This document shows positions 1 through 64,000 of a stretch of 64,000 bases of DNA, piece after piece. The notes beneath the pieces are model-generated. The model worked only from the letters and a program-made list of their open reading frames with translations, was not told the origin of the DNA and made no database searches. The stretch is from Flavobacteriaceae bacterium. Its GTDB lineage: Bacteria; Bacteroidota; Bacteroidia; Flavobacteriales; Flavobacteriaceae. Positions within the stretch are counted from its first letter, which is position 1. The number at the start of each line of letters is the position of its first letter. The stretch covers positions 1 to 64,000 of the forward strand of contig JANQSO010000006.1 of the NCBI GenBank assembly GCA_028284005.1. The letters run 5' to 3'. The translations under genes were made by a program, and so were the position numbers.

Positions 1-580
1 CTTTAAAAATAAGTAAGACCACGGCAGAGACCGCTCCTAGTGTAGCCAGGCTTGCTAAAGAATAACCTGTTAGCAAATTAATAATGAAGAACCCGGAAAT
101 CCCCCATACAAAGATCATAAGAACCTGCAAATAGCTCTCCAGGGGTTTGTCACTGTACTTCTCCTTGCTCTGTAAATAGTTTTTTGTTGTACGCAGTATA
201 CTTCTTACCACAAGTGCGCAAAGAATAACCAAATAAATGCCTATCGCTATAAATGCAATATCCATAAGCAACGGATAGGCCGAGAAAATATAAGGCGTGA
301 GATACCAGACGAAAAATAATGGAACAAGATGTGCACTGTACCGGGGAAAATTACTCTCCACCAAATAATCATCAAAAGAAGTTACGGTCTTATTGCTAAA
401 TGCCTTGAATGACTGTACAACAATTTTACGCACCAATATGTCGAGCAGTGTCAAAACTACAGCTACAACAATAACTTTGACAAGTGTATTGATCGCTATT
501 GCCAAAGGGGCATCCATTCCTTTGTCCGTAAAGAAATGCTGCAACCAATCGCTATAATATTCTATAGTTTCCTTATCCAT
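1..580 (-). CDS. MscS-family mechanosensitive ion channel (N-terminal part, cut by window edge)
   Basis: The minus-strand frame is open from ATG at 580 to the window edge, giving about 193 residues. It has hydrophobic segments near residues 25-47, 78-100, 103-125 and 155-180. The last visible stretch, TLGAVSAVVLLIFK, matches the start of the pore-lining helix of YbdG/MscS-type channels, which release solutes under hypo-osmotic stress in the inner membrane. The beta domain lies outside the window. Its ATG overlaps the stop of the upstream DUF3817 gene (TAATG), so the two are probably translationally coupled. Confidence 0.8.
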   Translation of the reverse strand, partial: MDKETIEYYSDWLQHFFTDKGMDAPLAIAINTLVKVIVVAVVLTLLDILVRKIVVQSFKAFSNKTVTSFDDYLVESNFPRYSAHLVPLFFVWYLTPYIFSAYPLLMDIAFIAIGIYLVILCALVVRSILRTTKNYLQSKEKYSDKPLESYLQVLMIFVWGISGFFIINLLTGYSLASLATLGAVSAVVLLIFK

Positions 581-858
581 TATAAATATTTCCGTTCAGC
601 ATAAAAAGGGCCAAAGGGCAACACAGAGCAGGCCATTACAATTAAAAGTGTCTTTATGGGCCAATTCAATTTTTCATACATAAAATAGGCGCCAATAAGA
701 TATATGATAAATAAAACGCCATGAGCCATTCCAACTACTTGTACCATTTGAGGCATATCCCAAATGTATTTTAATGGCATGGCTATACCCAGTAATACTA
801 AAAATGAAACAGCTTCCAGCGTGCTAATAATTTTAAATGATCGTATTGAAATATCCAC
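580..858 (-). CDS. DUF3817 family small integral membrane protein
   Basis: This 92-residue protein has three predicted membrane helices. It carries the family pattern: an N-terminal 'ISTLEAVSFLVLLGIAMPLKY' helix, a central 'GMAHGVLFIIYL' helix and a C-terminal 'LPFGPFYAERK' end. DUF3817 (YdzA-like) proteins have no known biochemical function. It is the first gene of a two-gene unit with the downstream channel (1-nt overlap). A TAnnTTTG promoter element lies about 17 nt upstream of the start. Confidence 0.85.
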   Translation of the reverse strand: MDISIRSFKIISTLEAVSFLVLLGIAMPLKYIWDMPQMVQVVGMAHGVLFIIYLIGAYFMYEKLNWPIKTLLIVMACSVLPFGPFYAERKYL

Positions 859-874
859 TATGCTAAATTTTGTG

Positions 875-882
875 CAAAGATA
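875..882 (-). promoter_or_regulatory. Bacteroidota -7 promoter element (TATCTTTG) for DUF3817/MscS
   Basis: Read on the minus strand the sequence is TATCTTTG, an exact TAnnTTTG. It sits 17 nt upstream of the DUF3817 start, implying a short leader. No convincing -33 element was assigned. Confidence 0.5.
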
Positions 883-933
883 CAGTATGTATTAAAGCTG
901 AATACATTTTAAGAAGAATTTAATCTTTTAATC

Positions 934-1551
934 TTATTGGCCACATGGCAGGGGAGTGTTTAAAGTTTCATAGCTCCGGTTCTTTTTGAAGCTGAAGTGC
1001 CACCATTCGGTGCGAACAGTTTTAAAACCATGTTTTCGCATTCCTTCAAATAACAATTTTCTACGGGCGAGTACTTCTTCTGAAAAATTTTGGTTGTCAA
1101 TATGCGCAGCACGGCCAAAAAAATCATAATCACTTCCCATATCCAGATAGCAGCCTTCCAAAGTGACCAATGTGATATCTACAGCGGCCCCTTTGTTGTG
1201 AATAGAACCTTTTTCATAGGGATTGGCAACATAAGTAGCACGTGGGACTTTGGCCCACATTCTTTTTTGCACATCCAGAGGGCGATAGCAATCATAGATC
1301 TTTATACGATAACCACGTTCACAGAAATATTGATTTGCAGCTAACAAAGCCTGTGCCACCTGGGGCCGCAATAAACATTTAGGGCAGTCGTATAGTTTTT
1401 CCCCGATGAAATTGTTAGATGTGGCGTATCTCATCTCATATTCGAATTCTGAAGAGATCTCTGAAATATCCACCAGATCGTTTTGCGTAATTTTTTCAGA
1501 AGGAAAGCTAAAAAACAAAAACAGAAGAGGAATAAATATAAACTTTTCCAT
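934..1551 (-). CDS. D-Ala-D-Ala dipeptidase (VanX/DdpX family, peptidase M15D)
   Basis: This 205-residue protein has an N-terminal hydrophobic signal of about 17 residues, suggesting export. Zinc-dipeptidase motifs are present: SIHNKGAAVD (residues 116-125, ligands H118 and D125), EWWH (E182 and H185) and the substrate-site arginine in CYRP (R90). VanX enzymes hydrolyse D-Ala-D-Ala. In Gram-negative bacteria lacking vanH/vanA, exported homologues are thought to recycle peptidoglycan-derived dipeptide. No glycopeptide-resistance genes are nearby, so recycling is the better reading. It faces the shared terminator at 1563-1594 downstream of the OmpA gene. Confidence 0.85.
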   Translation of the reverse strand: MEKFIFIPLLFLFFSFPSEKITQNDLVDISEISSEFEYEMRYATSNNFIGEKLYDCPKCLLRPQVAQALLAANQYFCERGYRIKIYDCYRPLDVQKRMWAKVPRATYVANPYEKGSIHNKGAAVDITLVTLEGCYLDMGSDYDFFGRAAHIDNQNFSEEVLARRKLLFEGMRKHGFKTVRTEWWHFSFKKNRSYETLNTPLPCGQ

Positions 1552-1562
1552 TCTGAAAGATA

Positions 1563-1594
1563 AAAAAAAGGGTTTTCATCGAAAACCCTTTTTT
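1563..1594 (-). terminator. Rho-independent terminator after the OmpA-like gene
   Basis: A stem GGGTTTTC / GAAAACCC with a three-base loop, flanked by A and T runs on both sides, lies 20 nt beyond the stop of the OmpA-family gene. The symmetry would let it work in either direction, but both flanking genes are on the minus strand. Confidence 0.8.
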
Positions 1595-1614
1595 GATAAT
1601 TGTCTACTTTCCTT

Positions 1615-2457
1615 TTAGTTGGCAGAAAGCAAGGCCAGAAACTTGTCTAAGTTTGGTAATATAACAATTCTGGTTCTACGATTGGTAGCACGTCCTTCCT
1701 TAGTTTCATTTTCGGTCAAAGGGTGAAAACTACTTCTTCCGGCAGCGATCAATTTCTCAGGAGCTACTCCATAGTCATCTTGTAAGACTCTAATTACAGC
1801 GGTAGAACGTTCAACACTTAGATCCCAATTGTCCTTGATATAAGAACCTTTTTTCACGGTTTGAGCGTCTGTATGCCCCTCTACCATTACTTCAAGAGCC
1901 GGCTCGCTGTTTATAACATTTGCCAGTCTTTCCAATAAACTGTTTGCATCAGGGTTTACACGGTAGCTTCCGGATTTGAATAATAATTTATCCGAAATGG
2001 TGATCATTACTACAGTTTCATCAATATCAATTGAAATTTCATCTTCTTCTCCTTCAGCAACTAAGCTTGAATCTAAATTCTTTTTAAGGTTATAAGAAAC
2101 GATAAGGTTCATGGAATCTTCCAGTGTTCTGGCTTGTGCCAATTCGTCCTGGTCAACGTTCTTCAATGCAGCTTTCATTTTTTCTTTATCATCATTAGAA
2201 AGTACTACATTTTCAAACTGTTGTAATTTACTGTTGTTTGAATTTGTAAGTGATTGAATTTTGGCATTGTAATTAGCAACTCGCTCTTCAATTTTAGCAT
2301 ACTTGGCTTCGATCTCTTCTTTTTCTACTTGAGTTTTAGCCAGTGCGGACCTGGTGTCATTATACTGACTCTCTAATTCAGCATATTTTTTGTTTGAAAC
2401 ACATGATGTAGTTACTACGAATCCGGAAAGCAGGGTTAGTGCAATGATTTTTTTCAT
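1615..2457 (-). CDS. OmpA-family lipoprotein with coiled-coil stalk
   Basis: This 280-residue protein has a lipoprotein signal with the lipobox cysteine at residue 19. A heptad-rich coiled coil spans about residues 25-110. An OmpA/MotB peptidoglycan-binding domain spans about 150-275, with VEGHTD, NWDLS..R and the NRRTRI arginines visible. Proteins of this design tether the outer membrane to peptidoglycan. The gene stands alone with its own promoter (TATCTTTG at 2484-2491) and terminator. Confidence 0.88.
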   Translation of the reverse strand: MKKIIALTLLSGFVVTTSCVSNKKYAELESQYNDTRSALAKTQVEKEEIEAKYAKIEERVANYNAKIQSLTNSNNSKLQQFENVVLSNDDKEKMKAALKNVDQDELAQARTLEDSMNLIVSYNLKKNLDSSLVAEGEEDEISIDIDETVVMITISDKLLFKSGSYRVNPDANSLLERLANVINSEPALEVMVEGHTDAQTVKKGSYIKDNWDLSVERSTAVIRVLQDDYGVAPEKLIAAGRSSFHPLTENETKEGRATNRRTRIVILPNLDKFLALLSAN

Positions 2458-2483
2458 TTTAATAAGTTTTTAGGTTTGTGATG

Positions 2484-2491
2484 CAAAGATA
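2484..2491 (-). promoter_or_regulatory. TAnnTTTG promoter element of the OmpA-like gene
   Basis: The minus strand reads TATCTTTG, 27 nt upstream of the start codon. A TTTTG lies further upstream, but at shorter spacing than the usual -33/-7 distance. Confidence 0.5.
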
Positions 2492-2699
2492 ACTTACTCA
2501 GTTACCAAAATCTTCTTTATGGATTGCTATTATTTTGTTAAATAAAAAGTGGTTCCTCCGGATAGTGTTAAATAATGTTCCAATCAGAAGTTAGCTAAAT
2601 ATCTGATTTTAAAGATGTAAAGAACCTCTGTTGAAAAATATATCTGTTAAAATTTATATACACCTTACTTATTTTAAGTATCTTAAAACTAAAATTGAA

Positions 2700-2903
2700 A
2701 TGAGCAATCTTAAATTTACCTGCGTAATCCTTTCTCTCTTTTTGTTTGCAAATGTAACAGCGCAGATTCCCGAAGGGGTACCGAAACCACATAATAATTC
2801 ACCATTGGATCTTAATAATCCCGCAGACATTATCATTTATATAGTGATACCCATATTCTTTGCGGTCTTATATGTTACCGGCAGGAAACTGAAACAGAGG
2901 TAA
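2700..2903 (+). CDS. Small exported protein with C-terminal membrane helix
   Basis: The start was taken at ATG 2700 (67 residues) because it places a clean signal peptide (SNLKFTCVILSLFLFANVTAQ) at the N terminus. An ATG 69 nt further upstream would put a charged extension before it. After a Pro/Asn-rich linker, a single helix (IIIYIVIPIFFAVLYVTG) is followed by a basic tail RKLKQR, giving an inner-membrane anchor with a cytoplasmic end. Short proteins of this design are common in flavobacteria; function unknown. Confidence 0.6.
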   Translation: MSNLKFTCVILSLFLFANVTAQIPEGVPKPHNNSPLDLNNPADIIIYIVIPIFFAVLYVTGRKLKQR

Positions 2904-3026
2904 TAGTTTATTTTAATGGAGACTAAGCAGGTAACTTTTCTGCAATTCTTACTACGCAAAGATGAATTACTTATATTGTTTACCTTTAGCGTCCCTGTTC
3001 TATGAATAAGAAATTTTAAAATTTTT

Positions 3027-5339
3027 ATGGATATAAGAAATACTTTCCGAAAACTTGTTTTTTACTTTTTGTTCTTTTGTGCCATCCCAATTTTGGCCCA
3101 GGAAACAATATATAGTAAAGTCAGGGTACAAATTGAAGATAAAGAAGATATACAGCGATTGGCATCTTTGGATTTTGATATAGATCATTATGAAGCAGAT
3201 GCTGAATCCGGAATTTCATTCTTTGTTACTCAGGACGAGCTCCAAAGGTTGCAAACGTATGGTTTTACTACTGAAGTAACCATACCAAATTTTGATGAGT
3301 ATTATAGCCAACAACGATTATTGGATGCAGCAAATATAGATACTGTCACCAGGTCCGGAAATGTTGCAAATGGTTTTGACTTTGGCTCCATGGGTGGATT
3401 TTATACCTATGATGAAGTAATAGCCAAGCTGGACGAAATGAAAACGGATTACCCAAATCTTATAACTGCCAAAACCAGTATTGGTACAACCATAGAAGGG
3501 AATACGATCTGGATGGTTAAAATTTCGGACAATCCGGATTTAGATGAAGCAGAGCCGGCAGTGTATTTTGATGGATTGCATCACTCCAGGGAACCATTAT
3601 CCATGGCAACCAATATAAACTATATGTTCTGGCTGTTGGAGCATTATGATACCGATAGCGATGTTGAATTCCTTATAAACAACAGAGAACTGTATTTTGT
3701 CCCAGTTGTAAATCCGGACGGTTATTTATACAATGAATCTACAAATCCTAATGGAGGAGGCTTGTGGCGTAAGAACCGAAAGGTAGATCCCGGAGGATGT
3801 GTGGGAGTAGATCTAAATAGAAACTATAGTTATGAGTTTGCTCATGATGGCTCCTGTGCGAGTACGGACCCTTGTTCAAATACATACCACGGTGGAACTC
3901 CTTTTTCAGAACTGGAAAGTATAGCAGTTCGCGATTTACTTGCAGTCATTGAGCCTAACATGGCTTTTTCAATTCATTCAACTGCAGGAAGCTATTTAAT
4001 GCCATACGGTTTTGACGTAACTCCGCCCGAATACGAAATCTATTCAGAATGGGCTTCTTCCTTTTTGGATGAAGCAGATTATCCTTATGGAGTCACCTTC
4101 CAAATGCTTGGATACACTTCTTGTGGGACTACCCGTGACTACTTACATTCCGAAGGTATTTATGGCTGGACACCGGAAATAGACGGTAGCGGATTTTGGC
4201 CACAGCAAAGTGAGATATTTGGCCTCGTAGAAGAAAATGTTCGTCCAATGTTTTATCAATCGTGGATTGCAGGTGCTTACCTGGATGTACAGTCCCATAC
4301 ACAAATTGGCAATGCACTTCCTGGAGAATCCTTTGAACTTGTTGTGGAAATTAAAAATGTTGGAGTAGGAGACACCTCGGTCAACTCGAGTGTTGTTGTA
4401 CAAGCGTCTGTACCGGAAGTAAATGTACCGACCGCAACAGGATTTGGAGATATCCCGCCCAGATCACGGCAAGATAATAGCGCGAGCCCGTTTTCTATTT
4501 CCATAGACCCTTCTTTTACCGGAAGCTCCTTTGTTTTAACGGTCTTTACAATTCAAAATGGTGTGCCAAATGAAACTGCGGAAATAGAGGTGCATATAGG
4601 AACGAAAGATAGTATCTTTTTTGATGATGCCGAAGGGGGAGACGCTAACTGGACAGCTTCAGGTAACGGAATTTCCTGGAGTACTGTTACAGATGATTCA
4701 TACAGTGGTGTTCAATCTTTTGGTGATTCCAATGGTGGAAATTCCTTAAATAGTACTATCAATTATTTTAAGTTGAATAACGCTTTTGATCTTACGGTTA
4801 CCAACGCTCCAAGGGTTTCATTTGCAAGTAAATATTCCATAGAGGCCGGAGATAATGTAACGTTTCAGGCATCAACAGATGGTGGAAATAACTGGGATAT
4901 ATTAAGAACATTTACATTAAATGAATCCTGGCACATAAATTCTATAGATCTGTCGGCTTATAAGGCATTTACTAATGTTGAGTTTCGGTTTGCACTGCAG
5001 ACCAATAATTTCATTCCCGGAGATGGTTTCTATTTTGATGATTTCGAAATTTCAGATTATAACACAGGGATTCTAGGGATTTTGAATACTGAAACATTAT
5101 CTAATGTGAGGATATATCCCAATCCTTTTGACTCTAACGTGCTGATCGCCGGAATCAAAGATCCTAACGTTGTTTTTTATCTATATGACCTGAATGGAAG
5201 AAAATTAAATTACGAAATAGACTACAAAACAAATATGTATCATTTGTCAAATATAAGTGGACTAATGAAAGGTATCTATTTTCTGAAGATAGAAAATGGA
5301 AAAGGGGCAAGCGTTGTTAAAAAGTTAATAAAGAAGTAA
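3027..5339 (+). CDS. Secreted M14 zinc carboxypeptidase with T9SS sorting domain
   Basis: This 770-residue protein starts with a signal peptide (cleavage near residue 24). The M14 catalytic domain spans about residues 125-415. It has the zinc ligands H186 and E189 (HHSRE) and H317 (SIHSTAG), the DLNRN substrate-binding motif near 262-266 and the catalytic glutamate in TPEIDG (E384). A beta-sandwich region follows, then a C-terminal T9SS type A sorting domain (VRIYPNPF, GIYFLKIENG, VVKKLIKK). It should be exported across the outer membrane and act as an extracellular carboxypeptidase in protein degradation. Confidence 0.92.
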   Translation: MDIRNTFRKLVFYFLFFCAIPILAQETIYSKVRVQIEDKEDIQRLASLDFDIDHYEADAESGISFFVTQDELQRLQTYGFTTEVTIPNFDEYYSQQRLLDAANIDTVTRSGNVANGFDFGSMGGFYTYDEVIAKLDEMKTDYPNLITAKTSIGTTIEGNTIWMVKISDNPDLDEAEPAVYFDGLHHSREPLSMATNINYMFWLLEHYDTDSDVEFLINNRELYFVPVVNPDGYLYNESTNPNGGGLWRKNRKVDPGGCVGVDLNRNYSYEFAHDGSCASTDPCSNTYHGGTPFSELESIAVRDLLAVIEPNMAFSIHSTAGSYLMPYGFDVTPPEYEIYSEWASSFLDEADYPYGVTFQMLGYTSCGTTRDYLHSEGIYGWTPEIDGSGFWPQQSEIFGLVEENVRPMFYQSWIAGAYLDVQSHTQIGNALPGESFELVVEIKNVGVGDTSVNSSVVVQASVPEVNVPTATGFGDIPPRSRQDNSASPFSISIDPSFTGSSFVLTVFTIQNGVPNETAEIEVHIGTKDSIFFDDAEGGDANWTASGNGISWSTVTDDSYSGVQSFGDSNGGNSLNSTINYFKLNNAFDLTVTNAPRVSFASKYSIEAGDNVTFQASTDGGNNWDILRTFTLNESWHINSIDLSAYKAFTNVEFRFALQTNNFIPGDGFYFDDFEISDYNTGILGILNTETLSNVRIYPNPFDSNVLIAGIKDPNVVFYLYDLNGRKLNYEIDYKTNMYHLSNISGLMKGIYFLKIENGKGASVVKKLIKK

Positions 5340-5393
5340 AATATCTGACCTTTGGTGCAATTGTTGTTATAATGTCTCTGAATTAAATCTGGT

Positions 5394-6044
5394 ATGAAAA
5401 TGAAACCTTTTCTGGTATTTGCAATATGTGTTTTTAGTACGGCATCTCTTTTTTCTCAAATAGAAGATCCTAACAATACTGTGCGTTTTGAAAGTTCGGA
5501 AAATAATTTTGAAGATCCTACGGGTCTAGAATTACCGGCAATTAAAACACCAAATCTAACCAAGCCCAATGAGCCTGATAAATATTCAGATCCGGGAGAA
5601 GAACAGCCTGAGCCATTGGATATTACAAAAGGGGATGGCTTGTTAGAATATAAATCGGGAAAGGCTCCAAAATATTTTACAAAAGACAAGGCGGTAACCA
5701 AAGACATTGGCGGGAATCAATATTTGGGAGATTTTACAACTAGTTCCGGTATGGTAAATGTACAGTATAGAGATCATGAATATGTTGATGGAGATCAGAT
5801 CAGGGTCTTTGTGAATGAAGATATTGTACAGTCCAGAATTACCTTAGGTGGTGGTTTCCGCGGTTTTAAGCTTCCTTTGCAAAGCGGAATCAACCGAGTT
5901 GAGTTTCTGGCTCTTAATCAAGGGTCTTCCGGGCCCAATACGGCTGAACTTCACGTATATGACGATGAAGGAAAATTGGTTTCGGCCTACGAATGGAACT
6001 TATTGACCGGAGATAAAGCTACTGTTATTATCGTAAAGGAATAA
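5394..6044 (+). CDS. Secreted protein of unknown function
   Basis: The 216-residue product has a signal peptide (about residues 1-22), a disordered Pro/Glu-rich region (residues 25-80) and a beta-rich C-terminal half containing 'VDGDQIRVFVNEDIV' and 'GINRVEFLALNQG'. The latter suggests a small adhesive or carbohydrate-binding-like sandwich, but I cannot name a family. It lies 54 nt downstream of the M14 peptidase on the same strand and may be co-transcribed. Confidence 0.75.
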   Translation: MKMKPFLVFAICVFSTASLFSQIEDPNNTVRFESSENNFEDPTGLELPAIKTPNLTKPNEPDKYSDPGEEQPEPLDITKGDGLLEYKSGKAPKYFTKDKAVTKDIGGNQYLGDFTTSSGMVNVQYRDHEYVDGDQIRVFVNEDIVQSRITLGGGFRGFKLPLQSGINRVEFLALNQGSSGPNTAELHVYDDEGKLVSAYEWNLLTGDKATVIIVKE

Positions 6045-6085
6045 ATTATACCCTTTTATGTAAGTATTTAGTAAGATTTTTAAAA

Positions 6086-6121
6086 TGTAAAGTATATTTT
6101 ACAAAATAATAACTATATTTG
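6086..6121 (+). promoter_or_regulatory. Promoter with operator-like inverted repeat ahead of membrane/XRE pair
   Basis: A perfect inverted repeat, TGTAAAGTATATTTTACA (6086-6103, 6-bp arms with a 6-bp spacer), lies just upstream of an exact -7 element TATATTTG (6114-6121). Its position over the expected -33 region fits autorepression by the XRE regulator encoded in the operon (inference). Confidence 0.55.
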
Positions 6122-6154
6122 ACATATTGTTAAATAAACTTATACTTACTTAAT

Positions 6155-6604
6155 ATGATCGTAAAGAATATTTGGGAGTGGGATAAACGAAATTTCGAAA
6201 GGTTAAAAAAATTCCAACTACATCACCGTTTTAAAAAAATTGGGGCACTACTTTTTATAATTTTACTTTTGGCCCTCATTGCCCTTAAATTTATTGAGAG
6301 TGAACCTGCACTATTAAAATCCATTATCAAAAACGGTTTACTTGTCGGATTGCTTATGATATCTGTCTCAAAAGAGAAGATCGAAGATGAACGTATTGTA
6401 CACTTGCGTCAGCAATCGTACCAAATCGCATTTGTACTCGGGGTAGTATATTCCATAGCACTACTACCGCTTGTAAATTATGTTGTGGATATTATATTGC
6501 AAAAAGAAGTTCTAGACTTTAGTACAAGCACCTGGGAGGTTCTGTTTTTTATGTTGGTAATGCAGATCTATTTTTTTAGGATGATGCTAAAAAAGTGTCA
6601 ATAA
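6155..6604 (+). CDS. Four-helix membrane protein paired with an XRE regulator
   Basis: The 149-residue protein has about four hydrophobic helices (near 28-48, 58-74, 88-110 and 128-145) and a conserved-looking cytoplasmic segment SKEKIEDERIVHLRQQSYQ. Similar proteins are often encoded directly ahead of small YozG-like XRE regulators, as here: its stop overlaps the start of the regulator (TAATG). Function unknown; the arrangement resembles a membrane partner controlled by, or signalling to, the adjacent DNA-binding protein. Confidence 0.7.
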   Translation: MIVKNIWEWDKRNFERLKKFQLHHRFKKIGALLFIILLLALIALKFIESEPALLKSIIKNGLLVGLLMISVSKEKIEDERIVHLRQQSYQIAFVLGVVYSIALLPLVNYVVDIILQKEVLDFSTSTWEVLFFMLVMQIYFFRMMLKKCQ

Positions 6605-6804
6605 TGAAAAACACACTTAAAGTAGAGCGAGCTATATTAAATCTTACACAAGATGAACTCGCACAAAAGATTGGGGTCTCACGGCAGACGATCAATTCAA
6701 TCGAAACCAATCGGTATGTGCCGTCTACGGTATTGGCCCTGAAACTTTCTAAGCTTTTCAATAAGCCAGTGAACCAATTCTTTACTTTAGAAGATAATGA
6801 ATAG
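6604..6804 (+). CDS. Small XRE-family transcriptional regulator (YozG-like)
   Basis: The start at 6604 gives 66 residues and a TAATG overlap with the upstream gene; an in-frame ATG 9 nt earlier lies inside that gene. Nearly the whole protein is one helix-turn-helix (residues 5-60), with the recognition region QKIGVSRQTINSIETNRY. It probably regulates its own operon through the inverted repeat at 6086-6103. Confidence 0.88.
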   Translation: MKNTLKVERAILNLTQDELAQKIGVSRQTINSIETNRYVPSTVLALKLSKLFNKPVNQFFTLEDNE

Positions 6805-6851
6805 TATCATTTTTTACATAACACTAATCATTACGCTTTATATAGTCCGGT

Positions 6852-7487
6852 TTAATTTTCTATAACGGTAGATTCCTCTTCTTTACTGCGAAGCTTTTCA
6901 AGCAATGCTTCATAGTCCTCTATTTCGGTATATAGTTTTCCCGCTAAGCTTATAACCGGGTTGCTAACAGAATCCAGAGGAGTCCTGGTATTGGCAAGTG
7001 CCATCGCAATTTGTTTGCGTATTTCCGGCTTTTCGGACAGGGTATGAGCGGTATATATGTATTTACTTTGCTCAAGGCTATTTACAATAGTATCGCAAGT
7101 TTTACATTCTTCCGTTATATATAACGTGATTTGCTTTTTAGGTTTGATCTTTATTGGGATTGCTTGTTTACGCAAAGCACGTCTGGACAAACTGTCGTTT
7201 AAAACCAACTCATATGTATAACTTGGATGTTTTCCCCTTGCTACGATGAGTGTTTTTACTAGTACTTTGGTTGCACTGGGAACTCTCATGAGCCTTGGTT
7301 TTCCGGCTCTTTGCCTAAAATTAGTACCGGTAACGGTGAGCATGACATCGTAATCGGTTTCAGATTCATTTACAGCGTATAAAGCTAATCTATTGGGAAT
7401 TTTTTCTTCAACAATTTTAACGGGGCCTTCTTGAGCATATGCCTGACATGCAATTATGAACAGGACAAAAACAATTTTTTTTAGCAT
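6852..7487 (-). CDS. Exported protein with C-terminal glutaredoxin-like domain
   Basis: The 211-residue product has a signal peptide (residues 1-18) and a beta-rich N-terminal region with basic segments (about 25-120). A C-terminal thioredoxin-fold region begins ITLYITEECKTCDTI, whose CxxC is placed as in glutaredoxins. 'NPVISLAGKLY' then supplies the expected cis-proline region. A periplasmic thiol-disulfide role is plausible. The N-terminal half is not recognised. Confidence 0.65.
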   Translation of the reverse strand: MLKKIVFVLFIIACQAYAQEGPVKIVEEKIPNRLALYAVNESETDYDVMLTVTGTNFRQRAGKPRLMRVPSATKVLVKTLIVARGKHPSYTYELVLNDSLSRRALRKQAIPIKIKPKKQITLYITEECKTCDTIVNSLEQSKYIYTAHTLSEKPEIRKQIAMALANTRTPLDSVSNPVISLAGKLYTEIEDYEALLEKLRSKEEESTVIEN

Positions 7488-7597
7488 TATTTGGAGTTTT
7501 TCTTTTCGGGCTCAATATAAGAATATTACTCGTCAATTGAAATAGATAATGGTAGTAATACTACAATAGTTAACTATTTTAAAGGCTTATTCGGACT

Positions 7598-8182
7598 TTA
7601 ATTTACTTCAATGGCTTCCAATGTTTCTACCTGGCCGGACTTCATGTCGCCCAATAGTATATTACCAATTCGTATTCTCACAAGCCGAAGGGTTGGAAAT
7701 CCAACTGCAGCAGTCATTTTCCGAACCTGCCTGAATTTACCCTCGGTTAAACAAACTGAGACCCAGGATGTGGGGCCGTGTCTGTCATCCCGTAGTTTTT
7801 TTGATCTTTCCGGAAAGTTAGGGGCACTTATTTTAGCTGCTCTGCATGGTTTTGTGATGTATTTTTTTCCGCTAAAACCTATTTTCACTCCTTTTTCTAA
7901 TGCACGGACAGCTTCTGTGGTAATAATACCATCAACCTGGGCATAATATTCTTTTTCTACTTTGCTGCTATTTATATAGTCACTAAGCTTTCCGCTAGTA
8001 GTAAGAAGCAGTAGGCCTTCACTTTTCTCATCCAATCTTCCTATTGCCATGATCCCTTCGGGGAAGGGGTATAATTCATTCAATAATTTTTTACGATGGC
8101 CTTTTACATCATTTGTTAAAAACTGACTCAAATAACCGTAAGGTTTATGTATCTTAAAATGTTTGTGGGTAGTTGTTTTCAT
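7598..8182 (-). CDS. rluE: 23S rRNA pseudouridine synthase, RsuA/RluE type
   Basis: This 194-residue enzyme lacks an S4 domain and begins directly with the catalytic core (HKPYGYLSQF). The catalytic aspartate lies in GRLDEKSEGLLLLT. The C-terminal PTSWVSVCLTEGKFRQVRKM and VGFPTLRLVRIRIG segments closely resemble E. coli RluE, which isomerises U2457 of 23S rRNA. It is a single-gene unit. RsuA-family paralogues with other targets cannot be fully excluded. Confidence 0.8.
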   Translation of the reverse strand: MKTTTHKHFKIHKPYGYLSQFLTNDVKGHRKKLLNELYPFPEGIMAIGRLDEKSEGLLLLTTSGKLSDYINSSKVEKEYYAQVDGIITTEAVRALEKGVKIGFSGKKYITKPCRAAKISAPNFPERSKKLRDDRHGPTSWVSVCLTEGKFRQVRKMTAAVGFPTLRLVRIRIGNILLGDMKSGQVETLEAIEVN

Positions 8183-8260
8183 TTATGGCTGCTAATGTAC
8201 CCTATAATTAAAATGTATCTTTGATCTTTCAGAAAAAATTAAATCAAAAAACTCAAAAAT

Positions 8261-8509
8261 ATGGGATTGACCAATAATGATATAATGAAAAAATTACGTG
8301 TAGCACATAAGCTACGGGATGAAGATATTGTGAAAATCTGTAGCCTGGTTGATTTTAGAGTGTCAAAAAGTGAATTGGGGGCTATTTTCAGAAACCCTAA
8401 CCATCCCAAATATATGGAGTGCGGGGACCAGTTCTTACGAAATTTCTTAAACGGTTTGGTAATTCACCTTAGGGGACCAATGCCTCCAAAGAAAAAAACT
8501 GAAAACTAA
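8261..8509 (+). CDS. DUF1456 (YehS-like) protein, single-repeat form
   Basis: The 82-residue protein consists of one YehS/DUF1456 unit (NNDIMKKLRVAHKLRDEDIV ... FRNPNHPKYMECGDQFLRNFLNGL). E. coli YehS has two such units in about 150 residues, so this is a half-length version. Function unknown; the repeat is suspected to be a helical DNA- or protein-binding fold. A strong terminator follows 19 nt after the stop. Confidence 0.8.
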   Translation: MGLTNNDIMKKLRVAHKLRDEDIVKICSLVDFRVSKSELGAIFRNPNHPKYMECGDQFLRNFLNGLVIHLRGPMPPKKKTEN

Positions 8510-8527
8510 TTGCAAACGGTTTCAAAT

Positions 8528-8567
8528 AAAAAGCCGGCACCAAAAAGTATCTGGTGCCGGCTTTTTT
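8528..8567 (+). terminator. Strong Rho-independent terminator
   Basis: The stem AGCCGGCACCA / TGGTGCCGGCT has a short loop and a run of six T residues, just downstream of the YehS-like gene. The A run on the other side could let it also stop minus-strand transcription from the micropeptide genes. Confidence 0.85.
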
Positions 8568-8586
8568 CATTAACTAAACTAATTCT

Positions 8587-8724
8587 CTAGAGAGCGCTCC
8601 ATTTAATTCTAATAGGAATAGCTTCTTCTTGCATATTGTGAATGCTTTCTACAAAGTGAAGTAATTTAGGTCGGCTCTCTAAACTTATCTTTTTTCTCTT
8701 CTGAATATTTCGTAGCGTTCTCAT
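8587..8724 (-). CDS. Possible 45-residue basic micro-ORF, last of the micropeptide array
   Basis: ATG at 8724 opens 45 codons. The first four residues (MRTL) and the nucleotides around the start (ATGAGAAC, plus an AATTCATCAA block in the upstream spacer) match the two 28-residue genes just upstream. The rest of the peptide (for example RNIQKRKKIS) is unrelated. It may be a diverged or recombined third copy, or a non-coding remnant. No homologue is recognised. Confidence 0.35.
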   Translation of the reverse strand: MRTLRNIQKRKKISLESRPKLLHFVESIHNMQEEAIPIRIKWSAL

Positions 8725-8762
8725 TTTGGTTCGTATTAATAATTGATGAATTCTAAAAAAGA

Positions 8763-8849
8763 CTATCTATAACGTCTTTTATTGTTCCATGCATAAGCTT
8801 TTGATGTGCTTACTCTTTCTGTTAATTGGTTGCTGTCTAATGTTCTCAT
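8763..8849 (-). CDS. Micropeptide gene, 28 residues, copy 2 of tandem pair
   Basis: The peptide begins MRTLDSNQLTERVS, contains KAYAWNNK and ends KRRYR. It is identical in protein sequence to the neighbouring copy at 8886-8972, while the DNA differs at five third-codon positions (Asp, Ser, two Asn and Tyr codons), all synonymous. That pattern indicates selection on a translated peptide. A diverged relative starts at 63371. No signal peptide or membrane helix is present; the C terminus is strongly basic. Function unknown. Confidence 0.7.
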   Translation of the reverse strand: MRTLDSNQLTERVSTSKAYAWNNKRRYR

Positions 8850-8885
8850 TTTAATATAGTTTTTGTGGTTGATGAATTTTAAAGA

Positions 8886-8972
8886 CTATCTGTAACGTCT
8901 TTTGTTGTTCCATGCATAAGCTTTTGATGTGCTTACTCTTTCTGTTAATTGATTACTATCTAATGTTCTCAT
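8886..8972 (-). CDS. Micropeptide gene, 28 residues, copy 1 of tandem pair
   Basis: This copy encodes the same 28-residue peptide as 8763-8849 and is the promoter-proximal one. The 36-nt spacer between the copies shares a 'TCTTT..AATTCATCAA' block with the spacer preceding the 45-residue ORF, so each gene carries its own leader. A TACTTTGC element at 9044-9051 could drive the array. The peptide is mostly hydrophilic, with aromatic residues near the basic end (Y19, W21, Y27). Confidence 0.7.
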   Translation of the reverse strand: MRTLDSNQLTERVSTSKAYAWNNKRRYR

Positions 8973-9028
8973 AATTTCTAGTTTTTTGTGTTGTTATATC
9001 TAATAGACGACTAAAAAATATTTTTGTT

Positions 9029-9051
9029 ACAGTACTGTGTAATGCAAAGTA
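9029..9051 (-). promoter_or_regulatory. Promoter-like element and palindrome upstream of the micropeptide array
   Basis: On the minus strand TACTTTGC (9044-9051) resembles the Bacteroidota -7 element with one T missing. Immediately downstream, about where transcription would start, is a perfect 10-bp palindrome ACAGTACTGT (9029-9038). It could be an operator. Confidence 0.35.
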
Positions 9052-9104
9052 CTATTTTAACTATTTTTTAACCTTTTAGTGATTGAAAGCGAGGCATCTA
9101 ATCA

Positions 9105-9141
9105 TAAAAAAACGGCCTCCGTTAATTTGCGGAGGCCGTTT
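9105..9141 (-). terminator. Terminator of the three-gene VGIGTT operon
   Basis: On the minus strand the stem AACGGCCTCCG / CGGAGGCCGTT, with a loop of about eight bases, is followed by a T run. It begins about 20 nt beyond the stop at 9162. Confidence 0.85.
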
Positions 9142-9161
9142 AATATGGTATATAGAATACT

Positions 9162-9821
9162 CTAGAACCCTGCCGGTAGGGGGGCTGTACCGGTTTCAGA
9201 GTTTGCCATATCTATAGACACAGAATTTAGCCCTTTAGTAATAAATCCTTTTCTGTAAATAATAATATTTAAATACATATCTACAGCTGTGCTCGAAAAA
9301 TTGGAGCCTTGTTTTGTATGAAATTCAGAATTGTTTACAAATGCTCTTAAAAACCAGGTATTGGTTGCGGGGTTTGCATATGCATACATTTGATAGCCTT
9401 CAATATTATCATCTGTAATATTGCTGTGTGTCATCACACTTGTATTATCTGTTACTGTCTCTAAATAATAATATCCTTGTACAGTAACTATATAATCATC
9501 TGTTGAGATCTTAGTGTCATAATCCTGTAAACCGTTTGTAGAGAGATTTCTAAAAACAAATTCTGCATAGTTAATAGGACCATACTTACTCTGCGTGATA
9601 TCATATTCAATGATGTTATCTGTGGGTGACAAAATTAATAACTTTGAACCTCTAATTTCGGTATACTCGCCTGGATTCTCAAGGAATAAACCTCCATCTG
9701 TTTTTACATCACCAACAACGTCCAGAGTGCTGGATGGCGAAGTAGTATTGATCCCTACCTGTGCCATTACTGTACCGGAACATAGTAACAATGTAAGAAT
9801 AGTAATTGTATAATTTCTCAT
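9162..9821 (-). CDS. Secreted 'VGINTT' head-domain protein, third gene of operon
   Basis: The 219-residue protein has a signal peptide followed directly by AQVGINTTSPSSTLDVVGDV. This motif typically begins secreted Bacteroidota proteins related to tail-fibre or adhesin heads. The remainder is beta-rich and ends with a hydrophobic strand and a short Gly/Ser/Thr tail. It is clearly paralogous in layout to the two upstream genes (10-nt and 12-nt gaps). Function unknown; surface structure or adhesion is a guess. Confidence 0.75.
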   Translation of the reverse strand: MRNYTITILTLLLCSGTVMAQVGINTTSPSSTLDVVGDVKTDGGLFLENPGEYTEIRGSKLLILSPTDNIIEYDITQSKYGPINYAEFVFRNLSTNGLQDYDTKISTDDYIVTVQGYYYLETVTDNTSVMTHSNITDDNIEGYQMYAYANPATNTWFLRAFVNNSEFHTKQGSNFSSTAVDMYLNIIIYRKGFITKGLNSVSIDMANSETGTAPLPAGF

Positions 9822-9830
9822 AATTGTAAA

Positions 9831-10460
9831 TTAATATAAGTTAGGTACAGAAGAAGCTACTCCTGTATTACTGCCTCCAAGATCTGAAGTGATAGGAGTT
9901 AGATTTCTATAATAAGATTTGTCATATATGATCAATGTTACCTTATAGGTTACAGAGTCTTCTGCTTCCAGATCCAAGGTTCTGTTTCTTATCTCTAAAT
10001 GCCAGGTTCCTCCACTGGTGAAGGTGCGAACTACAAAATTTCCAATGGATTTTGTATCGGGGCTGTTTACTTTTTTGATAGCGTCTCCCAGGTACTGGAA
10101 ATTAGCTACACCAACCACATACTTACTGTCGTCATACTGCAGGTCCAGATCTGTTAGATTATCAAGTGATATGTTCGTAAAAGTATAGTTCACAACATTT
10201 ACGGGGGCTACACTTAATGCATTGACATCCAATACTGCAATTTCTCCTACCGGATCTGAGCTGGTAGACCGTGTGATCAATTTAAAATCTTCATCGGTTC
10301 CGGATACAACTCCCAGGGAACCGGTTGAAAAAGAATCTTGTACCAACATATCACCTGCAACATGTAAATCTGTTTCAGGAGTAGTAGTTCCAATACCTAC
10401 CTGAGCTTGAACCAGGTAAGTAGATAGTAATAATACTAAAAGTGATATATAATTTTTCAT
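9831..10460 (-). CDS. Secreted 'VGIGTT' head-domain protein, second gene of operon
   Basis: The 209-residue product has a signal peptide, then AQVGIGTTTPETDLHVAGDM. The C-terminal half (GTWHLEIRNRTLDL ... VTLIIYDKSYYRNL) is similar in pattern to both neighbours: a 'GTWH' strand, then a 'IIYxK' strand, then a Ser/Thr/Gly tail. No catalytic motif is visible. Confidence 0.75.
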   Translation of the reverse strand: MKNYISLLVLLLSTYLVQAQVGIGTTTPETDLHVAGDMLVQDSFSTGSLGVVSGTDEDFKLITRSTSSDPVGEIAVLDVNALSVAPVNVVNYTFTNISLDNLTDLDLQYDDSKYVVGVANFQYLGDAIKKVNSPDTKSIGNFVVRTFTSGGTWHLEIRNRTLDLEAEDSVTYKVTLIIYDKSYYRNLTPITSDLGGSNTGVASSVPNLY

Positions 10461-10472
10461 AATAAGCAGGTA

Positions 10473-11105
10473 TTAATTTATTAGGGGGCTTGCGGCACTT
10501 CCTGTTGTCGAATTGGACATAGGAATTTCTATAGTGCCAAATTGTTTTGATAGATCTTTTGAAAAAATGAGTGTCTTTACGGTCCAGGTTCCTATTGCCG
10601 ATTCATCTAAGTTCGCTACCATAGGATAGTCTGCAATGATATGCCAGGTACCTCCTTTTATAAAGGTGGCAGTATAAGGCAAACTGGAGTTGTCAATAGC
10701 ATTACTTGATCCACTTATTTCCAATTCCTTATCATAAAAAGCAGAGAAAGTAATAAGTACAAATTCTGAAGCATCAATCCCGGTGTCAAAGTCTCTCACC
10801 CAGTCCAGATCTGCATTTGTAATAATATACTCTTGTATATATCCAAGGGCAGCACCTGTTGGATTACTTACATCCAGGGCCTTAACGGTATTATCTGTAT
10901 CCTGAACAAGGAAAGTGGAAGTGTCTCCATCCTCCATATTATTAAGAGTAACAATATCTATATTTCCCGAAATAGCTACATCACCGGCAACTTCTAATGT
11001 TTTTCTTGCATTAGTAGTTCCAATTCCAACTTGAGAAAATGAAGTATAACTATTACATATAATAAATGCGAATAGTAAAATGCTTTGTAGGTTGTAAGTT
11101 TTCAT
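10473..11105 (-). CDS. Secreted 'VGIGTT' head-domain protein, first gene of operon
   Basis: The 210-residue product has a signal peptide and then SQVGIGTTNARKTLEVAGDV. It shares the GTWH and 'TLIFSKDLSK' strands with the two downstream paralogues. As promoter-proximal gene it sets transcription of all three. The 508-bp region upstream is the largest intergenic space in the window. Confidence 0.75.
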   Translation of the reverse strand: MKTYNLQSILLFAFIICNSYTSFSQVGIGTTNARKTLEVAGDVAISGNIDIVTLNNMEDGDTSTFLVQDTDNTVKALDVSNPTGAALGYIQEYIITNADLDWVRDFDTGIDASEFVLITFSAFYDKELEISGSSNAIDNSSLPYTATFIKGGTWHIIADYPMVANLDESAIGTWTVKTLIFSKDLSKQFGTIEIPMSNSTTGSAASPLIN

Positions 11106-11613
11106 TTTAATCTAATTTGGGACTACAAATATATGGCCTATACCCGTAACTAGTTGTTAAAGAATAATTTGCAGAGTGCTTTATAACGAGTAATAAATGT
11201 ATTTCATCGAATAATTTCGATTTCTGTGTTTTTTTTGTAGGAAAGAGTAGGAAAAAATGTTGTTTTTCTGAAACCCTTTTGAAGCCATATTTTGAAAAAA
11301 TGTACTCAATTATATACCTTTTTTATGTTTAAAGCCCTACACATTTTTTTGCTGATCTTGATCTTTGTAAGGATTTAAAATTATAGTATATAAAAAACCT
11401 TGTCAGGGCTATTTTCTATTTACGTATTAATAAGCTGTTTTTACCTATATATTATATAGGTGTATAATCCCGATGGAATAATTCCTTATATAAAAGTTAT
11501 TTATTAGATATAATTTAACTATTCTTAGAAAAAAATACTGTTATATTTGTCTACTTAAAATTTTCCTACAAGATTTTAAAGATTTTTACGTTATTAGAAT
11601 TCTGTTACCTTTA
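11106..11613. other. Large AT-rich intergenic region with a 19-bp palindrome
   Basis: I find no ORF of coding character here. Most is AT-rich and should hold the divergent promoters of the VGIGTT operon and the VTT-domain gene. One distinct element is a perfect inverted repeat ACCTATATATTATATAGGT at 11443-11461 (9-bp arms around one T), a candidate operator. Confidence 0.5.
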
Positions 11614-12228
11614 ATGAATATGCCCCAAAAAATAAAAAAGAAAAGTATTAAGAGATTACATAAGTACTATAGCTATACCGGCTTTTACTCTTTTGTTAGT
11701 TATAGTTTAAAGAAATCGATACTCCCTATTGCCGGATTTATACTCCTTATTATAGTATTGGACCAATATGTAATTGATTTTAGTGCTCTTTTTACAGAAA
11801 TTACAAATACGTATGCGCCTATAGGTATTTTGTCTGTCTTTTTTATTTCAGAATCTTTGCTCGGACTTATTCCCCCGGAGATCTTCATTGCGTGGTCAGA
11901 TAAAACCGCATCTCCTATTGTCTATTTAAGCTTGTTGGCAGTACTATCATATTTAGGAGGTATTGTATCTTACTTTATAGGGAAATTAATTTTACGGATC
12001 CCTGTAGTCTATGACTATGTTGAAGTAAGAATGAAGAAACATTTGCGAAATGTACGTAAATGGGGTGGCTTTTTAATTATAGTTGGAGCATTGCTTCCCA
12101 TACCATTTTCTATGACCAGTATGGCAGCAGGTACCATTAACTACAGTTTTAAAAACTATTTATTGTTTGGCAGCCTTCGCTTTGTGCGTTTCTATTTATT
12201 TGCAATCGCTATTTTTAACCTTGTATAG
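11614..12228 (+). CDS. VTT-domain (DedA/YqaA-like) membrane protein
   Basis: The 204-residue protein has a basic N terminus, then membrane segments and a VTT/SNARE-associated core: a re-entrant 'LLGLIPPEIFIAWSDK' followed by 'LSLLAVLSYLGGIVSYFIGKLI' and 'GGFLIIVGALLPIPFSMTSMAAG'. DedA-superfamily proteins are implicated in lipid-carrier or phospholipid flipping in the inner membrane. The specific substrate cannot be read from the sequence. Confidence 0.82.
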   Translation: MNMPQKIKKKSIKRLHKYYSYTGFYSFVSYSLKKSILPIAGFILLIIVLDQYVIDFSALFTEITNTYAPIGILSVFFISESLLGLIPPEIFIAWSDKTASPIVYLSLLAVLSYLGGIVSYFIGKLILRIPVVYDYVEVRMKKHLRNVRKWGGFLIIVGALLPIPFSMTSMAAGTINYSFKNYLLFGSLRFVRFYLFAIAIFNLV

Positions 12229-12542
12229 AAGTATCCGCTCTTCTTAATAATAAAAGGAAGAGTTTGTTTCTTGTTTCCTTATATATTTATATACAGGCTT
12301 TTACTGTTTAACTACTGCTTCTGAAATATGTAGTGGATAGGCCTCCTTTACCTGTTGCATTTACTTCCGAAGTTTTAAAAGTGTTTCTCATAATAAAAGA
12401 TCTACGTTGTGTCAATTAAGCTTCAAAAAATTGCCATGGAGTTAATACTGGGCCTAAAATGAAGTAATGTGGATCAGGTACATAAAAAAGTTTACGCTCT
12501 TTTTTATATCTTAACTTCAAATTCAGAACCAACCAATACATT
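12229..12542. other. Intergenic region, weak stem-loop only
   Basis: A weak stem (CTCTTC at 12238, GAAGAG ending 12262) followed by T-rich sequence may terminate the VTT-domain gene. The remainder should contain the ltrA promoter. No ORF or clear motif is visible. Confidence 0.35.
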
Positions 12543-13763
12543 ATGGCAAAAAGGAAATTCTGGCAAAGGCCGGCACTTCATTTTGAAGAAGAAGAGAACA
12601 AGCACCGCAAGGTAACCTGGCTCGAACTTTTTTTTGACCTGTACTTTGTAGTTGTAATTGCTGCATTAACGCATAATTTGGCAGGAATGCTCAATTGGCA
12701 GGGAATTCTGGATTTTGCTCTTACGTTTATACCCGTTTGGTGGATTTGGATTGGAGTTACCTACTACAATGAACGTTTTGAGACAGAGGGATTCGAAAAC
12801 CGATTATTCATTTTTTTACTTATGATTCCTATCGCAGGGCTTGCAGTCTTTTCTCATGATGCCCTGGGACATAATTTTATTGGCTTTGTTTTGTCGTATG
12901 CACTGGCCAGGGCCATAACGGTTTTCATGTGGGCATATGCCACCTATCATAATAAAATATTTAGAAGGTCCGGTTTAATTTACGTTATCGGTTTCTCTCT
13001 TTCTATCTTGCTATGCCTGTTTGCAGTGCTGTTACCACCCTTTGTTGGGATTGTAGTCTTTGGACTTGCCATGACCATAGATCTAATTGTTCCTATGTTT
13101 GCCATCAAAGCAAATATGTTGTTACCGAAGTTCTCAACTTCAAAACTTCCGGAACGTTTTGGATTATTTATAATTATAGTGTTAGGTGAGGGGATCGTGG
13201 GGACCATTAATGGGATCTCACAAAATGATCACATTGGTACCGGTGTTATCTATTTTGGGATTTTGGGTATCGCCATCACTTTTTCATTGTGGTGGATCTA
13301 CTTTGATTTTATAGGGCGGCGCACAGCAGATAACAATAACTCTATTAAACAATTTGCGTGGACTTATGCACATTTGCCTTTAGTGATCTGTTTTTCGGCA
13401 GTAGGAGCTTCTATGACGGGCCTTATCGGAAATGTGGGAGATCTTGATGAGTTTGCGAAAATTATTCTGTTGATCGCTTCGGGAGGTGCTTTAATTGTAA
13501 TGGGATGTATAGAACCGCTTTTAAAGAAAACCCATGATGAACCCACACATTATTTTGTTAGTCCTTTGCTAAAAATTATAACAGGATCGGGTATTATCCT
13601 TTTCTCTTTCTTTTCTGAAGGCATCCCGTCAAAATTGATCATGGGGATCATACTTGCTTTTTTTATAGTGAATATGATCTACGGACTATATGTATGGTTT
13701 ACACAGGATATAGATGATACTGAAGATACTGAAGTAGATATAGGAGCTTCAGAAAAGCCCTAA
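12543..13763 (+). CDS. ltrA: Low temperature requirement protein A (LtrA)-family membrane protein
   Basis: The 406-residue protein has the LtrA signature at its N terminus (VTWLELFFDLYFVVVIAALTH) and about twelve membrane helices, with IVLGEGIVGTI in the middle matching the family. LtrA was named from a Listeria mutant unable to grow in the cold; its biochemical role is unknown. The acidic C-terminal tail (DDTEDTEVD) is cytoplasmic or disordered. Single-gene unit. Confidence 0.88.
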   Translation: MAKRKFWQRPALHFEEEENKHRKVTWLELFFDLYFVVVIAALTHNLAGMLNWQGILDFALTFIPVWWIWIGVTYYNERFETEGFENRLFIFLLMIPIAGLAVFSHDALGHNFIGFVLSYALARAITVFMWAYATYHNKIFRRSGLIYVIGFSLSILLCLFAVLLPPFVGIVVFGLAMTIDLIVPMFAIKANMLLPKFSTSKLPERFGLFIIIVLGEGIVGTINGISQNDHIGTGVIYFGILGIAITFSLWWIYFDFIGRRTADNNNSIKQFAWTYAHLPLVICFSAVGASMTGLIGNVGDLDEFAKIILLIASGGALIVMGCIEPLLKKTHDEPTHYFVSPLLKIITGSGIILFSFFSEGIPSKLIMGIILAFFIVNMIYGLYVWFTQDIDDTEDTEVDIGASEKP

Positions 13764-13888
13764 GCACTTAACAAACACTGGAATCGGTAAGTCCCGATAT
13801 ACTTTTCCCAAAACTAAATACATATACACTTGTAGTTGTCTGGTGTTATTGTATTTTTAAGCTTAATTCAGAAAAAAAACCAATCACT

Positions 13889-15610
13889 ATGAAAAACGTA
13901 TTTAGAACTAATATCCAAAAAGGTGCTTGTAATCTGCTGTTTGGAATTTTATGCGTATTGCCTTTTACACTTCTCTCCCAAACAAGAAGTTTTGAAGAGC
14001 TGAAGCAAATGCATAACGAAGTGCCGGATGATGCATATATAGAAGTCGATAAGGCCAGTATGGAAAGAAGTCCGGCGTATCGGGTTGTGGCTCCTAACTA
14101 TTTCACTACACAGGTGAATATTGACGGAAACGGAAATAATATAGTAGGAGATGCAGGAAATGAACCCTCCATTGCAGTAGACCCAACAGACCCAAATAAG
14201 ATGATCATAGGGTGGAGGCAATTTGATACTGTGAACAACAATTTCCGTCAGGCTGGAAATGCATATTCTGTTGACGGAGGTTATAACTGGACAAACCCCG
14301 GAGTATTGGACCCTGGAGTATTTCGCTCGGATCCTGTATTGGATTTTGATGCAGAGGGAAACTTTTATTATAACAGCCTAAGTATTAATCCTTTTGACTG
14401 TGAAGTATTTACAAGTACAGATGGAGGGCAGAATTGGGGTTCGCCTGTTCCTGCCAGAGGTGGAGATAAGCAATGGATGCGAATTGACAGGTCCGGAGGT
14501 ATAGGAGACGGGAATAATTACTCGTATTGGAACTCTTCGTTCAGTGCTTGTAATCCTGATAACTTTACAAGGTCCATCGACGACGCGCAAAGTTTTGAAA
14601 GCTGTGTATTGGTAGCCGGTGACCCAGTTTGGGGTACACTCGCGGTAGATGCGGATGGTACTCTATATACAGTAGGTCAGGTTGCGCAGGGACTGATCGT
14701 TACAAAATCCACAACGGCAAAGGATACATCGATCCCGGTCACTTTCGATTCTTTTAGTCCGGTAGATCTGGACGGAAACCTAAATGCAAGTGTAGCTGTG
14801 AACCCTCAAGGTTTGGTAGGTCAAGCTTGGGTAGATGTTGATATATCCGGGGGCGCAGGGCATGGAAATGTATATGTACTGGCTTCGGTGGCAAGATCTT
14901 CATTTGCAGACCCGGCCGATGTCATGTTCGCTAAAAGTACTAATGGGGGCCAAACTTTCTCGGCACCTATGCGAATAAACACAGATGTTGGAATTAATGC
15001 ATACCAATGGTTTGGCACCATGTCTGTAGCTCCTAACGGACGTATTGATGTGGTTTGGCTCGATACACGGGATGCTACTAACGTAATTAATTCGGTGTTG
15101 TATTATAGCTTTTCCGAAGATCAGGGAGATACCTGGTCCGATAACGAGCCTATCTCTTTAGAGTTTGACCCTTCCGTTGGTTACCCGCAACAAAATAAAA
15201 TGGGCGATTATTTTGATATGGTTTCAGATAATGATTACGCACACCTTGCATGGACCAATACCATTAATGGGGGACAGGACGTATATTACACACGCATTTC
15301 TCCATTTGGAATTTTAAATGTTAGTGATTTTACCGGAACGAACCCTTTTAACTTTGTAAACTACCCTAATCCGTTTAGTGAAGCGACTACCCTGGAATTC
15401 ACAATTCCTTCCGAAGAAAAGACCACTGTTGAAGTTTTTGACATACAAGGCAGGAAAATGAGTACCTTATTAAATGAAACCATTTCCGGTAAACAGCGCC
15501 TTGTTTGGAACGGAACAGGTGATGATGGAGCTAAGTTAAATTCCGGATTATATTTTATTTCGATTCAAACCAAAACTAAGCGATCAATTGTAAAGATTTT
15601 GTTGCAGTAA
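13889..15610 (+). CDS. Secreted sialidase-fold (BNR-repeat) protein with T9SS domain
   Basis: The 573-residue protein has a signal peptide to about residue 30. A six-bladed-propeller-like region follows with Asp-box/BNR-type motifs (SVDGGYNWTNPG, STDGGQNWGSP, STNGGQTFSAP, SEDQGDTWSD). A C-terminal T9SS domain ends the protein (YPNPFSEATTLEF, VFDIQGRKM, GLYFISIQTK). It should be displayed on or released from the cell surface. True sialidase activity is not established, because the FRIP and catalytic residues are not obvious. Confidence 0.82.
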   Translation: MKNVFRTNIQKGACNLLFGILCVLPFTLLSQTRSFEELKQMHNEVPDDAYIEVDKASMERSPAYRVVAPNYFTTQVNIDGNGNNIVGDAGNEPSIAVDPTDPNKMIIGWRQFDTVNNNFRQAGNAYSVDGGYNWTNPGVLDPGVFRSDPVLDFDAEGNFYYNSLSINPFDCEVFTSTDGGQNWGSPVPARGGDKQWMRIDRSGGIGDGNNYSYWNSSFSACNPDNFTRSIDDAQSFESCVLVAGDPVWGTLAVDADGTLYTVGQVAQGLIVTKSTTAKDTSIPVTFDSFSPVDLDGNLNASVAVNPQGLVGQAWVDVDISGGAGHGNVYVLASVARSSFADPADVMFAKSTNGGQTFSAPMRINTDVGINAYQWFGTMSVAPNGRIDVVWLDTRDATNVINSVLYYSFSEDQGDTWSDNEPISLEFDPSVGYPQQNKMGDYFDMVSDNDYAHLAWTNTINGGQDVYYTRISPFGILNVSDFTGTNPFNFVNYPNPFSEATTLEFTIPSEEKTTVEVFDIQGRKMSTLLNETISGKQRLVWNGTGDDGAKLNSGLYFISIQTKTKRSIVKILLQ

Positions 15611-15643
15611 TTTCATATATTTATTAGGTTAAAATCTCACCCT

Positions 15644-17743
15644 ATGAAAATATATGACGATAAACACATCAAAAATGTAGTCTTTGTTGGAGCTCATAAT
15701 AGCGGCAAGACTACTCTCGCCGAAACAATGCTTTTTGAAGCAGGATTAATCAACAGACGTGGAACGGTAGAAGCCAGGAATACGGTTTCCGATTATCACG
15801 AAATTGAGCATGAAAGGGGTAATTCTGTATTTGCTACACCACTTCATACCGAATGGCGTAATTATAAAATAAATATCATTGACACACCCGGATTAGATGA
15901 TTTTATAGGTGAGATCATTTCTTCAATTCGAGTTGCGGATACTATTGTAACTGTTCTCAATGGACAACATGGAGTAGAGGTCGGTACCGAAATTATTTGG
16001 GATTACATAGACAAATACCATAAACCCACTCTTTTTGTGGTCAATCAAATTGATCATCCCAATGCTAAATTTGAAGAAAGTTTTAAAGGCATTAAAACTT
16101 TAGTTGGGAATAATGCGGTTAAAATACAATATCCATTAGTAGTAGACGGTGCACAGTGTATTATTGATGTTTTGAAGATGAAAATGTATAAATTCCCCCC
16201 GGAAGGAGGGAAGCCTGAAAAGTTTGAAATTCCAGAAGATCAATTGGTAATGGCTACCAACTTGCAGAATGAATTAATTGAAAAGGCTGCTGAGAATGAT
16301 GAAGAGTTGATGGAATTATTCTTTGACAAAGGAACCCTGAACGAAGATGAGATGCGTAAAGGAATAAAAGCAGGAATGTTAAACCATGAACTGTTTCCTG
16401 TTTTTTGCATGTCGGCTTTAAACGATATGGGTAGCGGCAGGTTAATGGGATTCATTGACAATGTCGCACCGGCTGCGGCAGATCTGAAACCTGAACAGAG
16501 TGTTGAAGGAAATGATATAATCCGTAAAAAGGAAGCTCCCACTACCTTATTTGTGTTTAAAACTGTGTACCAGCCTAATTTGGGGCAAATCACTTTTTTC
16601 AAAGTAAAATCAGGAGAAATTAATTTGAACGATAAGTTGGTGAATTCCAGAAACGGTGAGACAGAAATTCTTAACCAACTATTTATTATGGATGGAAAAG
16701 AACGAAATCCTGTTTCGAAATTAACCGTCGGAGACATTGGAGCAACATTAAAATTGAAATATACCGAGACCAATGACACTCTAACAAAAGCAGGAAACAA
16801 GGTTACCATAAAACCTATTCAGTATCCGCAGCCAAGAATACGCAAATCTATTTTAGCTGCAAATACCAAGGACGAAGAGAAATTAAGTGATGCACTTAAA
16901 AAGATACACAGTCAGGACCCTACGGTAATTGTTTCTTTTTCTAAGGAAGCCCGGCAATTGATCATTGAATGTCAGGGTGAACTACATTTAGCAACAATAG
17001 ATTGGATCTTAAAGAACATATATGGCGTTGAAGCAAAATTTGAAAAGCCAAAAATTTCGTTCAGAGAAACTATTCAACGTTCTTCCAGTGCTAATTACAG
17101 GCATAAAAAGCAATCCGGAGGCTCGGGGCAATTTGCACAGGTACATATGAAAATTGAACCCTGGCATGAGGGTATGAGTGAGCCGGAAGGGTTTAATATT
17201 AGAGGAAAAGAAGAAGTAGACCTTACCTGGGGTGGAAAATTGGTTTTCTATAACTGTATTGTAGGCGGTGTCATAGACCAACGCTATTTGCCTTCCGTCA
17301 TGAAAGGCGTCCTGGAAGTTATGGAAGAAGGGCCGCTTACCGGTTCTTATATAAGAGATGTGAGGGTTATGGTGTATGATGGTAAAATGCACTCGGTAGA
17401 TTCTAATGATATTTCTTTTAAAATTGCCGGGGCACATGCTTTCAAAGAAGCTTTCTTAAATGCGAATCCGAAGTTATTGGAGCCTACACTGGAACTAACC
17501 GTTAAAGTCCCTGAAGAAATGGTAGGAAACGTAATGACAGACCTGCAATCACGAAGGTCTTTGATACAAGGTATAGATAGTAATAATAACTATCAGATAC
17601 TGAAGTGCATAACTCCCGAAGCAGAATTATATGGTTATTCCACAAACCTGAGGTCTTTAACTCAGGGGCGTGCTACTTTTAACTCAACTTTTTCATCTTA
17701 TCAGCCTGTACCCACGAATGTTCAGAAAGAATTGATCAAGTAA
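15644..17743 (+). CDS. EF-G paralogue with altered GTPase motifs
   Basis: The 699-residue protein has full EF-G-like length, with the GTPase domain (about 8-270) followed by domains II-V. The P-loop is GAHNSGKTT (16-24) rather than AHIDAGKTT. G3 is DTPGLDDF (80-87), so the catalytic histidine of DTPGH is leucine. G4 is NQID (134-137) instead of NKxD. These changes suggest slow or no GTP hydrolysis. It belongs to the divergent EF-G2-like group, whose role (recycling, stress or none known) is unsettled. The canonical fusA is presumably elsewhere. Confidence 0.82.
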   Translation: MKIYDDKHIKNVVFVGAHNSGKTTLAETMLFEAGLINRRGTVEARNTVSDYHEIEHERGNSVFATPLHTEWRNYKINIIDTPGLDDFIGEIISSIRVADTIVTVLNGQHGVEVGTEIIWDYIDKYHKPTLFVVNQIDHPNAKFEESFKGIKTLVGNNAVKIQYPLVVDGAQCIIDVLKMKMYKFPPEGGKPEKFEIPEDQLVMATNLQNELIEKAAENDEELMELFFDKGTLNEDEMRKGIKAGMLNHELFPVFCMSALNDMGSGRLMGFIDNVAPAAADLKPEQSVEGNDIIRKKEAPTTLFVFKTVYQPNLGQITFFKVKSGEINLNDKLVNSRNGETEILNQLFIMDGKERNPVSKLTVGDIGATLKLKYTETNDTLTKAGNKVTIKPIQYPQPRIRKSILAANTKDEEKLSDALKKIHSQDPTVIVSFSKEARQLIIECQGELHLATIDWILKNIYGVEAKFEKPKISFRETIQRSSSANYRHKKQSGGSGQFAQVHMKIEPWHEGMSEPEGFNIRGKEEVDLTWGGKLVFYNCIVGGVIDQRYLPSVMKGVLEVMEEGPLTGSYIRDVRVMVYDGKMHSVDSNDISFKIAGAHAFKEAFLNANPKLLEPTLELTVKVPEEMVGNVMTDLQSRRSLIQGIDSNNNYQILKCITPEAELYGYSTNLRSLTQGRATFNSTFSSYQPVPTNVQKELIK

Positions 17744-17870
17744 TTGATAGTATTAAAATTCAGTAGTACAAAGCCATTTTACCATAATTGATCGATAATG
17801 CTTCTATGGATAGAAGTGTAACATTATTAAGAAAGTTACATCTTATTATAGAACCATTCAATCAATCAAA

Positions 17871-19526
17871 ATGAAACATTTAATAATTATTCTCCTATGC
17901 AGTTTTGTGTTGCAAGGAACAGCACAATCAAAGATAACTGCCAAACAATGGCAGGAAGACCTAAAGTTTCTTCAGCATACAATACATTCAGATTATTCTT
18001 TTCTTTTTAAAAAAACAACGGCAAAAGAATTTGATAAAGCCGTTGATGAACTATATAACAGTATTCCTAATTTACAAGAGCATGAGATAATTGTTGGATT
18101 TGCCCGCATCATTTCCTCATTTAAATATGGGCATACAGTACTTGGTTTTAGAGATATGTCTGAGACATTTCATCAACTGCCTGTGAACTTATACCATTTT
18201 AATGACGGCGTATATGTTCAGGGAGTCCATAAAGATTATGAGCAGGCACTTGGAGCAAAAGTTATTGCAGTGGCAGATATGCCTATTGAAGAGGTTCTTA
18301 AAGCTATTTATCCAGTGGTACCTTCAGAGAATGACCAATTTTTTAAGGCGTATGGTTTTCGTTACCTTATCAGTCCGGAGGTTTTACATGCACAAAAAGT
18401 GATCAAGGAATTATCAGATACAGTCGAATTCACATTAGAAAAGGATGGTAAGATTTTTAATACCAAATTTAGGACTTTAACAGATGGTCGGAAACTTCCG
18501 CTGGTATATGGATTTGTACAACAAGATGATGATTGGCTTGATGCCCGTTCTCAGGATGAAACTCCATTATATTTAAAAAATCTGGACAAGATATATTATT
18601 ATGAATACCTCCCATCTAAGAAAACAGTATACGTTAGGCAGAGCCAAATACAGGATGATCCTAATGAAAAGATCCCGGAATTTTATACTCGGGTTTTCGA
18701 TTTTATAGAGAAAAATGATGTTGAGCGGTTGGTTTTGGATGTAAGACTTAACGGGGGAGGTAATAATTATAAAAATAAAGCTATAATTACACGCATCATT
18801 GAATCTAAAAAAATAAATACAACGGGAAACCTTTATGTAATTATTGGCCGTCGTACATTTTCTGCATGTCAAAATCTTGTAAATGAATTAGATAATTATA
18901 CAAATGCTATTTTTTTAGGAGAGCCGACTGGTGAGAATATAAACTTTTACGGAGACAACCGCCGTGTGGATTTACCTAATAGCAAAATTCCTATGTACTT
19001 ATCTTTTGCATGGTGGCAGGACAAGCCCCAATGGGAAAATGGGCCATGGACTGCACCACATATCGCTATTGATATGAGTTTTGAAGATTATAAAACTAAT
19101 AAGGATCCGGTCCTTGATGCATCTCTGTCTTTTTCAGATACCGAATATATTCTGGACCCAATGCAATATATGACAAACCTATACTTTGCGGGTGAAATGG
19201 AAAAGCTTGAAAAGGAAACCTTTAGAATGGTGAACGATCCAATGTATCGTTTTTTTGATTTTGAAAGTGAATTAAATCGAGCAGGTTATAATATGATAGG
19301 TAGAGGGCAACATCAAGAGGCTATTGCTGTGTTTACTTTTGTAACAAAACTATTTCCGAATTCTGCAAATGCTTGGGATAGCCTTGCAGAAGGATACTTG
19401 AAAGCAGGTCAACATGAGAAAGCTGTAGAGTATTACAATAAAGCTCTTTCCATGGATCCGAAGGGTGCAACCGGAAGAAACGCACGTAAGATGCTTAAAA
19501 TTATAGCTGAAGGAGGACACAATTAA
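17871..19526 (+). CDS. S41-family-like exported peptidase with C-terminal TPRs
   Basis: The 551-residue protein has a signal peptide (residues 1-19) and an S41/tail-specific-protease-like core: VLDVRLNGGGNN, then GRRTFSACQN whose serine is the likely nucleophile, and FLGEPTGENINFYG. About 80 C-terminal residues form two TPR-type repeats (HQEAIAVFTFVTKLFPNSAN; HEKAVEYYNKALSMDP). Such proteins are exported by flavobacteria; substrates are unknown. The PDZ region typical of CtpA is not evident. Confidence 0.78.
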   Translation: MKHLIIILLCSFVLQGTAQSKITAKQWQEDLKFLQHTIHSDYSFLFKKTTAKEFDKAVDELYNSIPNLQEHEIIVGFARIISSFKYGHTVLGFRDMSETFHQLPVNLYHFNDGVYVQGVHKDYEQALGAKVIAVADMPIEEVLKAIYPVVPSENDQFFKAYGFRYLISPEVLHAQKVIKELSDTVEFTLEKDGKIFNTKFRTLTDGRKLPLVYGFVQQDDDWLDARSQDETPLYLKNLDKIYYYEYLPSKKTVYVRQSQIQDDPNEKIPEFYTRVFDFIEKNDVERLVLDVRLNGGGNNYKNKAIITRIIESKKINTTGNLYVIIGRRTFSACQNLVNELDNYTNAIFLGEPTGENINFYGDNRRVDLPNSKIPMYLSFAWWQDKPQWENGPWTAPHIAIDMSFEDYKTNKDPVLDASLSFSDTEYILDPMQYMTNLYFAGEMEKLEKETFRMVNDPMYRFFDFESELNRAGYNMIGRGQHQEAIAVFTFVTKLFPNSANAWDSLAEGYLKAGQHEKAVEYYNKALSMDPKGATGRNARKMLKIIAEGGHN

Positions 19527-19671
19527 TTATTGAACGATTATTACAAATTGACACTTTTTAGTTGAATTTTATGTTAAAGAAAACTTTATTGTTTTTGTAA
19601 TATATATTTCTTTATGTATTTACGTAACAAATTCAATTTTTTTGCGTCTTGTATGCAAAATAAATATTGAT

Positions 19672-21546
19672 ATGAAAAAAATATTTGCCATTATTGGCCT
19701 GGCCACAGTATTTGTGGCTTGTGGTCCTTCTTCTAAAACCTCAAATGATTTAGCTACCCAAAACCCAATTAAAACAACATTAGACCTTACAAAAGTTGTA
19801 GACGATAAAGTGCCTGTAACCATTGATCCCGGGCGGTTTACTCAAGAAACCGTAACATATAGGCTCCCTAAAGTAGTGCAGGGAACCTATGCGGTTAGTG
19901 ACTTTGGACATTTTGTTGATGATTTCAAAGCTTTCGACTATGAAGGAAATGAATTAGCCGCTGTAAAGGATGATACAAATACCTGGACAATTGCCAATGC
20001 TACAAAATTAGACAGGATCGCCTATTTTGTCAATGATACGTATGATGTGGAAGGTGAAGGAAAATCTCCTTTTTCACCCTCAGGGACAAATATAGAACCG
20101 GACAATTATGTGTTGAACCTTCATGGTTTCATAGGATACTTTGATTCTTTAAAAGCAAATCAATATAGCCTGGATGTAACTGCACCGGTAGATTTTGTAC
20201 GATCTTCCGCAATTCAGAATACAGGAGAAAAATTAAGTGAGGACGGAAAGTATAGAACTACCAGTTATTTTGCTCCCAGGTATTTTGATATTACAGATAA
20301 TCCCATGATGTATGGAAACCTGGATGTTGAAGAGTTTATGGTAGGAGATATTAAAATTGTCTTAAGTGTGTTTTCTCCAAATAAGACCTATACGGCAGCC
20401 GGGTTGAAAGAAACCATGTTCAATATGATGAAAGCCCAAAAGAAGTATTTGGGAGATATCAACAGTACACCACGTTACGATATCTATTTATACTTATCTA
20501 AAGGGGAGGAAGATTCTCCTGCCGGATTTGGTGCATTAGAGCACCATACCTCTACTGTGGTGGTCCTGCCGGAGTCTATGCAGGCTGAAGCCCTGGAACA
20601 AACTATGATCGATGTGGTTTCGCATGAGTTCTTTCATATTGTAACACCATTGTCGGTGCACTCGGAAGATGTACATTATTTTGATTACAACGCGCCTACT
20701 TTTTCGAAACATTTATGGATGTATGAAGGTGTCACCGAATATTTCGCGCAACACTTCCAGGTTTATGAAGGTTTGAGGACCGAAGAAGAATTCTATGAAA
20801 CCATATTGGGTAAAATTAGTACTTCACTTGGTTTGGATGACACGATGAGCTTTACAACCATGAGTGAAAACATATTGGAAGAACCTTATGCGTCAAATTA
20901 CTACAATGTATACCAGAAAGGAGCTCTCATAGGCATGTGTATCGATATTTTGATGAGAGAGGCAAGCAATGGTAACAGAAGCATGTTATCGTTAATGAAA
21001 GAATTATCACTAAAATACGGAAAGAACAAACCGTTTACAGACGATACCATTATTGAAGAAATTTCTGCAATGACCTATCCCAGTGTTGCTGAATTTTTTG
21101 AGACACACGTAATAGGCACAACTCCTATCGATTATAGCAAGTTCTTTGATAAAGTAGGACTGCAGGAAGCAGAAGCAAAAGTTAAGAGTAATTTTATACT
21201 GCAAGGCAATACACCTATAGTAAGTGGAGATCCTGAGAAAGGTTTGTTTTTTACGGAACTTGTAGAAGGTAACAGTTTTTGGGCCGGACTTGGAGTAAAG
21301 GCTAATGATGTTATAAAACAGGTGAACGGTACAGATGTTAGCCTGCAAAATGCGAATTCAGTCTTTCAAAAGGTCTATAGCTGGGAATTAGGAAAAGACA
21401 TTGAAGTGAAACTGGATAGGGACGGAGAGGAAATTATTGTAAAAGCAAAGACTACGCAGCCTTATATTAAAGGTAAAAAGCTGGTTGAAAACTCCAATGC
21501 CACCAAAGAACAGATTAATTTACGAAAAGCCTGGTTAAAAGGATAG
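19672..21546 (+). CDS. M61-family aminopeptidase, lipoprotein
   Basis: The start at 19672 was chosen because it yields a lipoprotein signal with the lipid-attachment cysteine at residue 17; an ATG 30 nt upstream adds an unlikely charged extension. The 624-residue protein has the zinc site HEFFH (318-322) with the third ligand in YEGVTEYF (E352), and a C-terminal PDZ domain (about 530-600). M61 enzymes are glycyl or broad aminopeptidases. It should sit in the periplasm or on the outer membrane. A strong terminator follows. Confidence 0.9.
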   Translation: MKKIFAIIGLATVFVACGPSSKTSNDLATQNPIKTTLDLTKVVDDKVPVTIDPGRFTQETVTYRLPKVVQGTYAVSDFGHFVDDFKAFDYEGNELAAVKDDTNTWTIANATKLDRIAYFVNDTYDVEGEGKSPFSPSGTNIEPDNYVLNLHGFIGYFDSLKANQYSLDVTAPVDFVRSSAIQNTGEKLSEDGKYRTTSYFAPRYFDITDNPMMYGNLDVEEFMVGDIKIVLSVFSPNKTYTAAGLKETMFNMMKAQKKYLGDINSTPRYDIYLYLSKGEEDSPAGFGALEHHTSTVVVLPESMQAEALEQTMIDVVSHEFFHIVTPLSVHSEDVHYFDYNAPTFSKHLWMYEGVTEYFAQHFQVYEGLRTEEEFYETILGKISTSLGLDDTMSFTTMSENILEEPYASNYYNVYQKGALIGMCIDILMREASNGNRSMLSLMKELSLKYGKNKPFTDDTIIEEISAMTYPSVAEFFETHVIGTTPIDYSKFFDKVGLQEAEAKVKSNFILQGNTPIVSGDPEKGLFFTELVEGNSFWAGLGVKANDVIKQVNGTDVSLQNANSVFQKVYSWELGKDIEVKLDRDGEEIIVKAKTTQPYIKGKKLVENSNATKEQINLRKAWLKG

Positions 21547-21579
21547 TTTAGAATATTTATCTAAGTGTTAGATTAGTGT

Positions 21580-21622
21580 AGCACGTGAAACTTTAAATAA
21601 TAAAGTTCACGTGCTTTTTTTA
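21580..21622 (+). terminator. Rho-independent terminator after the M61 gene
   Basis: The stem GCACGTGAA(A)CTTTA / TAAAGTTCACGTGC, with a 5-base loop and one bulge, is followed by a run of T residues. It also lies just past the stop of the convergent gene at 21642. Confidence 0.85.
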
Positions 21623-21641
21623 TTTTTTAAGTTGTGACATA

Positions 21642-22907
21642 TTAATTGTTACCAAACCCTTCATCCATATACACAGTATTGTTGGAAGGCCCTGTTATCT
21701 TTAAATGACCTACTTCGCCTGCTCCCAAAAATCGGTAACGGAAACCTACCAGGTCGCCAACAGATTTTTGATAATTGCCTCTGTACACTTCAGTGTTATC
21801 AACTAATACTGTGACCTGTTTTTGTTTCACGTCTATTTCTATGTTTCTGGGGTCGGAAAAGTCGACACCAAACATGGACAGGTCATGCTCTTTACCTCTT
21901 ACATAGGTATCGTTAAGCATTAAATTGATATCTGAAACACAGCCGGGAATTGAAAAAGGGATCACCATAGCTCCCTGGGTTCCTAATACCACAATGCGTA
22001 CTGCCTGACAAACGGCCCATTTTTCAGCATAGGTATTTTTGACCGATGTGCTTAAAGAAAAGTTATCTGCGGAAATAGTTCCGAAATCTTTTACAAAATG
22101 AAATGAAGACACTATGGGTTTTTCATTTGAAGCTATCTCATTCAGGGCGGTATTAGGAAAGGACAGCTTGTTATTTATTACTTCCTGTTCAGAAAAATAT
22201 TTGGGTACAGGGTCATAGTCGATCGTTCCTACCCAGCCATTAGACTTGATGAACAGGTCGTGTTCTTTAATGATTTTCCCTTCGACCAGAAGTTTGGCCC
22301 TAAAATAGCCCGGAAAGTAGTAAATACCTGTTGCCTGCTGCTGAGCAGTACTTATCTTAACCGTCTTTGTCACATCCCAGAACTGTTGGATATAGATACT
22401 GTCCGATTCAATATTTTTCAGGTCAAAATCAAATACTACCGAATTAGGCAAACCCTCTGTGACCGGCCGGCTGCTAAATTCAATTCTAGAAAGGTCCTCT
22501 TCAGCAATCACATTTCCCGAACCCACCATAGAATAGAAAGAAATAAAGACAACGGTCATGATAGCTGCAGATGTTATGATAACACCAAAATTTGAAGCTA
22601 CTTTGTGATGGATCCAGGAAGGTTTTTTCGCTTCAGCCTCATTCTTAAAATCCCGCCAATTAGCATAACCCGCAAATTGTGACAATGTATTTAAGGTACT
22701 AATACTGGGAGCACTTGTATAGTTTACTTTTCCCCAGACACGCTTTAAAGTTGTCGGGCTTAGCAGGACCTGGGTATTTTGTTGAATGGTATCGCTTAAT
22801 TCAATAAATACATCATTGTGCCATTGGGCAGAAGTGCCCCAACCCAACTTCTCTTCAATCTGGAGCAGGCATTTTTGTACCAATTTATGTTCCGGGTATG
22901 TATTCAT
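21642..22907 (-). CDS. Membrane protein with N-terminal regulator-like module
   Basis: ATG at 22907 was preferred to an upstream TTG at 22919 (421 residues). Residues 1-100 contain the 'LSPTTLKRVWGKVNY...SISTLNTLSQFAGYANWRDF' pattern found at the cytoplasmic end of many Bacteroidota membrane proteins. One transmembrane helix follows (about 107-128), then a large extracytoplasmic beta-rich region ending in a LamG-like strand set (VGFRYRFLGAGEVGHLKI). The design suggests a one-component sensor or anchor. It is divergent from the secreted-protein gene at 23021. Confidence 0.6.
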   Translation of the reverse strand: MNTYPEHKLVQKCLLQIEEKLGWGTSAQWHNDVFIELSDTIQQNTQVLLSPTTLKRVWGKVNYTSAPSISTLNTLSQFAGYANWRDFKNEAEAKKPSWIHHKVASNFGVIITSAAIMTVVFISFYSMVGSGNVIAEEDLSRIEFSSRPVTEGLPNSVVFDFDLKNIESDSIYIQQFWDVTKTVKISTAQQQATGIYYFPGYFRAKLLVEGKIIKEHDLFIKSNGWVGTIDYDPVPKYFSEQEVINNKLSFPNTALNEIASNEKPIVSSFHFVKDFGTISADNFSLSTSVKNTYAEKWAVCQAVRIVVLGTQGAMVIPFSIPGCVSDINLMLNDTYVRGKEHDLSMFGVDFSDPRNIEIDVKQKQVTVLVDNTEVYRGNYQKSVGDLVGFRYRFLGAGEVGHLKITGPSNNTVYMDEGFGNN

Positions 22908-23020
22908 CCTATAAACCAAAATTCCTTAAAATATCTGACTTGTACAACATTGAATCGTTTTGCACCAACTTGTTTTAGGTATCTGGGCCCAATATATGAG
23001 CTTTATAAAAAAACAAGATC

Positions 23021-24139
23021 ATGGTAAAACAAAAACCCACACTAGTTACATTCTTATTGATTGTATTGTTGATGCCTTTAACAGGCCTTTCTCAAAAAAG
23101 TATAATCCCTCTTGATACCTTACACTGGAATATTAATGCCAGGGCCTATGTTCTGGAGAAGCATAAGGGTAAAGATGCTATTTACCTGCAAAGAGGAAGT
23201 ATGACATTAAAAGACACAAAATTTCTCAATGGTACTATTGAGTATGATATATTTCTAAAAAAAGAACAGGCTTTTCCCGGAGTTTTATTTAGAATTGTGG
23301 AAAATGACGCCGAACAGTTTTATATACGTCCTCACCTTCCTGGAAAACCGGATGCAAACCAAGTGGCTCCTTCGACCCGGAGAATAACTCCCTGGCAATT
23401 ATATTTTGGCCCAAAATATTCATTTGCACATGAATACAAATACGATGACTGGACCCATGTAAAAATAGTTGTAAATGACAATAGAGCTCAGGTTTACCTT
23501 GATCATGCTGAAATGCCTAATCTATCCTGGAAACTTTTTCATCCTATAAGAGAAGGGAATCTTCTTTTTACAGGAGGAAATAATTCCGGAATGCACCTGG
23601 CCAATATCGTAGTTGACAAAAATGCAAGTGAGATCATTGATTTTAATCCAATAGAAAGGGAACCCATTGAAGGCCTTATACCAGAATGGGAGATCTCCGA
23701 TATGTTTGAAGTAAAACTTCTGGAAGACCCTGCTAAGATAGGTTCGGTTATTGCTGCCAGAAAATGGGGTAGAAAAATTCAGGTGGAAGAGGGGACTGCC
23801 GCCAATATCTCGAGAGTGCAATTTCTGTTCGATGGAACTCCGGGCGAAACCGTTTTTGCAAAGATCACTATAGATTCTGACAAGGACCAGGTCAAGCTTT
23901 TTCAATTTGGATACAGCGACGATATAATTGCCATTCTCAACGGAAAACCTATCTATAAAGGTACTAATAGATACCGTAGCCGTGATTATCGCTATTTGGG
24001 AACCATTGGGCTATTTGATGCTATTTACTTAAACCTGAAGAAAGGGGATAATACACTCCTAATGGCTGTTTCCGAAGCATTTGGTGGCTGGCTGATCACA
24101 GGAAAATTTGAAGACACCAACGGGATCAAAGTCAAATAA
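23021..24139 (+). CDS. Secreted protein with LamG/DUF1080-like jelly roll
   Basis: The 372-residue product has a signal peptide (about 1-24) and then a concanavalin-like region (residues 30-205, for example GTIEYDIFLKKEQAFPGVLF, WTHVKIVVNDNRAQVYLD). This resembles LamG or 3-keto-disaccharide-hydrolase-type folds. The C-terminal third is a second beta domain. No catalytic residues can be assigned. It is divergent from the membrane protein at 21642, with 113 bp between starts. Confidence 0.65.
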   Translation: MVKQKPTLVTFLLIVLLMPLTGLSQKSIIPLDTLHWNINARAYVLEKHKGKDAIYLQRGSMTLKDTKFLNGTIEYDIFLKKEQAFPGVLFRIVENDAEQFYIRPHLPGKPDANQVAPSTRRITPWQLYFGPKYSFAHEYKYDDWTHVKIVVNDNRAQVYLDHAEMPNLSWKLFHPIREGNLLFTGGNNSGMHLANIVVDKNASEIIDFNPIEREPIEGLIPEWEISDMFEVKLLEDPAKIGSVIAARKWGRKIQVEEGTAANISRVQFLFDGTPGETVFAKITIDSDKDQVKLFQFGYSDDIIAILNGKPIYKGTNRYRSRDYRYLGTIGLFDAIYLNLKKGDNTLLMAVSEAFGGWLITGKFEDTNGIKVK

Positions 24140-24157
24140 ACCCTTAACTAACAGATC

Positions 24158-24189
24158 AACCTGCCCTGAATGAAACAAAAGGGCAGGTT
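24158..24189 (+). terminator. Stem-loop between LamG-like gene and marR
   Basis: A perfect 9-bp stem AACCTGCCC / GGGCAGGTT with a 14-base loop begins 19 nt after the stop. It is followed by A-rich rather than T-rich sequence, so termination efficiency is uncertain. Confidence 0.45.
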
Positions 24190-24231
24190 AAAAAATAAAA
24201 ATGGCATATTGTATTTTAAAAAATTTAATCA

Positions 24232-24262
24232 TATATTTGTACCTACAAATAATGTACATGTT
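24232..24262 (+). promoter_or_regulatory. marR promoter and putative MarR operator
   Basis: An exact -7 element TATATTTG (24232-24239) overlaps a perfect palindrome TTTGTACCTACAAA (24236-24249). From 24238 the 31 bp running into the coding start are repeated with one mismatch at 25280-25310, ahead of the DUF481 gene. This fits one regulator binding both promoters, probably the MarR protein itself. Confidence 0.6.
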
Positions 24263-24682
24263 ATGAATGAATATTATAGCGCAGTATATGAGATCATAAG
24301 AACAGGGCATTGGATAACAGATTCAGTGTCCAGGGAACTTAAGGAATTTGATATTTATGAACCTCAATACAATGTCTTGCGAATACTTCGCGGTGCTAAG
24401 GGAAAGCCAATTTCAGTGAATACCATATTGGAGAGTATGGTCCAGCGGTCCAGCAATGTAACCCGTATAGTAGATAAGTTGGCAGCTAAGGGACTTGTGG
24501 AAAGAACATTATGTCCCGAGGACAGGCGGAAAATGGACATTATTATTACCAAAAATGGCCTGGAACTTTTAAAAAAACTAGATAAGAAAGTGGAAGAACT
24601 TCACAAACCCATGATGAACAATCTTAGCTCGGAAGAAGCAAATACGTTAAAACAATTAATACGAAAATTAAGAGGATACTAA
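24263..24682 (+). CDS. MarR-family transcriptional regulator
   Basis: The start at 24263 (139 residues) fits the promoter at 24232-24239; a longer frame beginning 93 nt earlier would run through that promoter and a stem-loop. The winged helix is clear: PISVNTILESMVQRSSNVTRIVDKLAAKGLVERTLCPEDRRKMDIIITKNG, with the wing at DRRKMD. MarR proteins commonly repress nearby detoxification genes and are released by phenolic or oxidising ligands. The FMN reductase gene follows after 1 nt. Confidence 0.88.
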   Translation: MNEYYSAVYEIIRTGHWITDSVSRELKEFDIYEPQYNVLRILRGAKGKPISVNTILESMVQRSSNVTRIVDKLAAKGLVERTLCPEDRRKMDIIITKNGLELLKKLDKKVEELHKPMMNNLSSEEANTLKQLIRKLRGY

Positions 24683-24683
24683 A

Positions 24684-25214
24684 ATGAAAAAAATTATAGC
24701 ATTAGGAGGAAGTAACAGCAAGAATTCCATTAATAAAACACTGGCTGTATATGTAGCTAACAAAGTTGCAAATTCGGAAACCATAGTAGTGGACCTGAAT
24801 GATTTCAATTTACCGTTATACAGTATTGACCTGGAAACATCTAAAGGGATCCCGGAAGAAGCAATAAGGCTTGATAACTTGATAAATACAGCAGACGGAG
24901 TGGTAATCTCACTGGCAGAGCATAACGGCTCGTATTCGGTGGCATTTAAAAACGCCTACGACTGGATGTCGAGAATAGATAAGAATGTATGGAAAGATAA
25001 ACCTATGCTGTTAATGGCAACGTCTCCAGGTGGAAGGGGAGGAGCAAGTGTTCTACAGGCAGCTAACGCTTCTTTTCCACGTTTAGGCGCAAAGATTGTT
25101 GCAGATTTTTCTTTGCCGTCCTTCTACGACAATTTTTCAAATGATGGATTGACAAACGAAGCATTAAGCAATGACCTAAAACAAAAAATTGACCTGTTAC
25201 AGGAAGCCTTATGA
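24684..25214 (+). CDS. NAD(P)H-dependent FMN reductase (flavodoxin-like quinone/azo reductase)
   Basis: The 176-residue protein has a flavodoxin-like fold with an N-terminal FMN phosphate loop GGSNSKNSINK (8-18), the NGSYSVAFKNAYDWMSR isoalloxazine-binding segment (about 83-99) and SPGGRGG (near 114). Related enzymes (ChrR/AzoR-like) reduce quinones, azo compounds or chromate. It starts 1 nt after marR and is probably induced with it, giving a small electrophile or quinone stress unit. Confidence 0.85.
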   Translation: MKKIIALGGSNSKNSINKTLAVYVANKVANSETIVVDLNDFNLPLYSIDLETSKGIPEEAIRLDNLINTADGVVISLAEHNGSYSVAFKNAYDWMSRIDKNVWKDKPMLLMATSPGGRGGASVLQAANASFPRLGAKIVADFSLPSFYDNFSNDGLTNEALSNDLKQKIDLLQEAL

Positions 25215-25235
25215 ATTAGTAGTTATAAAACCTTT

Positions 25236-25268
25236 AAAAAACCGGTTAACCAATAGCCGGGTTTTTTT
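25236..25268 (+). terminator. Weak terminator after the FMN reductase
   Basis: AACCGG and CCGGGTT arms (one bulge) are followed by seven T residues, 22 nt after the stop. Confidence 0.55.
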
Positions 25269-25279
25269 ACTAAAATACA

Positions 25280-25304
25280 TGTACCTACAAATAATGTATA
25301 TGTT
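25280..25304 (+). promoter_or_regulatory. Second copy of the MarR-operator-like element
   Basis: The sequence TGTACCTACAAATAATGTAT and the following bases up to and including the start codon match the marR upstream region at 24238-24268, with one mismatch over 31 bp. Arms ACATGTAC / GTATATGT also form an imperfect inverted repeat. It probably brings the DUF481 gene under the same control. Confidence 0.55.
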
Positions 25305-26036
25305 ATGAATAAAAGAATCATTATAGCCCTGTTTACAGTAGTGCTAACTCAAACATCAGTCATGGCACAAATTGACAGTTTACGTGTAGACGGAGAAATT
25401 GGAGTTAGAGGGAAATGGCAAACAGGAAATTTTGCACAGCTTGTCATTAATCCAAATGCAAGAATGACTATTGAGAAAAAAAGGACTCTAATAGAGTTAC
25501 AGGCAAATTATGAATTCCTTAAAGTGAATCAAGGCAACCTTATCAACGATTTTTGGACGTATGGTATGTATCAATACAATTCTAAAAAAACAGTTTTTCC
25601 AATGGCTATCATACATTATGGTTTTGCACAGGCATATGCTATTGATGTTTCTTTGATTGGAGGAGCCGGAGGAGGTGTAAATCTTATAAAAAATGATGAA
25701 CAAAAATATCTACAGGCAAATGTATTTACAGGATATCTGAATTTAAAATACGAAAACTCAACAATCCATAGGGCTACAAGTGTCGGTTCTTATGTAAAGT
25801 TAAAATTTCCTATAAAGAAAGGCCTTGTCTACTGTATTCTTGATTCTCACAGCTATATATCATTAAAAAACAGTGACTATCGAAGTTTCAATGGTAGAAC
25901 GATCTTATTATTTCAGGTAGCCAAAAGTATAGGAGTGAATATGGCTTACAGATTGGTTTATAACCATAATAACCCTTCAGTAATTGAAAATACAAATGGA
26001 AAATTAGTGTTTGGCTTCAGCTATGCTTTCCACTAA
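25305..26036 (+). CDS. DUF481-family outer-membrane protein
   Basis: The 243-residue protein has a signal peptide (1-21) followed by alternating beta strands, aromatic at their ends, and a final strand KLVFGFSYAFH with a terminal aromatic residue. That is typical of a small outer-membrane beta barrel. The opening 'VDGEIGVRGKWQTGNFAQLVINPNARM' fits DUF481 (YdiY-like). It shares its promoter-proximal sequence with marR and lies just upstream of the isochorismatase-fold hydrolase (52-nt gap). Confidence 0.72.
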   Translation: MNKRIIIALFTVVLTQTSVMAQIDSLRVDGEIGVRGKWQTGNFAQLVINPNARMTIEKKRTLIELQANYEFLKVNQGNLINDFWTYGMYQYNSKKTVFPMAIIHYGFAQAYAIDVSLIGGAGGGVNLIKNDEQKYLQANVFTGYLNLKYENSTIHRATSVGSYVKLKFPIKKGLVYCILDSHSYISLKNSDYRSFNGRTILLFQVAKSIGVNMAYRLVYNHNNPSVIENTNGKLVFGFSYAFH

Positions 26037-26088
26037 GTTTTTCATACATAAAACAGCAAAAACCATTATTAATTTAAAATCAAACAAA

Positions 26089-26814
26089 ATGAAAACAACA
26101 AAAATGATGAATATTTTTTTGACCGGATTATTTACAATAGTAGTTACAATAAGTGCTTATTCGCAGAATCCGGGGGATAATTTCATACCTAAGGATCCTA
26201 AGTTTGACAACCTTCTTACTTCTGAAAACACTGTGCTGTTAGTAATCGATTTCCAAGAAGAAATGATGGGCATGGTTAGAAATATTGATCGTGATGTATT
26301 GACGAACAATACACAGGCAATGATCAAAACTGCTCAGGTATTTGATATTCCGGTTATTGAATCTACCATTGGTGTTGGATTAGGAGCCAATAAACCAACG
26401 CTACCTGAATTTAAGGGTTTAATGAAAGATGTGAAGAATATTGACCGTATTTCATTAAATGCATGGCAAAACAGAGAAGTTATACATGCGGTTAAAAAAA
26501 CGGGACGCAATAAACTAATTGTAACAGGTTTATGGACTTCAGGCTGCCCTACATATACAGCTTTGGATGCTATTAAAGCAGGCTATGAAGTTTACATCAT
26601 GACAGATGTAATGGGTGATGCCACAACGGATGCTCATAACAGAGCCATTGAAAGAATGGTACAGGCCGGAGCAATTCCATTCACCTGGGAAGGTGCCGGA
26701 GCAGAAATTTTAAGAGCCTACACCAATCCAAATGCAATGCAATCTGATAAAGTAAAAGGCGGATTTGTCGGTATTATGAAAGAACATTTCTACCCTTTTG
26801 CAGGAAAGTATTAA
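26089..26814 (+). CDS. Exported isochorismatase-fold cysteine hydrolase
   Basis: Start 26089 gives 241 residues with a clear signal peptide (MKTTKMMNIFLTGLFTIVVT..., cleavage near SAYSQ). The longer in-frame reading from 26011 overlaps the DUF481 gene. The isochorismatase-like core has the catalytic aspartate in VLLVIDFQEEM and the nucleophilic cysteine in TSGCPTYTALDA, like YcaC-type hydrolases. The substrate is unknown. Family members are usually cytosolic, so the signal peptide is notable. Confidence 0.82.
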   Translation: MKTTKMMNIFLTGLFTIVVTISAYSQNPGDNFIPKDPKFDNLLTSENTVLLVIDFQEEMMGMVRNIDRDVLTNNTQAMIKTAQVFDIPVIESTIGVGLGANKPTLPEFKGLMKDVKNIDRISLNAWQNREVIHAVKKTGRNKLIVTGLWTSGCPTYTALDAIKAGYEVYIMTDVMGDATTDAHNRAIERMVQAGAIPFTWEGAGAEILRAYTNPNAMQSDKVKGGFVGIMKEHFYPFAGKY

Positions 26815-26831
26815 AGTAACCTGGCAATGAC

Positions 26832-26861
26832 GCATAGTCCTTCGACTATGCTTCATTTTTT
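26832..26861 (+). terminator. Strong terminator after the isochorismatase-fold gene
   Basis: A perfect 8-bp stem GCATAGTC / GACTATGC with a CTTC loop is followed by T-rich sequence, 17 nt after the stop. Confidence 0.85.
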
Positions 26862-26957
26862 GCCGGACATTTGCATCTCTATTTTGTAAATAATAATTTA
26901 TATCTTTATAGTATTCTCATATACAGATTGTTATAATTGTATATGTAAACCTGTGTC

Positions 26958-27404
26958 ATGCTATTCCATATAAAGAACATTTGTCTAACAACGCTACTGC
27001 TAAGCAGCTTTCTCCTGGTTGTTCCTACATGTAATGCACAGACCGTTCCAACGGTAGAAGAAGTGCAATCGTTCTTCAACAGCCAAAACATTTTGATCAC
27101 CTACCGGGAGGGCGAAGTTGTCTATGGTACCTATTACTTCCTGGAAGTACATTACTGCCCCAATGGAAAGTACGGACTTTATGGTAGTTCGGTAAAGAAA
27201 ACCGTACTTGGTAACGAACAGCGAAACAGCTGGCAGGAATTTGGTAGCTGGCAGGCGGTGAGCCGGAACGATCAGGTAGGAATGTATTACAGTACCACTA
27301 CCGGCTCTCAGCAGTTTGTTCCTCTGTATAAACTGGCAAACGGAGACCTCTTTGTAAGAGAGGGAGTCTCCATAGTAAAGCAAGGGCCTGCAATTTGTTA
27401 CTAG
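26958..27404 (+). CDS. Small secreted protein of unknown function
   Basis: The 148-residue product has a signal peptide (1-27) and a beta-rich body (GEVVYGTYYFLEVHYCPNG, FGSWQAVSRNDQVGMYYSTT). Two cysteines near residues 67 and 147 could form a disulfide. I do not recognise the family. It is a single-gene unit between two terminator-bounded genes. Confidence 0.65.
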   Translation: MLFHIKNICLTTLLLSSFLLVVPTCNAQTVPTVEEVQSFFNSQNILITYREGEVVYGTYYFLEVHYCPNGKYGLYGSSVKKTVLGNEQRNSWQEFGSWQAVSRNDQVGMYYSTTTGSQQFVPLYKLANGDLFVREGVSIVKQGPAICY

Positions 27405-27507
27405 ACTTCTTCTCTAGATATTCTTATTGGCCTTTTAAAAATTTTGACAACCGGATTAAACCTTTTCTTTTAGAACCAGTCAAAGCAAAAAACTTAAATA
27501 CTAAAAA

Positions 27508-29088
27508 ATGATGCATAAAATACTAGTAATCCTGGTGTGCCTGGCCGGTAATTTGGTTTTGGCGCATGATATCCATTCTGAAGAAGGAACTCTGCGGCAA
27601 TGGTCTGTAGTTGAAGAAAATACAATTATTGAAGGCTCCTTTTATATGTTCAGGGACGGAAATGTTTATATAGAAAGGCCGGATCATCAGGTTATTCAAT
27701 ATCCCCTGTCTTCATTTTCGGAAGAAGACCAGATGGTTATAGTGCAGAAAGTTAAAAAGATAGAAGCCTTGAACAATGGAAGCCAATCATTTCAAGAAAA
27801 CGATATTTCCGGGTATTTCTTAGGTATGGTCATTTTTCTATTTCTAACTCTGACTATACTTGTGTATTTCTTCAGAAAGAAAAAACAAATGAGGTATGTA
27901 GTGCCAATTCTAATAGTAGTATTCTGCCTGCTCTTATATGGTTTTTCGAAAAGAATGCTCTTAGTTACAGATCCGGCATTTATCAATTCCGCATTTGAGC
28001 CGTTTTCGGCCACAGTAGGAACTTCATATGATCTCGACTATTTTTATGTGCATTCTAAAGGTATTCCGGATCACGAGATGATGGTAGGTATCTCCAACCA
28101 AGGATGGCAACAACAAGTGCCTATCCCGCAATGTTATATTGATGACAATGCCTGGAGCATTCCCTTAAATCCAGTTATTGCTTCTACTCCGGTTCCTGTA
28201 AATGCAAATCATTTTACAAGAGGGGCTATTGCTATAGCTGCTAACGGGATCCCTATTTTTAACCCTTTTACCAATGCCGGTGTAGATGCTTTTGAAGATG
28301 GGCAATTGGATGTTTACGGCGGGCATTCCGGTCGTGCGGACGATTACCATTACCATATTGCACCTTTGCATTTAATTAGCCTGGGGCAAACAAGCCCTAC
28401 ATTACCTATTGCTTTTGGTTTTGACGGATTTGCTGTATATGGGGGGCTGGAGCCAGATGGGACGGCTATGCAGCCTTTGGACGCAAATCACGGACATTAT
28501 TTTAATGGGGTCTATCATTATCATGGAACCACAGAAGCTCCCTACATGATAGGAAATATGGTAGGAGAGGTTACAGAAGATGCTACACTTCAAATCGTTC
28601 CGCAAGCTCAGGCAAGTCCGGTTCGAACCGAAAACTGGGAACCTCTGGCAGGTGCTTTAATAACTTCCTGTGATGATAATGGTACCGACAACGGTTATAA
28701 TTTATCCTATACATTAAACGGAGTTCCGGGCTATGGAACTAACTACAGTTGGGATGCCTCCGGGACCTATACTTTTGATTATGTAACACCTGCCGGAACA
28801 ACTACAATTGATTATAATGGATTTACACAATGTGATGTTCCTTTATCGGTTACCGATATAGCTATCCGGGAAAATAGAATAATTGCATATCCCAATCCGT
28901 TTAAAACCTCTATAAGTATTGAAAATACTTTAGGGAACGAAGAATTTATCCTTATCGACAGTATGGGAAAAGAGGTCTATTCGGGGACGGATATTGAACG
29001 ACAAAACTTTTCCTTTTTGGCAAGAGGGATATACTTCTTAAAGATCAATGGTAACAAAACCCCTGTCATTAAGCTTTTAAAAGAGTGA
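27508..29088 (+). CDS. YHYH-domain protein with membrane helices and T9SS sorting domain
   Basis: The 526-residue protein has an N-terminal signal, a short beta region, then two hydrophobic helices (about 106-123 and 131-148) before the YHYH domain (about 165-420). The repeats GRADDYHYHIAPLHL and FNGVYHYHGTTEAPYMIG are the family signature, probably metal-binding. The C terminus is a T9SS domain (YPNPFKTSISI, GIYFLKINGN, VIKLLKE). Two internal helices are unexpected in a T9SS cargo. Confidence 0.82.
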   Translation: MMHKILVILVCLAGNLVLAHDIHSEEGTLRQWSVVEENTIIEGSFYMFRDGNVYIERPDHQVIQYPLSSFSEEDQMVIVQKVKKIEALNNGSQSFQENDISGYFLGMVIFLFLTLTILVYFFRKKKQMRYVVPILIVVFCLLLYGFSKRMLLVTDPAFINSAFEPFSATVGTSYDLDYFYVHSKGIPDHEMMVGISNQGWQQQVPIPQCYIDDNAWSIPLNPVIASTPVPVNANHFTRGAIAIAANGIPIFNPFTNAGVDAFEDGQLDVYGGHSGRADDYHYHIAPLHLISLGQTSPTLPIAFGFDGFAVYGGLEPDGTAMQPLDANHGHYFNGVYHYHGTTEAPYMIGNMVGEVTEDATLQIVPQAQASPVRTENWEPLAGALITSCDDNGTDNGYNLSYTLNGVPGYGTNYSWDASGTYTFDYVTPAGTTTIDYNGFTQCDVPLSVTDIAIRENRIIAYPNPFKTSISIENTLGNEEFILIDSMGKEVYSGTDIERQNFSFLARGIYFLKINGNKTPVIKLLKE

Positions 29089-29203
29089 TTTTTTGTCTGA
29101 ATGCCTATAAAAAGTTAAATATTTACTAAACCAATATGCTTCATTAAACCCTTAAGAATTTATATGGTCTTATGAATGATATAACCTCAAAAAAGATCAT
29201 AAG

Positions 29204-29947
29204 ATGAAACAAATTTTAATAATATTTCTTATAGCTTCTACAAGCTACGCTACTGCAAATCCCGGAAGCCTTCGGGACACAACAAAAGTTGTAAAAGAAG
29301 ATGTAACCTATGAGGTTACTCATGATGGTTCCTATGTATATCTCAATGTTAGCACTGTAGACAAGTATATGGCATTATCCATACTACGTCGCGGACTTAT
29401 TGTTTATTTTGATGTAAAAGGAAAAAAGAAAGAGAATGTATATCTCAAATATCCATTGCAGGTGGTAAGGCCCCATTTCAAAAATGCTGAAGAAAGGGAA
29501 CAAGCCATGGAAAACCTGAATGTGGGCGACCTAATAGATAAATTACCTTCGGAAGTCGAGTACGGTTTTTTTGAAAACACCCGGGAATTTAATAAAGACC
29601 TGAATGATATGGATATTACCGTATTGTATACCTATACTTCTGAAAATGAATTGTTAACCTATAGCCTCAAAATACCCAAATATAAAATTGATCCAAATCC
29701 TGAAGCAGATTTTGGTAAACTGTCCATTGGTGTTGTAACCGGGAAGGAAGACCCGCCAGCCGCAAAGAAAAGCGGAAGGACAAGGCCTTCCGGGAATGGT
29801 ATGAAAGGTGGTGGCAGGAGAGGAAACAGCAATGGTATAGCAGGGGACAGGGGAAGTGTCGACAAAGCCAGGGCTTCCTCACGAAAAAATACCCGACCGG
29901 TATTGGCCACCATTGAGCATTGGTTTGATGCAAACCTTACAAATTAA
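29204..29947 (+). CDS. Exported protein of unknown function with Gly/Arg/Ser-rich segment
   Basis: The 247-residue product has a signal peptide (1-19), a folded-looking middle (VTYEVTHDGSYVYLNVSTVD ... ILRRGLIVYFDVKG) and a low-complexity basic stretch rich in Gly, Arg, Ser and Lys (about residues 185-235). The N-terminal half resembles other uncharacterised Bacteroidota exported proteins. The basic segment may bind nucleic acid or polysaccharide (speculative). Confidence 0.65.
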   Translation: MKQILIIFLIASTSYATANPGSLRDTTKVVKEDVTYEVTHDGSYVYLNVSTVDKYMALSILRRGLIVYFDVKGKKKENVYLKYPLQVVRPHFKNAEEREQAMENLNVGDLIDKLPSEVEYGFFENTREFNKDLNDMDITVLYTYTSENELLTYSLKIPKYKIDPNPEADFGKLSIGVVTGKEDPPAAKKSGRTRPSGNGMKGGGRRGNSNGIAGDRGSVDKARASSRKNTRPVLATIEHWFDANLTN

Positions 29948-30025
29948 GGATCAAAATCAGTATTTATACGTATTGCTTATGCAACAAATTTTTATAAGCT
30001 TTATCGTACTAAATTCTGTCAAATT

Positions 30026-31462
30026 ATGGATGAATATAGCTTCAGTGGAGAATACCAATCAATTATTAATGAAATAAATACCCTCTTACATACGGATCTG
30101 GCAAAAGACGCTTTTCAATTGGTGAAAAAAGATGCCACGGAGTTTTGGGACTATCTTATACGCTGCGAGCAATGCTACCTGGATGGCAGTTATACCACAG
30201 CAGACTACTCTCATGATATGGAAAACATGCTGGCGCTTTATACACTTAACCATGTGATCCCTTTGGAGCTAACCAATACTTTAAAGGAATACTACGAACT
30301 ACCACCCAGTAAGATAAGTCAGGATAAACTTAGCCTGGACTCTATCCTGGATGGTTTTGTGGCCGGAGACGGTACTTTATACGCTTTTTCCAAATACTGT
30401 CAGCTGGATCCTCTCTGGATGCTGGTACTGGTGTACTATTTTTTGTATAAATATATTATTCCCGGAGAAGTACACCCTTTTGTTACTAAGCCTTCCAACA
30501 TGCTTATAGACCTTACACTACCTTCTGCAAAGATCGCGGTCCTGGGAGATTGGGGTACAGGAAAATGGAAAGATGGCAAAGAGGCCAAATGTGCCGCGCA
30601 ACTGGTTATAGAAGGTATTACAAGCTTAAACCCCGACTATATTATTCACCTGGGCGATGTATATTATGCAGGAACCCGCAAGGAAGAACAGGAACACTTG
30701 TTGGCCCTGTTGCCGGATGATTTTAGAGGGAAGCTCTATACCATGAACAGCAACCACGAAATGTACGATGGTGCCAACGGTTTGTTTAAAGTGGCTATTA
30801 GCGACCCCAGGTTTGGTCCGCAACGAGGACGCACCTATTTTTCCATTGAAATAGGAGAGTGGGTACTTGTGGGACTGGATTCTGCCTATTACGATGAGAG
30901 TGCCTTGTATATGGACGGAGCGATCCATAGTAAAAAAGGCGGGCAGGAGCAAGCTGCATTTTTAAGTGAAAAAGCGAAGCTGGGTAAAAAATTGATGCTG
31001 TTTACCCACCACAACGGCATAGAATATGACGCTTCCAAACTAAATGACCCGCTTTGGGGACAGATATGTAGTGCATTAGATGGAAAAACACCGGATGTAT
31101 GGTATTGGGGCCACGTACACAATGGTATTGTCTATAAAGACACTAAAGATGCATTGCCTATTCTGAAAGGAGTTACCTCTATACATGGGAATGTCCCAAA
31201 ACTACGTTGTTGCGGACACGCATCCATACCCTTTGGTAATGGTACCGGCCTATATAAAACGGTAGATGGCGTGCAGGAAACCATTGCTCCTGTGGAATAT
31301 TATACTCATACACCGCTAAATGCGCCACATTCCACACCCTCACAACACCTGCGGGTACTCAACGGTTTTGCCATGCTGGAAATTAATGGCAGTGACCTTA
31401 CTGAAACTTTCTACGAAGTCTCTAACCAGCACCCTAAACCCAAAGCAGTGTGGACAAAATAG
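30026..31462 (+). CDS. Calcineurin-like metallophosphoesterase
   Basis: The 478-residue protein lacks a signal peptide. An alpha-helical N-terminal region (1-165) precedes the phosphoesterase core with VLGDWGTG, HLGDVYYAG, NSNHEMY (a serine replaces the glycine of GNHE), FTHHNGIEYD and WGHVHNG, supplying the usual dimetal ligands. The substrate is unknown; the helical N-terminal domain is unassigned. It is close downstream of the exported protein but without overlap. Confidence 0.85.
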   Translation: MDEYSFSGEYQSIINEINTLLHTDLAKDAFQLVKKDATEFWDYLIRCEQCYLDGSYTTADYSHDMENMLALYTLNHVIPLELTNTLKEYYELPPSKISQDKLSLDSILDGFVAGDGTLYAFSKYCQLDPLWMLVLVYYFLYKYIIPGEVHPFVTKPSNMLIDLTLPSAKIAVLGDWGTGKWKDGKEAKCAAQLVIEGITSLNPDYIIHLGDVYYAGTRKEEQEHLLALLPDDFRGKLYTMNSNHEMYDGANGLFKVAISDPRFGPQRGRTYFSIEIGEWVLVGLDSAYYDESALYMDGAIHSKKGGQEQAAFLSEKAKLGKKLMLFTHHNGIEYDASKLNDPLWGQICSALDGKTPDVWYWGHVHNGIVYKDTKDALPILKGVTSIHGNVPKLRCCGHASIPFGNGTGLYKTVDGVQETIAPVEYYTHTPLNAPHSTPSQHLRVLNGFAMLEINGSDLTETFYEVSNQHPKPKAVWTK

Positions 31463-31492
31463 AATTGCGAAAGTGCAAAATATCGAGCACTT

Positions 31493-31948
31493 CTATTCCT
31501 TCTTTTCAACTTTAGGAAATTCCCTCCAGGTATAACTTTTATGTACAATTTTCCAGGAGCCCTCATATTTTAACAGCAGGAAATAATCTGTAAAAACTCT
31601 CCAGTTAGGGATCACGATTTCCACTTTTGCAGTTGCAGCATTTTTTTCGTAATCGACTGAAATAATTCTTCCAATACGGTTGTTCTTTTTTCCAACCTTT
31701 ATTCTGCTTATATAGTCTTCTCCTGCCCAGGTTCTTAAACTATCCTCTTTGGTTACCGAATAAAGGTTAAAATCCGGATGGAACGCCTTTCTTAACTTTT
31801 CGGGAGCTCCGTTAGCTGTTCCGTCAATGTAGAGCATTAAGGTCTCGGTAATTTGCTCGATCTCCGATTTGCTGTTCTCTGTTTGTGCATTTATAGTTAT
31901 CCCAAAGAATAAGGTGACTGCAAGGGTAACGATAGTAAGTGATCTCAT
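31493..31948 (-). CDS. Exported NTF2-like protein (Lumazine_bd_2 type)
   Basis: The 151-residue protein has a signal peptide (1-22) and an NTF2-like fold with 'LMLYIDGTANGAPEKLRKAFHPDFNLY' and a C-terminal strand 'YFLLLKYEGSWKIVHKSYTW'. This is typical of the putative lumazine-binding group in Bacteroidota. It starts the downstream end of a minus-strand run of small accessory genes (31493-34134). Ligand unknown. Confidence 0.78.
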   Translation of the reverse strand: MRSLTIVTLAVTLFFGITINAQTENSKSEIEQITETLMLYIDGTANGAPEKLRKAFHPDFNLYSVTKEDSLRTWAGEDYISRIKVGKKNNRIGRIISVDYEKNAATAKVEIVIPNWRVFTDYFLLLKYEGSWKIVHKSYTWREFPKVEKKE

Positions 31949-31958
31949 TTTATTTGTT

Positions 31959-32402
31959 TTATTTTTTTATTTGATTGAGGTGATGTTCCATATGGTCGAC
32001 ATAATCTGTTATCAGAAATCTCAAATCTGTTAAGGTTCCATTATTCAGATCAATTTTGTAATTCAGTGTTTTTTCTGTTTGTTGTTTTATTACATTCAGA
32101 ATTCTGTTATTGACAGATAACCAAAAGGCTAAAACTTCTTTGGTCTCTGCATTTTTGTAGTTATTTGCGATCACCAATTCATTTTGGTCGTATTTACGTA
32201 TGCTATAGGGTTTGTTTTCAAATTGGATCTCTGTAAATCGTTGCAGGTTGTTAATTCCCGAGTCAATCAAATGTCCCAAAATTTCTTTTTTCGACCATTT
32301 TTCAGGGGAAGGTTTTTTATTCAATTCAGACTCGGCGGAATTAGAAATATAATCTGATCCGGATTCTAACAAATGTTCCAGTCTATGTATCGTTTCTGTC
32401 AT
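31959..32402 (-). CDS. DinB/YfiT-like four-helix metalloprotein
   Basis: This 147-residue protein has DinB-superfamily features: GHLIDSGINNLQRF supplies one histidine, and the C-terminal DYVDHMEHHLNQI supplies the other metal-binding histidines. Members include nickel-dependent and bacillithiol-linked thiol transferases, so a detoxification role is plausible. It is separated by 10 nt from the downstream NTF2-like gene and likely co-transcribed. Confidence 0.82.
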   Translation of the reverse strand: MTETIHRLEHLLESGSDYISNSAESELNKKPSPEKWSKKEILGHLIDSGINNLQRFTEIQFENKPYSIRKYDQNELVIANNYKNAETKEVLAFWLSVNNRILNVIKQQTEKTLNYKIDLNNGTLTDLRFLITDYVDHMEHHLNQIKK

Positions 32403-32443
32403 TTTTTAAATTGTAGTTAATGGCTTGTATATATCATTGTTAT

Positions 32444-32821
32444 TTATATTCCCATCAATTCAGGAAAATTGGTATTCAGGAAAGAGAATATTTCCCCGGG
32501 TAAATTGTTAATATCTGAATCTTTATCAAGGCAAATAGAAATATGTCCGCCGGGAACTGCCTTTACCAACTGGTAGAAATTTCCATAGCCGATAAGTAAA
32601 TGGTCAAGGCCGCCACAATCTATATCACCTCTTTGGCTAGCCAGTTTTAGCAGGGTTGGGTTTACCAGGAGTTCTTCGTATTTGTCTGTTTCTCCCGAAG
32701 AAGCACCATCAAGCGCTTCGTCTTTCTGCCTGTATATTAAATCGTCATTGCAATAGATGGCCGCATACCTGATATGGTCCGAAAACTTAAATAGTTCGTT
32801 TATAATGGTTTCTTTCTGCAT
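32444..32821 (-). CDS. Roadblock/LC7-like small protein (tentative)
   Basis: The 125-residue protein has an alternating alpha/beta pattern and a central 'HLLIGYGNFYQLVKAVPGGHISICLDKDSD' stretch resembling the strands of Roadblock/LC7 domains, which act in small-GTPase or regulatory complexes. No catalytic motif is visible. It is in the same minus-strand run as the VOC and DinB genes (27 and 41 nt gaps). The assignment is by fold resemblance only. Confidence 0.5.
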   Translation of the reverse strand: MQKETIINELFKFSDHIRYAAIYCNDDLIYRQKDEALDGASSGETDKYEELLVNPTLLKLASQRGDIDCGGLDHLLIGYGNFYQLVKAVPGGHISICLDKDSDINNLPGEIFSFLNTNFPELMGI

Positions 32822-32848
32822 GATTACTATATTTTTTTGGCTATACTG

Positions 32849-33220
32849 CTACACATGTTGATCCAACAATATCGCATTGCCGTCCGGGTCCAGTAGCGTA
32901 ATACTTCCGGGCCCGCTGGTGCTGGTATCTACTTCACTTTCCAACTTCACGTTATTTGCCTTTAAATGCTTCTGAATTTCCCTTACATCATCAAACACAT
33001 CCAGTTTATTTGCATTGGCATCCCATCCCGGATTGAATGTTAGAATATTATTTTCAAACATCCCCTGAAACAGGCCAATGATGGTACCTTCGTTTTTAAG
33101 GATGAGATAATTCTGCTCGATATCGCCTGCAAATACTTTAAAACCAAGGTTCTCATAGAATTCCTTTGAAATAGTAATGTCTTTTACACTAAGACTTACG
33201 GAAAATGCGCCTAATTTCAT
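32849..33220 (-). CDS. VOC-superfamily (glyoxalase-fold) protein
   Basis: The 123-residue protein has one glyoxalase module pair: FSVSLSVKDITISKEFYENLGF at the start and SGPGSITLLDPDGNAILLDQHV at the end, with a conserved Asp-Pro-Asp-Gly turn. Stand-alone VOC proteins act in antibiotic binding, glyoxalase or dioxygenase reactions; the activity is undetermined. Likely co-transcribed with its neighbours. Confidence 0.85.
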   Translation of the reverse strand: MKLGAFSVSLSVKDITISKEFYENLGFKVFAGDIEQNYLILKNEGTIIGLFQGMFENNILTFNPGWDANANKLDVFDDVREIQKHLKANNVKLESEVDTSTSGPGSITLLDPDGNAILLDQHV

Positions 33221-33262
33221 ATGGTTGTAAATTATAGTTTATACTGTCTTGTAATTTGTTTT

Positions 33263-33628
33263 TTAAGCTTGCCGCAAGATCTTTTCCATCTTTCGCCCTC
33301 TGGCCAATTCGTCCACCAATTTGTCTAAATACCGTGCTTGCCGTGTTAAAGGAGTTTCAATCTCTTCTATCCTGTAGCCACAGATCACTCCTTTAATAAG
33401 TGGAGCATTAGGGTGTAATGTTGCCTCTGCAAAGAAGGTTTCAAAAGTTGCTTTCCTGTCGATCAGTTCTTTTAGTTTTTTAACATCATAACCTGTGAGC
33501 CATTCTATTACCTGGTGCAATTCTTCTATTGTCCTGCCTTTTTTTTCAACTTTTGTAATATAGTGCGGATATACCGAGGCAAATGTCATTTTTGCAATAC
33601 GTTGATCGTGTTCGGGAGTTGTTGTCAT
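33263..33628 (-). CDS. DUF2200-family protein
   Basis: The start was set at 33628 (121 residues, MTTTPEHDQ). A longer frame reaching 33676 would overlap the upstream gene ending at 33634. The body has the DUF2200 pattern: [30 protein letters not shown], then [14 protein letters not shown] and [20 protein letters not shown]. Function unknown; some homologues are widespread single-copy cytosolic proteins. Confidence 0.8.
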
Positions 33629-33633
33629 ACTGT

Positions 33634-34134
33634 TTACTTTTTTTCCGCGTAAATATCGGTCCACATGGACCTCCATATTTTCCAGGAGTTATCTGTTTGT
33701 TTTCTATAGATCGTTGTGTTTATTCCTTTTTGCAGCATCCCAAATGTAATAGTATCCTTTTGGTACGTCCAGTCCAATAAGGAGCTGTGCGTAGATATTG
33801 CCAAGGTATCTATTATGCTCAGGCTGATCATCTTGGTTGTATAATTGTTTATAGTTGTTTTAGAACTATCTTTTGGAAACCAAAACATTCTAATTTTAGA
33901 TTTTCCCTCTATGGGTTTTAATGTATTGGGTTGAATACGTGCGTTTTCTTCCAATAGCCCCATAACTCTTTCTTCATCCATTTCCAGCCACCCGTTCACA
34001 TATTCGCTGTGAATGTACCGTATCTTCGTTTCATCTGTATTAGGGCCCTCGTTTGCTTTATTATTGCAGCTCCATAGCAGTACTACAGAAAAGGCGAGAA
34101 CGGTTACTATTCCTAAGTTAAGCTTTATCTTCAT
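33634..34134 (-). CDS. NTF2-like lipoprotein
   Basis: The 166-residue protein has a lipobox with the cysteine at about residue 23 (LLWSCNNK) and an NTF2/DUF4440-like fold ([27 protein letters not shown] ... [14 protein letters not shown]). It lies 5 nt upstream of the DUF2200 start, so it heads the small-protein run. A TATATTTG promoter element is placed 12 nt upstream of the start. Confidence 0.7.
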
Positions 34135-34145
34135 GTATGTTTTTT

Positions 34146-34153
34146 CAAATATA
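34146..34153 (-). promoter_or_regulatory. TATATTTG promoter element of the small-protein operon
   Basis: An exact TAnnTTTG on the minus strand lies 12 nt upstream of the NTF2-like lipoprotein start, implying a very short leader. No clear -33 element. Confidence 0.4.
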
Positions 34154-34212
34154 GTACTAAATATAAGGCATATACAGGCTACGTTTGCAAATCCAAAGGA
34201 ATTTTAACATGC

Positions 34213-34247
34213 AAAAAAACAACCCGCCGGAATGGCTCCGGCAGGTT
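34213..34247 (-). terminator. Terminator between alpha/beta hydrolase and small-protein operon
   Basis: AACCCGCCGGA / TCCGGCAGGTT forms an 11-bp stem with one mismatch. On the minus strand it is followed by seven T residues. It resembles the stem-loops at 36871-36901 and 46145-46171. Confidence 0.6.
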
Positions 34248-34397
34248 GAAAGAATCTTGGTAATACTAATAGTTAACAATTGTATGTACTATATAAGATA
34301 TACGGCCTGTACTTCTATAGATATAAAAGTTTTCTGTAGTCACTAACAAAAAGGTAGACAGAAGCCGAACCTTTTTTTATGGAAGGCTACGTACTAT

Positions 34398-36116
34398 TCA
34401 TTCAAAATAATTTTTGAGGATAAATTTCCGCGTTTCTATAATTGCCTCATAGGGATTTAGGTTATGTCCTATGTTTTCATGGAAGAAAAACTTAAAATTA
34501 GAAGTATCCCTTTTTGCTTTTATCCATTCATCTACCAGCCTATAACCATTTTGAACAGGGACTTGCAAATCTTCTTTCCCGTAGTGGATCATAAAATTAT
34601 TAGGTAACTCATCAAGAAAATAAAGAGGTGAGCTTGCTATGATTTTGTACCTTATTAACTCTTGATTAATATCACCTCCTTTGTAAAAGTACCAATCTAT
34701 AAATTGACCGGGCGTACCACTTTCAGGCATAATACCTTTGTTTAATCCTAGAATAACCTGTTCTTTCAGAGTTATACCATTGGCTCCGTCCATATAGTTC
34801 ACCCAATCAATTGGGCCGGTCCAATTGATAACCGAATTAAATCTTTTGTCACGTATTCCGGCCAACATGGCTACCGTCCCACCGCGACTATCACCAAATG
34901 CTATTATACGAGACATATCAAGTTTGTCACCTAAATAATTATAAGCAACATTGAAAAATGAAAGATAATCTTCTGTTGCTCCAACCCATCCATTATTTGG
35001 AAGGCCATCACTTTTAAATATCTTATCTAGAAATGTCATTGTCTCACCTCTAACAGATGGAATAATGTAAATAAAACTGTTTGCTTCTTCACCAAGATAT
35101 CCTGCTAATTTTGGCCGATAAGAAAGATCCAATCCTGAATATTGCCAGTCAATTCCTTTTGCTTCCACTATTGCAGGGAATTTATTTAATTTATCATTCT
35201 CCGGAACGAATATCGCTCCATACTTAATTTCTCCATCCTGATCATATGAAAGTACTTTTATGCGACCTTTAAAACCATTTTCATTGAATAAGGTATCTAA
35301 TTCTATAATCCCTTCTGAAGGAGGGTTAAAGTTTCTTTTCCAATTTTCTTTAATAGCTTTTATTTCTGAGGCCCTGGGGAGCGAAAATAATTTGTTAAAA
35401 TCTATAGAAGGGTATTTCAGATTGGGAACATCTGAATTAATAATAGATAAATAATAAGAAATTTGCATCTTATATTTACTTCCTAATTGAATTGATCTCT
35501 GAAATGCAGACTTTGCCAGTTCTCTTTTCTTTAAAGACATATAAGTTCTGGCTAAGTGATAAAAACCATCAGCATTTTTCGGTTGTAAAGTGGTAATTAT
35601 TTCAAAAATTTCTTGTGCTGTTTCTATTTGTGATGGTAAACTATCCAGAATAAATATTCCTATAGAGAAAAGGCGGTCTACATTTAATTTATTACGATGC
35701 TTAAGATATTGTTCTACTGCAGAAGTATGATCGTTGGAAATAAGCAACTCAATTAGCTGTAGATTCTTCGTCTTTTTTTTAAATAGATTTATCCCTTCCC
35801 AATAAAGACTTAATATATTTCCATGGGCATCGTAATTATATGGTAGTGGTTTTGTAGTCTCTGAAAAAATCTCTGTTACCATTAGATCATTGGGGTTTGA
35901 TGTATCTATAAGATAAATTCCTTTTTTGAAAGAAGGTATGATAAATAGTTTATCGTATTTGTATTCTATGCGGAGAATAGAAGTATAGCCATCTGTATAA
36001 GTACCTATGAGCTGATTAATTATAGTGTCGGGAGCTTTTTCTTGAGGAATCTGGCAAACAGACTTTTTTGCAATAAAAAAACCAAGTAGAAAAAAGAGAA
36101 TGATCTTGCAATTCAT
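34398..36116 (-). CDS. Exported alpha/beta hydrolase (prolyl-oligopeptidase-like) with TPR region
   Basis: The 572-residue protein has a signal peptide (1-21), a TPR-like helical region (about 175-225) and a C-terminal alpha/beta hydrolase domain (about 290-572). The nucleophile elbow is GDSRGG, the acid is in HYGKEDLQVP and the histidine is in ENIGHNLNP. The domain is like S9 peptidases or esterases; the substrate is unknown. A Crp-family regulator is encoded 68 nt upstream on the same strand. Confidence 0.78.
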   Translation of the reverse strand: MNCKIILFFLLGFFIAKKSVCQIPQEKAPDTIINQLIGTYTDGYTSILRIEYKYDKLFIIPSFKKGIYLIDTSNPNDLMVTEIFSETTKPLPYNYDAHGNILSLYWEGINLFKKKTKNLQLIELLISNDHTSAVEQYLKHRNKLNVDRLFSIGIFILDSLPSQIETAQEIFEIITTLQPKNADGFYHLARTYMSLKKRELAKSAFQRSIQLGSKYKMQISYYLSIINSDVPNLKYPSIDFNKLFSLPRASEIKAIKENWKRNFNPPSEGIIELDTLFNENGFKGRIKVLSYDQDGEIKYGAIFVPENDKLNKFPAIVEAKGIDWQYSGLDLSYRPKLAGYLGEEANSFIYIIPSVRGETMTFLDKIFKSDGLPNNGWVGATEDYLSFFNVAYNYLGDKLDMSRIIAFGDSRGGTVAMLAGIRDKRFNSVINWTGPIDWVNYMDGANGITLKEQVILGLNKGIMPESGTPGQFIDWYFYKGGDINQELIRYKIIASSPLYFLDELPNNFMIHYGKEDLQVPVQNGYRLVDEWIKAKRDTSNFKFFFHENIGHNLNPYEAIIETRKFILKNYFE

Positions 36117-36184
36117 AATATATATTTTTAAAAAAATAAAAGTAGATTATTCAACTTGCATTAACATTCACATTTGTTAATATC

Positions 36185-36721
36185 CTATTTCTTATAAGAT
36201 TTTATTCTACTTAGACTTTGAGGGGTCACTCCCAGGTACGTAGCAATATGTTTTTGGGGAACAAGCTTATATATGTGAGGGTGTTTTTTTATAAGAAGAT
36301 CGTACCTTTCTTTTAAATCACTCGTTTGTATACTTTTAAGTCGTTCAACCATTTGAAGATACGCTTGCTCTGCGATAATTCTTCCAAGTCTTTCAATTTC
36401 ATGATGCATCTCGTATAGTGAAAGTAAAACATCCTTTTTTATTACATAAACCGAACAATCTGTAACAGCTTCAAAATATAGCTTACATGGACTATTGGTT
36501 AAAAAACCTTGATAGTCTGTCGCGAACCAGTTCTCTTTGTGAAAATGATGCGTAATATCGTTACCGTCAATTATTCTATAACTTCGAATTAGACCATCTT
36601 TGATAAAAAATATTGTGTCCACTTCTCTACCCGGGGATAGTAAGATTTCCTTTTTTTGAAACGTTTTGAACTTCGAATGAGAAAATAGGAGGTCAAATAA
36701 ATCATCACGTTCTGGAAACAT
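36185..36721 (-). CDS. Crp/Fnr-family transcriptional regulator
   Basis: The 178-residue protein has an N-terminal cyclic-nucleotide-binding-like barrel (about 15-120, FFIKDGLIRSYRIIDG) and a short C-terminal helix-turn-helix region ending HIATYLGVTPQSLSRIKSYKK. Bacteroidota members often do not bind cAMP. It precedes the exported hydrolase and may regulate it (inference). Confidence 0.87.
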   Translation of the reverse strand: MFPERDDLFDLLFSHSKFKTFQKKEILLSPGREVDTIFFIKDGLIRSYRIIDGNDITHHFHKENWFATDYQGFLTNSPCKLYFEAVTDCSVYVIKKDVLLSLYEMHHEIERLGRIIAEQAYLQMVERLKSIQTSDLKERYDLLIKKHPHIYKLVPQKHIATYLGVTPQSLSRIKSYKK

Positions 36722-36842
36722 AGTCTTAAATATTTTTTTAATTTAAATTGATTTTTCTGATGGAAATGTTCTATATAATCCTATAATACAAGGCACTTAC
36801 TTTTGAGAATATTAGTACTCTAGCTGAGTAAATTCATTTTTA

Positions 36843-36850
36843 CAAAGCTA
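36843..36850 (-). promoter_or_regulatory. TAGCTTTG promoter element of the Crp-like gene
   Basis: This exact TAnnTTTG on the minus strand is within a recurring segment (ACAAAGCTAA-GG-TTTT) also seen at 45368-45375. The leader would be about 115 nt. Confidence 0.45.
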
Positions 36851-36870
36851 AGGGGTTTTCTAAAGCCAAA

Positions 36871-36901
36871 ACAAACAACCCGCCGAAATAGCTCCGGCGG
36901 G
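36871..36901 (-). terminator. Terminator of the M2 dipeptidase gene
   Basis: The stem CCCGCCG / CGGCGGG with a loop of about nine bases is followed on the minus strand by TTGTTTGTTTT. It is 32 nt past the stop at 36933. Confidence 0.75.
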
Positions 36902-36932
36902 CTGGTAGGTCTTAACGACGTAACCTCTAACT

Positions 36933-38741
36933 TTAAAGTTCTTCCGGTAACGTATAGGTTCTGTCCTTATTTTGCTCCTTAAGGTATTCCATTAACGGAG
37001 AAAAATAATCTAACATGGGCTTTGCACTCATTTCGCTTCCCACACTTTCTTTTAATACTACTCTCCAGTCGTTATTGGCTCCGGTCTCTAAAATTCCCCT
37101 TAAAAAAGTTCCAACATCTTTACTGCCAAAATAATTAGTAGCATGCGTATCCTGGTTTAAGATATTCTTTGCGATATGGTCATGAAACTGGAACAGTAAG
37201 ATATACGATATGGCATAATCATAGTATTGCGCGGCATCATTGTTAATGTGTGTCTTAGAAGCGGCATCACAATATTCTTCACCTCTTTCGGTTGGTGGTA
37301 CCATGCCCTGATATTTTTTTGCCAGCTCCCACCATTTGCTGTTAAATTGGTCCTTAGGCAGGTTTTCTGCGTATAAGGCATTTTCAAATTCGGTCATGAC
37401 ACCGGCGGAGAAGGGGAGGAAGACGATATTGTTCAATGCCTCTTTTAAAAGGTTTTGTGTCTGGTCTATTTTAGCATCTGCATCGATCAATCCTTTTCCT
37501 ACTAAAAAGGGTTTTTGCATAGCTGCAAACCCTAACAAACTACCAATCGCTTCATGAAATCCTCTGTTAGCACCTCCTCTAAGTAAAGGCGGAACATTTG
37601 GATTTGTATACGCCTGGTAGTAATAGATATGGCCCAACTCATGGTGGATAGTCTCGTAATAGTCTGCAGTAGGCTCTATACTCATTAAGCAACGCAGGTC
37701 GTTTTCAAGGTCCATGTGCCATGCAGAAGCATGATTATTCTTCTTATAGGCTGCATCTGCCGGAAGCGGATACATACTGGACTTTTCATAGAAACTGGCA
37801 GGAAGGGCATCAAATCCTACGCTTTTAAAGAAATCCTCACCTTCTTTTACGATCCATTCCGGCTCCTTGTCTTCTAAAACAGCATCTACATCGAGGCCCT
37901 CTACGGTAACCAAAGCACTCCAGTCTTGCCCCCAACGGTTTGGCAGCCAGTGCGCGGGAATATATTCCGGAACTTCAGCATTGTATTTCCCTGCGAGCTC
38001 GTAACGTGCCCAGGTATGTAATTCTCTAAATAGCGGCCAGACCTCTCTCACCATCTTATTCATTTCATCAAGCATTTCCTGGCGCGTCATTCCATAATCC
38101 GAAACCTGGTAGGTAAAATAATCATCGTACCCCAGGGCACCAACAGTTTCGTTTCTAAGCTTACGTAAATTCTCCAGGCCGTCTTTTAGGTCTTTGCCTA
38201 CTTCTTTTGAAGCTTCCCAGTTTGCAAGCAGTTCTTTTTCATCACTGGACTCTCTTAAAACGGCATCAATATCACCGGTGGTAACAGACTTTCCGTCTAC
38301 TTTGAAGTCGAACCCAAAAAGAGTTTCATTCTGGGCATTTTCTGCTGCTATACGTTCTTTTACCAGCTCTGAAACCGTTTCGGGGTTATTGGCCGCATTG
38401 TATAAGATAACATTGAGTTGTCGTACCTGTACCGTATCCAGCTCGTCTTTGCTTTCCAGGAATTTCCTGGTCTTTTCAATGACATCTGCGCTACCGGTAA
38501 ATTTTGCATAGGCTTCGCCTGCTTTTTGCACGTTGTATGCATTGGTGGTATCTCCCGCGACAATACGGGTATTGGCGGCCCATTCTGCTTCTGCAGAGTC
38601 ATAATACAATTGTTTATAGGTAGTGGTGTACTCGTCTAAAAAGGTTTGAACTTCGGTCTTAAAGGATGCCTGGTCCTTGTTTTCTTCTTTGCAACTGGCA
38701 AAAAATGAAACAATTAAGGCCAAAAGAATTAATTTTTTCAT
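36933..38741 (-). CDS. M2-family peptidyl-dipeptidase (ACE-like), lipoprotein
   Basis: The 602-residue protein has a lipoprotein signal (cysteine near residue 17, FFASCKEE). The gluzincin motif HHELGH lies near residue 364, and the downstream NRGFHEAIGS supplies the third zinc ligand glutamate. Length and segments (NDWRVVLKESVG, HWLPNRWGQDW) match bacterial angiotensin-converting-enzyme homologues, which remove C-terminal dipeptides. It should act in the periplasm or on the outer membrane. Single-gene unit with its own terminator. Confidence 0.92.
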   Translation of the reverse strand: MKKLILLALIVSFFASCKEENKDQASFKTEVQTFLDEYTTTYKQLYYDSAEAEWAANTRIVAGDTTNAYNVQKAGEAYAKFTGSADVIEKTRKFLESKDELDTVQVRQLNVILYNAANNPETVSELVKERIAAENAQNETLFGFDFKVDGKSVTTGDIDAVLRESSDEKELLANWEASKEVGKDLKDGLENLRKLRNETVGALGYDDYFTYQVSDYGMTRQEMLDEMNKMVREVWPLFRELHTWARYELAGKYNAEVPEYIPAHWLPNRWGQDWSALVTVEGLDVDAVLEDKEPEWIVKEGEDFFKSVGFDALPASFYEKSSMYPLPADAAYKKNNHASAWHMDLENDLRCLMSIEPTADYYETIHHELGHIYYYQAYTNPNVPPLLRGGANRGFHEAIGSLLGFAAMQKPFLVGKGLIDADAKIDQTQNLLKEALNNIVFLPFSAGVMTEFENALYAENLPKDQFNSKWWELAKKYQGMVPPTERGEEYCDAASKTHINNDAAQYYDYAISYILLFQFHDHIAKNILNQDTHATNYFGSKDVGTFLRGILETGANNDWRVVLKESVGSEMSAKPMLDYFSPLMEYLKEQNKDRTYTLPEEL

Positions 38742-39055
38742 GATGAATATTTTAGTTTTTTATAAATGTATTAAAAACATTTTTAATGAAGGAGATACGG
38801 TTTTTTGAGGTACGTTATATGGGCTGGGGTGTATTGGCAATTAAAGACTAGCATTTGTCTGCATTATATAATGAATAACTATCAATAGTATTTTTACTGT
38901 ATACCGTTTAACCTCCAATATTTCCAACAAAAAAGTACTAAATTTATCCAAGTACTGAAGGGTTATTTGGAGTTTTCCGTATATCCAATAGTTGTGCTTA
39001 ATACAAAAATCGCATCGCCCTGAAGCAATTTGGCTGAACCCTTTCGCAATTTGTG
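38742..39055. other. Divergent promoter region between M2 dipeptidase and TetR genes
   Basis: No ORF is seen. Two copies of AAGTACT lie 17 bp apart (38933-38939 and 38950-38956) and could be part of a regulator site; otherwise the stretch is featureless. Confidence 0.3.
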
Positions 39056-39595
39056 ATGAAAGAAATAGAAAAAATTTGGTTAGAAGCGGGTTATAGATGC
39101 TTTGCCTATGAAGGGCCAAGTGGCCTTAAGGTAGAAAGACTGTCCAAAGAAGTGGGGAAAAACAAATCTTCCTTCTATCATTTATTTGCTGATTTAGAAA
39201 TCTTTACAGAAAGATTATTGAAGTTGCATTTAAATAAAGCAAAAGCTATTTCAAAAAAGGAGTCAGGGGCAAAGAGTGAGAAGGAATTAATATCCATTAT
39301 CCTTGAACACAAAATCGACCTACTATTTAATCGCCAACTGAGGATACATAGAAACCACCCTGAATTTAAAGAATACCTCGATCACATTGTCCGATTTTCT
39401 GTTCAGGGGTTACTTCCTGTGTGGAAAAACATTATTTCCTTAAAAGAAAATGGGGCTTTAGCCCAAATGGTCCTGCATCTTAGTTTGGAAAATTTTTATC
39501 TTCAAATTACAGACAAAACCCTCAACGAGACATGGCTAAAGGCATATTTTGCGAATATTCGACAAATGGTGTTCCTCTTTAAAAAAAACAAATAG
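39056..39595 (+). CDS. TetR-family transcriptional regulator
   Basis: ATG at 39056 (179 residues) was preferred to the adjacent GTG at 39053. The N-terminal helix-turn-helix is clear (GLKVERLSKEVGKNKSSFYHLFADLEIFTERLL); the C-terminal ligand-binding region is divergent. It precedes a lipoprotein of the metallo-beta-lactamase fold on the same strand, separated by 61 bp. No palindromic operator is evident. Confidence 0.82.
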   Translation: MKEIEKIWLEAGYRCFAYEGPSGLKVERLSKEVGKNKSSFYHLFADLEIFTERLLKLHLNKAKAISKKESGAKSEKELISIILEHKIDLLFNRQLRIHRNHPEFKEYLDHIVRFSVQGLLPVWKNIISLKENGALAQMVLHLSLENFYLQITDKTLNETWLKAYFANIRQMVFLFKKNK

Positions 39596-39656
39596 ACGGT
39601 AGCGTCTAAAATTTGATGTTCAGCTTCTCTAATTTTGTCTAAAAGGTAGATTAGAA

Positions 39657-40451
39657 ATGGAGTTTAACAGATCACACGTTTTGATGCTTTGTTTAGCATT
39701 AATAATCAATCAAGGCTGCACTATGGTAAAAGTAACAATAAGCGAAAAGAGAAATCCAATTCCACAACAAGTAACTATTGGAGAAAATATAACCCTAACA
39801 ACTTGGGGTGCAATCAAGGTAAATAAATCTCACTTCTTCCCTTCGAGTTTTCAGTTAAAAACCGATTACAAGGTTATTTATATTGACCCAGTAGAAGTTG
39901 GGAGCGAAGATCCTGCAGATTATATTTTAATCACCCATGCGCATCCGGACCATTTCTCTCTGATGGATATTAAAAATCTTCTAAAAGACGAAACAAAAAT
40001 CATTTGCTCAAAAGGAGTATCAAAAAAGCTGAAAGATATCACTAATAAGATACACATTGTAAAACCCAAAGAGCAGTTACAATTTGAAGAATTTATTATT
40101 GAAACAACGTTGGCATATAATACAAAATCTGTTTTTTTATGGATTAAAGCCCATCCCAAATCCAAAGAAAATGTAGGCTATGTGATTACATTAAAAAATG
40201 GTTTAAAAATTTACCACGCTGGAGATACCGACTATATCCCTGAAATGAAAGACCTAAGGGGTATTGATGTTGCTTTGGTACCCATTGGAGGTGACAACTT
40301 AACGATGAATGAAGAGGAAGCTGCTAAGATTGTAAATGAAATCTGTCCCAAAATGGCTATTCCCATGCACTACGAGATCAAAAACCATGAAGAATTGAGT
40401 CGGTTTGAAACTTTGGTAAACGACAAAACCAAAGTAGCTAAATTAAACTAG
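39657..40451 (+). CDS. MBL-fold metallohydrolase lipoprotein (UlaG-like)
   Basis: The 264-residue protein has a lipobox-like signal (INQGCTMV) and the zinc-binding motif THAHPDHFS with later ligands in HAGDTDY and IPMHYEI. It resembles UlaG/YcbL-type hydrolases. The substrate is unknown. It is between the TetR gene and rsgA, 29 nt upstream of the latter. Confidence 0.85.
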   Translation: MEFNRSHVLMLCLALIINQGCTMVKVTISEKRNPIPQQVTIGENITLTTWGAIKVNKSHFFPSSFQLKTDYKVIYIDPVEVGSEDPADYILITHAHPDHFSLMDIKNLLKDETKIICSKGVSKKLKDITNKIHIVKPKEQLQFEEFIIETTLAYNTKSVFLWIKAHPKSKENVGYVITLKNGLKIYHAGDTDYIPEMKDLRGIDVALVPIGGDNLTMNEEEAAKIVNEICPKMAIPMHYEIKNHEELSRFETLVNDKTKVAKLN

Positions 40452-40480
40452 CAACACCCATTAAGAATACAGATAAAAAA

Positions 40481-41548
40481 ATGACGCTTCAAAATTTAGG
40501 ATATAATGATTATTTTGAGAAATCAAGAATTGAGAAAAACCTTGAAGGTTTTGAAGTTGGACGTGTAATAGCCGAGCATAAGGAAAGATACATTGTCAAG
40601 AATGAAAAAGGTGAGCTTGAGGCAGAGATTACGGGAAATTTAAGGTTTTCTGCAAAAAGTCGTAAAGATTTTCCAGCTGTTGGTGATTGGGTTTCTTTGA
40701 TAAATCATGAACCTAATTTTGCAATTATTCATAGTATTCTACCTAGGTTTTCAACTCTATCCAGACAAGCTGTGAACAAATTTGGTGAGTTGCAAATAAT
40801 TGCCAGCAATATAGATTATGGCTTGATTGTACAATCTGTAAATAGAGATTTTAGCATTAACCGATTGGAACGATATTTAACCCTTTGCTACACTTCCAAC
40901 ATTGAGCCTATAATTGTTATCACTAAAACAGACTTAACGGGCGAACAAAACTTGAATGATTTGCTCAACAAAATAAAGGTCAGAATTGAAAATGTTCCTC
41001 TTATCCATGTAAGTAATGAAACAAAGGCTGGAATAGATAAATTGAAAAAACTTCTCTATAAAGGAAAGACATATTGTCTTCTAGGTTCTTCAGGTGTGGG
41101 AAAATCATCACTGATTAACAACTTACTTGGAGAAAGTCGAATGAAAACAGCTTCTATTAGCGAAAGCATTGATAGAGGTAAGCACGTTACTACACATCGT
41201 GAATTAATTCTTATAATAAATGGAGCCATACTTATTGACAATCCGGGAATGCGAGAAGTAGGTATTGCGGATAGTGCACCAGGAATAGAAAGTACATTTG
41301 AAAAAATATACGAATTGGCACAAAGTTGTAAGTTTTCAGATTGCACCCACACTTCTGAAATTGGTTGTGCGGTTCAACTAGCAATAGATAATGGACAGAT
41401 AGAGAAATCGTATTTCGAGAACTTTTTGAAAATGGAACGAGAAAAAGAACATTATAAATCAACCGTAGCCGAAAAACGCAGAAAGGACAAAGATTTTGGT
41501 AAAATGATAAAACACTACAAGGAAACAAAAAAGTCAAACAAGTACTAA
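40481..41548 (+). CDS. rsgA: Ribosome small-subunit-dependent GTPase A
   Basis: The 355-residue protein has the circularly permuted GTPase order diagnostic of RsgA: an N-terminal OB fold, then G4 (VITKTD), G1 (GSSGVGKSS) and G3 (DNPGMRE). The C-terminal zinc knuckle has CKFSDCTHTSEIGCAV. RsgA matures the 30S subunit. The context (downstream of an MBL lipoprotein) is unusual for a housekeeping gene and may mark a second copy; the window cannot tell. Confidence 0.92.
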   Translation: MTLQNLGYNDYFEKSRIEKNLEGFEVGRVIAEHKERYIVKNEKGELEAEITGNLRFSAKSRKDFPAVGDWVSLINHEPNFAIIHSILPRFSTLSRQAVNKFGELQIIASNIDYGLIVQSVNRDFSINRLERYLTLCYTSNIEPIIVITKTDLTGEQNLNDLLNKIKVRIENVPLIHVSNETKAGIDKLKKLLYKGKTYCLLGSSGVGKSSLINNLLGESRMKTASISESIDRGKHVTTHRELILIINGAILIDNPGMREVGIADSAPGIESTFEKIYELAQSCKFSDCTHTSEIGCAVQLAIDNGQIEKSYFENFLKMEREKEHYKSTVAEKRRKDKDFGKMIKHYKETKKSNKY

Positions 41549-41613
41549 ATTTAAAACAATCATTACCTTAGCTGTAGCAGACGGTCATGAAGTACACTGC
41601 TATTTGAGAAAAT

Positions 41614-42150
41614 ATGTACGCTAAATTAAAATACATAATATTGGCACTATTAATTTCCGGAATTGGTTTCGGAATTTTTAGTTACTACAAACTTTCTGAC
41701 AACGGATTTCAAACGGAATTTTATTTGCCTGCAATTTTAGTTGGACTGATCATCATTTTCTTCTTTCTACCAAGAAACCTAAAAATGAAAAGCAAAATCC
41801 TGACTTTTTCGGCTTTTGGAATTGCCACAGTTCTGTTGTTGTTAACGGTTAATTTGACCCTGACGCATTTTTCAACAGAACGTTATAAAAAAACTTTATC
41901 CGAATATCAAGAATTGAATTGTGAACAAATGCATGAACGATTTGCGATTGATTTAAAAAATAATGACTTGAAATTCTTTTCCGGTGGAATTGCCGGATCT
42001 GGTAATCTCACCAAAAACTTAAAGAAATACGATATTGAGAATTATGACCTTGGCTGTATAGTATATGGGAGTTTAATGTGCTACAGTGAATTGGTTTCTA
42101 ATTATCTGAAAGAAAAAGAGAGCGTGGAAATTGCTCAGCTTTATGAATAA
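41614..42150 (+). CDS. Membrane protein of unknown function
   Basis: The 178-residue product has three hydrophobic helices (about 7-25, 38-53 and 64-86) followed by a soluble C-terminal half with two cysteines (NCEQMH, LGCIVYG). No family is recognised. It is converging on the minus-strand gene ending at 42157. Confidence 0.6.
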   Translation: MYAKLKYIILALLISGIGFGIFSYYKLSDNGFQTEFYLPAILVGLIIIFFFLPRNLKMKSKILTFSAFGIATVLLLLTVNLTLTHFSTERYKKTLSEYQELNCEQMHERFAIDLKNNDLKFFSGGIAGSGNLTKNLKKYDIENYDLGCIVYGSLMCYSELVSNYLKEKESVEIAQLYE

Positions 42151-42156
42151 AAACCG

Positions 42157-42945
42157 TTACCACCAGTCTTCAGGCTTGATCTCTAATTTGTTAGCTTTGG
42201 TTGCTTTACAGTATATACAATTATTTCCTATATCACTTTCCTCAAAAAAATCACAATAGTCAATATCATATGTAAATTCATTCGAAAAGATAAATTGGTC
42301 TTTGTAAAGCATTTTAAATCGTAGCATTGTACTGTAATCTCCTTGATCCGGTAATTGAACAATGAAATCTAATTTACTTGATCTGGGAATTAGAGAAGTT
42401 GAATAACAGCTGCCGCATGATGCAAATTGTATAAATCGGATGGTTTTCCACTCGCCATTAGTGTTTTTTGCCTGCAATACAATTAAAGGAATACTACAAA
42501 TCGATGGAAAATAAATGCCTCTTTTATTAGAATTAACCAGGGATATTAGCTGTTGTCCCTGATTTGTTTCCATGTGGATCTTATCTGCAAGCTCTTTGTA
42601 TTGTTTTTTCTTTCGTTTGACAATAGCGAGCTTTTCTTCCAGATTAAAGAGATCCCAATCAGCTACATATCCAACGTCCGTTGTATCCATGGTAACAGAT
42701 TGGGTTCTAAAATAGTATTCTTCGTCTGTTATAAAATTCTGTGATTTTTTACCCGGATCTACTTCTATATAAAAACCTTTTCTCTTTTTAAACTTTGGGA
42801 GTTTTATGGTCTCAAATGAGGGTTCAATTGTTAAAAGTGCCATTGTACCGTTTTCGCATCCGGAGTTCGGTGTACTAACCTGGCATTGTGAGGAAAAATT
42901 AACTCCGGTCACTAAAATTGTGAATATTAAAAAGTAGTTCTTCAT
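42157..42945 (-). CDS. Secreted protein of unknown function
   Basis: ATG at 42945 (262 residues) starts a signal peptide (MKNYFLIFTILVTGVNFSSQC). A TTG 15 nt upstream is less likely. The mature part has paired cysteines (FASCGSCYST, then NNCIYCKATK) that could bind metal or form disulfides. I do not recognise a family. Confidence 0.65.
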   Translation of the reverse strand: MKNYFLIFTILVTGVNFSSQCQVSTPNSGCENGTMALLTIEPSFETIKLPKFKKRKGFYIEVDPGKKSQNFITDEEYYFRTQSVTMDTTDVGYVADWDLFNLEEKLAIVKRKKKQYKELADKIHMETNQGQQLISLVNSNKRGIYFPSICSIPLIVLQAKNTNGEWKTIRFIQFASCGSCYSTSLIPRSSKLDFIVQLPDQGDYSTMLRFKMLYKDQFIFSNEFTYDIDYCDFFEESDIGNNCIYCKATKANKLEIKPEDWW

Positions 42946-43054
42946 AGTTACATACAACAACCAAGTATATAACTTAGAAGCCCCTTCTTTATTACAGATC
43001 TATAGGTTTTTTATAGTGAAATTAGAGATTGGTGGAGGGCGATTTGTTAAAATA

Positions 43055-43086
43055 GGGTAGAGGAGGTGTTAAAACTGCCTCTACCC
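43055..43086 (-). terminator. Stem-loop downstream of the SDR gene
   Basis: A perfect 9-bp stem GGGTAGAGG / CCTCTACCC with a 14-base loop, 33 nt beyond the SDR stop, is followed by TATTTTAAC on the minus strand. The U tract is weak. Confidence 0.55.
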
Positions 43087-43118
43087 GTAATTACAACTCT
43101 TTATAACCATTAAAACAC

Positions 43119-44102
43119 CTATATAGTGATCTTGAACGGTCCAACAGCTTTTTCACAACCCTCCCAGTTGATGTTGATGTTAGATTCATCAGAAAGAAGA
43201 TCTTCCGGAGTTAATAAATCTGGATATCCACTCCAACCGGCTGTAGGGCCGTAGAAATTACCTGATTTAGCTTCAGGGTCCATAGTCGCCCGTATTATAC
43301 CGGTAGCACCATCTTCAGGTGATTGAGCCTGATTCATGAATTCTGTATTTTCGTCCATGCCCCCACTGGAGGCAGTTGTGATCTGAAGGTTTGTGGCAGC
43401 TAATCCCGGGTGTGCGAGTAGCGGAATTACGTTCGTAATATTGGCTTCATCCAATTTCTTTTTGAGGCCGTAGGTAAATGTAGCGTTGGCTAATTTAGTT
43501 TGATGATAGCGTTCCCATCTGGGCCCTTGAAAGCTCAAATTTTCTTCCTCAGTACCATTTCCTCCTAAATTGCCACCTTTTTGCTCGAAATAATCCGGGA
43601 CCAGTGGTCCGCCCAACCTTGCCATAGAAGAATGATTCACTATTCTTGCTTCTTCACTTTTTCTAAGTAGAGGAAACAGTTCCTTTGTAATAAGAAAGTG
43701 GGAGATCACGTTGGTCTGCATCTGAATGTCATAGCCATCCTCGGTGGCCTCATCCTTCAGTGCCATAACTCCGGCATTATTGACCAGTACATCGATCACC
43801 TCGTATTTTGATTTAATGGCCTTTGCAGCGGCTCTCACACTGTCGAAGCTTTGTAAGTCGCACTCAATCGCATCAAAGCTTCCATTAGAAACGGATTCTT
43901 GCAGCTGCCTAAGCGCTTCTTGCGATCTTTCACTTTTGCGGTTAAGCAGAATGACTGTAGCTCCCTTTTTTGCGGCCTCTCTGGCACAGACGAAACCTGT
44001 CCCACTAGTGGTTCCTGTTATTGCAACCACTTTGTTGGTCATATCTTGTCCATGGTTAATAATTACATCCTTTAAGTGCTGTGTTTGGATTTTATTTGTC
44101 AT
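43119..44102 (-). CDS. Short-chain dehydrogenase/reductase
   Basis: The 327-residue protein has an NAD(P)-binding motif TGTTSGTG (the classical form is TGxxxGxG), LVNNAGVM, the active-site serine in VNHSSMARLG and the YHQTK catalytic Tyr/Lys pair. The length and layout match retinol-dehydrogenase-like (WWOX-type) SDRs. Substrate unknown. Confidence 0.87.
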   Translation of the reverse strand: MTNKIQTQHLKDVIINHGQDMTNKVVAITGTTSGTGFVCAREAAKKGATVILLNRKSERSQEALRQLQESVSNGSFDAIECDLQSFDSVRAAAKAIKSKYEVIDVLVNNAGVMALKDEATEDGYDIQMQTNVISHFLITKELFPLLRKSEEARIVNHSSMARLGGPLVPDYFEQKGGNLGGNGTEEENLSFQGPRWERYHQTKLANATFTYGLKKKLDEANITNVIPLLAHPGLAATNLQITTASSGGMDENTEFMNQAQSPEDGATGIIRATMDPEAKSGNFYGPTAGWSGYPDLLTPEDLLSDESNININWEGCEKAVGPFKITI

Positions 44103-44223
44103 AATTTTTGTCTTAAATGTTTTAATGGTCCTGTTTATGAAAAAGCAGGATCACTTATAAAAATAGGAGAGAACCTAAAGATAGCCAAATTTTGAGTGTT
44201 TTTATACACATTATTAACCTTCA

Positions 44224-45312
44224 CTATTTTTTCAGGGAGACCTTGTAATAGATTTCAATATCCATCCCATAATTAAATTCTTCCGGCTTAAATATTCGCA
44301 AATTACCTATTACCAAACTATCAATACTTACATTTATTAAATCAATATAATTAGAGGGGTAAATTCCATTGTCTAAAACAAGCTCGTTACCAGTTTGTGA
44401 TAGTTTCCATTTTCCATTAGCAACGGAAATATCGGATTCATAGATATTGTATGTTGCATTATCCGAAAATTTGAAAGAAATTTCTTTGTCTTTTAAAGAT
44501 TCCAATTTCATTAGGGCATAGCCACGGTCTCGATGCCCTCTTGATATAGTATCTAAATTTAGAACTTCATGGATTTTCCATATATGATTTTGAATTTGGT
44601 TGATAATTTCTTGTTTCTTAGAATCAGATATGTATTTACGTTTTGTTAAGTTGGTTTTCACCTCCGGAAATTTAAGTGATTCTAACTCAATGATTGAATC
44701 ATCAATATAATTCTTGATTCTATAAAGTTCATCATCTCTTTGATAGAAAGTCTTAACAAACAGCTGATTTTCATTAACGCTAACTACCTTCCATTTATCT
44801 ATCGTACTAATAAATTGATTGTCTTGAAGGTCTTTTTGGATACAAAGCTTTGAATCTGGTTCGTCAAAGAAAAGAGAATCTGTTAAAATCAATTCTCGTT
44901 TAAAATCGTTGTATGATAGAATCCAGTTCTTATGTTCCCAAACCTTTGGTTTAGCTTCCAACTTGTGTTTTTCGCCTAACTTGACAAATTTCACTCTGGC
45001 GTTATTTCTAATATCTAAGAATAGACTGTCTCTATATTCTTTAAAAATGACTGCCCAAAGAGTATCATTTAAAAATATTCTGTTATCATCAAATTTCAAG
45101 TCAAAATTTTCACTTCTTTTATCATAGACATAGCCAAGTACTAACTTATTATCCGTTAAGTGGATAGTTATAGCATCATAAATATTATTTCCTGTTTCAG
45201 GAGGAATAGGATATGATTTAACTGCTATCCAATAAGAATTTGTTAGGCTATTCTTGTTGCATGAAATAAAAATAAATATGATGCATAATACTAGTAAAAG
45301 ATTCTTTTTCAT
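44224..45312 (-). CDS. Lipoprotein of unknown function
   Basis: The 362-residue product has a lipobox with the cysteine at residue 18 (IFIFISCNKN). The body is beta-rich and contains two or three similar units ending in 'W(K)x..NQL.V' strands (DKWKVVSVNENQLFVK, GKWKLSQTGNELVLD). This hints at repeated lipocalin-like modules. Its own -7 element lies at 45368-45375. Confidence 0.65.
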   Translation of the reverse strand: MKKNLLLVLCIIFIFISCNKNSLTNSYWIAVKSYPIPPETGNNIYDAITIHLTDNKLVLGYVYDKRSENFDLKFDDNRIFLNDTLWAVIFKEYRDSLFLDIRNNARVKFVKLGEKHKLEAKPKVWEHKNWILSYNDFKRELILTDSLFFDEPDSKLCIQKDLQDNQFISTIDKWKVVSVNENQLFVKTFYQRDDELYRIKNYIDDSIIELESLKFPEVKTNLTKRKYISDSKKQEIINQIQNHIWKIHEVLNLDTISRGHRDRGYALMKLESLKDKEISFKFSDNATYNIYESDISVANGKWKLSQTGNELVLDNGIYPSNYIDLINVSIDSLVIGNLRIFKPEEFNYGMDIEIYYKVSLKK

Positions 45313-45367
45313 AATGATATAGACAACTACATTAACTATATAAATGATCTATACAGCCTATACTTTA

Positions 45368-45375
45368 CAAAGCTA
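45368..45375 (-). promoter_or_regulatory. TAGCTTTG promoter element of the lipoprotein gene
   Basis: This exact TAnnTTTG on the minus strand is embedded in the same TTTACAAAGCTAA context as 36843-36850. Confidence 0.45.
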
Positions 45376-45470
45376 AAGGATTTTTATAAGCAAAAACAAA
45401 CCAATAACTATAAGTTGAAATTCCTATCTGAATATTACATACGTTGTTTTTATGAGTTATTGACTACAGG

Positions 45471-46052
45471 CTAATCTGGAATCAACTCTGGGGGCAAAAA
45501 CTGGCTATAAACTTGTTGATAATCACTTTTGAGATTTAATATTTTCCAATTACTACTTCCCTTAATTTTGATTGCGTAAGCTTCATCTTCAAAGTGAACA
45601 GTTAAAGTTTTTAGTAATAAATCTGTAGAAATATTTTCCTCACCATATAAATCGCTTATTGATTCTTCCATGAACAAAATCGTTTCTATTTGTTTATAGG
45701 GAGTTTCATCTTCTTGAAAATTAGGCATAAAAACCATATCGAAAGAGTATTTTATTAAATGATAAGTTCTTTCTTTAATTGTGACTCCTTCTTTGATCGA
45801 GATAATTTTTGAATTTTCATAACGAAAACTCATGACAGAATCATTGAGTGCTTTTTCAAATTGGTCCAGAATCTCTTCTCTTGACGCAAATGCCAAAAAT
45901 TCGGGAGTTAAATATGTTAGGGTTTTTTCGAAATCTTTATCTTCTTGAGATTTCAAAAAATCATGTAAATCCTTTTCAATTTCCTTAAAATAATCTTGAC
46001 TTATTACAGATTGACAGCAAAAAAACAGTATAATAAAAAATCTTAATTGCAT
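45471..46052 (-). CDS. Exported protein of unknown function
   Basis: The 193-residue product has a signal peptide (about 1-18, LFFCCQSVISQ) and an alpha/beta body with 'KTLTYLTPEFLAFASREEIL' and a late 'SNWKILNLKSDYQQVYSQ' strand. This reminds one of NTF2-like or DUF4440-type exported proteins, but no family is assigned. Confidence 0.6.
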   Translation of the reverse strand: MQLRFFIILFFCCQSVISQDYFKEIEKDLHDFLKSQEDKDFEKTLTYLTPEFLAFASREEILDQFEKALNDSVMSFRYENSKIISIKEGVTIKERTYHLIKYSFDMVFMPNFQEDETPYKQIETILFMEESISDLYGEENISTDLLLKTLTVHFEDEAYAIKIKGSSNWKILNLKSDYQQVYSQFLPPELIPD

Positions 46053-46107
46053 GTTCTAAATTTAAATGACACTAGCTCTGTAAAAGTGATTACATGAAGG
46101 CCATATT

Positions 46108-46171
46108 TTTACAAAGCGAAGAGATTTTACAGGTGAAAACAAGCAACCCATCAGAACAACTCTGTTAGGTT
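46108..46171 (-). repeat. Degenerate copy of the intergenic promoter/terminator segment
   Basis: TTTACAAAGCGAAGAGATTTT followed by a stem AACCCATCAGA / TCTGTTAGGTT repeats, in decayed form, the order seen at 36835-36907 (ACAAAGCTAAGG-TTTT, then a GC-rich stem). It lies beyond the stop of the HEPN gene. Confidence 0.45.
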
Positions 46172-46189
46172 GGTAAGTCATATTCATTG

Positions 46190-46972
46190 TTAGTCTAAGT
46201 TGTTTTCAAACAAGTCAAGTTTAAATTTTGTAGCTAATTCATTATCCAAATACGCAACGAAATTTATCAAAATTAGATTTACCCTTGAGATATCAACGTA
46301 CCCAAATTTAATTATATCTCCTTCATTCAGTGTGCAATGAGGAAACTCTTTCAAATATCCCTTACTCATAATTCCTCTATTGTGAACAATTAAATTTCTA
46401 TTCTTTATTGCTTGGTTGAATTCGGTTTTAGTCTCTTCTGACTTAAATAATTCTACGCCTAATCTATCTTTAAAATAGGATTCAATTTTGTCAATCCCTG
46501 CATAAAATAATTGTTCTATTTTTTTTTCTGAAAGAGCTATTCTTAGTTCATTAATTGAATCATAGTTTAAAATAAAATCAAGTCTTTCAGTTTCTTTAGA
46601 TTTTAATATGTCAGGTTTTTTTATAATTATTTCTCCAAGTATTTCTTTAAAGTAAGTCAAAACATTATCTATTGTTCTAGCATAGCACATTTGACCATAA
46701 AATTGTTCGTAAGTTTCTACGTCTAAATAATTATCTGCTTGTCCTAATTTTATTAACTCAACCATTTTTTCAGCTGCTTCGTTTCCAGGATCGCTATACA
46801 TCTCGATAATTTTTTTTCGAACATCTTCTTTGTTTTCTAGGATATATTCTCCCCCTATGAAAATTAGTATTATAAATAATTCAGATTGATAAATTTCGTT
46901 AGCGAAATTTACATATGATTTGGTGATGTATTTAGGAATTATAGCCCCAAATTTATTAGCAGTATGTTCCAT
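46190..46972 (-). CDS. HEPN-domain protein, candidate RNase toxin/defence effector
   Basis: The 260-residue all-helical protein contains KNRNLIVHNRG; R192 and H197 form the Rx4-6H motif that is the catalytic signature of HEPN ribonucleases. The N-terminal 185 residues are helical and unassigned. It lies downstream of YodC-like and TIR-like genes on the same strand (122-bp gap with several palindromes). HEPN proteins cleave RNA in toxin-antitoxin and abortive-infection systems; no obvious antitoxin (MNT-type) is adjacent. Confidence 0.65.
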   Translation of the reverse strand: MEHTANKFGAIIPKYITKSYVNFANEIYQSELFIILIFIGGEYILENKEDVRKKIIEMYSDPGNEAAEKMVELIKLGQADNYLDVETYEQFYGQMCYARTIDNVLTYFKEILGEIIIKKPDILKSKETERLDFILNYDSINELRIALSEKKIEQLFYAGIDKIESYFKDRLGVELFKSEETKTEFNQAIKNRNLIVHNRGIMSKGYLKEFPHCTLNEGDIIKFGYVDISRVNLILINFVAYLDNELATKFKLDLFENNLD

Positions 46973-47049
46973 TACGTTAATTAAGCCTATTGGTCTGTGT
47001 AAGGTTAGTTGTTTATCTAAACAAATAACTTAGCAATTTTTGTAAATAT

Positions 47050-47078
47050 ACTAGAACTAGTTATTTTTAGCTAAGCTA
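47050..47078. promoter_or_regulatory. Cluster of palindromes upstream of the HEPN gene
   Basis: ACTAGAACTAGT (47050-47061) and TAGCTAAGCTA (47068-47078) are perfect palindromes close together, with a GCTAGC a few bases on. They lie about 78-106 bp upstream of the HEPN start and could be operators. Confidence 0.35.
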
Positions 47079-47094
47079 TTTATTGCCGCTAGCT

Positions 47095-47316
47095 TTATAC
47101 CGAAGAAATTCTAATGGACGGTCTTAAATCATCAATTTTTCCTAATTCTTCACCTAAGAATCCAATGATTTGAATTTTGCCATTTTTATCTAGCCAACGA
47201 CACTGAACTTCGTTAATGTCATTGTGAATTCCGATAACTACCATTTTCAAATTTGTGTTACTCAAGTGGTAAACACTATCACCAATATTAAAATCTTTTA
47301 TTGTATATTTTCCCAT
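47095..47316 (-). CDS. YodC-like (DUF2158) small protein
   Basis: The 73-residue protein starts with KDFNIGDSVYHLSNTNLKMVV and later has VQCRWLDKNGKIQ and a FLGEEL end. This follows the YodC/DUF2158 pattern (GDxVxLKSG..MTV; C.WF; F...L). That family is an SH3-like fold of unknown function. It lies 4 nt downstream of the TIR-like gene, so the two are co-transcribed. Confidence 0.68.
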   Translation of the reverse strand: MGKYTIKDFNIGDSVYHLSNTNLKMVVIGIHNDINEVQCRWLDKNGKIQIIGFLGEELGKIDDLRPSIRISSV

Positions 47317-47320
47317 AGTT

Positions 47321-48049
47321 TTAATTCATTAGTACTTTTAATTCTCTGTGAAGAGCTCCAAATGCAGAATCAATTGCATCCTTTGCAAAAGGTATATAAA
47401 CTAATCCGTGTATATTACTTGGAATATTAACACCGCTTTCGTGGAGTAATACTACATTGTTTAAGCCATAAGTTCCTTGAAAAAAACCTATTTCGTGCAT
47501 AACATTTTCTCTAGCCCGAACTTCTCCATCTTCCATAATATCATCTCCTGTCATAACTATTACTGCAACTGAACATTTTTGAGCTTCTTCATGAAGTTTT
47601 TGTAGAATAGTACGACCTAAATTTGCTTCTTGTGCCAATTCTAAAGTATTATATTCTAAATCTTTTTCAATATATGCTTGCAATTTTCTCCATTCTTCAC
47701 TTCGTCCATGACTTATAAAAACTCTATTTTGTTTGGCTTTTTTCTCTGAGTTTTCTCCAATTCTTATATTTGAATGTAACTCCAAGACATAATCTAGATT
47801 ATTAACTAAAGGATCAATTGACTCTTTTTCATATAGGTTACTACCAATAGATTTTGGTATTGGCAAATCTGGCAAATCACTAAAAAGCCCATCAAATTCT
47901 GACTTCAATTCAGATATTAGTACTTCATATCTTGGAAGTAATGGAGTTAGACTACTACCAGTACATCTTGAACGATATCCGTATTCTATATTTTCGAATC
48001 CTTTTTTTAGCGCAGCAACTTTTGCTAAAATTATTGATTGTTTACTCAT
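47321..48049 (-). CDS. TIR-like nucleotide-binding domain protein (PF10137 type)
   Basis: The 242-residue protein has an unassigned helical N terminus (1-105) and a C-terminal TIR-like domain: RVFISHGRSEEW (109-120), GRTILQKLHEEA (145-156), TGDD (167-170), RARENVMHEIGFFQG (178-192, with E186 likely catalytic) and NIHGLVYIPF (212-221). This family includes the NAD-degrading effectors of CBASS and Pycsar anti-phage systems. Here the sensing part is not a recognised cyclic-nucleotide domain. Confidence 0.8.
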   Translation of the reverse strand: MSKQSIILAKVAALKKGFENIEYGYRSRCTGSSLTPLLPRYEVLISELKSEFDGLFSDLPDLPIPKSIGSNLYEKESIDPLVNNLDYVLELHSNIRIGENSEKKAKQNRVFISHGRSEEWRKLQAYIEKDLEYNTLELAQEANLGRTILQKLHEEAQKCSVAVIVMTGDDIMEDGEVRARENVMHEIGFFQGTYGLNNVVLLHESGVNIPSNIHGLVYIPFAKDAIDSAFGALHRELKVLMN

Positions 48050-48091
48050 TTGTTTAAATTATCTCCAACCATTAAATCATATTAGTTTTCA

Positions 48092-48099
48092 CAAATTTA
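48092..48099 (-). promoter_or_regulatory. TAAATTTG promoter element of the TIR-like operon
   Basis: This exact TAnnTTTG on the minus strand lies 43 nt upstream of the TIR-like start, within an ACAAATTTAAAGGATTT context related to other promoter segments at 36.8 and 45.4 kb. Confidence 0.45.
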
Positions 48100-48158
48100 A
48101 AGGATTTAAACGGGTAATTACATTTTGTTTTTAGACACTTATAAACAAATGAATACCC

Positions 48159-48767
48159 CTACAACCCCCCAATAACCTTCTTTGTAAGCCCGGTAACTCT
48201 TTTTATAACATCATCATCAATACCTTCCTTTTTAAGTTTTTGAGCAATACTGACAGCCTCTTTTTCCCGCTCCATTTGCAGGTTCCATTTTTTGATCACC
48301 TCCTTTTCGCGTTCTACGATCTCAAACATCCCTGACTTGTGTAGTTCTTTTATAATGCCTTCCTCGGCAAAGCTGGTAAAGGATTCTTCGGCGATCACCA
48401 GATGGTCTATAACATCTATATTAATAAGCTTGCCCACCTTTAGCATACGGTCCGTAAAGTTCTTATCGTTAACAGAAGGGGAGGTATCGCCACTGGGGTG
48501 GTTGTGTACCAGAATCATTTTTACCGCCAGTTTGTAAATGGCCATTCTAAAGACATCCGGCGGGTTGGCGTTAACACGGTTTACGGTTCCAAGACCTATC
48601 AATTCTACAAAAAGGACCTTGTTCTTGTTATCCAGCCCCACCACCCAAAAGTGTTCCTGGTTGCGGCGTATCTTATTTTCACGTAGTAGGACCTGCTGCA
48701 TAACTTTGTAGATATCTGCAGCGTTGAGCACATTTATTTTCTGCTCTTTTGTTAAGCGTACATTCAT
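48159..48767 (-). CDS. RadC-family JAB/JAMM domain protein
   Basis: The 202-residue protein lacks the N-terminal HhH part of full-length RadC. The JAMM metal site is complete: H88-N-H90, S98 and D101 in LVHNHPSGDTSPSVND. The C-terminal helix (about 160-202, EAVSIAQKLKKEGIDDDVIKRVTGL) resembles the tail of Rpn/transposase-associated nucleases. Short RadC-like proteins are frequent in mobile or defence islands; the enzymatic role is unknown. Confidence 0.85.
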   Translation of the reverse strand: MNVRLTKEQKINVLNAADIYKVMQQVLLRENKIRRNQEHFWVVGLDNKNKVLFVELIGLGTVNRVNANPPDVFRMAIYKLAVKMILVHNHPSGDTSPSVNDKNFTDRMLKVGKLINIDVIDHLVIAEESFTSFAEEGIIKELHKSGMFEIVEREKEVIKKWNLQMEREKEAVSIAQKLKKEGIDDDVIKRVTGLTKKVIGGL

Positions 48768-48859
48768 ATTTCAAATATACAATTTGTTATAGAAAACCGC
48801 CTATGTAAATACCGGCCCAAATTCCCGACTAGTGTCACAGGAAAAAGATACAACACTAA

Positions 48860-49897
48860 ATGGTAAAGAAGATAGAGGCCGAGATCAATAAGGTATATTT
48901 TATCAATACCTATACATTGGTGCATATACTGGAGGGAAGCGGGAACATCCAGGTAGATTTTAAAAACTACCACGATTGGGAGGATAAGGCCATCTACCTG
49001 GAAAAAGGGCAGTATATTAAATTTATGTCTAATGATTTTGTGGTACGGTTCATCGATTTCCCGGACGAAGTACTCTTTAGGTGTAAAGACGTACGTATCC
49101 TCTTTAAGCACCTTATTTCCCTGGGGTACATTAATTTTAACGAGTGTGAAGATTGCCAGGTGTTCCTGGACAAAACGGTCTTTAATACCCATATGTGTGA
49201 TCTTATAGATGTTTCTACTGCCCAATGGTACTGGCAAAACCCGTTTCAGGCCAGTAAAGAAGAATACCAGGTAATTTTCGATGTAAAGGATGTGATAGAC
49301 TCTGAGTTTAAGAACCGGATCAATACACAAACACTGATACACCATATTACAGACACCCGGTATAATGTTCAGCACCTTATCAAAGATAAAGTTGGTATCT
49401 CTATTCGTAAGCTCATACAAAACAAGCAGCTTACAGAAAGCCAAAAAGAAGTGGCCTTTACAGAAAAAAGCATTAAGGAGATCGCTTATGACCAGGGCTA
49501 TAAGGACCCCGGCTATTTTAACCGGGTCTTTAAAAAAGAAGTAGGGCAGACCCCCAATGAGTTTCGGGATACTTTTGATTACCAAAACCGAGATACTTTC
49601 TCACAGGACCTTATGGAAATGATCCGCCTTTTTCATAAGGAAGAACACGCTCTTGGATTCTATGCAGAGAAGATGCATTTAAGTGTAAAGGCCCTGTCGA
49701 AAAAGGTAAAGCATAAAATGAATGACTCGGTAGGGCAGTTGATCCGCTCACAACTTATCCTGTCTGCCAAAGCAATGCTAACCGAAAACGAAACGGTTAA
49801 AGATGTGGCGTATGCTTTGGGCTTTGAAGAGGCCAATCATTTCTCCTCATTCTTTAAAAAGTACGCCGGTATTTCTCCTTCGGAATACAAAAATTAA
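48860..49897 (+). CDS. AraC-type regulator with two helix-turn-helix domains
   Basis: The 345-residue protein has an N-terminal cupin-like region (1-155). It then carries a first AraC DNA-binding domain (about 160-240, KSIKEIAYDQGYKDPGYF ... VGQTPNEFRDTF) and a second one at the C terminus (about 252-345, TVKDVAYALGFEEANHFSSF ... YAGISPSEYKN). Single-domain regulators are the norm. It is divergent from the RadC gene and 107 nt upstream of the SnoaL gene it may control. Confidence 0.8.
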   Translation: MVKKIEAEINKVYFINTYTLVHILEGSGNIQVDFKNYHDWEDKAIYLEKGQYIKFMSNDFVVRFIDFPDEVLFRCKDVRILFKHLISLGYINFNECEDCQVFLDKTVFNTHMCDLIDVSTAQWYWQNPFQASKEEYQVIFDVKDVIDSEFKNRINTQTLIHHITDTRYNVQHLIKDKVGISIRKLIQNKQLTESQKEVAFTEKSIKEIAYDQGYKDPGYFNRVFKKEVGQTPNEFRDTFDYQNRDTFSQDLMEMIRLFHKEEHALGFYAEKMHLSVKALSKKVKHKMNDSVGQLIRSQLILSAKAMLTENETVKDVAYALGFEEANHFSSFFKKYAGISPSEYKN

Positions 49898-50004
49898 AAA
49901 GTACAATTCTCTGCGTGCTTTTTGTAGCTGCTTAGCGGCAATTCATGTTCATATTTGCAGTGTAATTACAAAACAAGATTTGTTGAATCACTAAAACACA
50001 TACA

Positions 50005-50358
50005 ATGAACATCAAGGAACAAGCAACACAAATGGACGGCATAGTGGCCCGGGGCGCGATCGTAGATGCTGTAAAACAGTTTTTTGCGGAAGATGCCACT
50101 ACTTCAGATTATAACGGGCTAACTACAGCCAACAAACAACAAATGGTAGAAAAGATGGAAGGATTTGCAGGGGCGATCGCTACTGTAAATGGTATTACAC
50201 ATCATCATACCCTGGTAGACGGAAATGTATCGGCTTCAGAATTCACTTTCGATTTTAATATGAAAGATAACAGTAAGGTCTACTGGCACGAAATCATTCG
50301 CCGTGTGTGGAACAGCAATGGCGAGGTAATACAAGAAGAATACTTTAATGCACAATAA
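50005..50358 (+). CDS. SnoaL-like (NTF2-fold) protein
   Basis: The 117-residue cytosolic protein has an NTF2-like pattern (MDGIVARGAIVDAVKQFFAED, TTADYNGL..., HHHTLVDGNVSASEFTFDF, YWHEIIRRVW). It is adjacent to the exported YHS-domain gene (33-nt gap) and downstream of the double AraC gene. Function unknown. Confidence 0.75.
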   Translation: MNIKEQATQMDGIVARGAIVDAVKQFFAEDATTSDYNGLTTANKQQMVEKMEGFAGAIATVNGITHHHTLVDGNVSASEFTFDFNMKDNSKVYWHEIIRRVWNSNGEVIQEEYFNAQ

Positions 50359-50391
50359 CTAATAGTAACAATTTTTAAAAAACGAAAAAAG

Positions 50392-50856
50392 ATGAAAAAC
50401 ACAATAAGAACAACAATGCTGGTATTTGCTTTGGTAGTAAGTACAGTAGTATTTGCACAGGACAAGAAGGCAAACAATATAGATGACAGTACTATAGCAC
50501 TGCAGGGCTACAGCCCGGTTTCCTACCTGGACCTGGGGCTGGCCCAAAGAGGGTCGAAACAATACAAAACGGTTCACAATAAGATAGCGTATTACTTCAC
50601 CTCTGCAGAACAAAAAGCGACCTTTGATAAAAATCCGGCTAAATATTTACCGGAATATGGAGGTTTCTGCGCATTTGGGATCTATGCGGGAGCTAAGTTC
50701 AGGATAGACCCCAACAAGTTTGTAGTAAGTAACGGCAAATATTACCTTTTCCTCAATGATGTGGAAGTGGATGCAAAACAGCTTTGGATCAATGAAAATG
50801 AGTCTAAGCTCATAAAAGCGGCAGATGCCAATTGGAAAAGCCTGAAAGCTAAATAA
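50392..50856 (+). CDS. Exported YHS-domain protein
   Basis: The 154-residue protein has a signal peptide (1-22) and one YHS-type domain (ALQGYSPVSYLDLGLAQRGS ... YYFTSAEQKATFDKNPAKYLPEYGGFCAFG), a short module associated with metal-handling proteins. The C-terminal half is extra. Likely co-transcribed with the SnoaL-like gene. Confidence 0.78.
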   Translation: MKNTIRTTMLVFALVVSTVVFAQDKKANNIDDSTIALQGYSPVSYLDLGLAQRGSKQYKTVHNKIAYYFTSAEQKATFDKNPAKYLPEYGGFCAFGIYAGAKFRIDPNKFVVSNGKYYLFLNDVEVDAKQLWINENESKLIKAADANWKSLKAK

Positions 50857-50879
50857 ACAAAACCTTTTAGAACGGCTGT

Positions 50880-50916
50880 AAGGCATATCAATAAAGATCT
50901 TGGTATGCCTTTTTTA
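50880..50916 (+). terminator. Terminator after the YHS-domain gene
   Basis: The stem AAGGCATA / TATGCCTT is separated by about 16 bases and followed by T residues. Confidence 0.7.
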
Positions 50917-50969
50917 TGTTTTAAATGCTGAAAAAGAACACGGTATCAACCGTAATAGTACTATAAATT

Positions 50970-51009
50970 ACAATTCACTACACAAAATATGTAATTCACT
51001 ACAATTCAT
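50970..51009 (+). promoter_or_regulatory. Direct repeats with 21-bp spacing: candidate LytTR binding sites
   Basis: AATTCACTACA occurs at 50972-50982 and again at 50993-51003, exactly 21 bp apart. A further ACAATTCA begins at 51001. Two direct repeats spaced by two helical turns are the usual arrangement for LytTR regulators such as AgrA and ComE. They precede the SDHY-repeat gene, and a LytTR regulator is encoded three genes downstream. Confidence 0.5.
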
Positions 51010-51069
51010 TTTTTTTGAAAACCACTTGCTTCTATATTCGCTTCATCAATCAATCATAAACAACCGATC

Positions 51070-52443
51070 ATGAAAAAGTATAGTATTTCAAAACAGTATG
51101 TATCCGGCCTTGTTCTTGCAATAGCTTTGCTATTACAACCTGCCGGTGTTTTCAGTCAAAAACGAACAGTTAGTACGAGTTCCTCTTATACGGTCGACAA
51201 AACCTCCAATGGAAAAAGTACCATTCACATTAAAGACAATAGTAAGGACTTTAAGATCGAGTACGAAGGGGAGATCACCTTGTCCGACGATGACAGGGAT
51301 ATTACCGCCATTACAAGAGGAGGATTTATTGAGATCACAAAATCTTCCTTTGGAAACAGGAGAAGGCTTCTTATAGAGTCTGACAACAGTGGTAATTTAA
51401 TTAGAAAGTTCTATGTAGGAAGCTCAGAGCGAAACTACAATACGGACGGCAAACAATGGCTCGCGGAAATTCTCCCCGAAGTAGTGCGCACTACCGGGAT
51501 AGGGGCAGAGTCCAGGGTGAACCGGTTCTATAAAAAAGGTGGCGTGAATGGTGTCCTTAATGAGATCCACAATATGGACAGCGATCATGTAAAGTCTGCC
51601 TATTTTCAATTATTGCTGAAAAAGAATTTGAGCAACAAAGAGTTGGTCAATGTAATAGAAGAAACCGGAAACGAAATAGATTCCGACCACTATTTAACCG
51701 AAATTCTAAAAAGCAACCAAAAGGCTTTTCTGGCAAACAGTCAAACTATTAATGCATACATTGATGCCTGTAAAAGTATAGAGTCCGACCATTACCTTAC
51801 CAGTGTATTGAAACGGGTGATCAACGATTCTTCCATTACAGATTCGCAAATGGAAAGCTTACTGGATATCTCTATGCAGGTGGAGTCTGACCATTACGTA
51901 ACAGAGATCCTTACCGAGATCATGGACAACAGGGACCTGAATTCCAGTAACATTTCAAAGATCATAGCACTATCTAAGGACATTGGGTCTGACCACTACA
52001 AGACCGAAGTACTTAAAAAAGTGATCAGGGACAAAGCGATACCTTCTAATGCGTATGACGCCTTGTTGGCCACTATGGACGATATTGAGTCCGACCACTA
52101 CATCACAGAGGTCGTTAAAGAACTTATGAGAGGAAAATTAAAGCCAACTTCCGGCGGATTGAGCAAGCTCTTAACAATGGTGAGTACCCATGTTCAATCA
52201 GACCACTATGCGGCAACCATCTATAAGATGCTGGCCAGGGAAGATCTGTCCGAAGACCAGCTAATTACGGCCCTGAAGTCTTCCACAAGTATTAACTCCG
52301 ATCACTACCTGTCCGAGGTACTGGTAAACTTTTCCAGTAAGGTAAGACGTTCTTCGGAGCGTGTAAAAGCGGCATACAGAGCAGCAGCAAAGTCAATAAA
52401 TTCCGATTCCTATTACGGATTCGCTGCCAAAGCAATCGATTAG
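51070..52443 (+). CDS. Secreted SDHY-repeat protein
   Basis: The 457-residue protein has a signal peptide (1-30), a beta-rich N-terminal part (35-125) and nine helical repeats of about 30-40 residues. Most contain an (E/D/N/Q/G)SDHY motif, as in IESDHYLTSVLKRVI and IGSDHYKTEVLKKVI. Similar motifs occur in some M56/BlaR1-associated proteins, but the module is not a well-defined family. Direct repeats upstream and a LytS/LytTR operon downstream suggest it is the regulated target. Confidence 0.7.
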   Translation: MKKYSISKQYVSGLVLAIALLLQPAGVFSQKRTVSTSSSYTVDKTSNGKSTIHIKDNSKDFKIEYEGEITLSDDDRDITAITRGGFIEITKSSFGNRRRLLIESDNSGNLIRKFYVGSSERNYNTDGKQWLAEILPEVVRTTGIGAESRVNRFYKKGGVNGVLNEIHNMDSDHVKSAYFQLLLKKNLSNKELVNVIEETGNEIDSDHYLTEILKSNQKAFLANSQTINAYIDACKSIESDHYLTSVLKRVINDSSITDSQMESLLDISMQVESDHYVTEILTEIMDNRDLNSSNISKIIALSKDIGSDHYKTEVLKKVIRDKAIPSNAYDALLATMDDIESDHYITEVVKELMRGKLKPTSGGLSKLLTMVSTHVQSDHYAATIYKMLAREDLSEDQLITALKSSTSINSDHYLSEVLVNFSSKVRRSSERVKAAYRAAAKSINSDSYYGFAAKAID

Positions 52444-52452
52444 CCAACCCAG

Positions 52453-52513
52453 CCAAGGTAATCTGTCATTTTATTCCACTAAACTAAGATATTAGCCAGA
52501 TTGATTACCTTGG
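52453..52513 (+). other. Inverted repeat bridging the SDHY gene and the kinase start
   Basis: CCAAGGTAATC (52453-52463) and GATTACCTTGG (52503-52513) are perfectly complementary across 39 bases. Four T residues follow, then the ATG of the kinase gene. It could terminate the SDHY transcript or mask the kinase start. Confidence 0.5.
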
Positions 52514-52517
52514 TTTT

Positions 52518-53558
52518 ATGAAACTCATAGACCAACTTGATAATCCACTTGTGAAAAAGCACATCCTCATTTCATTTATTGGTATTGCTATTGGCGTTCT
52601 CCTGTATAATTACTTTGCTACCAGTGTAGATACTGTTCACAGGTCGTTTTCGATGGTAGAAGCTTTATTGTCAGGTGTTTGTGGTATTATTGCTTCCTAT
52701 ATCATCTATGCGATCTCCAAAAAACTGGATACACTACTGCCCTGGAATACACAACTGGCAAGCAGGTTCTCGGCAGGGATCCTACTTCATTTTGTCACTG
52801 CTTTAGCCATGGTTGCCCTATTGTATTTTGGGTATAAGAAGATCATTTCCGAAGCCTTTCCGGACACCTACCCAAATACATTTATAAAATTGGCGATCAT
52901 CCTGTTCATTATCATGCTTATTTACAATACGATCTACTTCGCTTTGTATTCGTACTATACCTATGCCACCTTACAAATTGAAACCGTTAAGTACGAGCGC
53001 CAGCAAATAGACCTGCAGCTAAAAGCACTTAAATCGCAGTTGAGCTCTCATTTTCTGTTCAATAACCTTAACACCATCTCATCACTGGCGTTTAAGGATG
53101 CAAAGGCTTCGGAAAGTTATATAAAGGGACTGGCCAGGGTCTATAATTATTCCCTGAACAGTTACCATTCCAAACTGGTCTTTCTCCATGAGGAGATTTC
53201 CATGCTGCGGTCCTATCTTTTATTGTTAAAGACCCGGCACGGTGACCTTCTCAATTATAACCTAAGGATAGACGAAAAGATACTGTCTACAAAGGTCCCT
53301 CCGCTAACCCTTCAAATGTTGGTGGAGAACATTGTAAAACACAATGTCGTGGACGCCAATAATGTGTTGCATATCGATATTTTTTCAGATAAAGACTCCA
53401 TAACCGTTAAGAACAACATTACAAAGGCCCCAACGAATGTAAGTTCCTTTCATATAGGGTTGAAGAATATCGAATCACGTTACCAACTGCTTCTTAAGCA
53501 GGGCATCTCCATAGTAAAGGATACGTACTTCATTGTAAAAATCCCCACGATCCAATGA
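52518..53558 (+). CDS. LytS-type sensor histidine kinase
   Basis: The 346-residue protein has an N-terminal membrane region with four helices (to about residue 148), then a His_kinase domain with the phospho-accepting H178 in QLSSHFLFNNLN and an ATP-binding half (LTLQMLVENIVKHNV, GLKNIESRY). It is the first of three genes linked by ATGA overlaps, ending with a LytTR regulator, so it is the active kinase of that circuit. Confidence 0.88.
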   Translation: MKLIDQLDNPLVKKHILISFIGIAIGVLLYNYFATSVDTVHRSFSMVEALLSGVCGIIASYIIYAISKKLDTLLPWNTQLASRFSAGILLHFVTALAMVALLYFGYKKIISEAFPDTYPNTFIKLAIILFIIMLIYNTIYFALYSYYTYATLQIETVKYERQQIDLQLKALKSQLSSHFLFNNLNTISSLAFKDAKASESYIKGLARVYNYSLNSYHSKLVFLHEEISMLRSYLLLLKTRHGDLLNYNLRIDEKILSTKVPPLTLQMLVENIVKHNVVDANNVLHIDIFSDKDSITVKNNITKAPTNVSSFHIGLKNIESRYQLLLKQGISIVKDTYFIVKIPTIQ

Positions 53559-54589
53559 AGCGCCTGTTTATACATCATCCGTTGTTCAGGCTGTTGGGCC
53601 CTCTTTTTAATGGGGTAGTGGCCTACCTGCTAATTTTATTGATCAACAACAACGTAGAGCAGCTTCAGGAACATTTCTTAGGTGAGGAATTATATGTTTG
53701 TATAGGCCTGTCCTTTATCATACAGGAGTTTTCGAGGCTCCTTTTAGTGGTATTCAGCAAGATCCTTAAAAAAATGGCCACACTGCCCGGCTTACTCATA
53801 CAGGTAGTTGTTTCGGTGGTATTGTGCATTGTCCTTGTTACCACTTTGATACGGCTTTACTATAAGCATGTGATCGGGTTCTCTCCCAGTAATGAAGAGC
53901 TTTGGATGTTCAACAGTATTTTCTGTTCGGTAACGCTTATCTATATCCTGCTCTATATAAGCCATCAATACCTGCATAAGATAAATACTAAAAAACTAAA
54001 CTATGAACTGCTGTTGAAACAAAGGGTAGAAGATGATTTTATAGAGTTTAGGGAAGGTATCAATCCGGAACTTCTGTTTGACAGTTTCGAGGCGCTTATC
54101 GTATTGATGCGAAAACAAGAAGAGGAGGACAAAATAGATGACCTTATTGATCACATAGCAACCACATACAGGTATATATTATCAAGAAAAGAACAGCAGC
54201 TGGTGCCTGTTGAGGAAGAGCTGGAAGCACTTGGCCACCATGTTTCCCTTATTAATTATTTACCATACAGGAACATTACGGTACAAACATCTATACGGTC
54301 CAACTTTTTATGCGTTCCGGGCAGTATTTTAAAGCTTTTGGAGCATATAGTAAGAAGTACTATAAGTTCGGCGGAGATCCCAATAAATATTCAGATCAAT
54401 GAAACCGAAGAGACACTGGATATTGAGTACCGCCATAATGATGTAATTAATGATCCCCTGAGCATAAAAGATATTGAGAAAATACGGTACGTATACGGTA
54501 TTTATAGCACCAATAGTTTTGTACTGGAAGAAGACGAAAGCACCAGGACCATACGTATCCCTAAACTAGAGACAAAAACCAAAGCATGA
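53555..54589 (+). CDS. Degenerate LytS-like protein (pseudokinase)
   Basis: The 344-residue protein has four helices and a His_kinase-like C-terminal region, but the PHFLFN segment is PELLFD (171-176): glutamate replaces the phospho-accepting histidine, and aspartate replaces the asparagine. The N-box is also lost (LLEHIVRST for VENxxKH). It overlaps both neighbours by 4 nt (ATGA), so it should be made with them, perhaps as a regulatory heteromer partner. Confidence 0.75.
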   Translation: MKRLFIHHPLFRLLGPLFNGVVAYLLILLINNNVEQLQEHFLGEELYVCIGLSFIIQEFSRLLLVVFSKILKKMATLPGLLIQVVVSVVLCIVLVTTLIRLYYKHVIGFSPSNEELWMFNSIFCSVTLIYILLYISHQYLHKINTKKLNYELLLKQRVEDDFIEFREGINPELLFDSFEALIVLMRKQEEEDKIDDLIDHIATTYRYILSRKEQQLVPVEEELEALGHHVSLINYLPYRNITVQTSIRSNFLCVPGSILKLLEHIVRSTISSAEIPINIQINETEETLDIEYRHNDVINDPLSIKDIEKIRYVYGIYSTNSFVLEEDESTRTIRIPKLETKTKA

Positions 54590-55344
54590 GAGTACTACTA
54601 ATAGAAGACGAGATCCCGGCACTGGAAAAGTTAGAACGTTATATTTTAAAATACGATGCAGGTTTTAAAATTGTAGCACGTCTTTCGAGCATATCTGAAA
54701 CCGTGGATTGGATCGCTAACAACGAAGAAGGTTACGACCTCGCTTTTATGGACATACAACTCACAGATGGCCTTAGCTTCGATATATTCAATAAGGTCAC
54801 CATAAACAAGCCTGTTATATTTGTCACCGCTTTTGACGAATACGCGATCGACGCTTTTAAAGTGAACAGCATAGATTATATACTTAAACCCATTACCTTC
54901 ACAGATGTCTCCAAAGCCATAAACAAACTAAAAAATTTAAAGACGTACTTGTCTTCATCCACTGTAGAACATGTTTCAAAAGCATTTACGCAAAAGAAGG
55001 TAAAGGACCGTTTCCTGGTACGGATGGGAACACATATCCATTCCATAAAGACTCCGGATATTGCTTTGTTCTATGCGGAAGGCAGAACGGTTTTTCTGGT
55101 CACGCATTCCGGTAAGAAATTTATTCTGGATTACAACCTGGAAAAGCTCGAAGAGGTATTGGACAGCAAAGAATTTTTCCGGGCAAACCGTACTTTTATT
55201 GTCAATCTAAATGCTATTAACGATGTATTGGTCTATTCTAACAGTCGTTTGAAGGTTATTACTGTTGTAAAAAACACCGATAAGGATATTATTGTGAGCC
55301 GTGAACGTGTTCGGGCATTTAAAAACTGGTTTGAGGGGAACTGA
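54586..55344 (+). CDS. LytTR-family response regulator
   Basis: The 252-residue protein has a receiver domain with acidic residues EDE (7-9), phosphorylated D56 in AFMDIQL and the conserved lysine in YILKPI. A C-terminal LytTR DNA-binding domain follows (FRANRTFIVNLNAI, KDIIVSRERVRAFKNW). It ends the kinase operon. Its likely targets include the direct repeats upstream of the SDHY gene. Confidence 0.93.
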   Translation: MRVLLIEDEIPALEKLERYILKYDAGFKIVARLSSISETVDWIANNEEGYDLAFMDIQLTDGLSFDIFNKVTINKPVIFVTAFDEYAIDAFKVNSIDYILKPITFTDVSKAINKLKNLKTYLSSSTVEHVSKAFTQKKVKDRFLVRMGTHIHSIKTPDIALFYAEGRTVFLVTHSGKKFILDYNLEKLEEVLDSKEFFRANRTFIVNLNAINDVLVYSNSRLKVITVVKNTDKDIIVSRERVRAFKNWFEGN

Positions 55345-55441
55345 TGTACTCTTATTCTGTTGAAAAATACTCAGTAGCGGTAAAGTTTGACCAATACCTA
55401 GGTAAATTATATCTTTAACAAGAATCTTTTAAAGTAGGTTT

Positions 55442-56110
55442 ATGAAAAAGCTTAAAGGTTTTTTACACGATTATAGATTTGAAGCTTTCCTGATAACTCT
55501 TGTATTTATTCTCTTTGGCTCACTAATCTTTCCAAGCCAATTATTTGAGGCCCATTTATTTCCGGTTTTCTTTTTATTGAACATAATTGCGGGCATTAAC
55601 CTGATATCCAAAAAAAAGCTTCGCTTTTTATTTGGGGTTCTATTTATCATTGCTGCTTTTATATTTGGCTCATCCTTAGTTAATAAAGCCAGTGAGGTGG
55701 ATTATGTAAGGTTTGCTCTATATTTTCTGTTTTACATAGTGATGGGGTACGAAATAATAACTCAGGTTTGGTATGCGAAAAAAATAAATAAGGACCTTAT
55801 AATAGGTATAGTCTGTGGGTACATAACCCTTGGCCTTGTGGGGTTTTTCATTTTTATGGCTGTGGAAATGGCAAACCCGGGATCTTTTGGAGGTGCGTTA
55901 TTTACAGAAGATAACCTGCTGGAAAATTCGGATACTTTACTCTATTACAGTTATATCACTTTGATGACCATTGGGTATGGGGAAATAGTGCCTTTAACCG
56001 CAATTGCACAGAAAGCGGCCATTCTTTTGGGTTTAATGGGACAGTTCTACCTGGTGATCATTACGGCGATCGTCGTTGGGAAGGTTATTAATAAAAAATA
56101 TAAAAACTAG
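55442..56110 (+). CDS. Potassium-channel-family ion channel
   Basis: The 222-residue membrane protein has about six hydrophobic segments and a pore loop with TIGYGE (selectivity-filter type TxGYG) ahead of the last helix. It resembles small two-pore-helix K+ channels but lacks a recognisable RCK domain. Single gene. Confidence 0.82.
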   Translation: MKKLKGFLHDYRFEAFLITLVFILFGSLIFPSQLFEAHLFPVFFLLNIIAGINLISKKKLRFLFGVLFIIAAFIFGSSLVNKASEVDYVRFALYFLFYIVMGYEIITQVWYAKKINKDLIIGIVCGYITLGLVGFFIFMAVEMANPGSFGGALFTEDNLLENSDTLLYYSYITLMTIGYGEIVPLTAIAQKAAILLGLMGQFYLVIITAIVVGKVINKKYKN

Positions 56111-56302
56111 AGTAGCCGGCTACAAAAATACTTTCTTTTCATAATCATTTCAGATAGATAAACATTGGAAGCAGCTGTGTCTGAGCTTGCAATTTCAGTA
56201 AATCTGTAAAATATATACTTTAAACAGTAAAATGTATAATCTTTAGAGTTGTATCCAGGCTAATTTCGCATCGTAAATAATTGATAACAAAAAATTTAAA
56301 CG

Positions 56303-57079
56303 ATGAAAAATGTCGCATTAATAACAGGAGCATCAAGTGGGTTAGGAAAAGAATTCGCCAGGATCCATGCGGAAAGAGGGGGTGACCTCGTCATAATAGC
56401 AAGAAGTGAAGACAAATTGAATGGGCTTAAAAGGGAACTGGAAAATAATCTAGGATCTAAAGTAATGGTTATTGTTAAGGACCTTTCCATACCAGATTCC
56501 GCACAGGAAATATATAATGAAGTTACCCGGACGGGTATTACTGTGGACTATCTTATTAATAATGCGGGTTTTGGAGGCCGTGGTAAATTCCATGAAAGAG
56601 CCTGGGAAAATGATTTGGCGATGATCAACTTGAATATTATTGCATTGACTGCCTTAACCCGTTTTTTCTTACCGGATTTTGTGAAACGCAATAGCGGAAA
56701 AATTCTCAATGTATCTTCAACAGCGAGTTTTATGCCAGGGCCTTTACAATCTGTTTATTATGCAACTAAGTCTTATGTGACATTTTTCAGTAATGGAATT
56801 GCGGAAGAACTGCACGATACCAAAGTGACCGTAACTGCATTACTTCCGGGGGCCACGGAAACTGAATTTGCAAGGACTTCCGGTATGGATAAGACAGGAC
56901 TGTTCGATAAAACAGCCAGTGCACGATCAGTAGCGGAAGATGGTTACAATGGTATGCTGAAGGGGAAACTGGATGTGGTATCCGGGCTAACTTTCGGGCA
57001 AAAGGTACTAATGAGAACAATTCCTTTTACTCCCAAAAAAATGGTTTTAAGCCAAATCAGAAAAATGCAGGAAGTTTAA
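56303..57079 (+). CDS. SDR-family oxidoreductase (DltE-like)
   Basis: The 258-residue protein has TGASSGLGKEFARIHA at the start, INNAGFGGRG in the middle and the catalytic YYATKSYV with the serine in VSSTAS. It resembles the DltE/YqjQ group of dehydrogenases. An AraC-type regulator gene follows 54 nt downstream on the same strand, so the two may be co-regulated. Confidence 0.87.
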   Translation: MKNVALITGASSGLGKEFARIHAERGGDLVIIARSEDKLNGLKRELENNLGSKVMVIVKDLSIPDSAQEIYNEVTRTGITVDYLINNAGFGGRGKFHERAWENDLAMINLNIIALTALTRFFLPDFVKRNSGKILNVSSTASFMPGPLQSVYYATKSYVTFFSNGIAEELHDTKVTVTALLPGATETEFARTSGMDKTGLFDKTASARSVAEDGYNGMLKGKLDVVSGLTFGQKVLMRTIPFTPKKMVLSQIRKMQEV

Positions 57080-57133
57080 AACAACCGGTCATCCATGTAT
57101 TTTTAATTTATTGAGTAATTTTAAACAATAACT

Positions 57134-58042
57134 ATGAGTGAGATCATCCATATTAAAACAATAGCAGAAGTGCACCAGGTCATGGGCGTACCGGCTCCTA
57201 AGCATCCGCTGGTGTCCATAATCCGGTTCAATGATATGCCACATAATGTGGAGTATGGAAATTCACGTATTATGTCCGACCTCTATTTGGTTTCATTAAA
57301 GGATGGAGTTTCCGGCTCAATGGGATACGGAAGAAACTCATACGATTTTACCGACGGAACAATGATATTTACCAAACCCAACCAGGTAATGACTCCCGAA
57401 AGTAAGGAGATTGATAGTGACTCAAAAGGCTGGTTGATGCTATTTCATCCCGATCTGATTAGAAAATCTGAACTTGGAAAAAATATTGATACGTACTCGT
57501 TTTTTTCATACGAATTGCATGAGGCACTTCATTTATCTGAAGATGAAAAGAGTACTTTGACCATATTGGCAGATAAAATTGAAGCAGAATACAATCAAAA
57601 TATAGACAAGCATAGCCAAAAACTTATCATTTCAAATATTGAACTAATGCTGGACTATTGTACGCGTTATTTTGACCGTCAATTTTATGTGCGTACAAAC
57701 CTGAATCAGGATATTATATCCGGTTTCGAACTCTTTTTAAAAGATTATTATTTATCAGACAAACCCGATAACCTTGGCCTGCCTACGGTGAAATACTGCG
57801 GAGAACAACTCAATATGTCACCAAACTATTTGAGCGACCTGCTCAAAAAGGAAACCGGCAAAAATGCAAGAGACCATATCTATACATATATAGTTGACAA
57901 GGCGAAGAACAAACTGTTAGGAACAACAGAATCTGTTAGTGAAATAGCTTACGGCCTTGGATTTGAATATCCTCAGCATTTCAGCAAGCTGTTTAAAAGT
58001 AAAACAGGTATGAGCCCGGTAAAATACCGTTCCTTAAACTAA
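57134..58042 (+). CDS. AraC-family transcriptional regulator
   Basis: The 302-residue protein has an N-terminal cupin-like sensor (1-190) and a C-terminal AraC helix-turn-helix pair (NMSPNYLSDLLKKETGKN ... SVSEIAYGLGFEYPQHFSKLF ... GMSPVKYRSLN). It is located between the SDR and the MBL genes and probably regulates one of them. Confidence 0.88.
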   Translation: MSEIIHIKTIAEVHQVMGVPAPKHPLVSIIRFNDMPHNVEYGNSRIMSDLYLVSLKDGVSGSMGYGRNSYDFTDGTMIFTKPNQVMTPESKEIDSDSKGWLMLFHPDLIRKSELGKNIDTYSFFSYELHEALHLSEDEKSTLTILADKIEAEYNQNIDKHSQKLIISNIELMLDYCTRYFDRQFYVRTNLNQDIISGFELFLKDYYLSDKPDNLGLPTVKYCGEQLNMSPNYLSDLLKKETGKNARDHIYTYIVDKAKNKLLGTTESVSEIAYGLGFEYPQHFSKLFKSKTGMSPVKYRSLN

Positions 58043-58082
58043 TCGTGGGACTTACAACCACATATATCCATATCATAGAGTT

Positions 58083-59219
58083 TTGAAAAAAGTATTAAAA
58101 TATCTAAAGCGAATGCTCATTATTATTGTTAGTCTTATCGGAATTGTGATCTTAACCTATCAGTTAGTTGTTTCTTTTAATCCGGCATTTGGCGGTAGAG
58201 TAACAAAAGAACTAAAAAAGGAATACGCGGCTTCACAAAATTATGAGGACGGAAAGTTTATAAATATAGGTGGTGTAGAACAGAAAATGGAGTTTTCAAC
58301 AATGGTGAAGTTTTTCAGGATGCAGCTTTTTGGTACGTTTCCCAACACAATACCTGAAAAAGAAGTCCCCGTACAAACCATTGATTCTTTGTCTGTTGCA
58401 AATTATGATGGCAATTCACGTCTTATTTGGTTTGGGCATTCTACATTTTTATTGCAAATGCAGGGCAAAACGATATTGATAGACCCGATGTTTGGCCATG
58501 TGCCGGCTCCTGTAGATATCCTGATGGATAAGCGTTTTAATGAAGAACTGCCAATTACTATTGAACAACTCCCAAAAATCGATGCGGTAATCATTTCTCA
58601 CGACCATTATGACCATCTGGACTATGGATCTATCTTAAAGCTGAAAGATAAGGTCGAGCATTTCTTTGTGCCTCTTGGAGTAAATGTGCATCTTGAGAAA
58701 TGGGGGATTCCAAAAGATCGAATACTTCAACTCGACTGGTGGCAGGATACCACATATAAAGGGCTCAAGTTTGTTTGTACTCCTGCGCAGCATTTTTCAG
58801 GAAGAAGAGTAAATGATAAGGCGGATACCTTGTGGAGCTCATGGGTCATTCAATCTGAAACCGAAAACATTTTCTTTAGCGGGGATAGTGGCTACGGTTC
58901 GCATTTTAAAGAGATAGGAGCGAAGTACGGGCCGTTTGATTTTGCCATGCTGGAGTGTGGACAGTACAATGAAATGTGGCCCAAGATCCATATGATGCCC
59001 GAAGAAGCTGCGCAGGCGGGAATTGATGTGCAGGCAAGGCAGATCATGCCCATTCACTGGGGAGCATTTAAATTAGCTATGCATTCGTGGACCGACCCGG
59101 TAGAACGTATTACTAAAAAAGCGGAAGAATTGAATATAGGGCTGATCACTCCAAAGATTGGCAGATCCATTGAACTGAACAATCCGGAAGTTTCTTCATC
59201 TAACTGGTGGCAGGAATAG
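58083..59219 (+). CDS. MBL-fold hydrolase, NAPE-PLD/UlaG-like, membrane anchored
   Basis: A TTG at 58083 gives 378 residues with a basic stretch before the helix; an ATG at 58113 is an alternative. A single N-terminal helix (about 12-28) anchors the protein. The MBL domain has GHSTFLLQMQ, the metal motif ISHDHYDHLDYG, later ligands in FSGDSGYG and MPIHWGAF. The layout is that of NAPE-phospholipase-D-like metallohydrolases. Substrate unknown. Confidence 0.85.
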   Translation: MKKVLKYLKRMLIIIVSLIGIVILTYQLVVSFNPAFGGRVTKELKKEYAASQNYEDGKFINIGGVEQKMEFSTMVKFFRMQLFGTFPNTIPEKEVPVQTIDSLSVANYDGNSRLIWFGHSTFLLQMQGKTILIDPMFGHVPAPVDILMDKRFNEELPITIEQLPKIDAVIISHDHYDHLDYGSILKLKDKVEHFFVPLGVNVHLEKWGIPKDRILQLDWWQDTTYKGLKFVCTPAQHFSGRRVNDKADTLWSSWVIQSETENIFFSGDSGYGSHFKEIGAKYGPFDFAMLECGQYNEMWPKIHMMPEEAAQAGIDVQARQIMPIHWGAFKLAMHSWTDPVERITKKAEELNIGLITPKIGRSIELNNPEVSSSNWWQE

Positions 59220-59228
59220 GCAGAATGG

Positions 59229-60341
59229 TCAATGCTTCTGAAGCGTAAAGATATTTAATGCATCGTGTTTTCCCTTTAAGAGAACGTTTCCAATATGTTT
59301 CGTAGCATAAGAATTGTCCTCTTGCAGATCGTTTTTTAGTTTTTCAGAAATTAAAATAGGTACATTATACTTATTGCACTCTGCCTGTATTCTGGCAGAG
59401 GTATTGATGACATCTCCATGGAAGGCAAGCTCTTTTTTAACAACCCCCACTTCTGCAACCATTAACTTTCCGCCGTGAAGGCCCGCCTTAAATTCCGGAA
59501 CCAGGCCGTATTTTTCCTTATAATAACCGGTTCTTGATTTTAATAAATTCTGAAATTCAAAGAACAAAGCCACACAATTGTTATCTGCCAACCCTCGTTT
59601 GTAGGGCCAGCTCAATACGGCTTCGTCACCTACATATTGATAAATTTCGGCAGCATGTTTGGGAACAATATCGTTCAGGTCATAAAAGCAATCCTGGATC
59701 AATTGGCTGTATTGAAAATGCCCCAGGGTTTCAGCAATAGTAGTAGAAGATTTTAGATCTAAAAACATGAAAATACGCTTTTCTTCCTGCGGCTTTTTAT
59801 ACTTACCCAAAAGCATCTTCAGAAATATTCCTTTTCCAAATTTTTCATTCGCGATCTTTATAAATGAAAATACGATCGAAACAAGAAGCACATATAAGAG
59901 TGTTACTCTAAACAATTTATCTTCCCACCACCAGCCACGTTCCACATCAATATCGACCCCAAAGCGATGAATGGCAAGTTGCTTTACTTGTGTGGATACA
60001 ATGACTATAGTAATGAAATAGACCAATGTTTTTAAGATGATCTTAAGTCCGATACTTATTTTGTGGGAGGTAAATCTTTCAAAAAGGAGTTCGATGTTAG
60101 CAAATATCAAACCAATTAAAAGTCCGGAAAAAGCAAACAGCCGCAGCAAATTTTTCATTTGAAGGGCTTCATTAAAACCTGTATCAACTATAATACCGTC
60201 CATGGACTCAAGACCATAAAACCGGAACAGTCCCCATAAAAGCATTGCTATGGTCCAAAAAACAACCGACTGCCATAAATGGTTGAGATATCCTTTTAAC
60301 TTCTTGTTCACTATTCGCGCGTTTGAGTATACAATGTACAC
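59229..60341 (-). CDS. Class III adenylate/guanylate cyclase with membrane domain
   Basis: The 370-residue frame begins at a GTG (60341); a second GTG at 60311 is possible and no early ATG exists. Four hydrophobic helices (about 22-40, 66-86, 99-118 and 143-163) precede the cyclase domain: metal ligands D195 (FLDLKSST) and D239 (YVGDEAV), and transition-state N313 and R317 (VINTSARIQAE). The key residues are intact, so it should make a cyclic nucleotide. Which one is unknown. Confidence 0.83.
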   Translation of the reverse strand: MYIVYSNARIVNKKLKGYLNHLWQSVVFWTIAMLLWGLFRFYGLESMDGIIVDTGFNEALQMKNLLRLFAFSGLLIGLIFANIELLFERFTSHKISIGLKIILKTLVYFITIVIVSTQVKQLAIHRFGVDIDVERGWWWEDKLFRVTLLYVLLVSIVFSFIKIANEKFGKGIFLKMLLGKYKKPQEEKRIFMFLDLKSSTTIAETLGHFQYSQLIQDCFYDLNDIVPKHAAEIYQYVGDEAVLSWPYKRGLADNNCVALFFEFQNLLKSRTGYYKEKYGLVPEFKAGLHGGKLMVAEVGVVKKELAFHGDVINTSARIQAECNKYNVPILISEKLKNDLQEDNSYATKHIGNVLLKGKHDALNIFTLQKH

Positions 60342-60403
60342 ATAATTATCTTATGCTTTCGCTGATAAAGAAGGCACGGAATTTTGGTACAGCATTAGTA
60401 GAT

Positions 60404-61792
60404 CTAAAAGTTATTAGTTGTTTTAAATACAAGTGAGAAGGTTGTAAAAACACCAACTTCCGAATTTACCAGTAAATTCCCACCATGCTTTCTCATTATA
60501 TTTTTGGACAAGCTTAAGCCAATTCCGGATCCATTCTTTTTGGTAGTGTAAAAAGGAATAAAGATCTGGTTCATTATCTTTTCTTCTATTCCTTTTCCAT
60601 TGTCGTGAATACTAATGACCGTTTTGTCAGATTCTATGGAACAATTAATTTCAATGGTTGGTTTTTTACATCCTTTCAATGCATGAATGCTGTTATTTAT
60701 TAAATTGATCAAGACCTGCTCGATCAATTTGGTATCGGCCAAAATAGTAGCATTTGCAGGTATACGAGATACTACCATGTTAATATTGGCTTCTTCAACT
60801 GCAGGTGTCATTAATAATTCTATCGATGCCAAAAACTTCTTGATATTGACAGTTTCCAAAATAGGAACAGGAACATTAGAGATCGTTCTGTAATCCTTAA
60901 CGAATTCCAACAAGCCGTCAGATCTTTTCTTGATAGTGTTCACAGCCACATTGATATCGTAAATATCTTCATCATTTAATGTATCGATCTTTAAAAGCTT
61001 TCCGTCTTTATCCTCGGTTATAGATTTCACAGTTGAAGCTAATGAGCTAACGGGCGTAAAAGAATTCAACATTTCATGGGCCAAAATACGGATCACGTTA
61101 TGCCAGGCTTCTATTTCCTTTTGCTCGATCTCCGAACGAATATCCTGAAAGGTAATAATAAGGTAAGATTTACCTAACAATTGTATTTCTATTGTTTCTA
61201 AGGACAATTGCTTCTTTTCGGTTTCGTCACCAAAGTCCACTAAAGTTTTTCCACCATCGGCTGTTTTCTTTATTTCACGAACCAGCCATGGAACATTATT
61301 TGCCAAACGGTACCAATATTTGTGTTGTGGTTGCTGAAGAATATCACAGGCCGCTTTATTTAAAAACAATATTTCTTCTTTAGAGTCCTTGCTGTACAGG
61401 TCATCTTTTTTGATCGAAATAATTCCCAGGTTAACATGCTCTAATATGTACTTAAAGTATTTGTACTGAGCTTCCTTTTCTATTTTGTTTCGTTTAAATA
61501 TTTTGATTATAAGGTTAAAATCATGAAACACTTTAGCAAAAGAGTCCCCCTTTTTTGAAGGTGAAAAATATACCGAGTAGTCCTCATTTTTTAAGGCATC
61601 CAGGAACTTAACCAAAGAGTAATTGGTATTATTGACATAACGAATTAGAAAAACGACCTGAAGAAAAATTACAAGTCCTATTCCTACAGTACTGAACCAT
61701 AGACTACTGATTAAAAAATATGAGAGTAGAACACAACTGATCAGTATAAATAGGATGCGTATTACTACCTGTAAAGTAAATCGTTTTATCAA
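60404..61792 (-). CDS. Sensor histidine kinase, NtrB-type partner of the adjacent regulator
   Basis: The 462-residue frame begins at TTG (61792) with no in-frame ATG nearby. Two N-terminal helices precede a linker/PAS-like region, then the H box (IRILAHEMLNSFTPVSSL), N box (LINLINNSIHAL) and G boxes (DNGKGIEEKIMNQIFIPFYT, GSGIGLSLSKNIMRKHGG). It starts 9 nt after the stop of the sigma-54-type regulator, so both form one unit. Confidence 0.9.
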   Translation of the reverse strand: MIKRFTLQVVIRILFILISCVLLSYFLISSLWFSTVGIGLVIFLQVVFLIRYVNNTNYSLVKFLDALKNEDYSVYFSPSKKGDSFAKVFHDFNLIIKIFKRNKIEKEAQYKYFKYILEHVNLGIISIKKDDLYSKDSKEEILFLNKAACDILQQPQHKYWYRLANNVPWLVREIKKTADGGKTLVDFGDETEKKQLSLETIEIQLLGKSYLIITFQDIRSEIEQKEIEAWHNVIRILAHEMLNSFTPVSSLASTVKSITEDKDGKLLKIDTLNDEDIYDINVAVNTIKKRSDGLLEFVKDYRTISNVPVPILETVNIKKFLASIELLMTPAVEEANINMVVSRIPANATILADTKLIEQVLINLINNSIHALKGCKKPTIEINCSIESDKTVISIHDNGKGIEEKIMNQIFIPFYTTKKNGSGIGLSLSKNIMRKHGGNLLVNSEVGVFTTFSLVFKTTNNF

Positions 61793-61801
61793 AAGAGTAT
61801 A

Positions 61802-63190
61802 TTATAAATTAAATTTTTCAAGTCTGCGATACAATGCCGCACGTGTTAATCCTAGTTCTTTGGCCGCTTTAGAAATATTACCTTCATATTTATCCAAAGC
61901 TTTTTGTATTAATAACTTTTCTATGTCCTGCAAATTCAAATTATCAAATTCATCATTGAGGGTACCGCTCTCTTTGGGAATAATGGTAAGGTTAAAATCT
62001 GAAACTTTAATCTCATTGGTGTCTGCCATAATAACTCCTCTTTCAAGCGTATGCTGAATTTCCCTGACATTACCGGGCCAATTGTGAGACTGCAGTACCT
62101 TCATGGCCTCGTTAGTAATTTTTAAATGAGATTTTTGATATTTTTCTGCAAATATGTTCAGGTAATAATTTATAAAATCAGCAATATCATCCGGCCTGTC
62201 TCTTAAGGGAGGTATTGTAATTTCAACGGTGTTGATCCTAAACAAAAGGTCCTGCCTGAATTTTCCCTGGGTCACCCATTTGTGTATGGGCGCATTCGTT
62301 GCGAACAAAAGCCTTGCATTGAAAGGACGCTCAATTCCTTCACCTAACCTGGATGTTTTTTTGTCCTGAAGGACCGTTAATAATTTGGATTGTAGATTTA
62401 GTGGAAGGTTTCCAATTTCATCTAAGAAAAGGGTTCCGTCCTGAGCCATTTCAAATCGCCCCGGCTTATCTTCATGTGCGTCTGTAAAAGCACCTTTTTT
62501 ATGGCCAAATAGTTCGCTTTCAAATAGATTTTCAGAAAGAGAACCCAGATCCACATGAATAAATGGCCCGTTCTTTTGTAATGACCGCTTATGAATTTCT
62601 CTGGCCAAATGCTGTTTTCCCGTACCGTTCTCACCCAAAATAATGACATTCGCGCTTGTAGCACTTACCTTTTCAATGGTGTTCATAACACCTTGCATTT
62701 CTTTAGAATTTCCTATGATGGGGCCAAATTGTTGTTCACTGGTTTTTAATAAGGTGTCATTTGTATGCTCTAACAGAGAAATTTTGCGGTTCGATCTGCT
62801 CAATGTTAATCCCGCATGAATGGTAGCCAGCAGTTTCTCATTGGTCCAGGGTTTTAGGATGAAATCGAAAGCTCCTAACTTTATAGCATTAACAGCCAAC
62901 TCAACTTCTCCGTAAGCGGTCATTAAGATCACAACCATTTTTGGGTTTATATCTAAAATATGCTTGAGCCAGTAAATACCTTCTTTACCGTCATTAAAAC
63001 CAATTCGATAATTCATATCCAGTACAATGACATCAATTTGCTCTTTGGAAATTATTTGATTGATCTCTTTGGGATTGTTTCTGGTAATGACATTGGTATA
63101 CTGTTTTTTCAACACCAATTTTACAGACAACAAAATATCATCATCATCATCAATAACTAATATTGAAGCGTCGGTTTTTGCCATTCCCAT
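61802..63190 (-). CDS. Sigma-54-dependent (NtrC-type) response regulator
   Basis: ATG at 63190 was preferred over the GTG at 63211; another ATG at 63184 is equally acceptable. The protein has a receiver domain (DDDDDILLSVK, phospho-acceptor in VIVLDMNY), the AAA+ sigma-54 activation domain with GENGTGKQHLA Walker A and GTLFLDEIGNLP Walker B, and a Fis-type helix-turn-helix (ISKAAKELGLTRAALYRRLE). The GAFTGA loop reads GAFTDA. It should activate the divergent sigma-54-like promoter at 63325-63340. Confidence 0.92.
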   Translation of the reverse strand: MGMAKTDASILVIDDDDDILLSVKLVLKKQYTNVITRNNPKEINQIISKEQIDVIVLDMNYRIGFNDGKEGIYWLKHILDINPKMVVILMTAYGEVELAVNAIKLGAFDFILKPWTNEKLLATIHAGLTLSRSNRKISLLEHTNDTLLKTSEQQFGPIIGNSKEMQGVMNTIEKVSATSANVIILGENGTGKQHLAREIHKRSLQKNGPFIHVDLGSLSENLFESELFGHKKGAFTDAHEDKPGRFEMAQDGTLFLDEIGNLPLNLQSKLLTVLQDKKTSRLGEGIERPFNARLLFATNAPIHKWVTQGKFRQDLLFRINTVEITIPPLRDRPDDIADFINYYLNIFAEKYQKSHLKITNEAMKVLQSHNWPGNVREIQHTLERGVIMADTNEIKVSDFNLTIIPKESGTLNDEFDNLNLQDIEKLLIQKALDKYEGNISKAAKELGLTRAALYRRLEKFNL

Positions 63191-63223
63191 AACATGTTTT
63201 TTAATTTTCACTAATGTACAAAA

Positions 63224-63261
63224 TGTTCAATAACGAACAACAAAATGTCCGAAAATGAACA
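63224..63261 (+). promoter_or_regulatory. Tandem enhancer-like sites for the NtrC-type regulator
   Basis: TGTTCAATAACGAACA (63224-63239) and TGTCCGAAAATGAACA (63246-63261) are both 5-6-5 inverted repeats, one with a mismatch. Their centres are 22 bp apart, about two helical turns. They lie roughly 90-130 bp upstream of the predicted sigma-54 start, where NtrC-class enhancers are expected. Confidence 0.6.
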
Positions 63262-63324
63262 CTTCAGAATAACATATAAAAAATTAATTCATTGATAATC
63301 AGTGTTTTAAAAATAATAATTTTC

Positions 63325-63340
63325 TTGGCACACGCATTGA
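63325..63340 (+). promoter_or_regulatory. Sigma-54-like promoter driving the micropeptide/RND operon
   Basis: TTGGCACACGCATTGA matches the -24 GG box exactly and the -12 box with GA for GC, at correct spacing. Predicted start is near 63352, 19 nt before the micropeptide ATG. A dedicated NtrC-type activator is encoded divergently. Confidence 0.65.
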
Positions 63341-63370
63341 GCTAAGATTGTCAAATTAAAAAATATCATT

Positions 63371-63466
63371 ATGAGAACTTTAGACAACAATCAATTAACG
63401 GCAGTATCAAAACTTACAAAAACCTATTCCTGGAACTGTAAGAGACGTTTCAGAATAACTGCTTAA
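63371..63466 (+). CDS. Micropeptide gene (31 residues), relative of the 8.8 kb pair
   Basis: It reads MRTLDNNQLTAVSK at the start, TYSWNCKRRFR near the end and three extra residues (ITA). Without gaps, 17 of 28 positions match the tandem peptide at 8763-8972, including MRTLD, NQLT, the K..Y.WN.KRR core and the penultimate arginine. It is the first ORF after the sigma-54-like promoter, upstream of the RND adaptor gene. Function unknown; a signalling or regulatory peptide is one possibility. Confidence 0.65.
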   Translation: MRTLDNNQLTAVSKLTKTYSWNCKRRFRITA

Positions 63467-63498
63467 AAAATCATCATCAATCAATTAAAACAGACAGT

Positions 63499-63618
63499 AT
63501 GAAAATAGCAGTAATTAATCAAACGGGGATGAAAAGAGAGCATAGTAAGCTATCCCTTTTTATCAGTATGAAAAGAATTCACTTAGCAGAGTTTAACAAA
63601 GGGTATAACACTATTTAA
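63499..63618 (+). CDS. Possible 39-residue leader ORF
   Basis: ATG at 63499 opens a 39-codon basic peptide (MKIAVINQTGMKREHSK ... FNKGYNTI) between the micropeptide and the efflux gene. No homologue is recognised and there is no independent sign of coding beyond the intact frame. Confidence 0.3.
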   Translation: MKIAVINQTGMKREHSKLSLFISMKRIHLAEFNKGYNTI

Positions 63619-63629
63619 AATCCAGAGTA

Positions 63630-63695
63630 ATGATCTTAGTATTATTAGAAATAGCAAATTTTATAATGGACACGTTAGTAAACTATTTGTTCTAA
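63630..63695 (+). CDS. Possible 21-residue hydrophobic leader ORF
   Basis: ATG at 63630 gives MILVLLEIANFIMDTLVNYLF and a stop, 33 nt before the RND adaptor start. It is a hydrophobic mini-ORF that could be a leader peptide or chance. Confidence 0.25.
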   Translation: MILVLLEIANFIMDTLVNYLF

Positions 63696-63728
63696 GGCCA
63701 CCAGGATACTTAGAAAACAAAATTTATT

Positions 63729-64000
63729 ATGAAACAGATAGGAATGGATAAACGTATAGTGAAAAAAAAATGGAGCCGAACGAAGACGCTCTATACTCTT
63801 GGTATTATTGCTTTTGTAACGCTTGCAGCTTTTGGAATAGGGGCTTTTAATAAAAAGACCTATAAGATTGAAGCTTCCAGAGTTTCGGTTAAGCAGGTCA
63901 CTGAAGGGGATTTCCAGGATGTGATATTAATTGACGGGGATGTACAACCTATTAATTTGGTACTGGTCAATACTGTTGAGGGAGGCAGTGTAGAGGAGAT
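63729..64000 (+). CDS. RND efflux periplasmic adaptor (HlyD/AcrA-type), partial
   Basis: The frame from ATG 63729 runs off the right edge (about 90 residues visible). It has an N-terminal membrane anchor (TLYTLGIIAFVTLAAFGIGAF) followed by the start of a HlyD-like barrel (VILIDGDVQPINLVLVNTVEGGSVEEI). As in other flavobacteria, it should join an inner-membrane RND or ABC exporter encoded further right. It is expressed from the sigma-54-like promoter at 63325. Confidence 0.8.
   Translation, partial: MKQIGMDKRIVKKKWSRTKTLYTLGIIAFVTLAAFGIGAFNKKTYKIEASRVSVKQVTEGDFQDVILIDGDVQPINLVLVNTVEGGSVEE

Follow-up and report, generated by a model that had tools for sequence, protein, structure and literature searches.

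The window, meaning the whole 64,000-nucleotide stretch of DNA that was analyzed, comes from the Altibacter-type genome of a marine Flavobacteriaceae bacterium and carries two adjacent minus-strand ORFs, 8763-8849 and 8886-8972, that share the 28-residue product MRTLDSNQLTERVSTSKAYAWNNKRRYR (micropeptide A). An earlier sequence-only reading had claimed that the two ORFs encode the same 28-residue peptide and differ at five synonymous third bases. This was confirmed exactly, with 5 synonymous and 0 nonsynonymous differences confined to the third positions of codons 5, 6, 7, 23, and 27, and the simulated probability of five out of five random substitutions being synonymous was ~0.0005 for this pair. 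Searching the source genome with the A peptide identified exactly three copies (8763, 8886, and 63371), and the claimed match of 17 of 28 residues for the relative at 63371 also held (61%; E 5.9e-6 in its own genome). The peptide family was thus correctly recognized but only in part, as the reading missed a third ORF at 8587-8724 belonging to a conserved second peptide family (micropeptide B), a promoter at ~9004-9073, and a terminator hairpin at ~8530-8567, and so overlooked an operon with its own conserved promoter as well as sister peptide families. We conclude that 8763-8849 and 8886-8972 are real, translated micropeptide genes forming the first two cistrons of a small A, A, B operon; translation is a strong inference from the sequence, without peptide data. 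The features of this operon and of the 63371 copy are as follows.

9055-9075 (borders approximate), minus strand: paired TTAA elements upstream (GTTAAAAAATAGTTAAAA), from the sequence and the promoter consensus
9033-9051, minus strand: palindromic operator TACTTTGCATTACACAGTA, a predicted PadR site; top-scoring position in the window with a matrix derived from the promoters of PadR operons
9026-9031, minus strand: ECF-type -35 element TGTAAC, near-invariant among 173 promoters
9004-9009, minus strand: ECF-type -10 element CGTCTA, 16 bases from the -35 element, a spacing found in 149 of 173 promoters
8886-8972, minus strand: micropeptide A copy 1, 28 aa, first gene of the operon; from its translation and from purifying selection across the family
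8763-8849, minus strand: micropeptide A copy 2, identical 28 aa; from its translation and comparison with copy 1
8587-8724, minus strand: micropeptide B, 45 aa, MRTLRNIQKRKKISLESRPKLLHFVESIHNMQEEAIPIRIKWSAL, third gene of the operon; most other A arrays have their B ORF at this position and with this size, and pN/pS is 0.10 in nearest B pairs
8530-8567 (approximate), minus strand: intrinsic-terminator-like hairpin of 15 pairs followed by a T run, end of the operon; from sequence and folding
63326-63340, plus strand: sigma-54-like promoter TGGCACACGCATTGA, one mismatch to TGGCAC-N5-TTGC, ahead of the 63371 copy and with an adjacent NtrC-type regulator that has a sigma-54 interaction domain
63371-63466, plus strand: third copy of micropeptide A, 31 aa, MRTLDNNQLTAVSKLTKTYSWNCKRRFRITA, first ORF upstream of an HlyD/MacB-type efflux operon; from the own-genome search
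63499-63618, plus strand: 39-aa ORF of uncertain status between the 63371 peptide and the HlyD gene; from reading of ORFs

The terminator hairpin is common to the micropeptide operon and a convergent DUF1456 gene. Just upstream of the operon, positions 9162-11105 encode three secreted proteins of ~210 aa, paralogs in tandem whose start is of the QVGIGTT type.

The 63371 copy lacks the conserved array promoter and is instead preceded by the sigma-54-like TGGCAC-N5-TTGA. Between 63326 and 63730, this promoter, the A copy, and the 39-aa ORF head an operon of HlyD, ATPase, and MacB/FtsX genes, which is adjoined by the NtrC-type regulator and a kinase. In two Winogradskyella loci (L096 and L126, 6001-6084 in each), the gene pair that directly follows an A copy encodes a histidine kinase and a response regulator; in L096, TGGCACACGTACTGAGC is found upstream of the copy. 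The efflux operon and the Winogradskyella contexts suggest that the peptide has been used with envelope-related operons more than once.

Spread and selection of the peptide families

Relatives of A were found in 129 of 299 Flavobacteriaceae genomes by a single-sequence search at E<=1, a loose limit, with many hits at 1e-5 or better, and a scan of the genome collection gave 270 stretches encoding A. The closest named relatives are Altibacter genomes. In an order-wide sample of 246 genomes only five had an A match, all of them Flavobacteriaceae. Overall, relatives occur in 100 or more genomes of the family as arrays of 1-6 copies with a median period of 135 nt. Among 80 named loci, the clusters contained one (21 clusters), two (38), three (13), four (7), five (1), or six copies (1); the six-copy array, from Aquimarina pacifica (L121, 5762-6435), includes three copies with identical peptide. 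A recurring untranslated CATCAATCAATCAA-like motif was seen ahead of start codons in the spacers between copies (e.g., L023, L031, and L015).

The sequence-only reading had proposed a translated, selected family that starts with MRTLD-NQLT and has K.Y.WN.KRR as its core, to be checked by looking for homologues in related genomes and by a dN/dS-type test. The start and core are supported by alignment columns M1, R2, T3, L4, N7, K17, W21, N22, K24, R25, and R26, all invariant or nearly so, and the many homologues described above support the existence of the family. Strong purifying selection was also observed. For A, pN/pS was 0.196 in independent nearest first-copy pairs and 0.113 in close tandem pairs, compared with values averaging 0.82 and no lower than 0.62 in a neutral substitution simulation on the same pairs; this range of 0.11-0.20 favors a translated peptide, with translation itself inferred from sequence alone. 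A small basic ORF of 43-45 codons, B, usually lies 3' of the last A copy and is likewise conserved (pN/pS 0.10 in nearest pairs).

As a set, the micropeptides measure 20-50 residues, are positively charged, and lack annotation; both A and B carry a mean net charge of ~+6 (range +4 to +9). No hydrophobic segment was found in the peptide sequences, so the hallmark of type I toxins, a hydrophobic membrane-spanning peptide, is not met, and the double-glycine cleavage motif that marks GG-leader bacteriocins and Bacteroidetes GG-type precursors is missing, GG being absent from all 147 distinct A peptides. Neither a profile nor a structure in Pfam, NCBIfam, PHROGs, or the PDB matched the peptides, and the peptide strings had no match in the literature searched. 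PDB hits were dismissed as covering only the LNNNQLT stretch of leucine-rich repeats, a phage origin was rejected for lack of any match in phage or viral records, and AlphaFold models of A and B were set aside as low-pTM helices only. No constant neighbor gene was identified; helicase, ExbD, HSP20, and DUF1456 genes recur in some clades, not across all.

The conserved promoter and its products

The arrays lie behind a near-invariant promoter in which the palindrome TACTWTGNNNNNCATAGTA overlaps an ECF-type TGTAAC-N16-CGTCTA. Across 173 aligned upstream regions from fetched loci, the order is paired TTAA elements, palindrome TACTTTGTTATACATAGTA, CTGTAAC, 16 bases, and CGTCT. With a -35/-10 spacing of 16 in 149 of these, the layout expected of an ECF promoter (TGTAAC, CGTC, and constant spacing) is met, and published work on Flavobacterium psychrophilum (PMC9723704) gives a CGT box at -10 as the signature of sigma-ECF. 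The pattern CATAGTACTGTAAC-N15-18-GTC matched in 101 of 299 family genomes, at one or two sites per genome, and its reversed control gave zero matches in the same 299 genomes; a class-wide sample of 247 genomes added a single match, also from Flavobacteriaceae. TGTAAC-N15-18-CGTCT alone was not enriched in the window's own genome (11 sites versus 12 in the control), and a genome-wide ECF regulon based on this pattern alone was therefore rejected. The ECF reading consequently rests on conservation at the arrays. Elsewhere in the same genome (L132 5041-5130; C8:219040-219125), two divergent TGTAAC-N17-CGTCT sites occur, one of them upstream of an ECF sigma gene. This arrangement suggests possible autoregulation of that gene, and the candidate ECF genes there have no established link to the arrays.

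The products of the promoter were read out at 91 sites. A-type arrays follow 47 of them and a distinct class of 36-38 residues (class C, the 37-residue class; consensus ..TPTESR....FSNF.NSKRVRW.E.RNY..) follows 34, while other micropeptides account for 5 and longer or no ORFs for the remaining 5, so that micropeptides follow 86 of 91 sites. Class C shows purifying selection (pN/pS = 0.195), and NCBIfam contains no profile that matches it. Profile-profile comparison of A with B and of A with C by hhalign gave a probability of only ~10%, with the A-C alignment in register over the tail described below; on this basis A and B are not demonstrably homologous. Two further observations concern unusual products. 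In L151 and L211, a protein of 187-188 aa takes the place of the micropeptide array behind the conserved promoter, an arrangement seen twice in L151, and L219 has five tandem ORFs of 22-24 aa (MRTTIFNNSKRVRWSAHRNYAIKS), the shortest array class seen, which resembles the 37-residue class reduced to its tail.

A C-terminal tail, W-x3-[RK]-x-[YF], ends the first ORF across classes, mostly followed by one or two residues. Of 85 first ORFs, 74 have it, whereas residue-shuffled sets averaged 1.5 and never exceeded 6. When the first four ORFs of each array are considered, 83 of the 85 arrays with small ORFs carry it at least once. The motif was noticed in the same data used for its count; nevertheless, a chance origin is very unlikely because the excess over shuffles is so large. 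The Altibacter B peptide lacks the tail.

The palindrome and its predicted regulator

The source genome contains one clear PadR gene, located in an operon with DUF4870, PspC with a LiaF-type transmembrane region and toastrack, and DUF2807. PadR, PspC, LiaF-type TM, toastrack, DUF2807, and DUF4870 make up the HAAS/PadR membrane-stress set described previously (PMC11237479). The array palindrome also precedes the PadR operon in nearly all relatives examined, where shuffles expect 0.004 matches per locus, and there it lies over an TATATTTG primary-sigma promoter. When a matrix was built from the PadR-operon sites, the peptide operator was the top-scoring site of the entire 64 kb window. PadR therefore probably controls the peptides, since the palindrome is common to both promoters.

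In the source genome, the palindrome is matched without mismatch at the peptide promoter, at the PadR promoter, and ahead of a CreD-type operon. This last palindrome (TACTTTGAAAAACAAAGTA; L263 1501-1519, C14:42095), near membrane-protein, regulator, and CreD-type genes, resembles the PadR operator. Because the CreD-type operon has its own regulator and a similar palindrome, the DNA-binding protein could be other than PadR. Copies at 63371, L096, L103, L105, and L126 have other promoters, so the association with PadR is not exclusive. Control of the arrays by PadR and an ECF sigma factor is likely, an inference made without transcript or binding data; PadR is the likely, not the sole, candidate regulator, and its binding to the palindrome is a prediction. 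A PadR gene of Zobellia has been described beside different genes (PMC5613140), and its identity with the present PadR is not implied.

Interpretation and rival explanations

Computation established the ORFs and the selection on them, the layout of the arrays, the promoter, and the operator and tail that are shared. To account for them, we propose that the PadR of the PadR-PspC-toastrack operon most likely binds the palindrome overlapping the array -35 region and would be released upon envelope stress. An ECF sigma factor would then direct transcription from TGTAAC-N16-CGTCTA, running to the hairpin at 8530-8567, and the tandem copies would raise the dose of small, strongly basic peptides. The cationic-aromatic tail may dock either on the surface of the membrane or on a single envelope-stress protein, thereby modulating the response. 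In the absence of transcript, peptide, or binding data, we favor this model as a whole, comprising the A, A, B operon, PadR/ECF stress control, and action through the tail, by a modest margin over its rivals. The envelope-stress role of the peptides is an inference to which we lean only slightly. Docking on the membrane or a partner is no more than possible, as is our preferred guess of an envelope-stress effector at the membrane, there being no physical test of membrane binding.

Other explanations were considered. A conserved regulatory RNA with incidental ORFs would be consistent with short repeated transcripts behind conserved upstream DNA, with the CATCAATCAA-like motif recurring in spacers, and with the folding of the transcript (z -3.1). 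However, the terminator hairpin accounts for much of the low fold energy, no Rfam match was found in the window, and exact ORF length and the tail motif are kept while the DNA and the N-terminal sequence vary. Codon-structured substitutions in three unrelated peptide classes led us to reject noncoding RNA with chance ORFs, and the RNA reading is all but excluded. Secreted antimicrobial or signaling peptides, that is, a bacteriocin-like array exported by a MacAB-type pump, would fit small, cationic, aromatic products in tandem copies, one of which heads the HlyD-MacB-FtsX operon with its sigma-54 regulator. This is unlikely, as the peptides lack both a signal peptide and a GG leader, the arrays have no conserved exporter or immunity gene beside them, and selection within classes is purifying, not diversifying. 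An intracellular role, in which stress peptides bind nucleic acids or ribosomes, is also judged unlikely. The net charge of ~+6, the conserved KRR cluster, and the lack of a membrane segment make action on RNA or ribosomes equally possible on those grounds, but co-regulation points to the envelope and no likeness to ribosomal or hibernation proteins was found in the PDB or Pfam. Leader peptides or uORFs attenuating downstream genes are suggested by the 63371 copy ahead of efflux genes and by the L096 and L126 copies directly before the kinase-regulator pair; yet most arrays stop after B without a constant downstream gene, and several copies per operon without regulatory codon runs render this reading very unlikely.

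A further reading takes the peptides as RiPP precursors, each made up of a leader at the N terminus and a W-containing core at the C terminus, which a radical-SAM enzyme would mature to a darobactin-like compound. Darobactin B (WNWTKRF) and darobactin A (WNWSKSF) (PMC13067283) are similar to the tail WN-x-K-R-R-[YF]; both fit W-x3-[RK]-x-[YF] and share the WN start. The conserved N terminus could serve as a leader. However, the source genome (99.95% completeness) has zero SPASM-domain radical-SAM genes, and neither a maturase nor an exporter of the darBCD type lies beside the arrays. The W-x-W-x-K core is not met for want of a second Trp at +2, and the core is conserved instead of varied. In contrast to the BamA-targeting darobactin and dynobactin precursors, the present peptides are conserved in a whole bacterial family. 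Maturation as a RiPP is therefore very unlikely and the peptides are not daropeptides; a strand-mimic-like action remains possible. A bolder version, with the tail as an unmodified, self-made strand mimic of darobactin-like spacing docking on the BamA lateral gate or a PDZ-type stress protease, is very improbable. If true, the peptides would be an endogenous regulator of the BAM pathway that slows or signals outer-membrane protein assembly under stress.

Our preferred reading, an envelope-stress effector, was also compared with known systems. The HAAS/PadR-PspC-toastrack system of the phage-shock-protein network (PMC11237479) has the same operator as the peptide promoter; no micropeptide component was described in that work, and the peptides are unlike its proteins. 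Small proteins of envelope-stress or two-component regulons, such as MgrB, are usually single membrane-spanning proteins. They resemble the present peptides as tiny stress-regulated products probably at the envelope, the stress role of our peptides being inferred, but the latter are hydrophilic, basic, and tandem, with interchangeable sequence classes behind one promoter. The type I toxin-antitoxin peptides Ldr and Ibs are hydrophobic membrane toxins with antisense RNAs; the likeness lies in tandem short ORFs, and the present peptides differ in being hydrophilic with a net charge of ~+6. The regulators are of known kinds. At the product level we rate the finding categorically new because neither the peptide superfamily nor the arrangement of interchangeable tandem micropeptides behind one promoter and with one tail matches anything found; their function is inferred.

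Throughout a bacterial family, a promoter conserved nearly base for base drives products that are overlooked by gene callers and absent from family libraries, and these products vary by genus yet retain one short C-terminal signature. With the tail signature, further peptides of this kind can be sought easily, and the small size of the arrays allows them to be deleted, tagged, or synthesized directly. If the PadR link is right, the peptides would be a first candidate effector for a Bacteroidota membrane-stress system.
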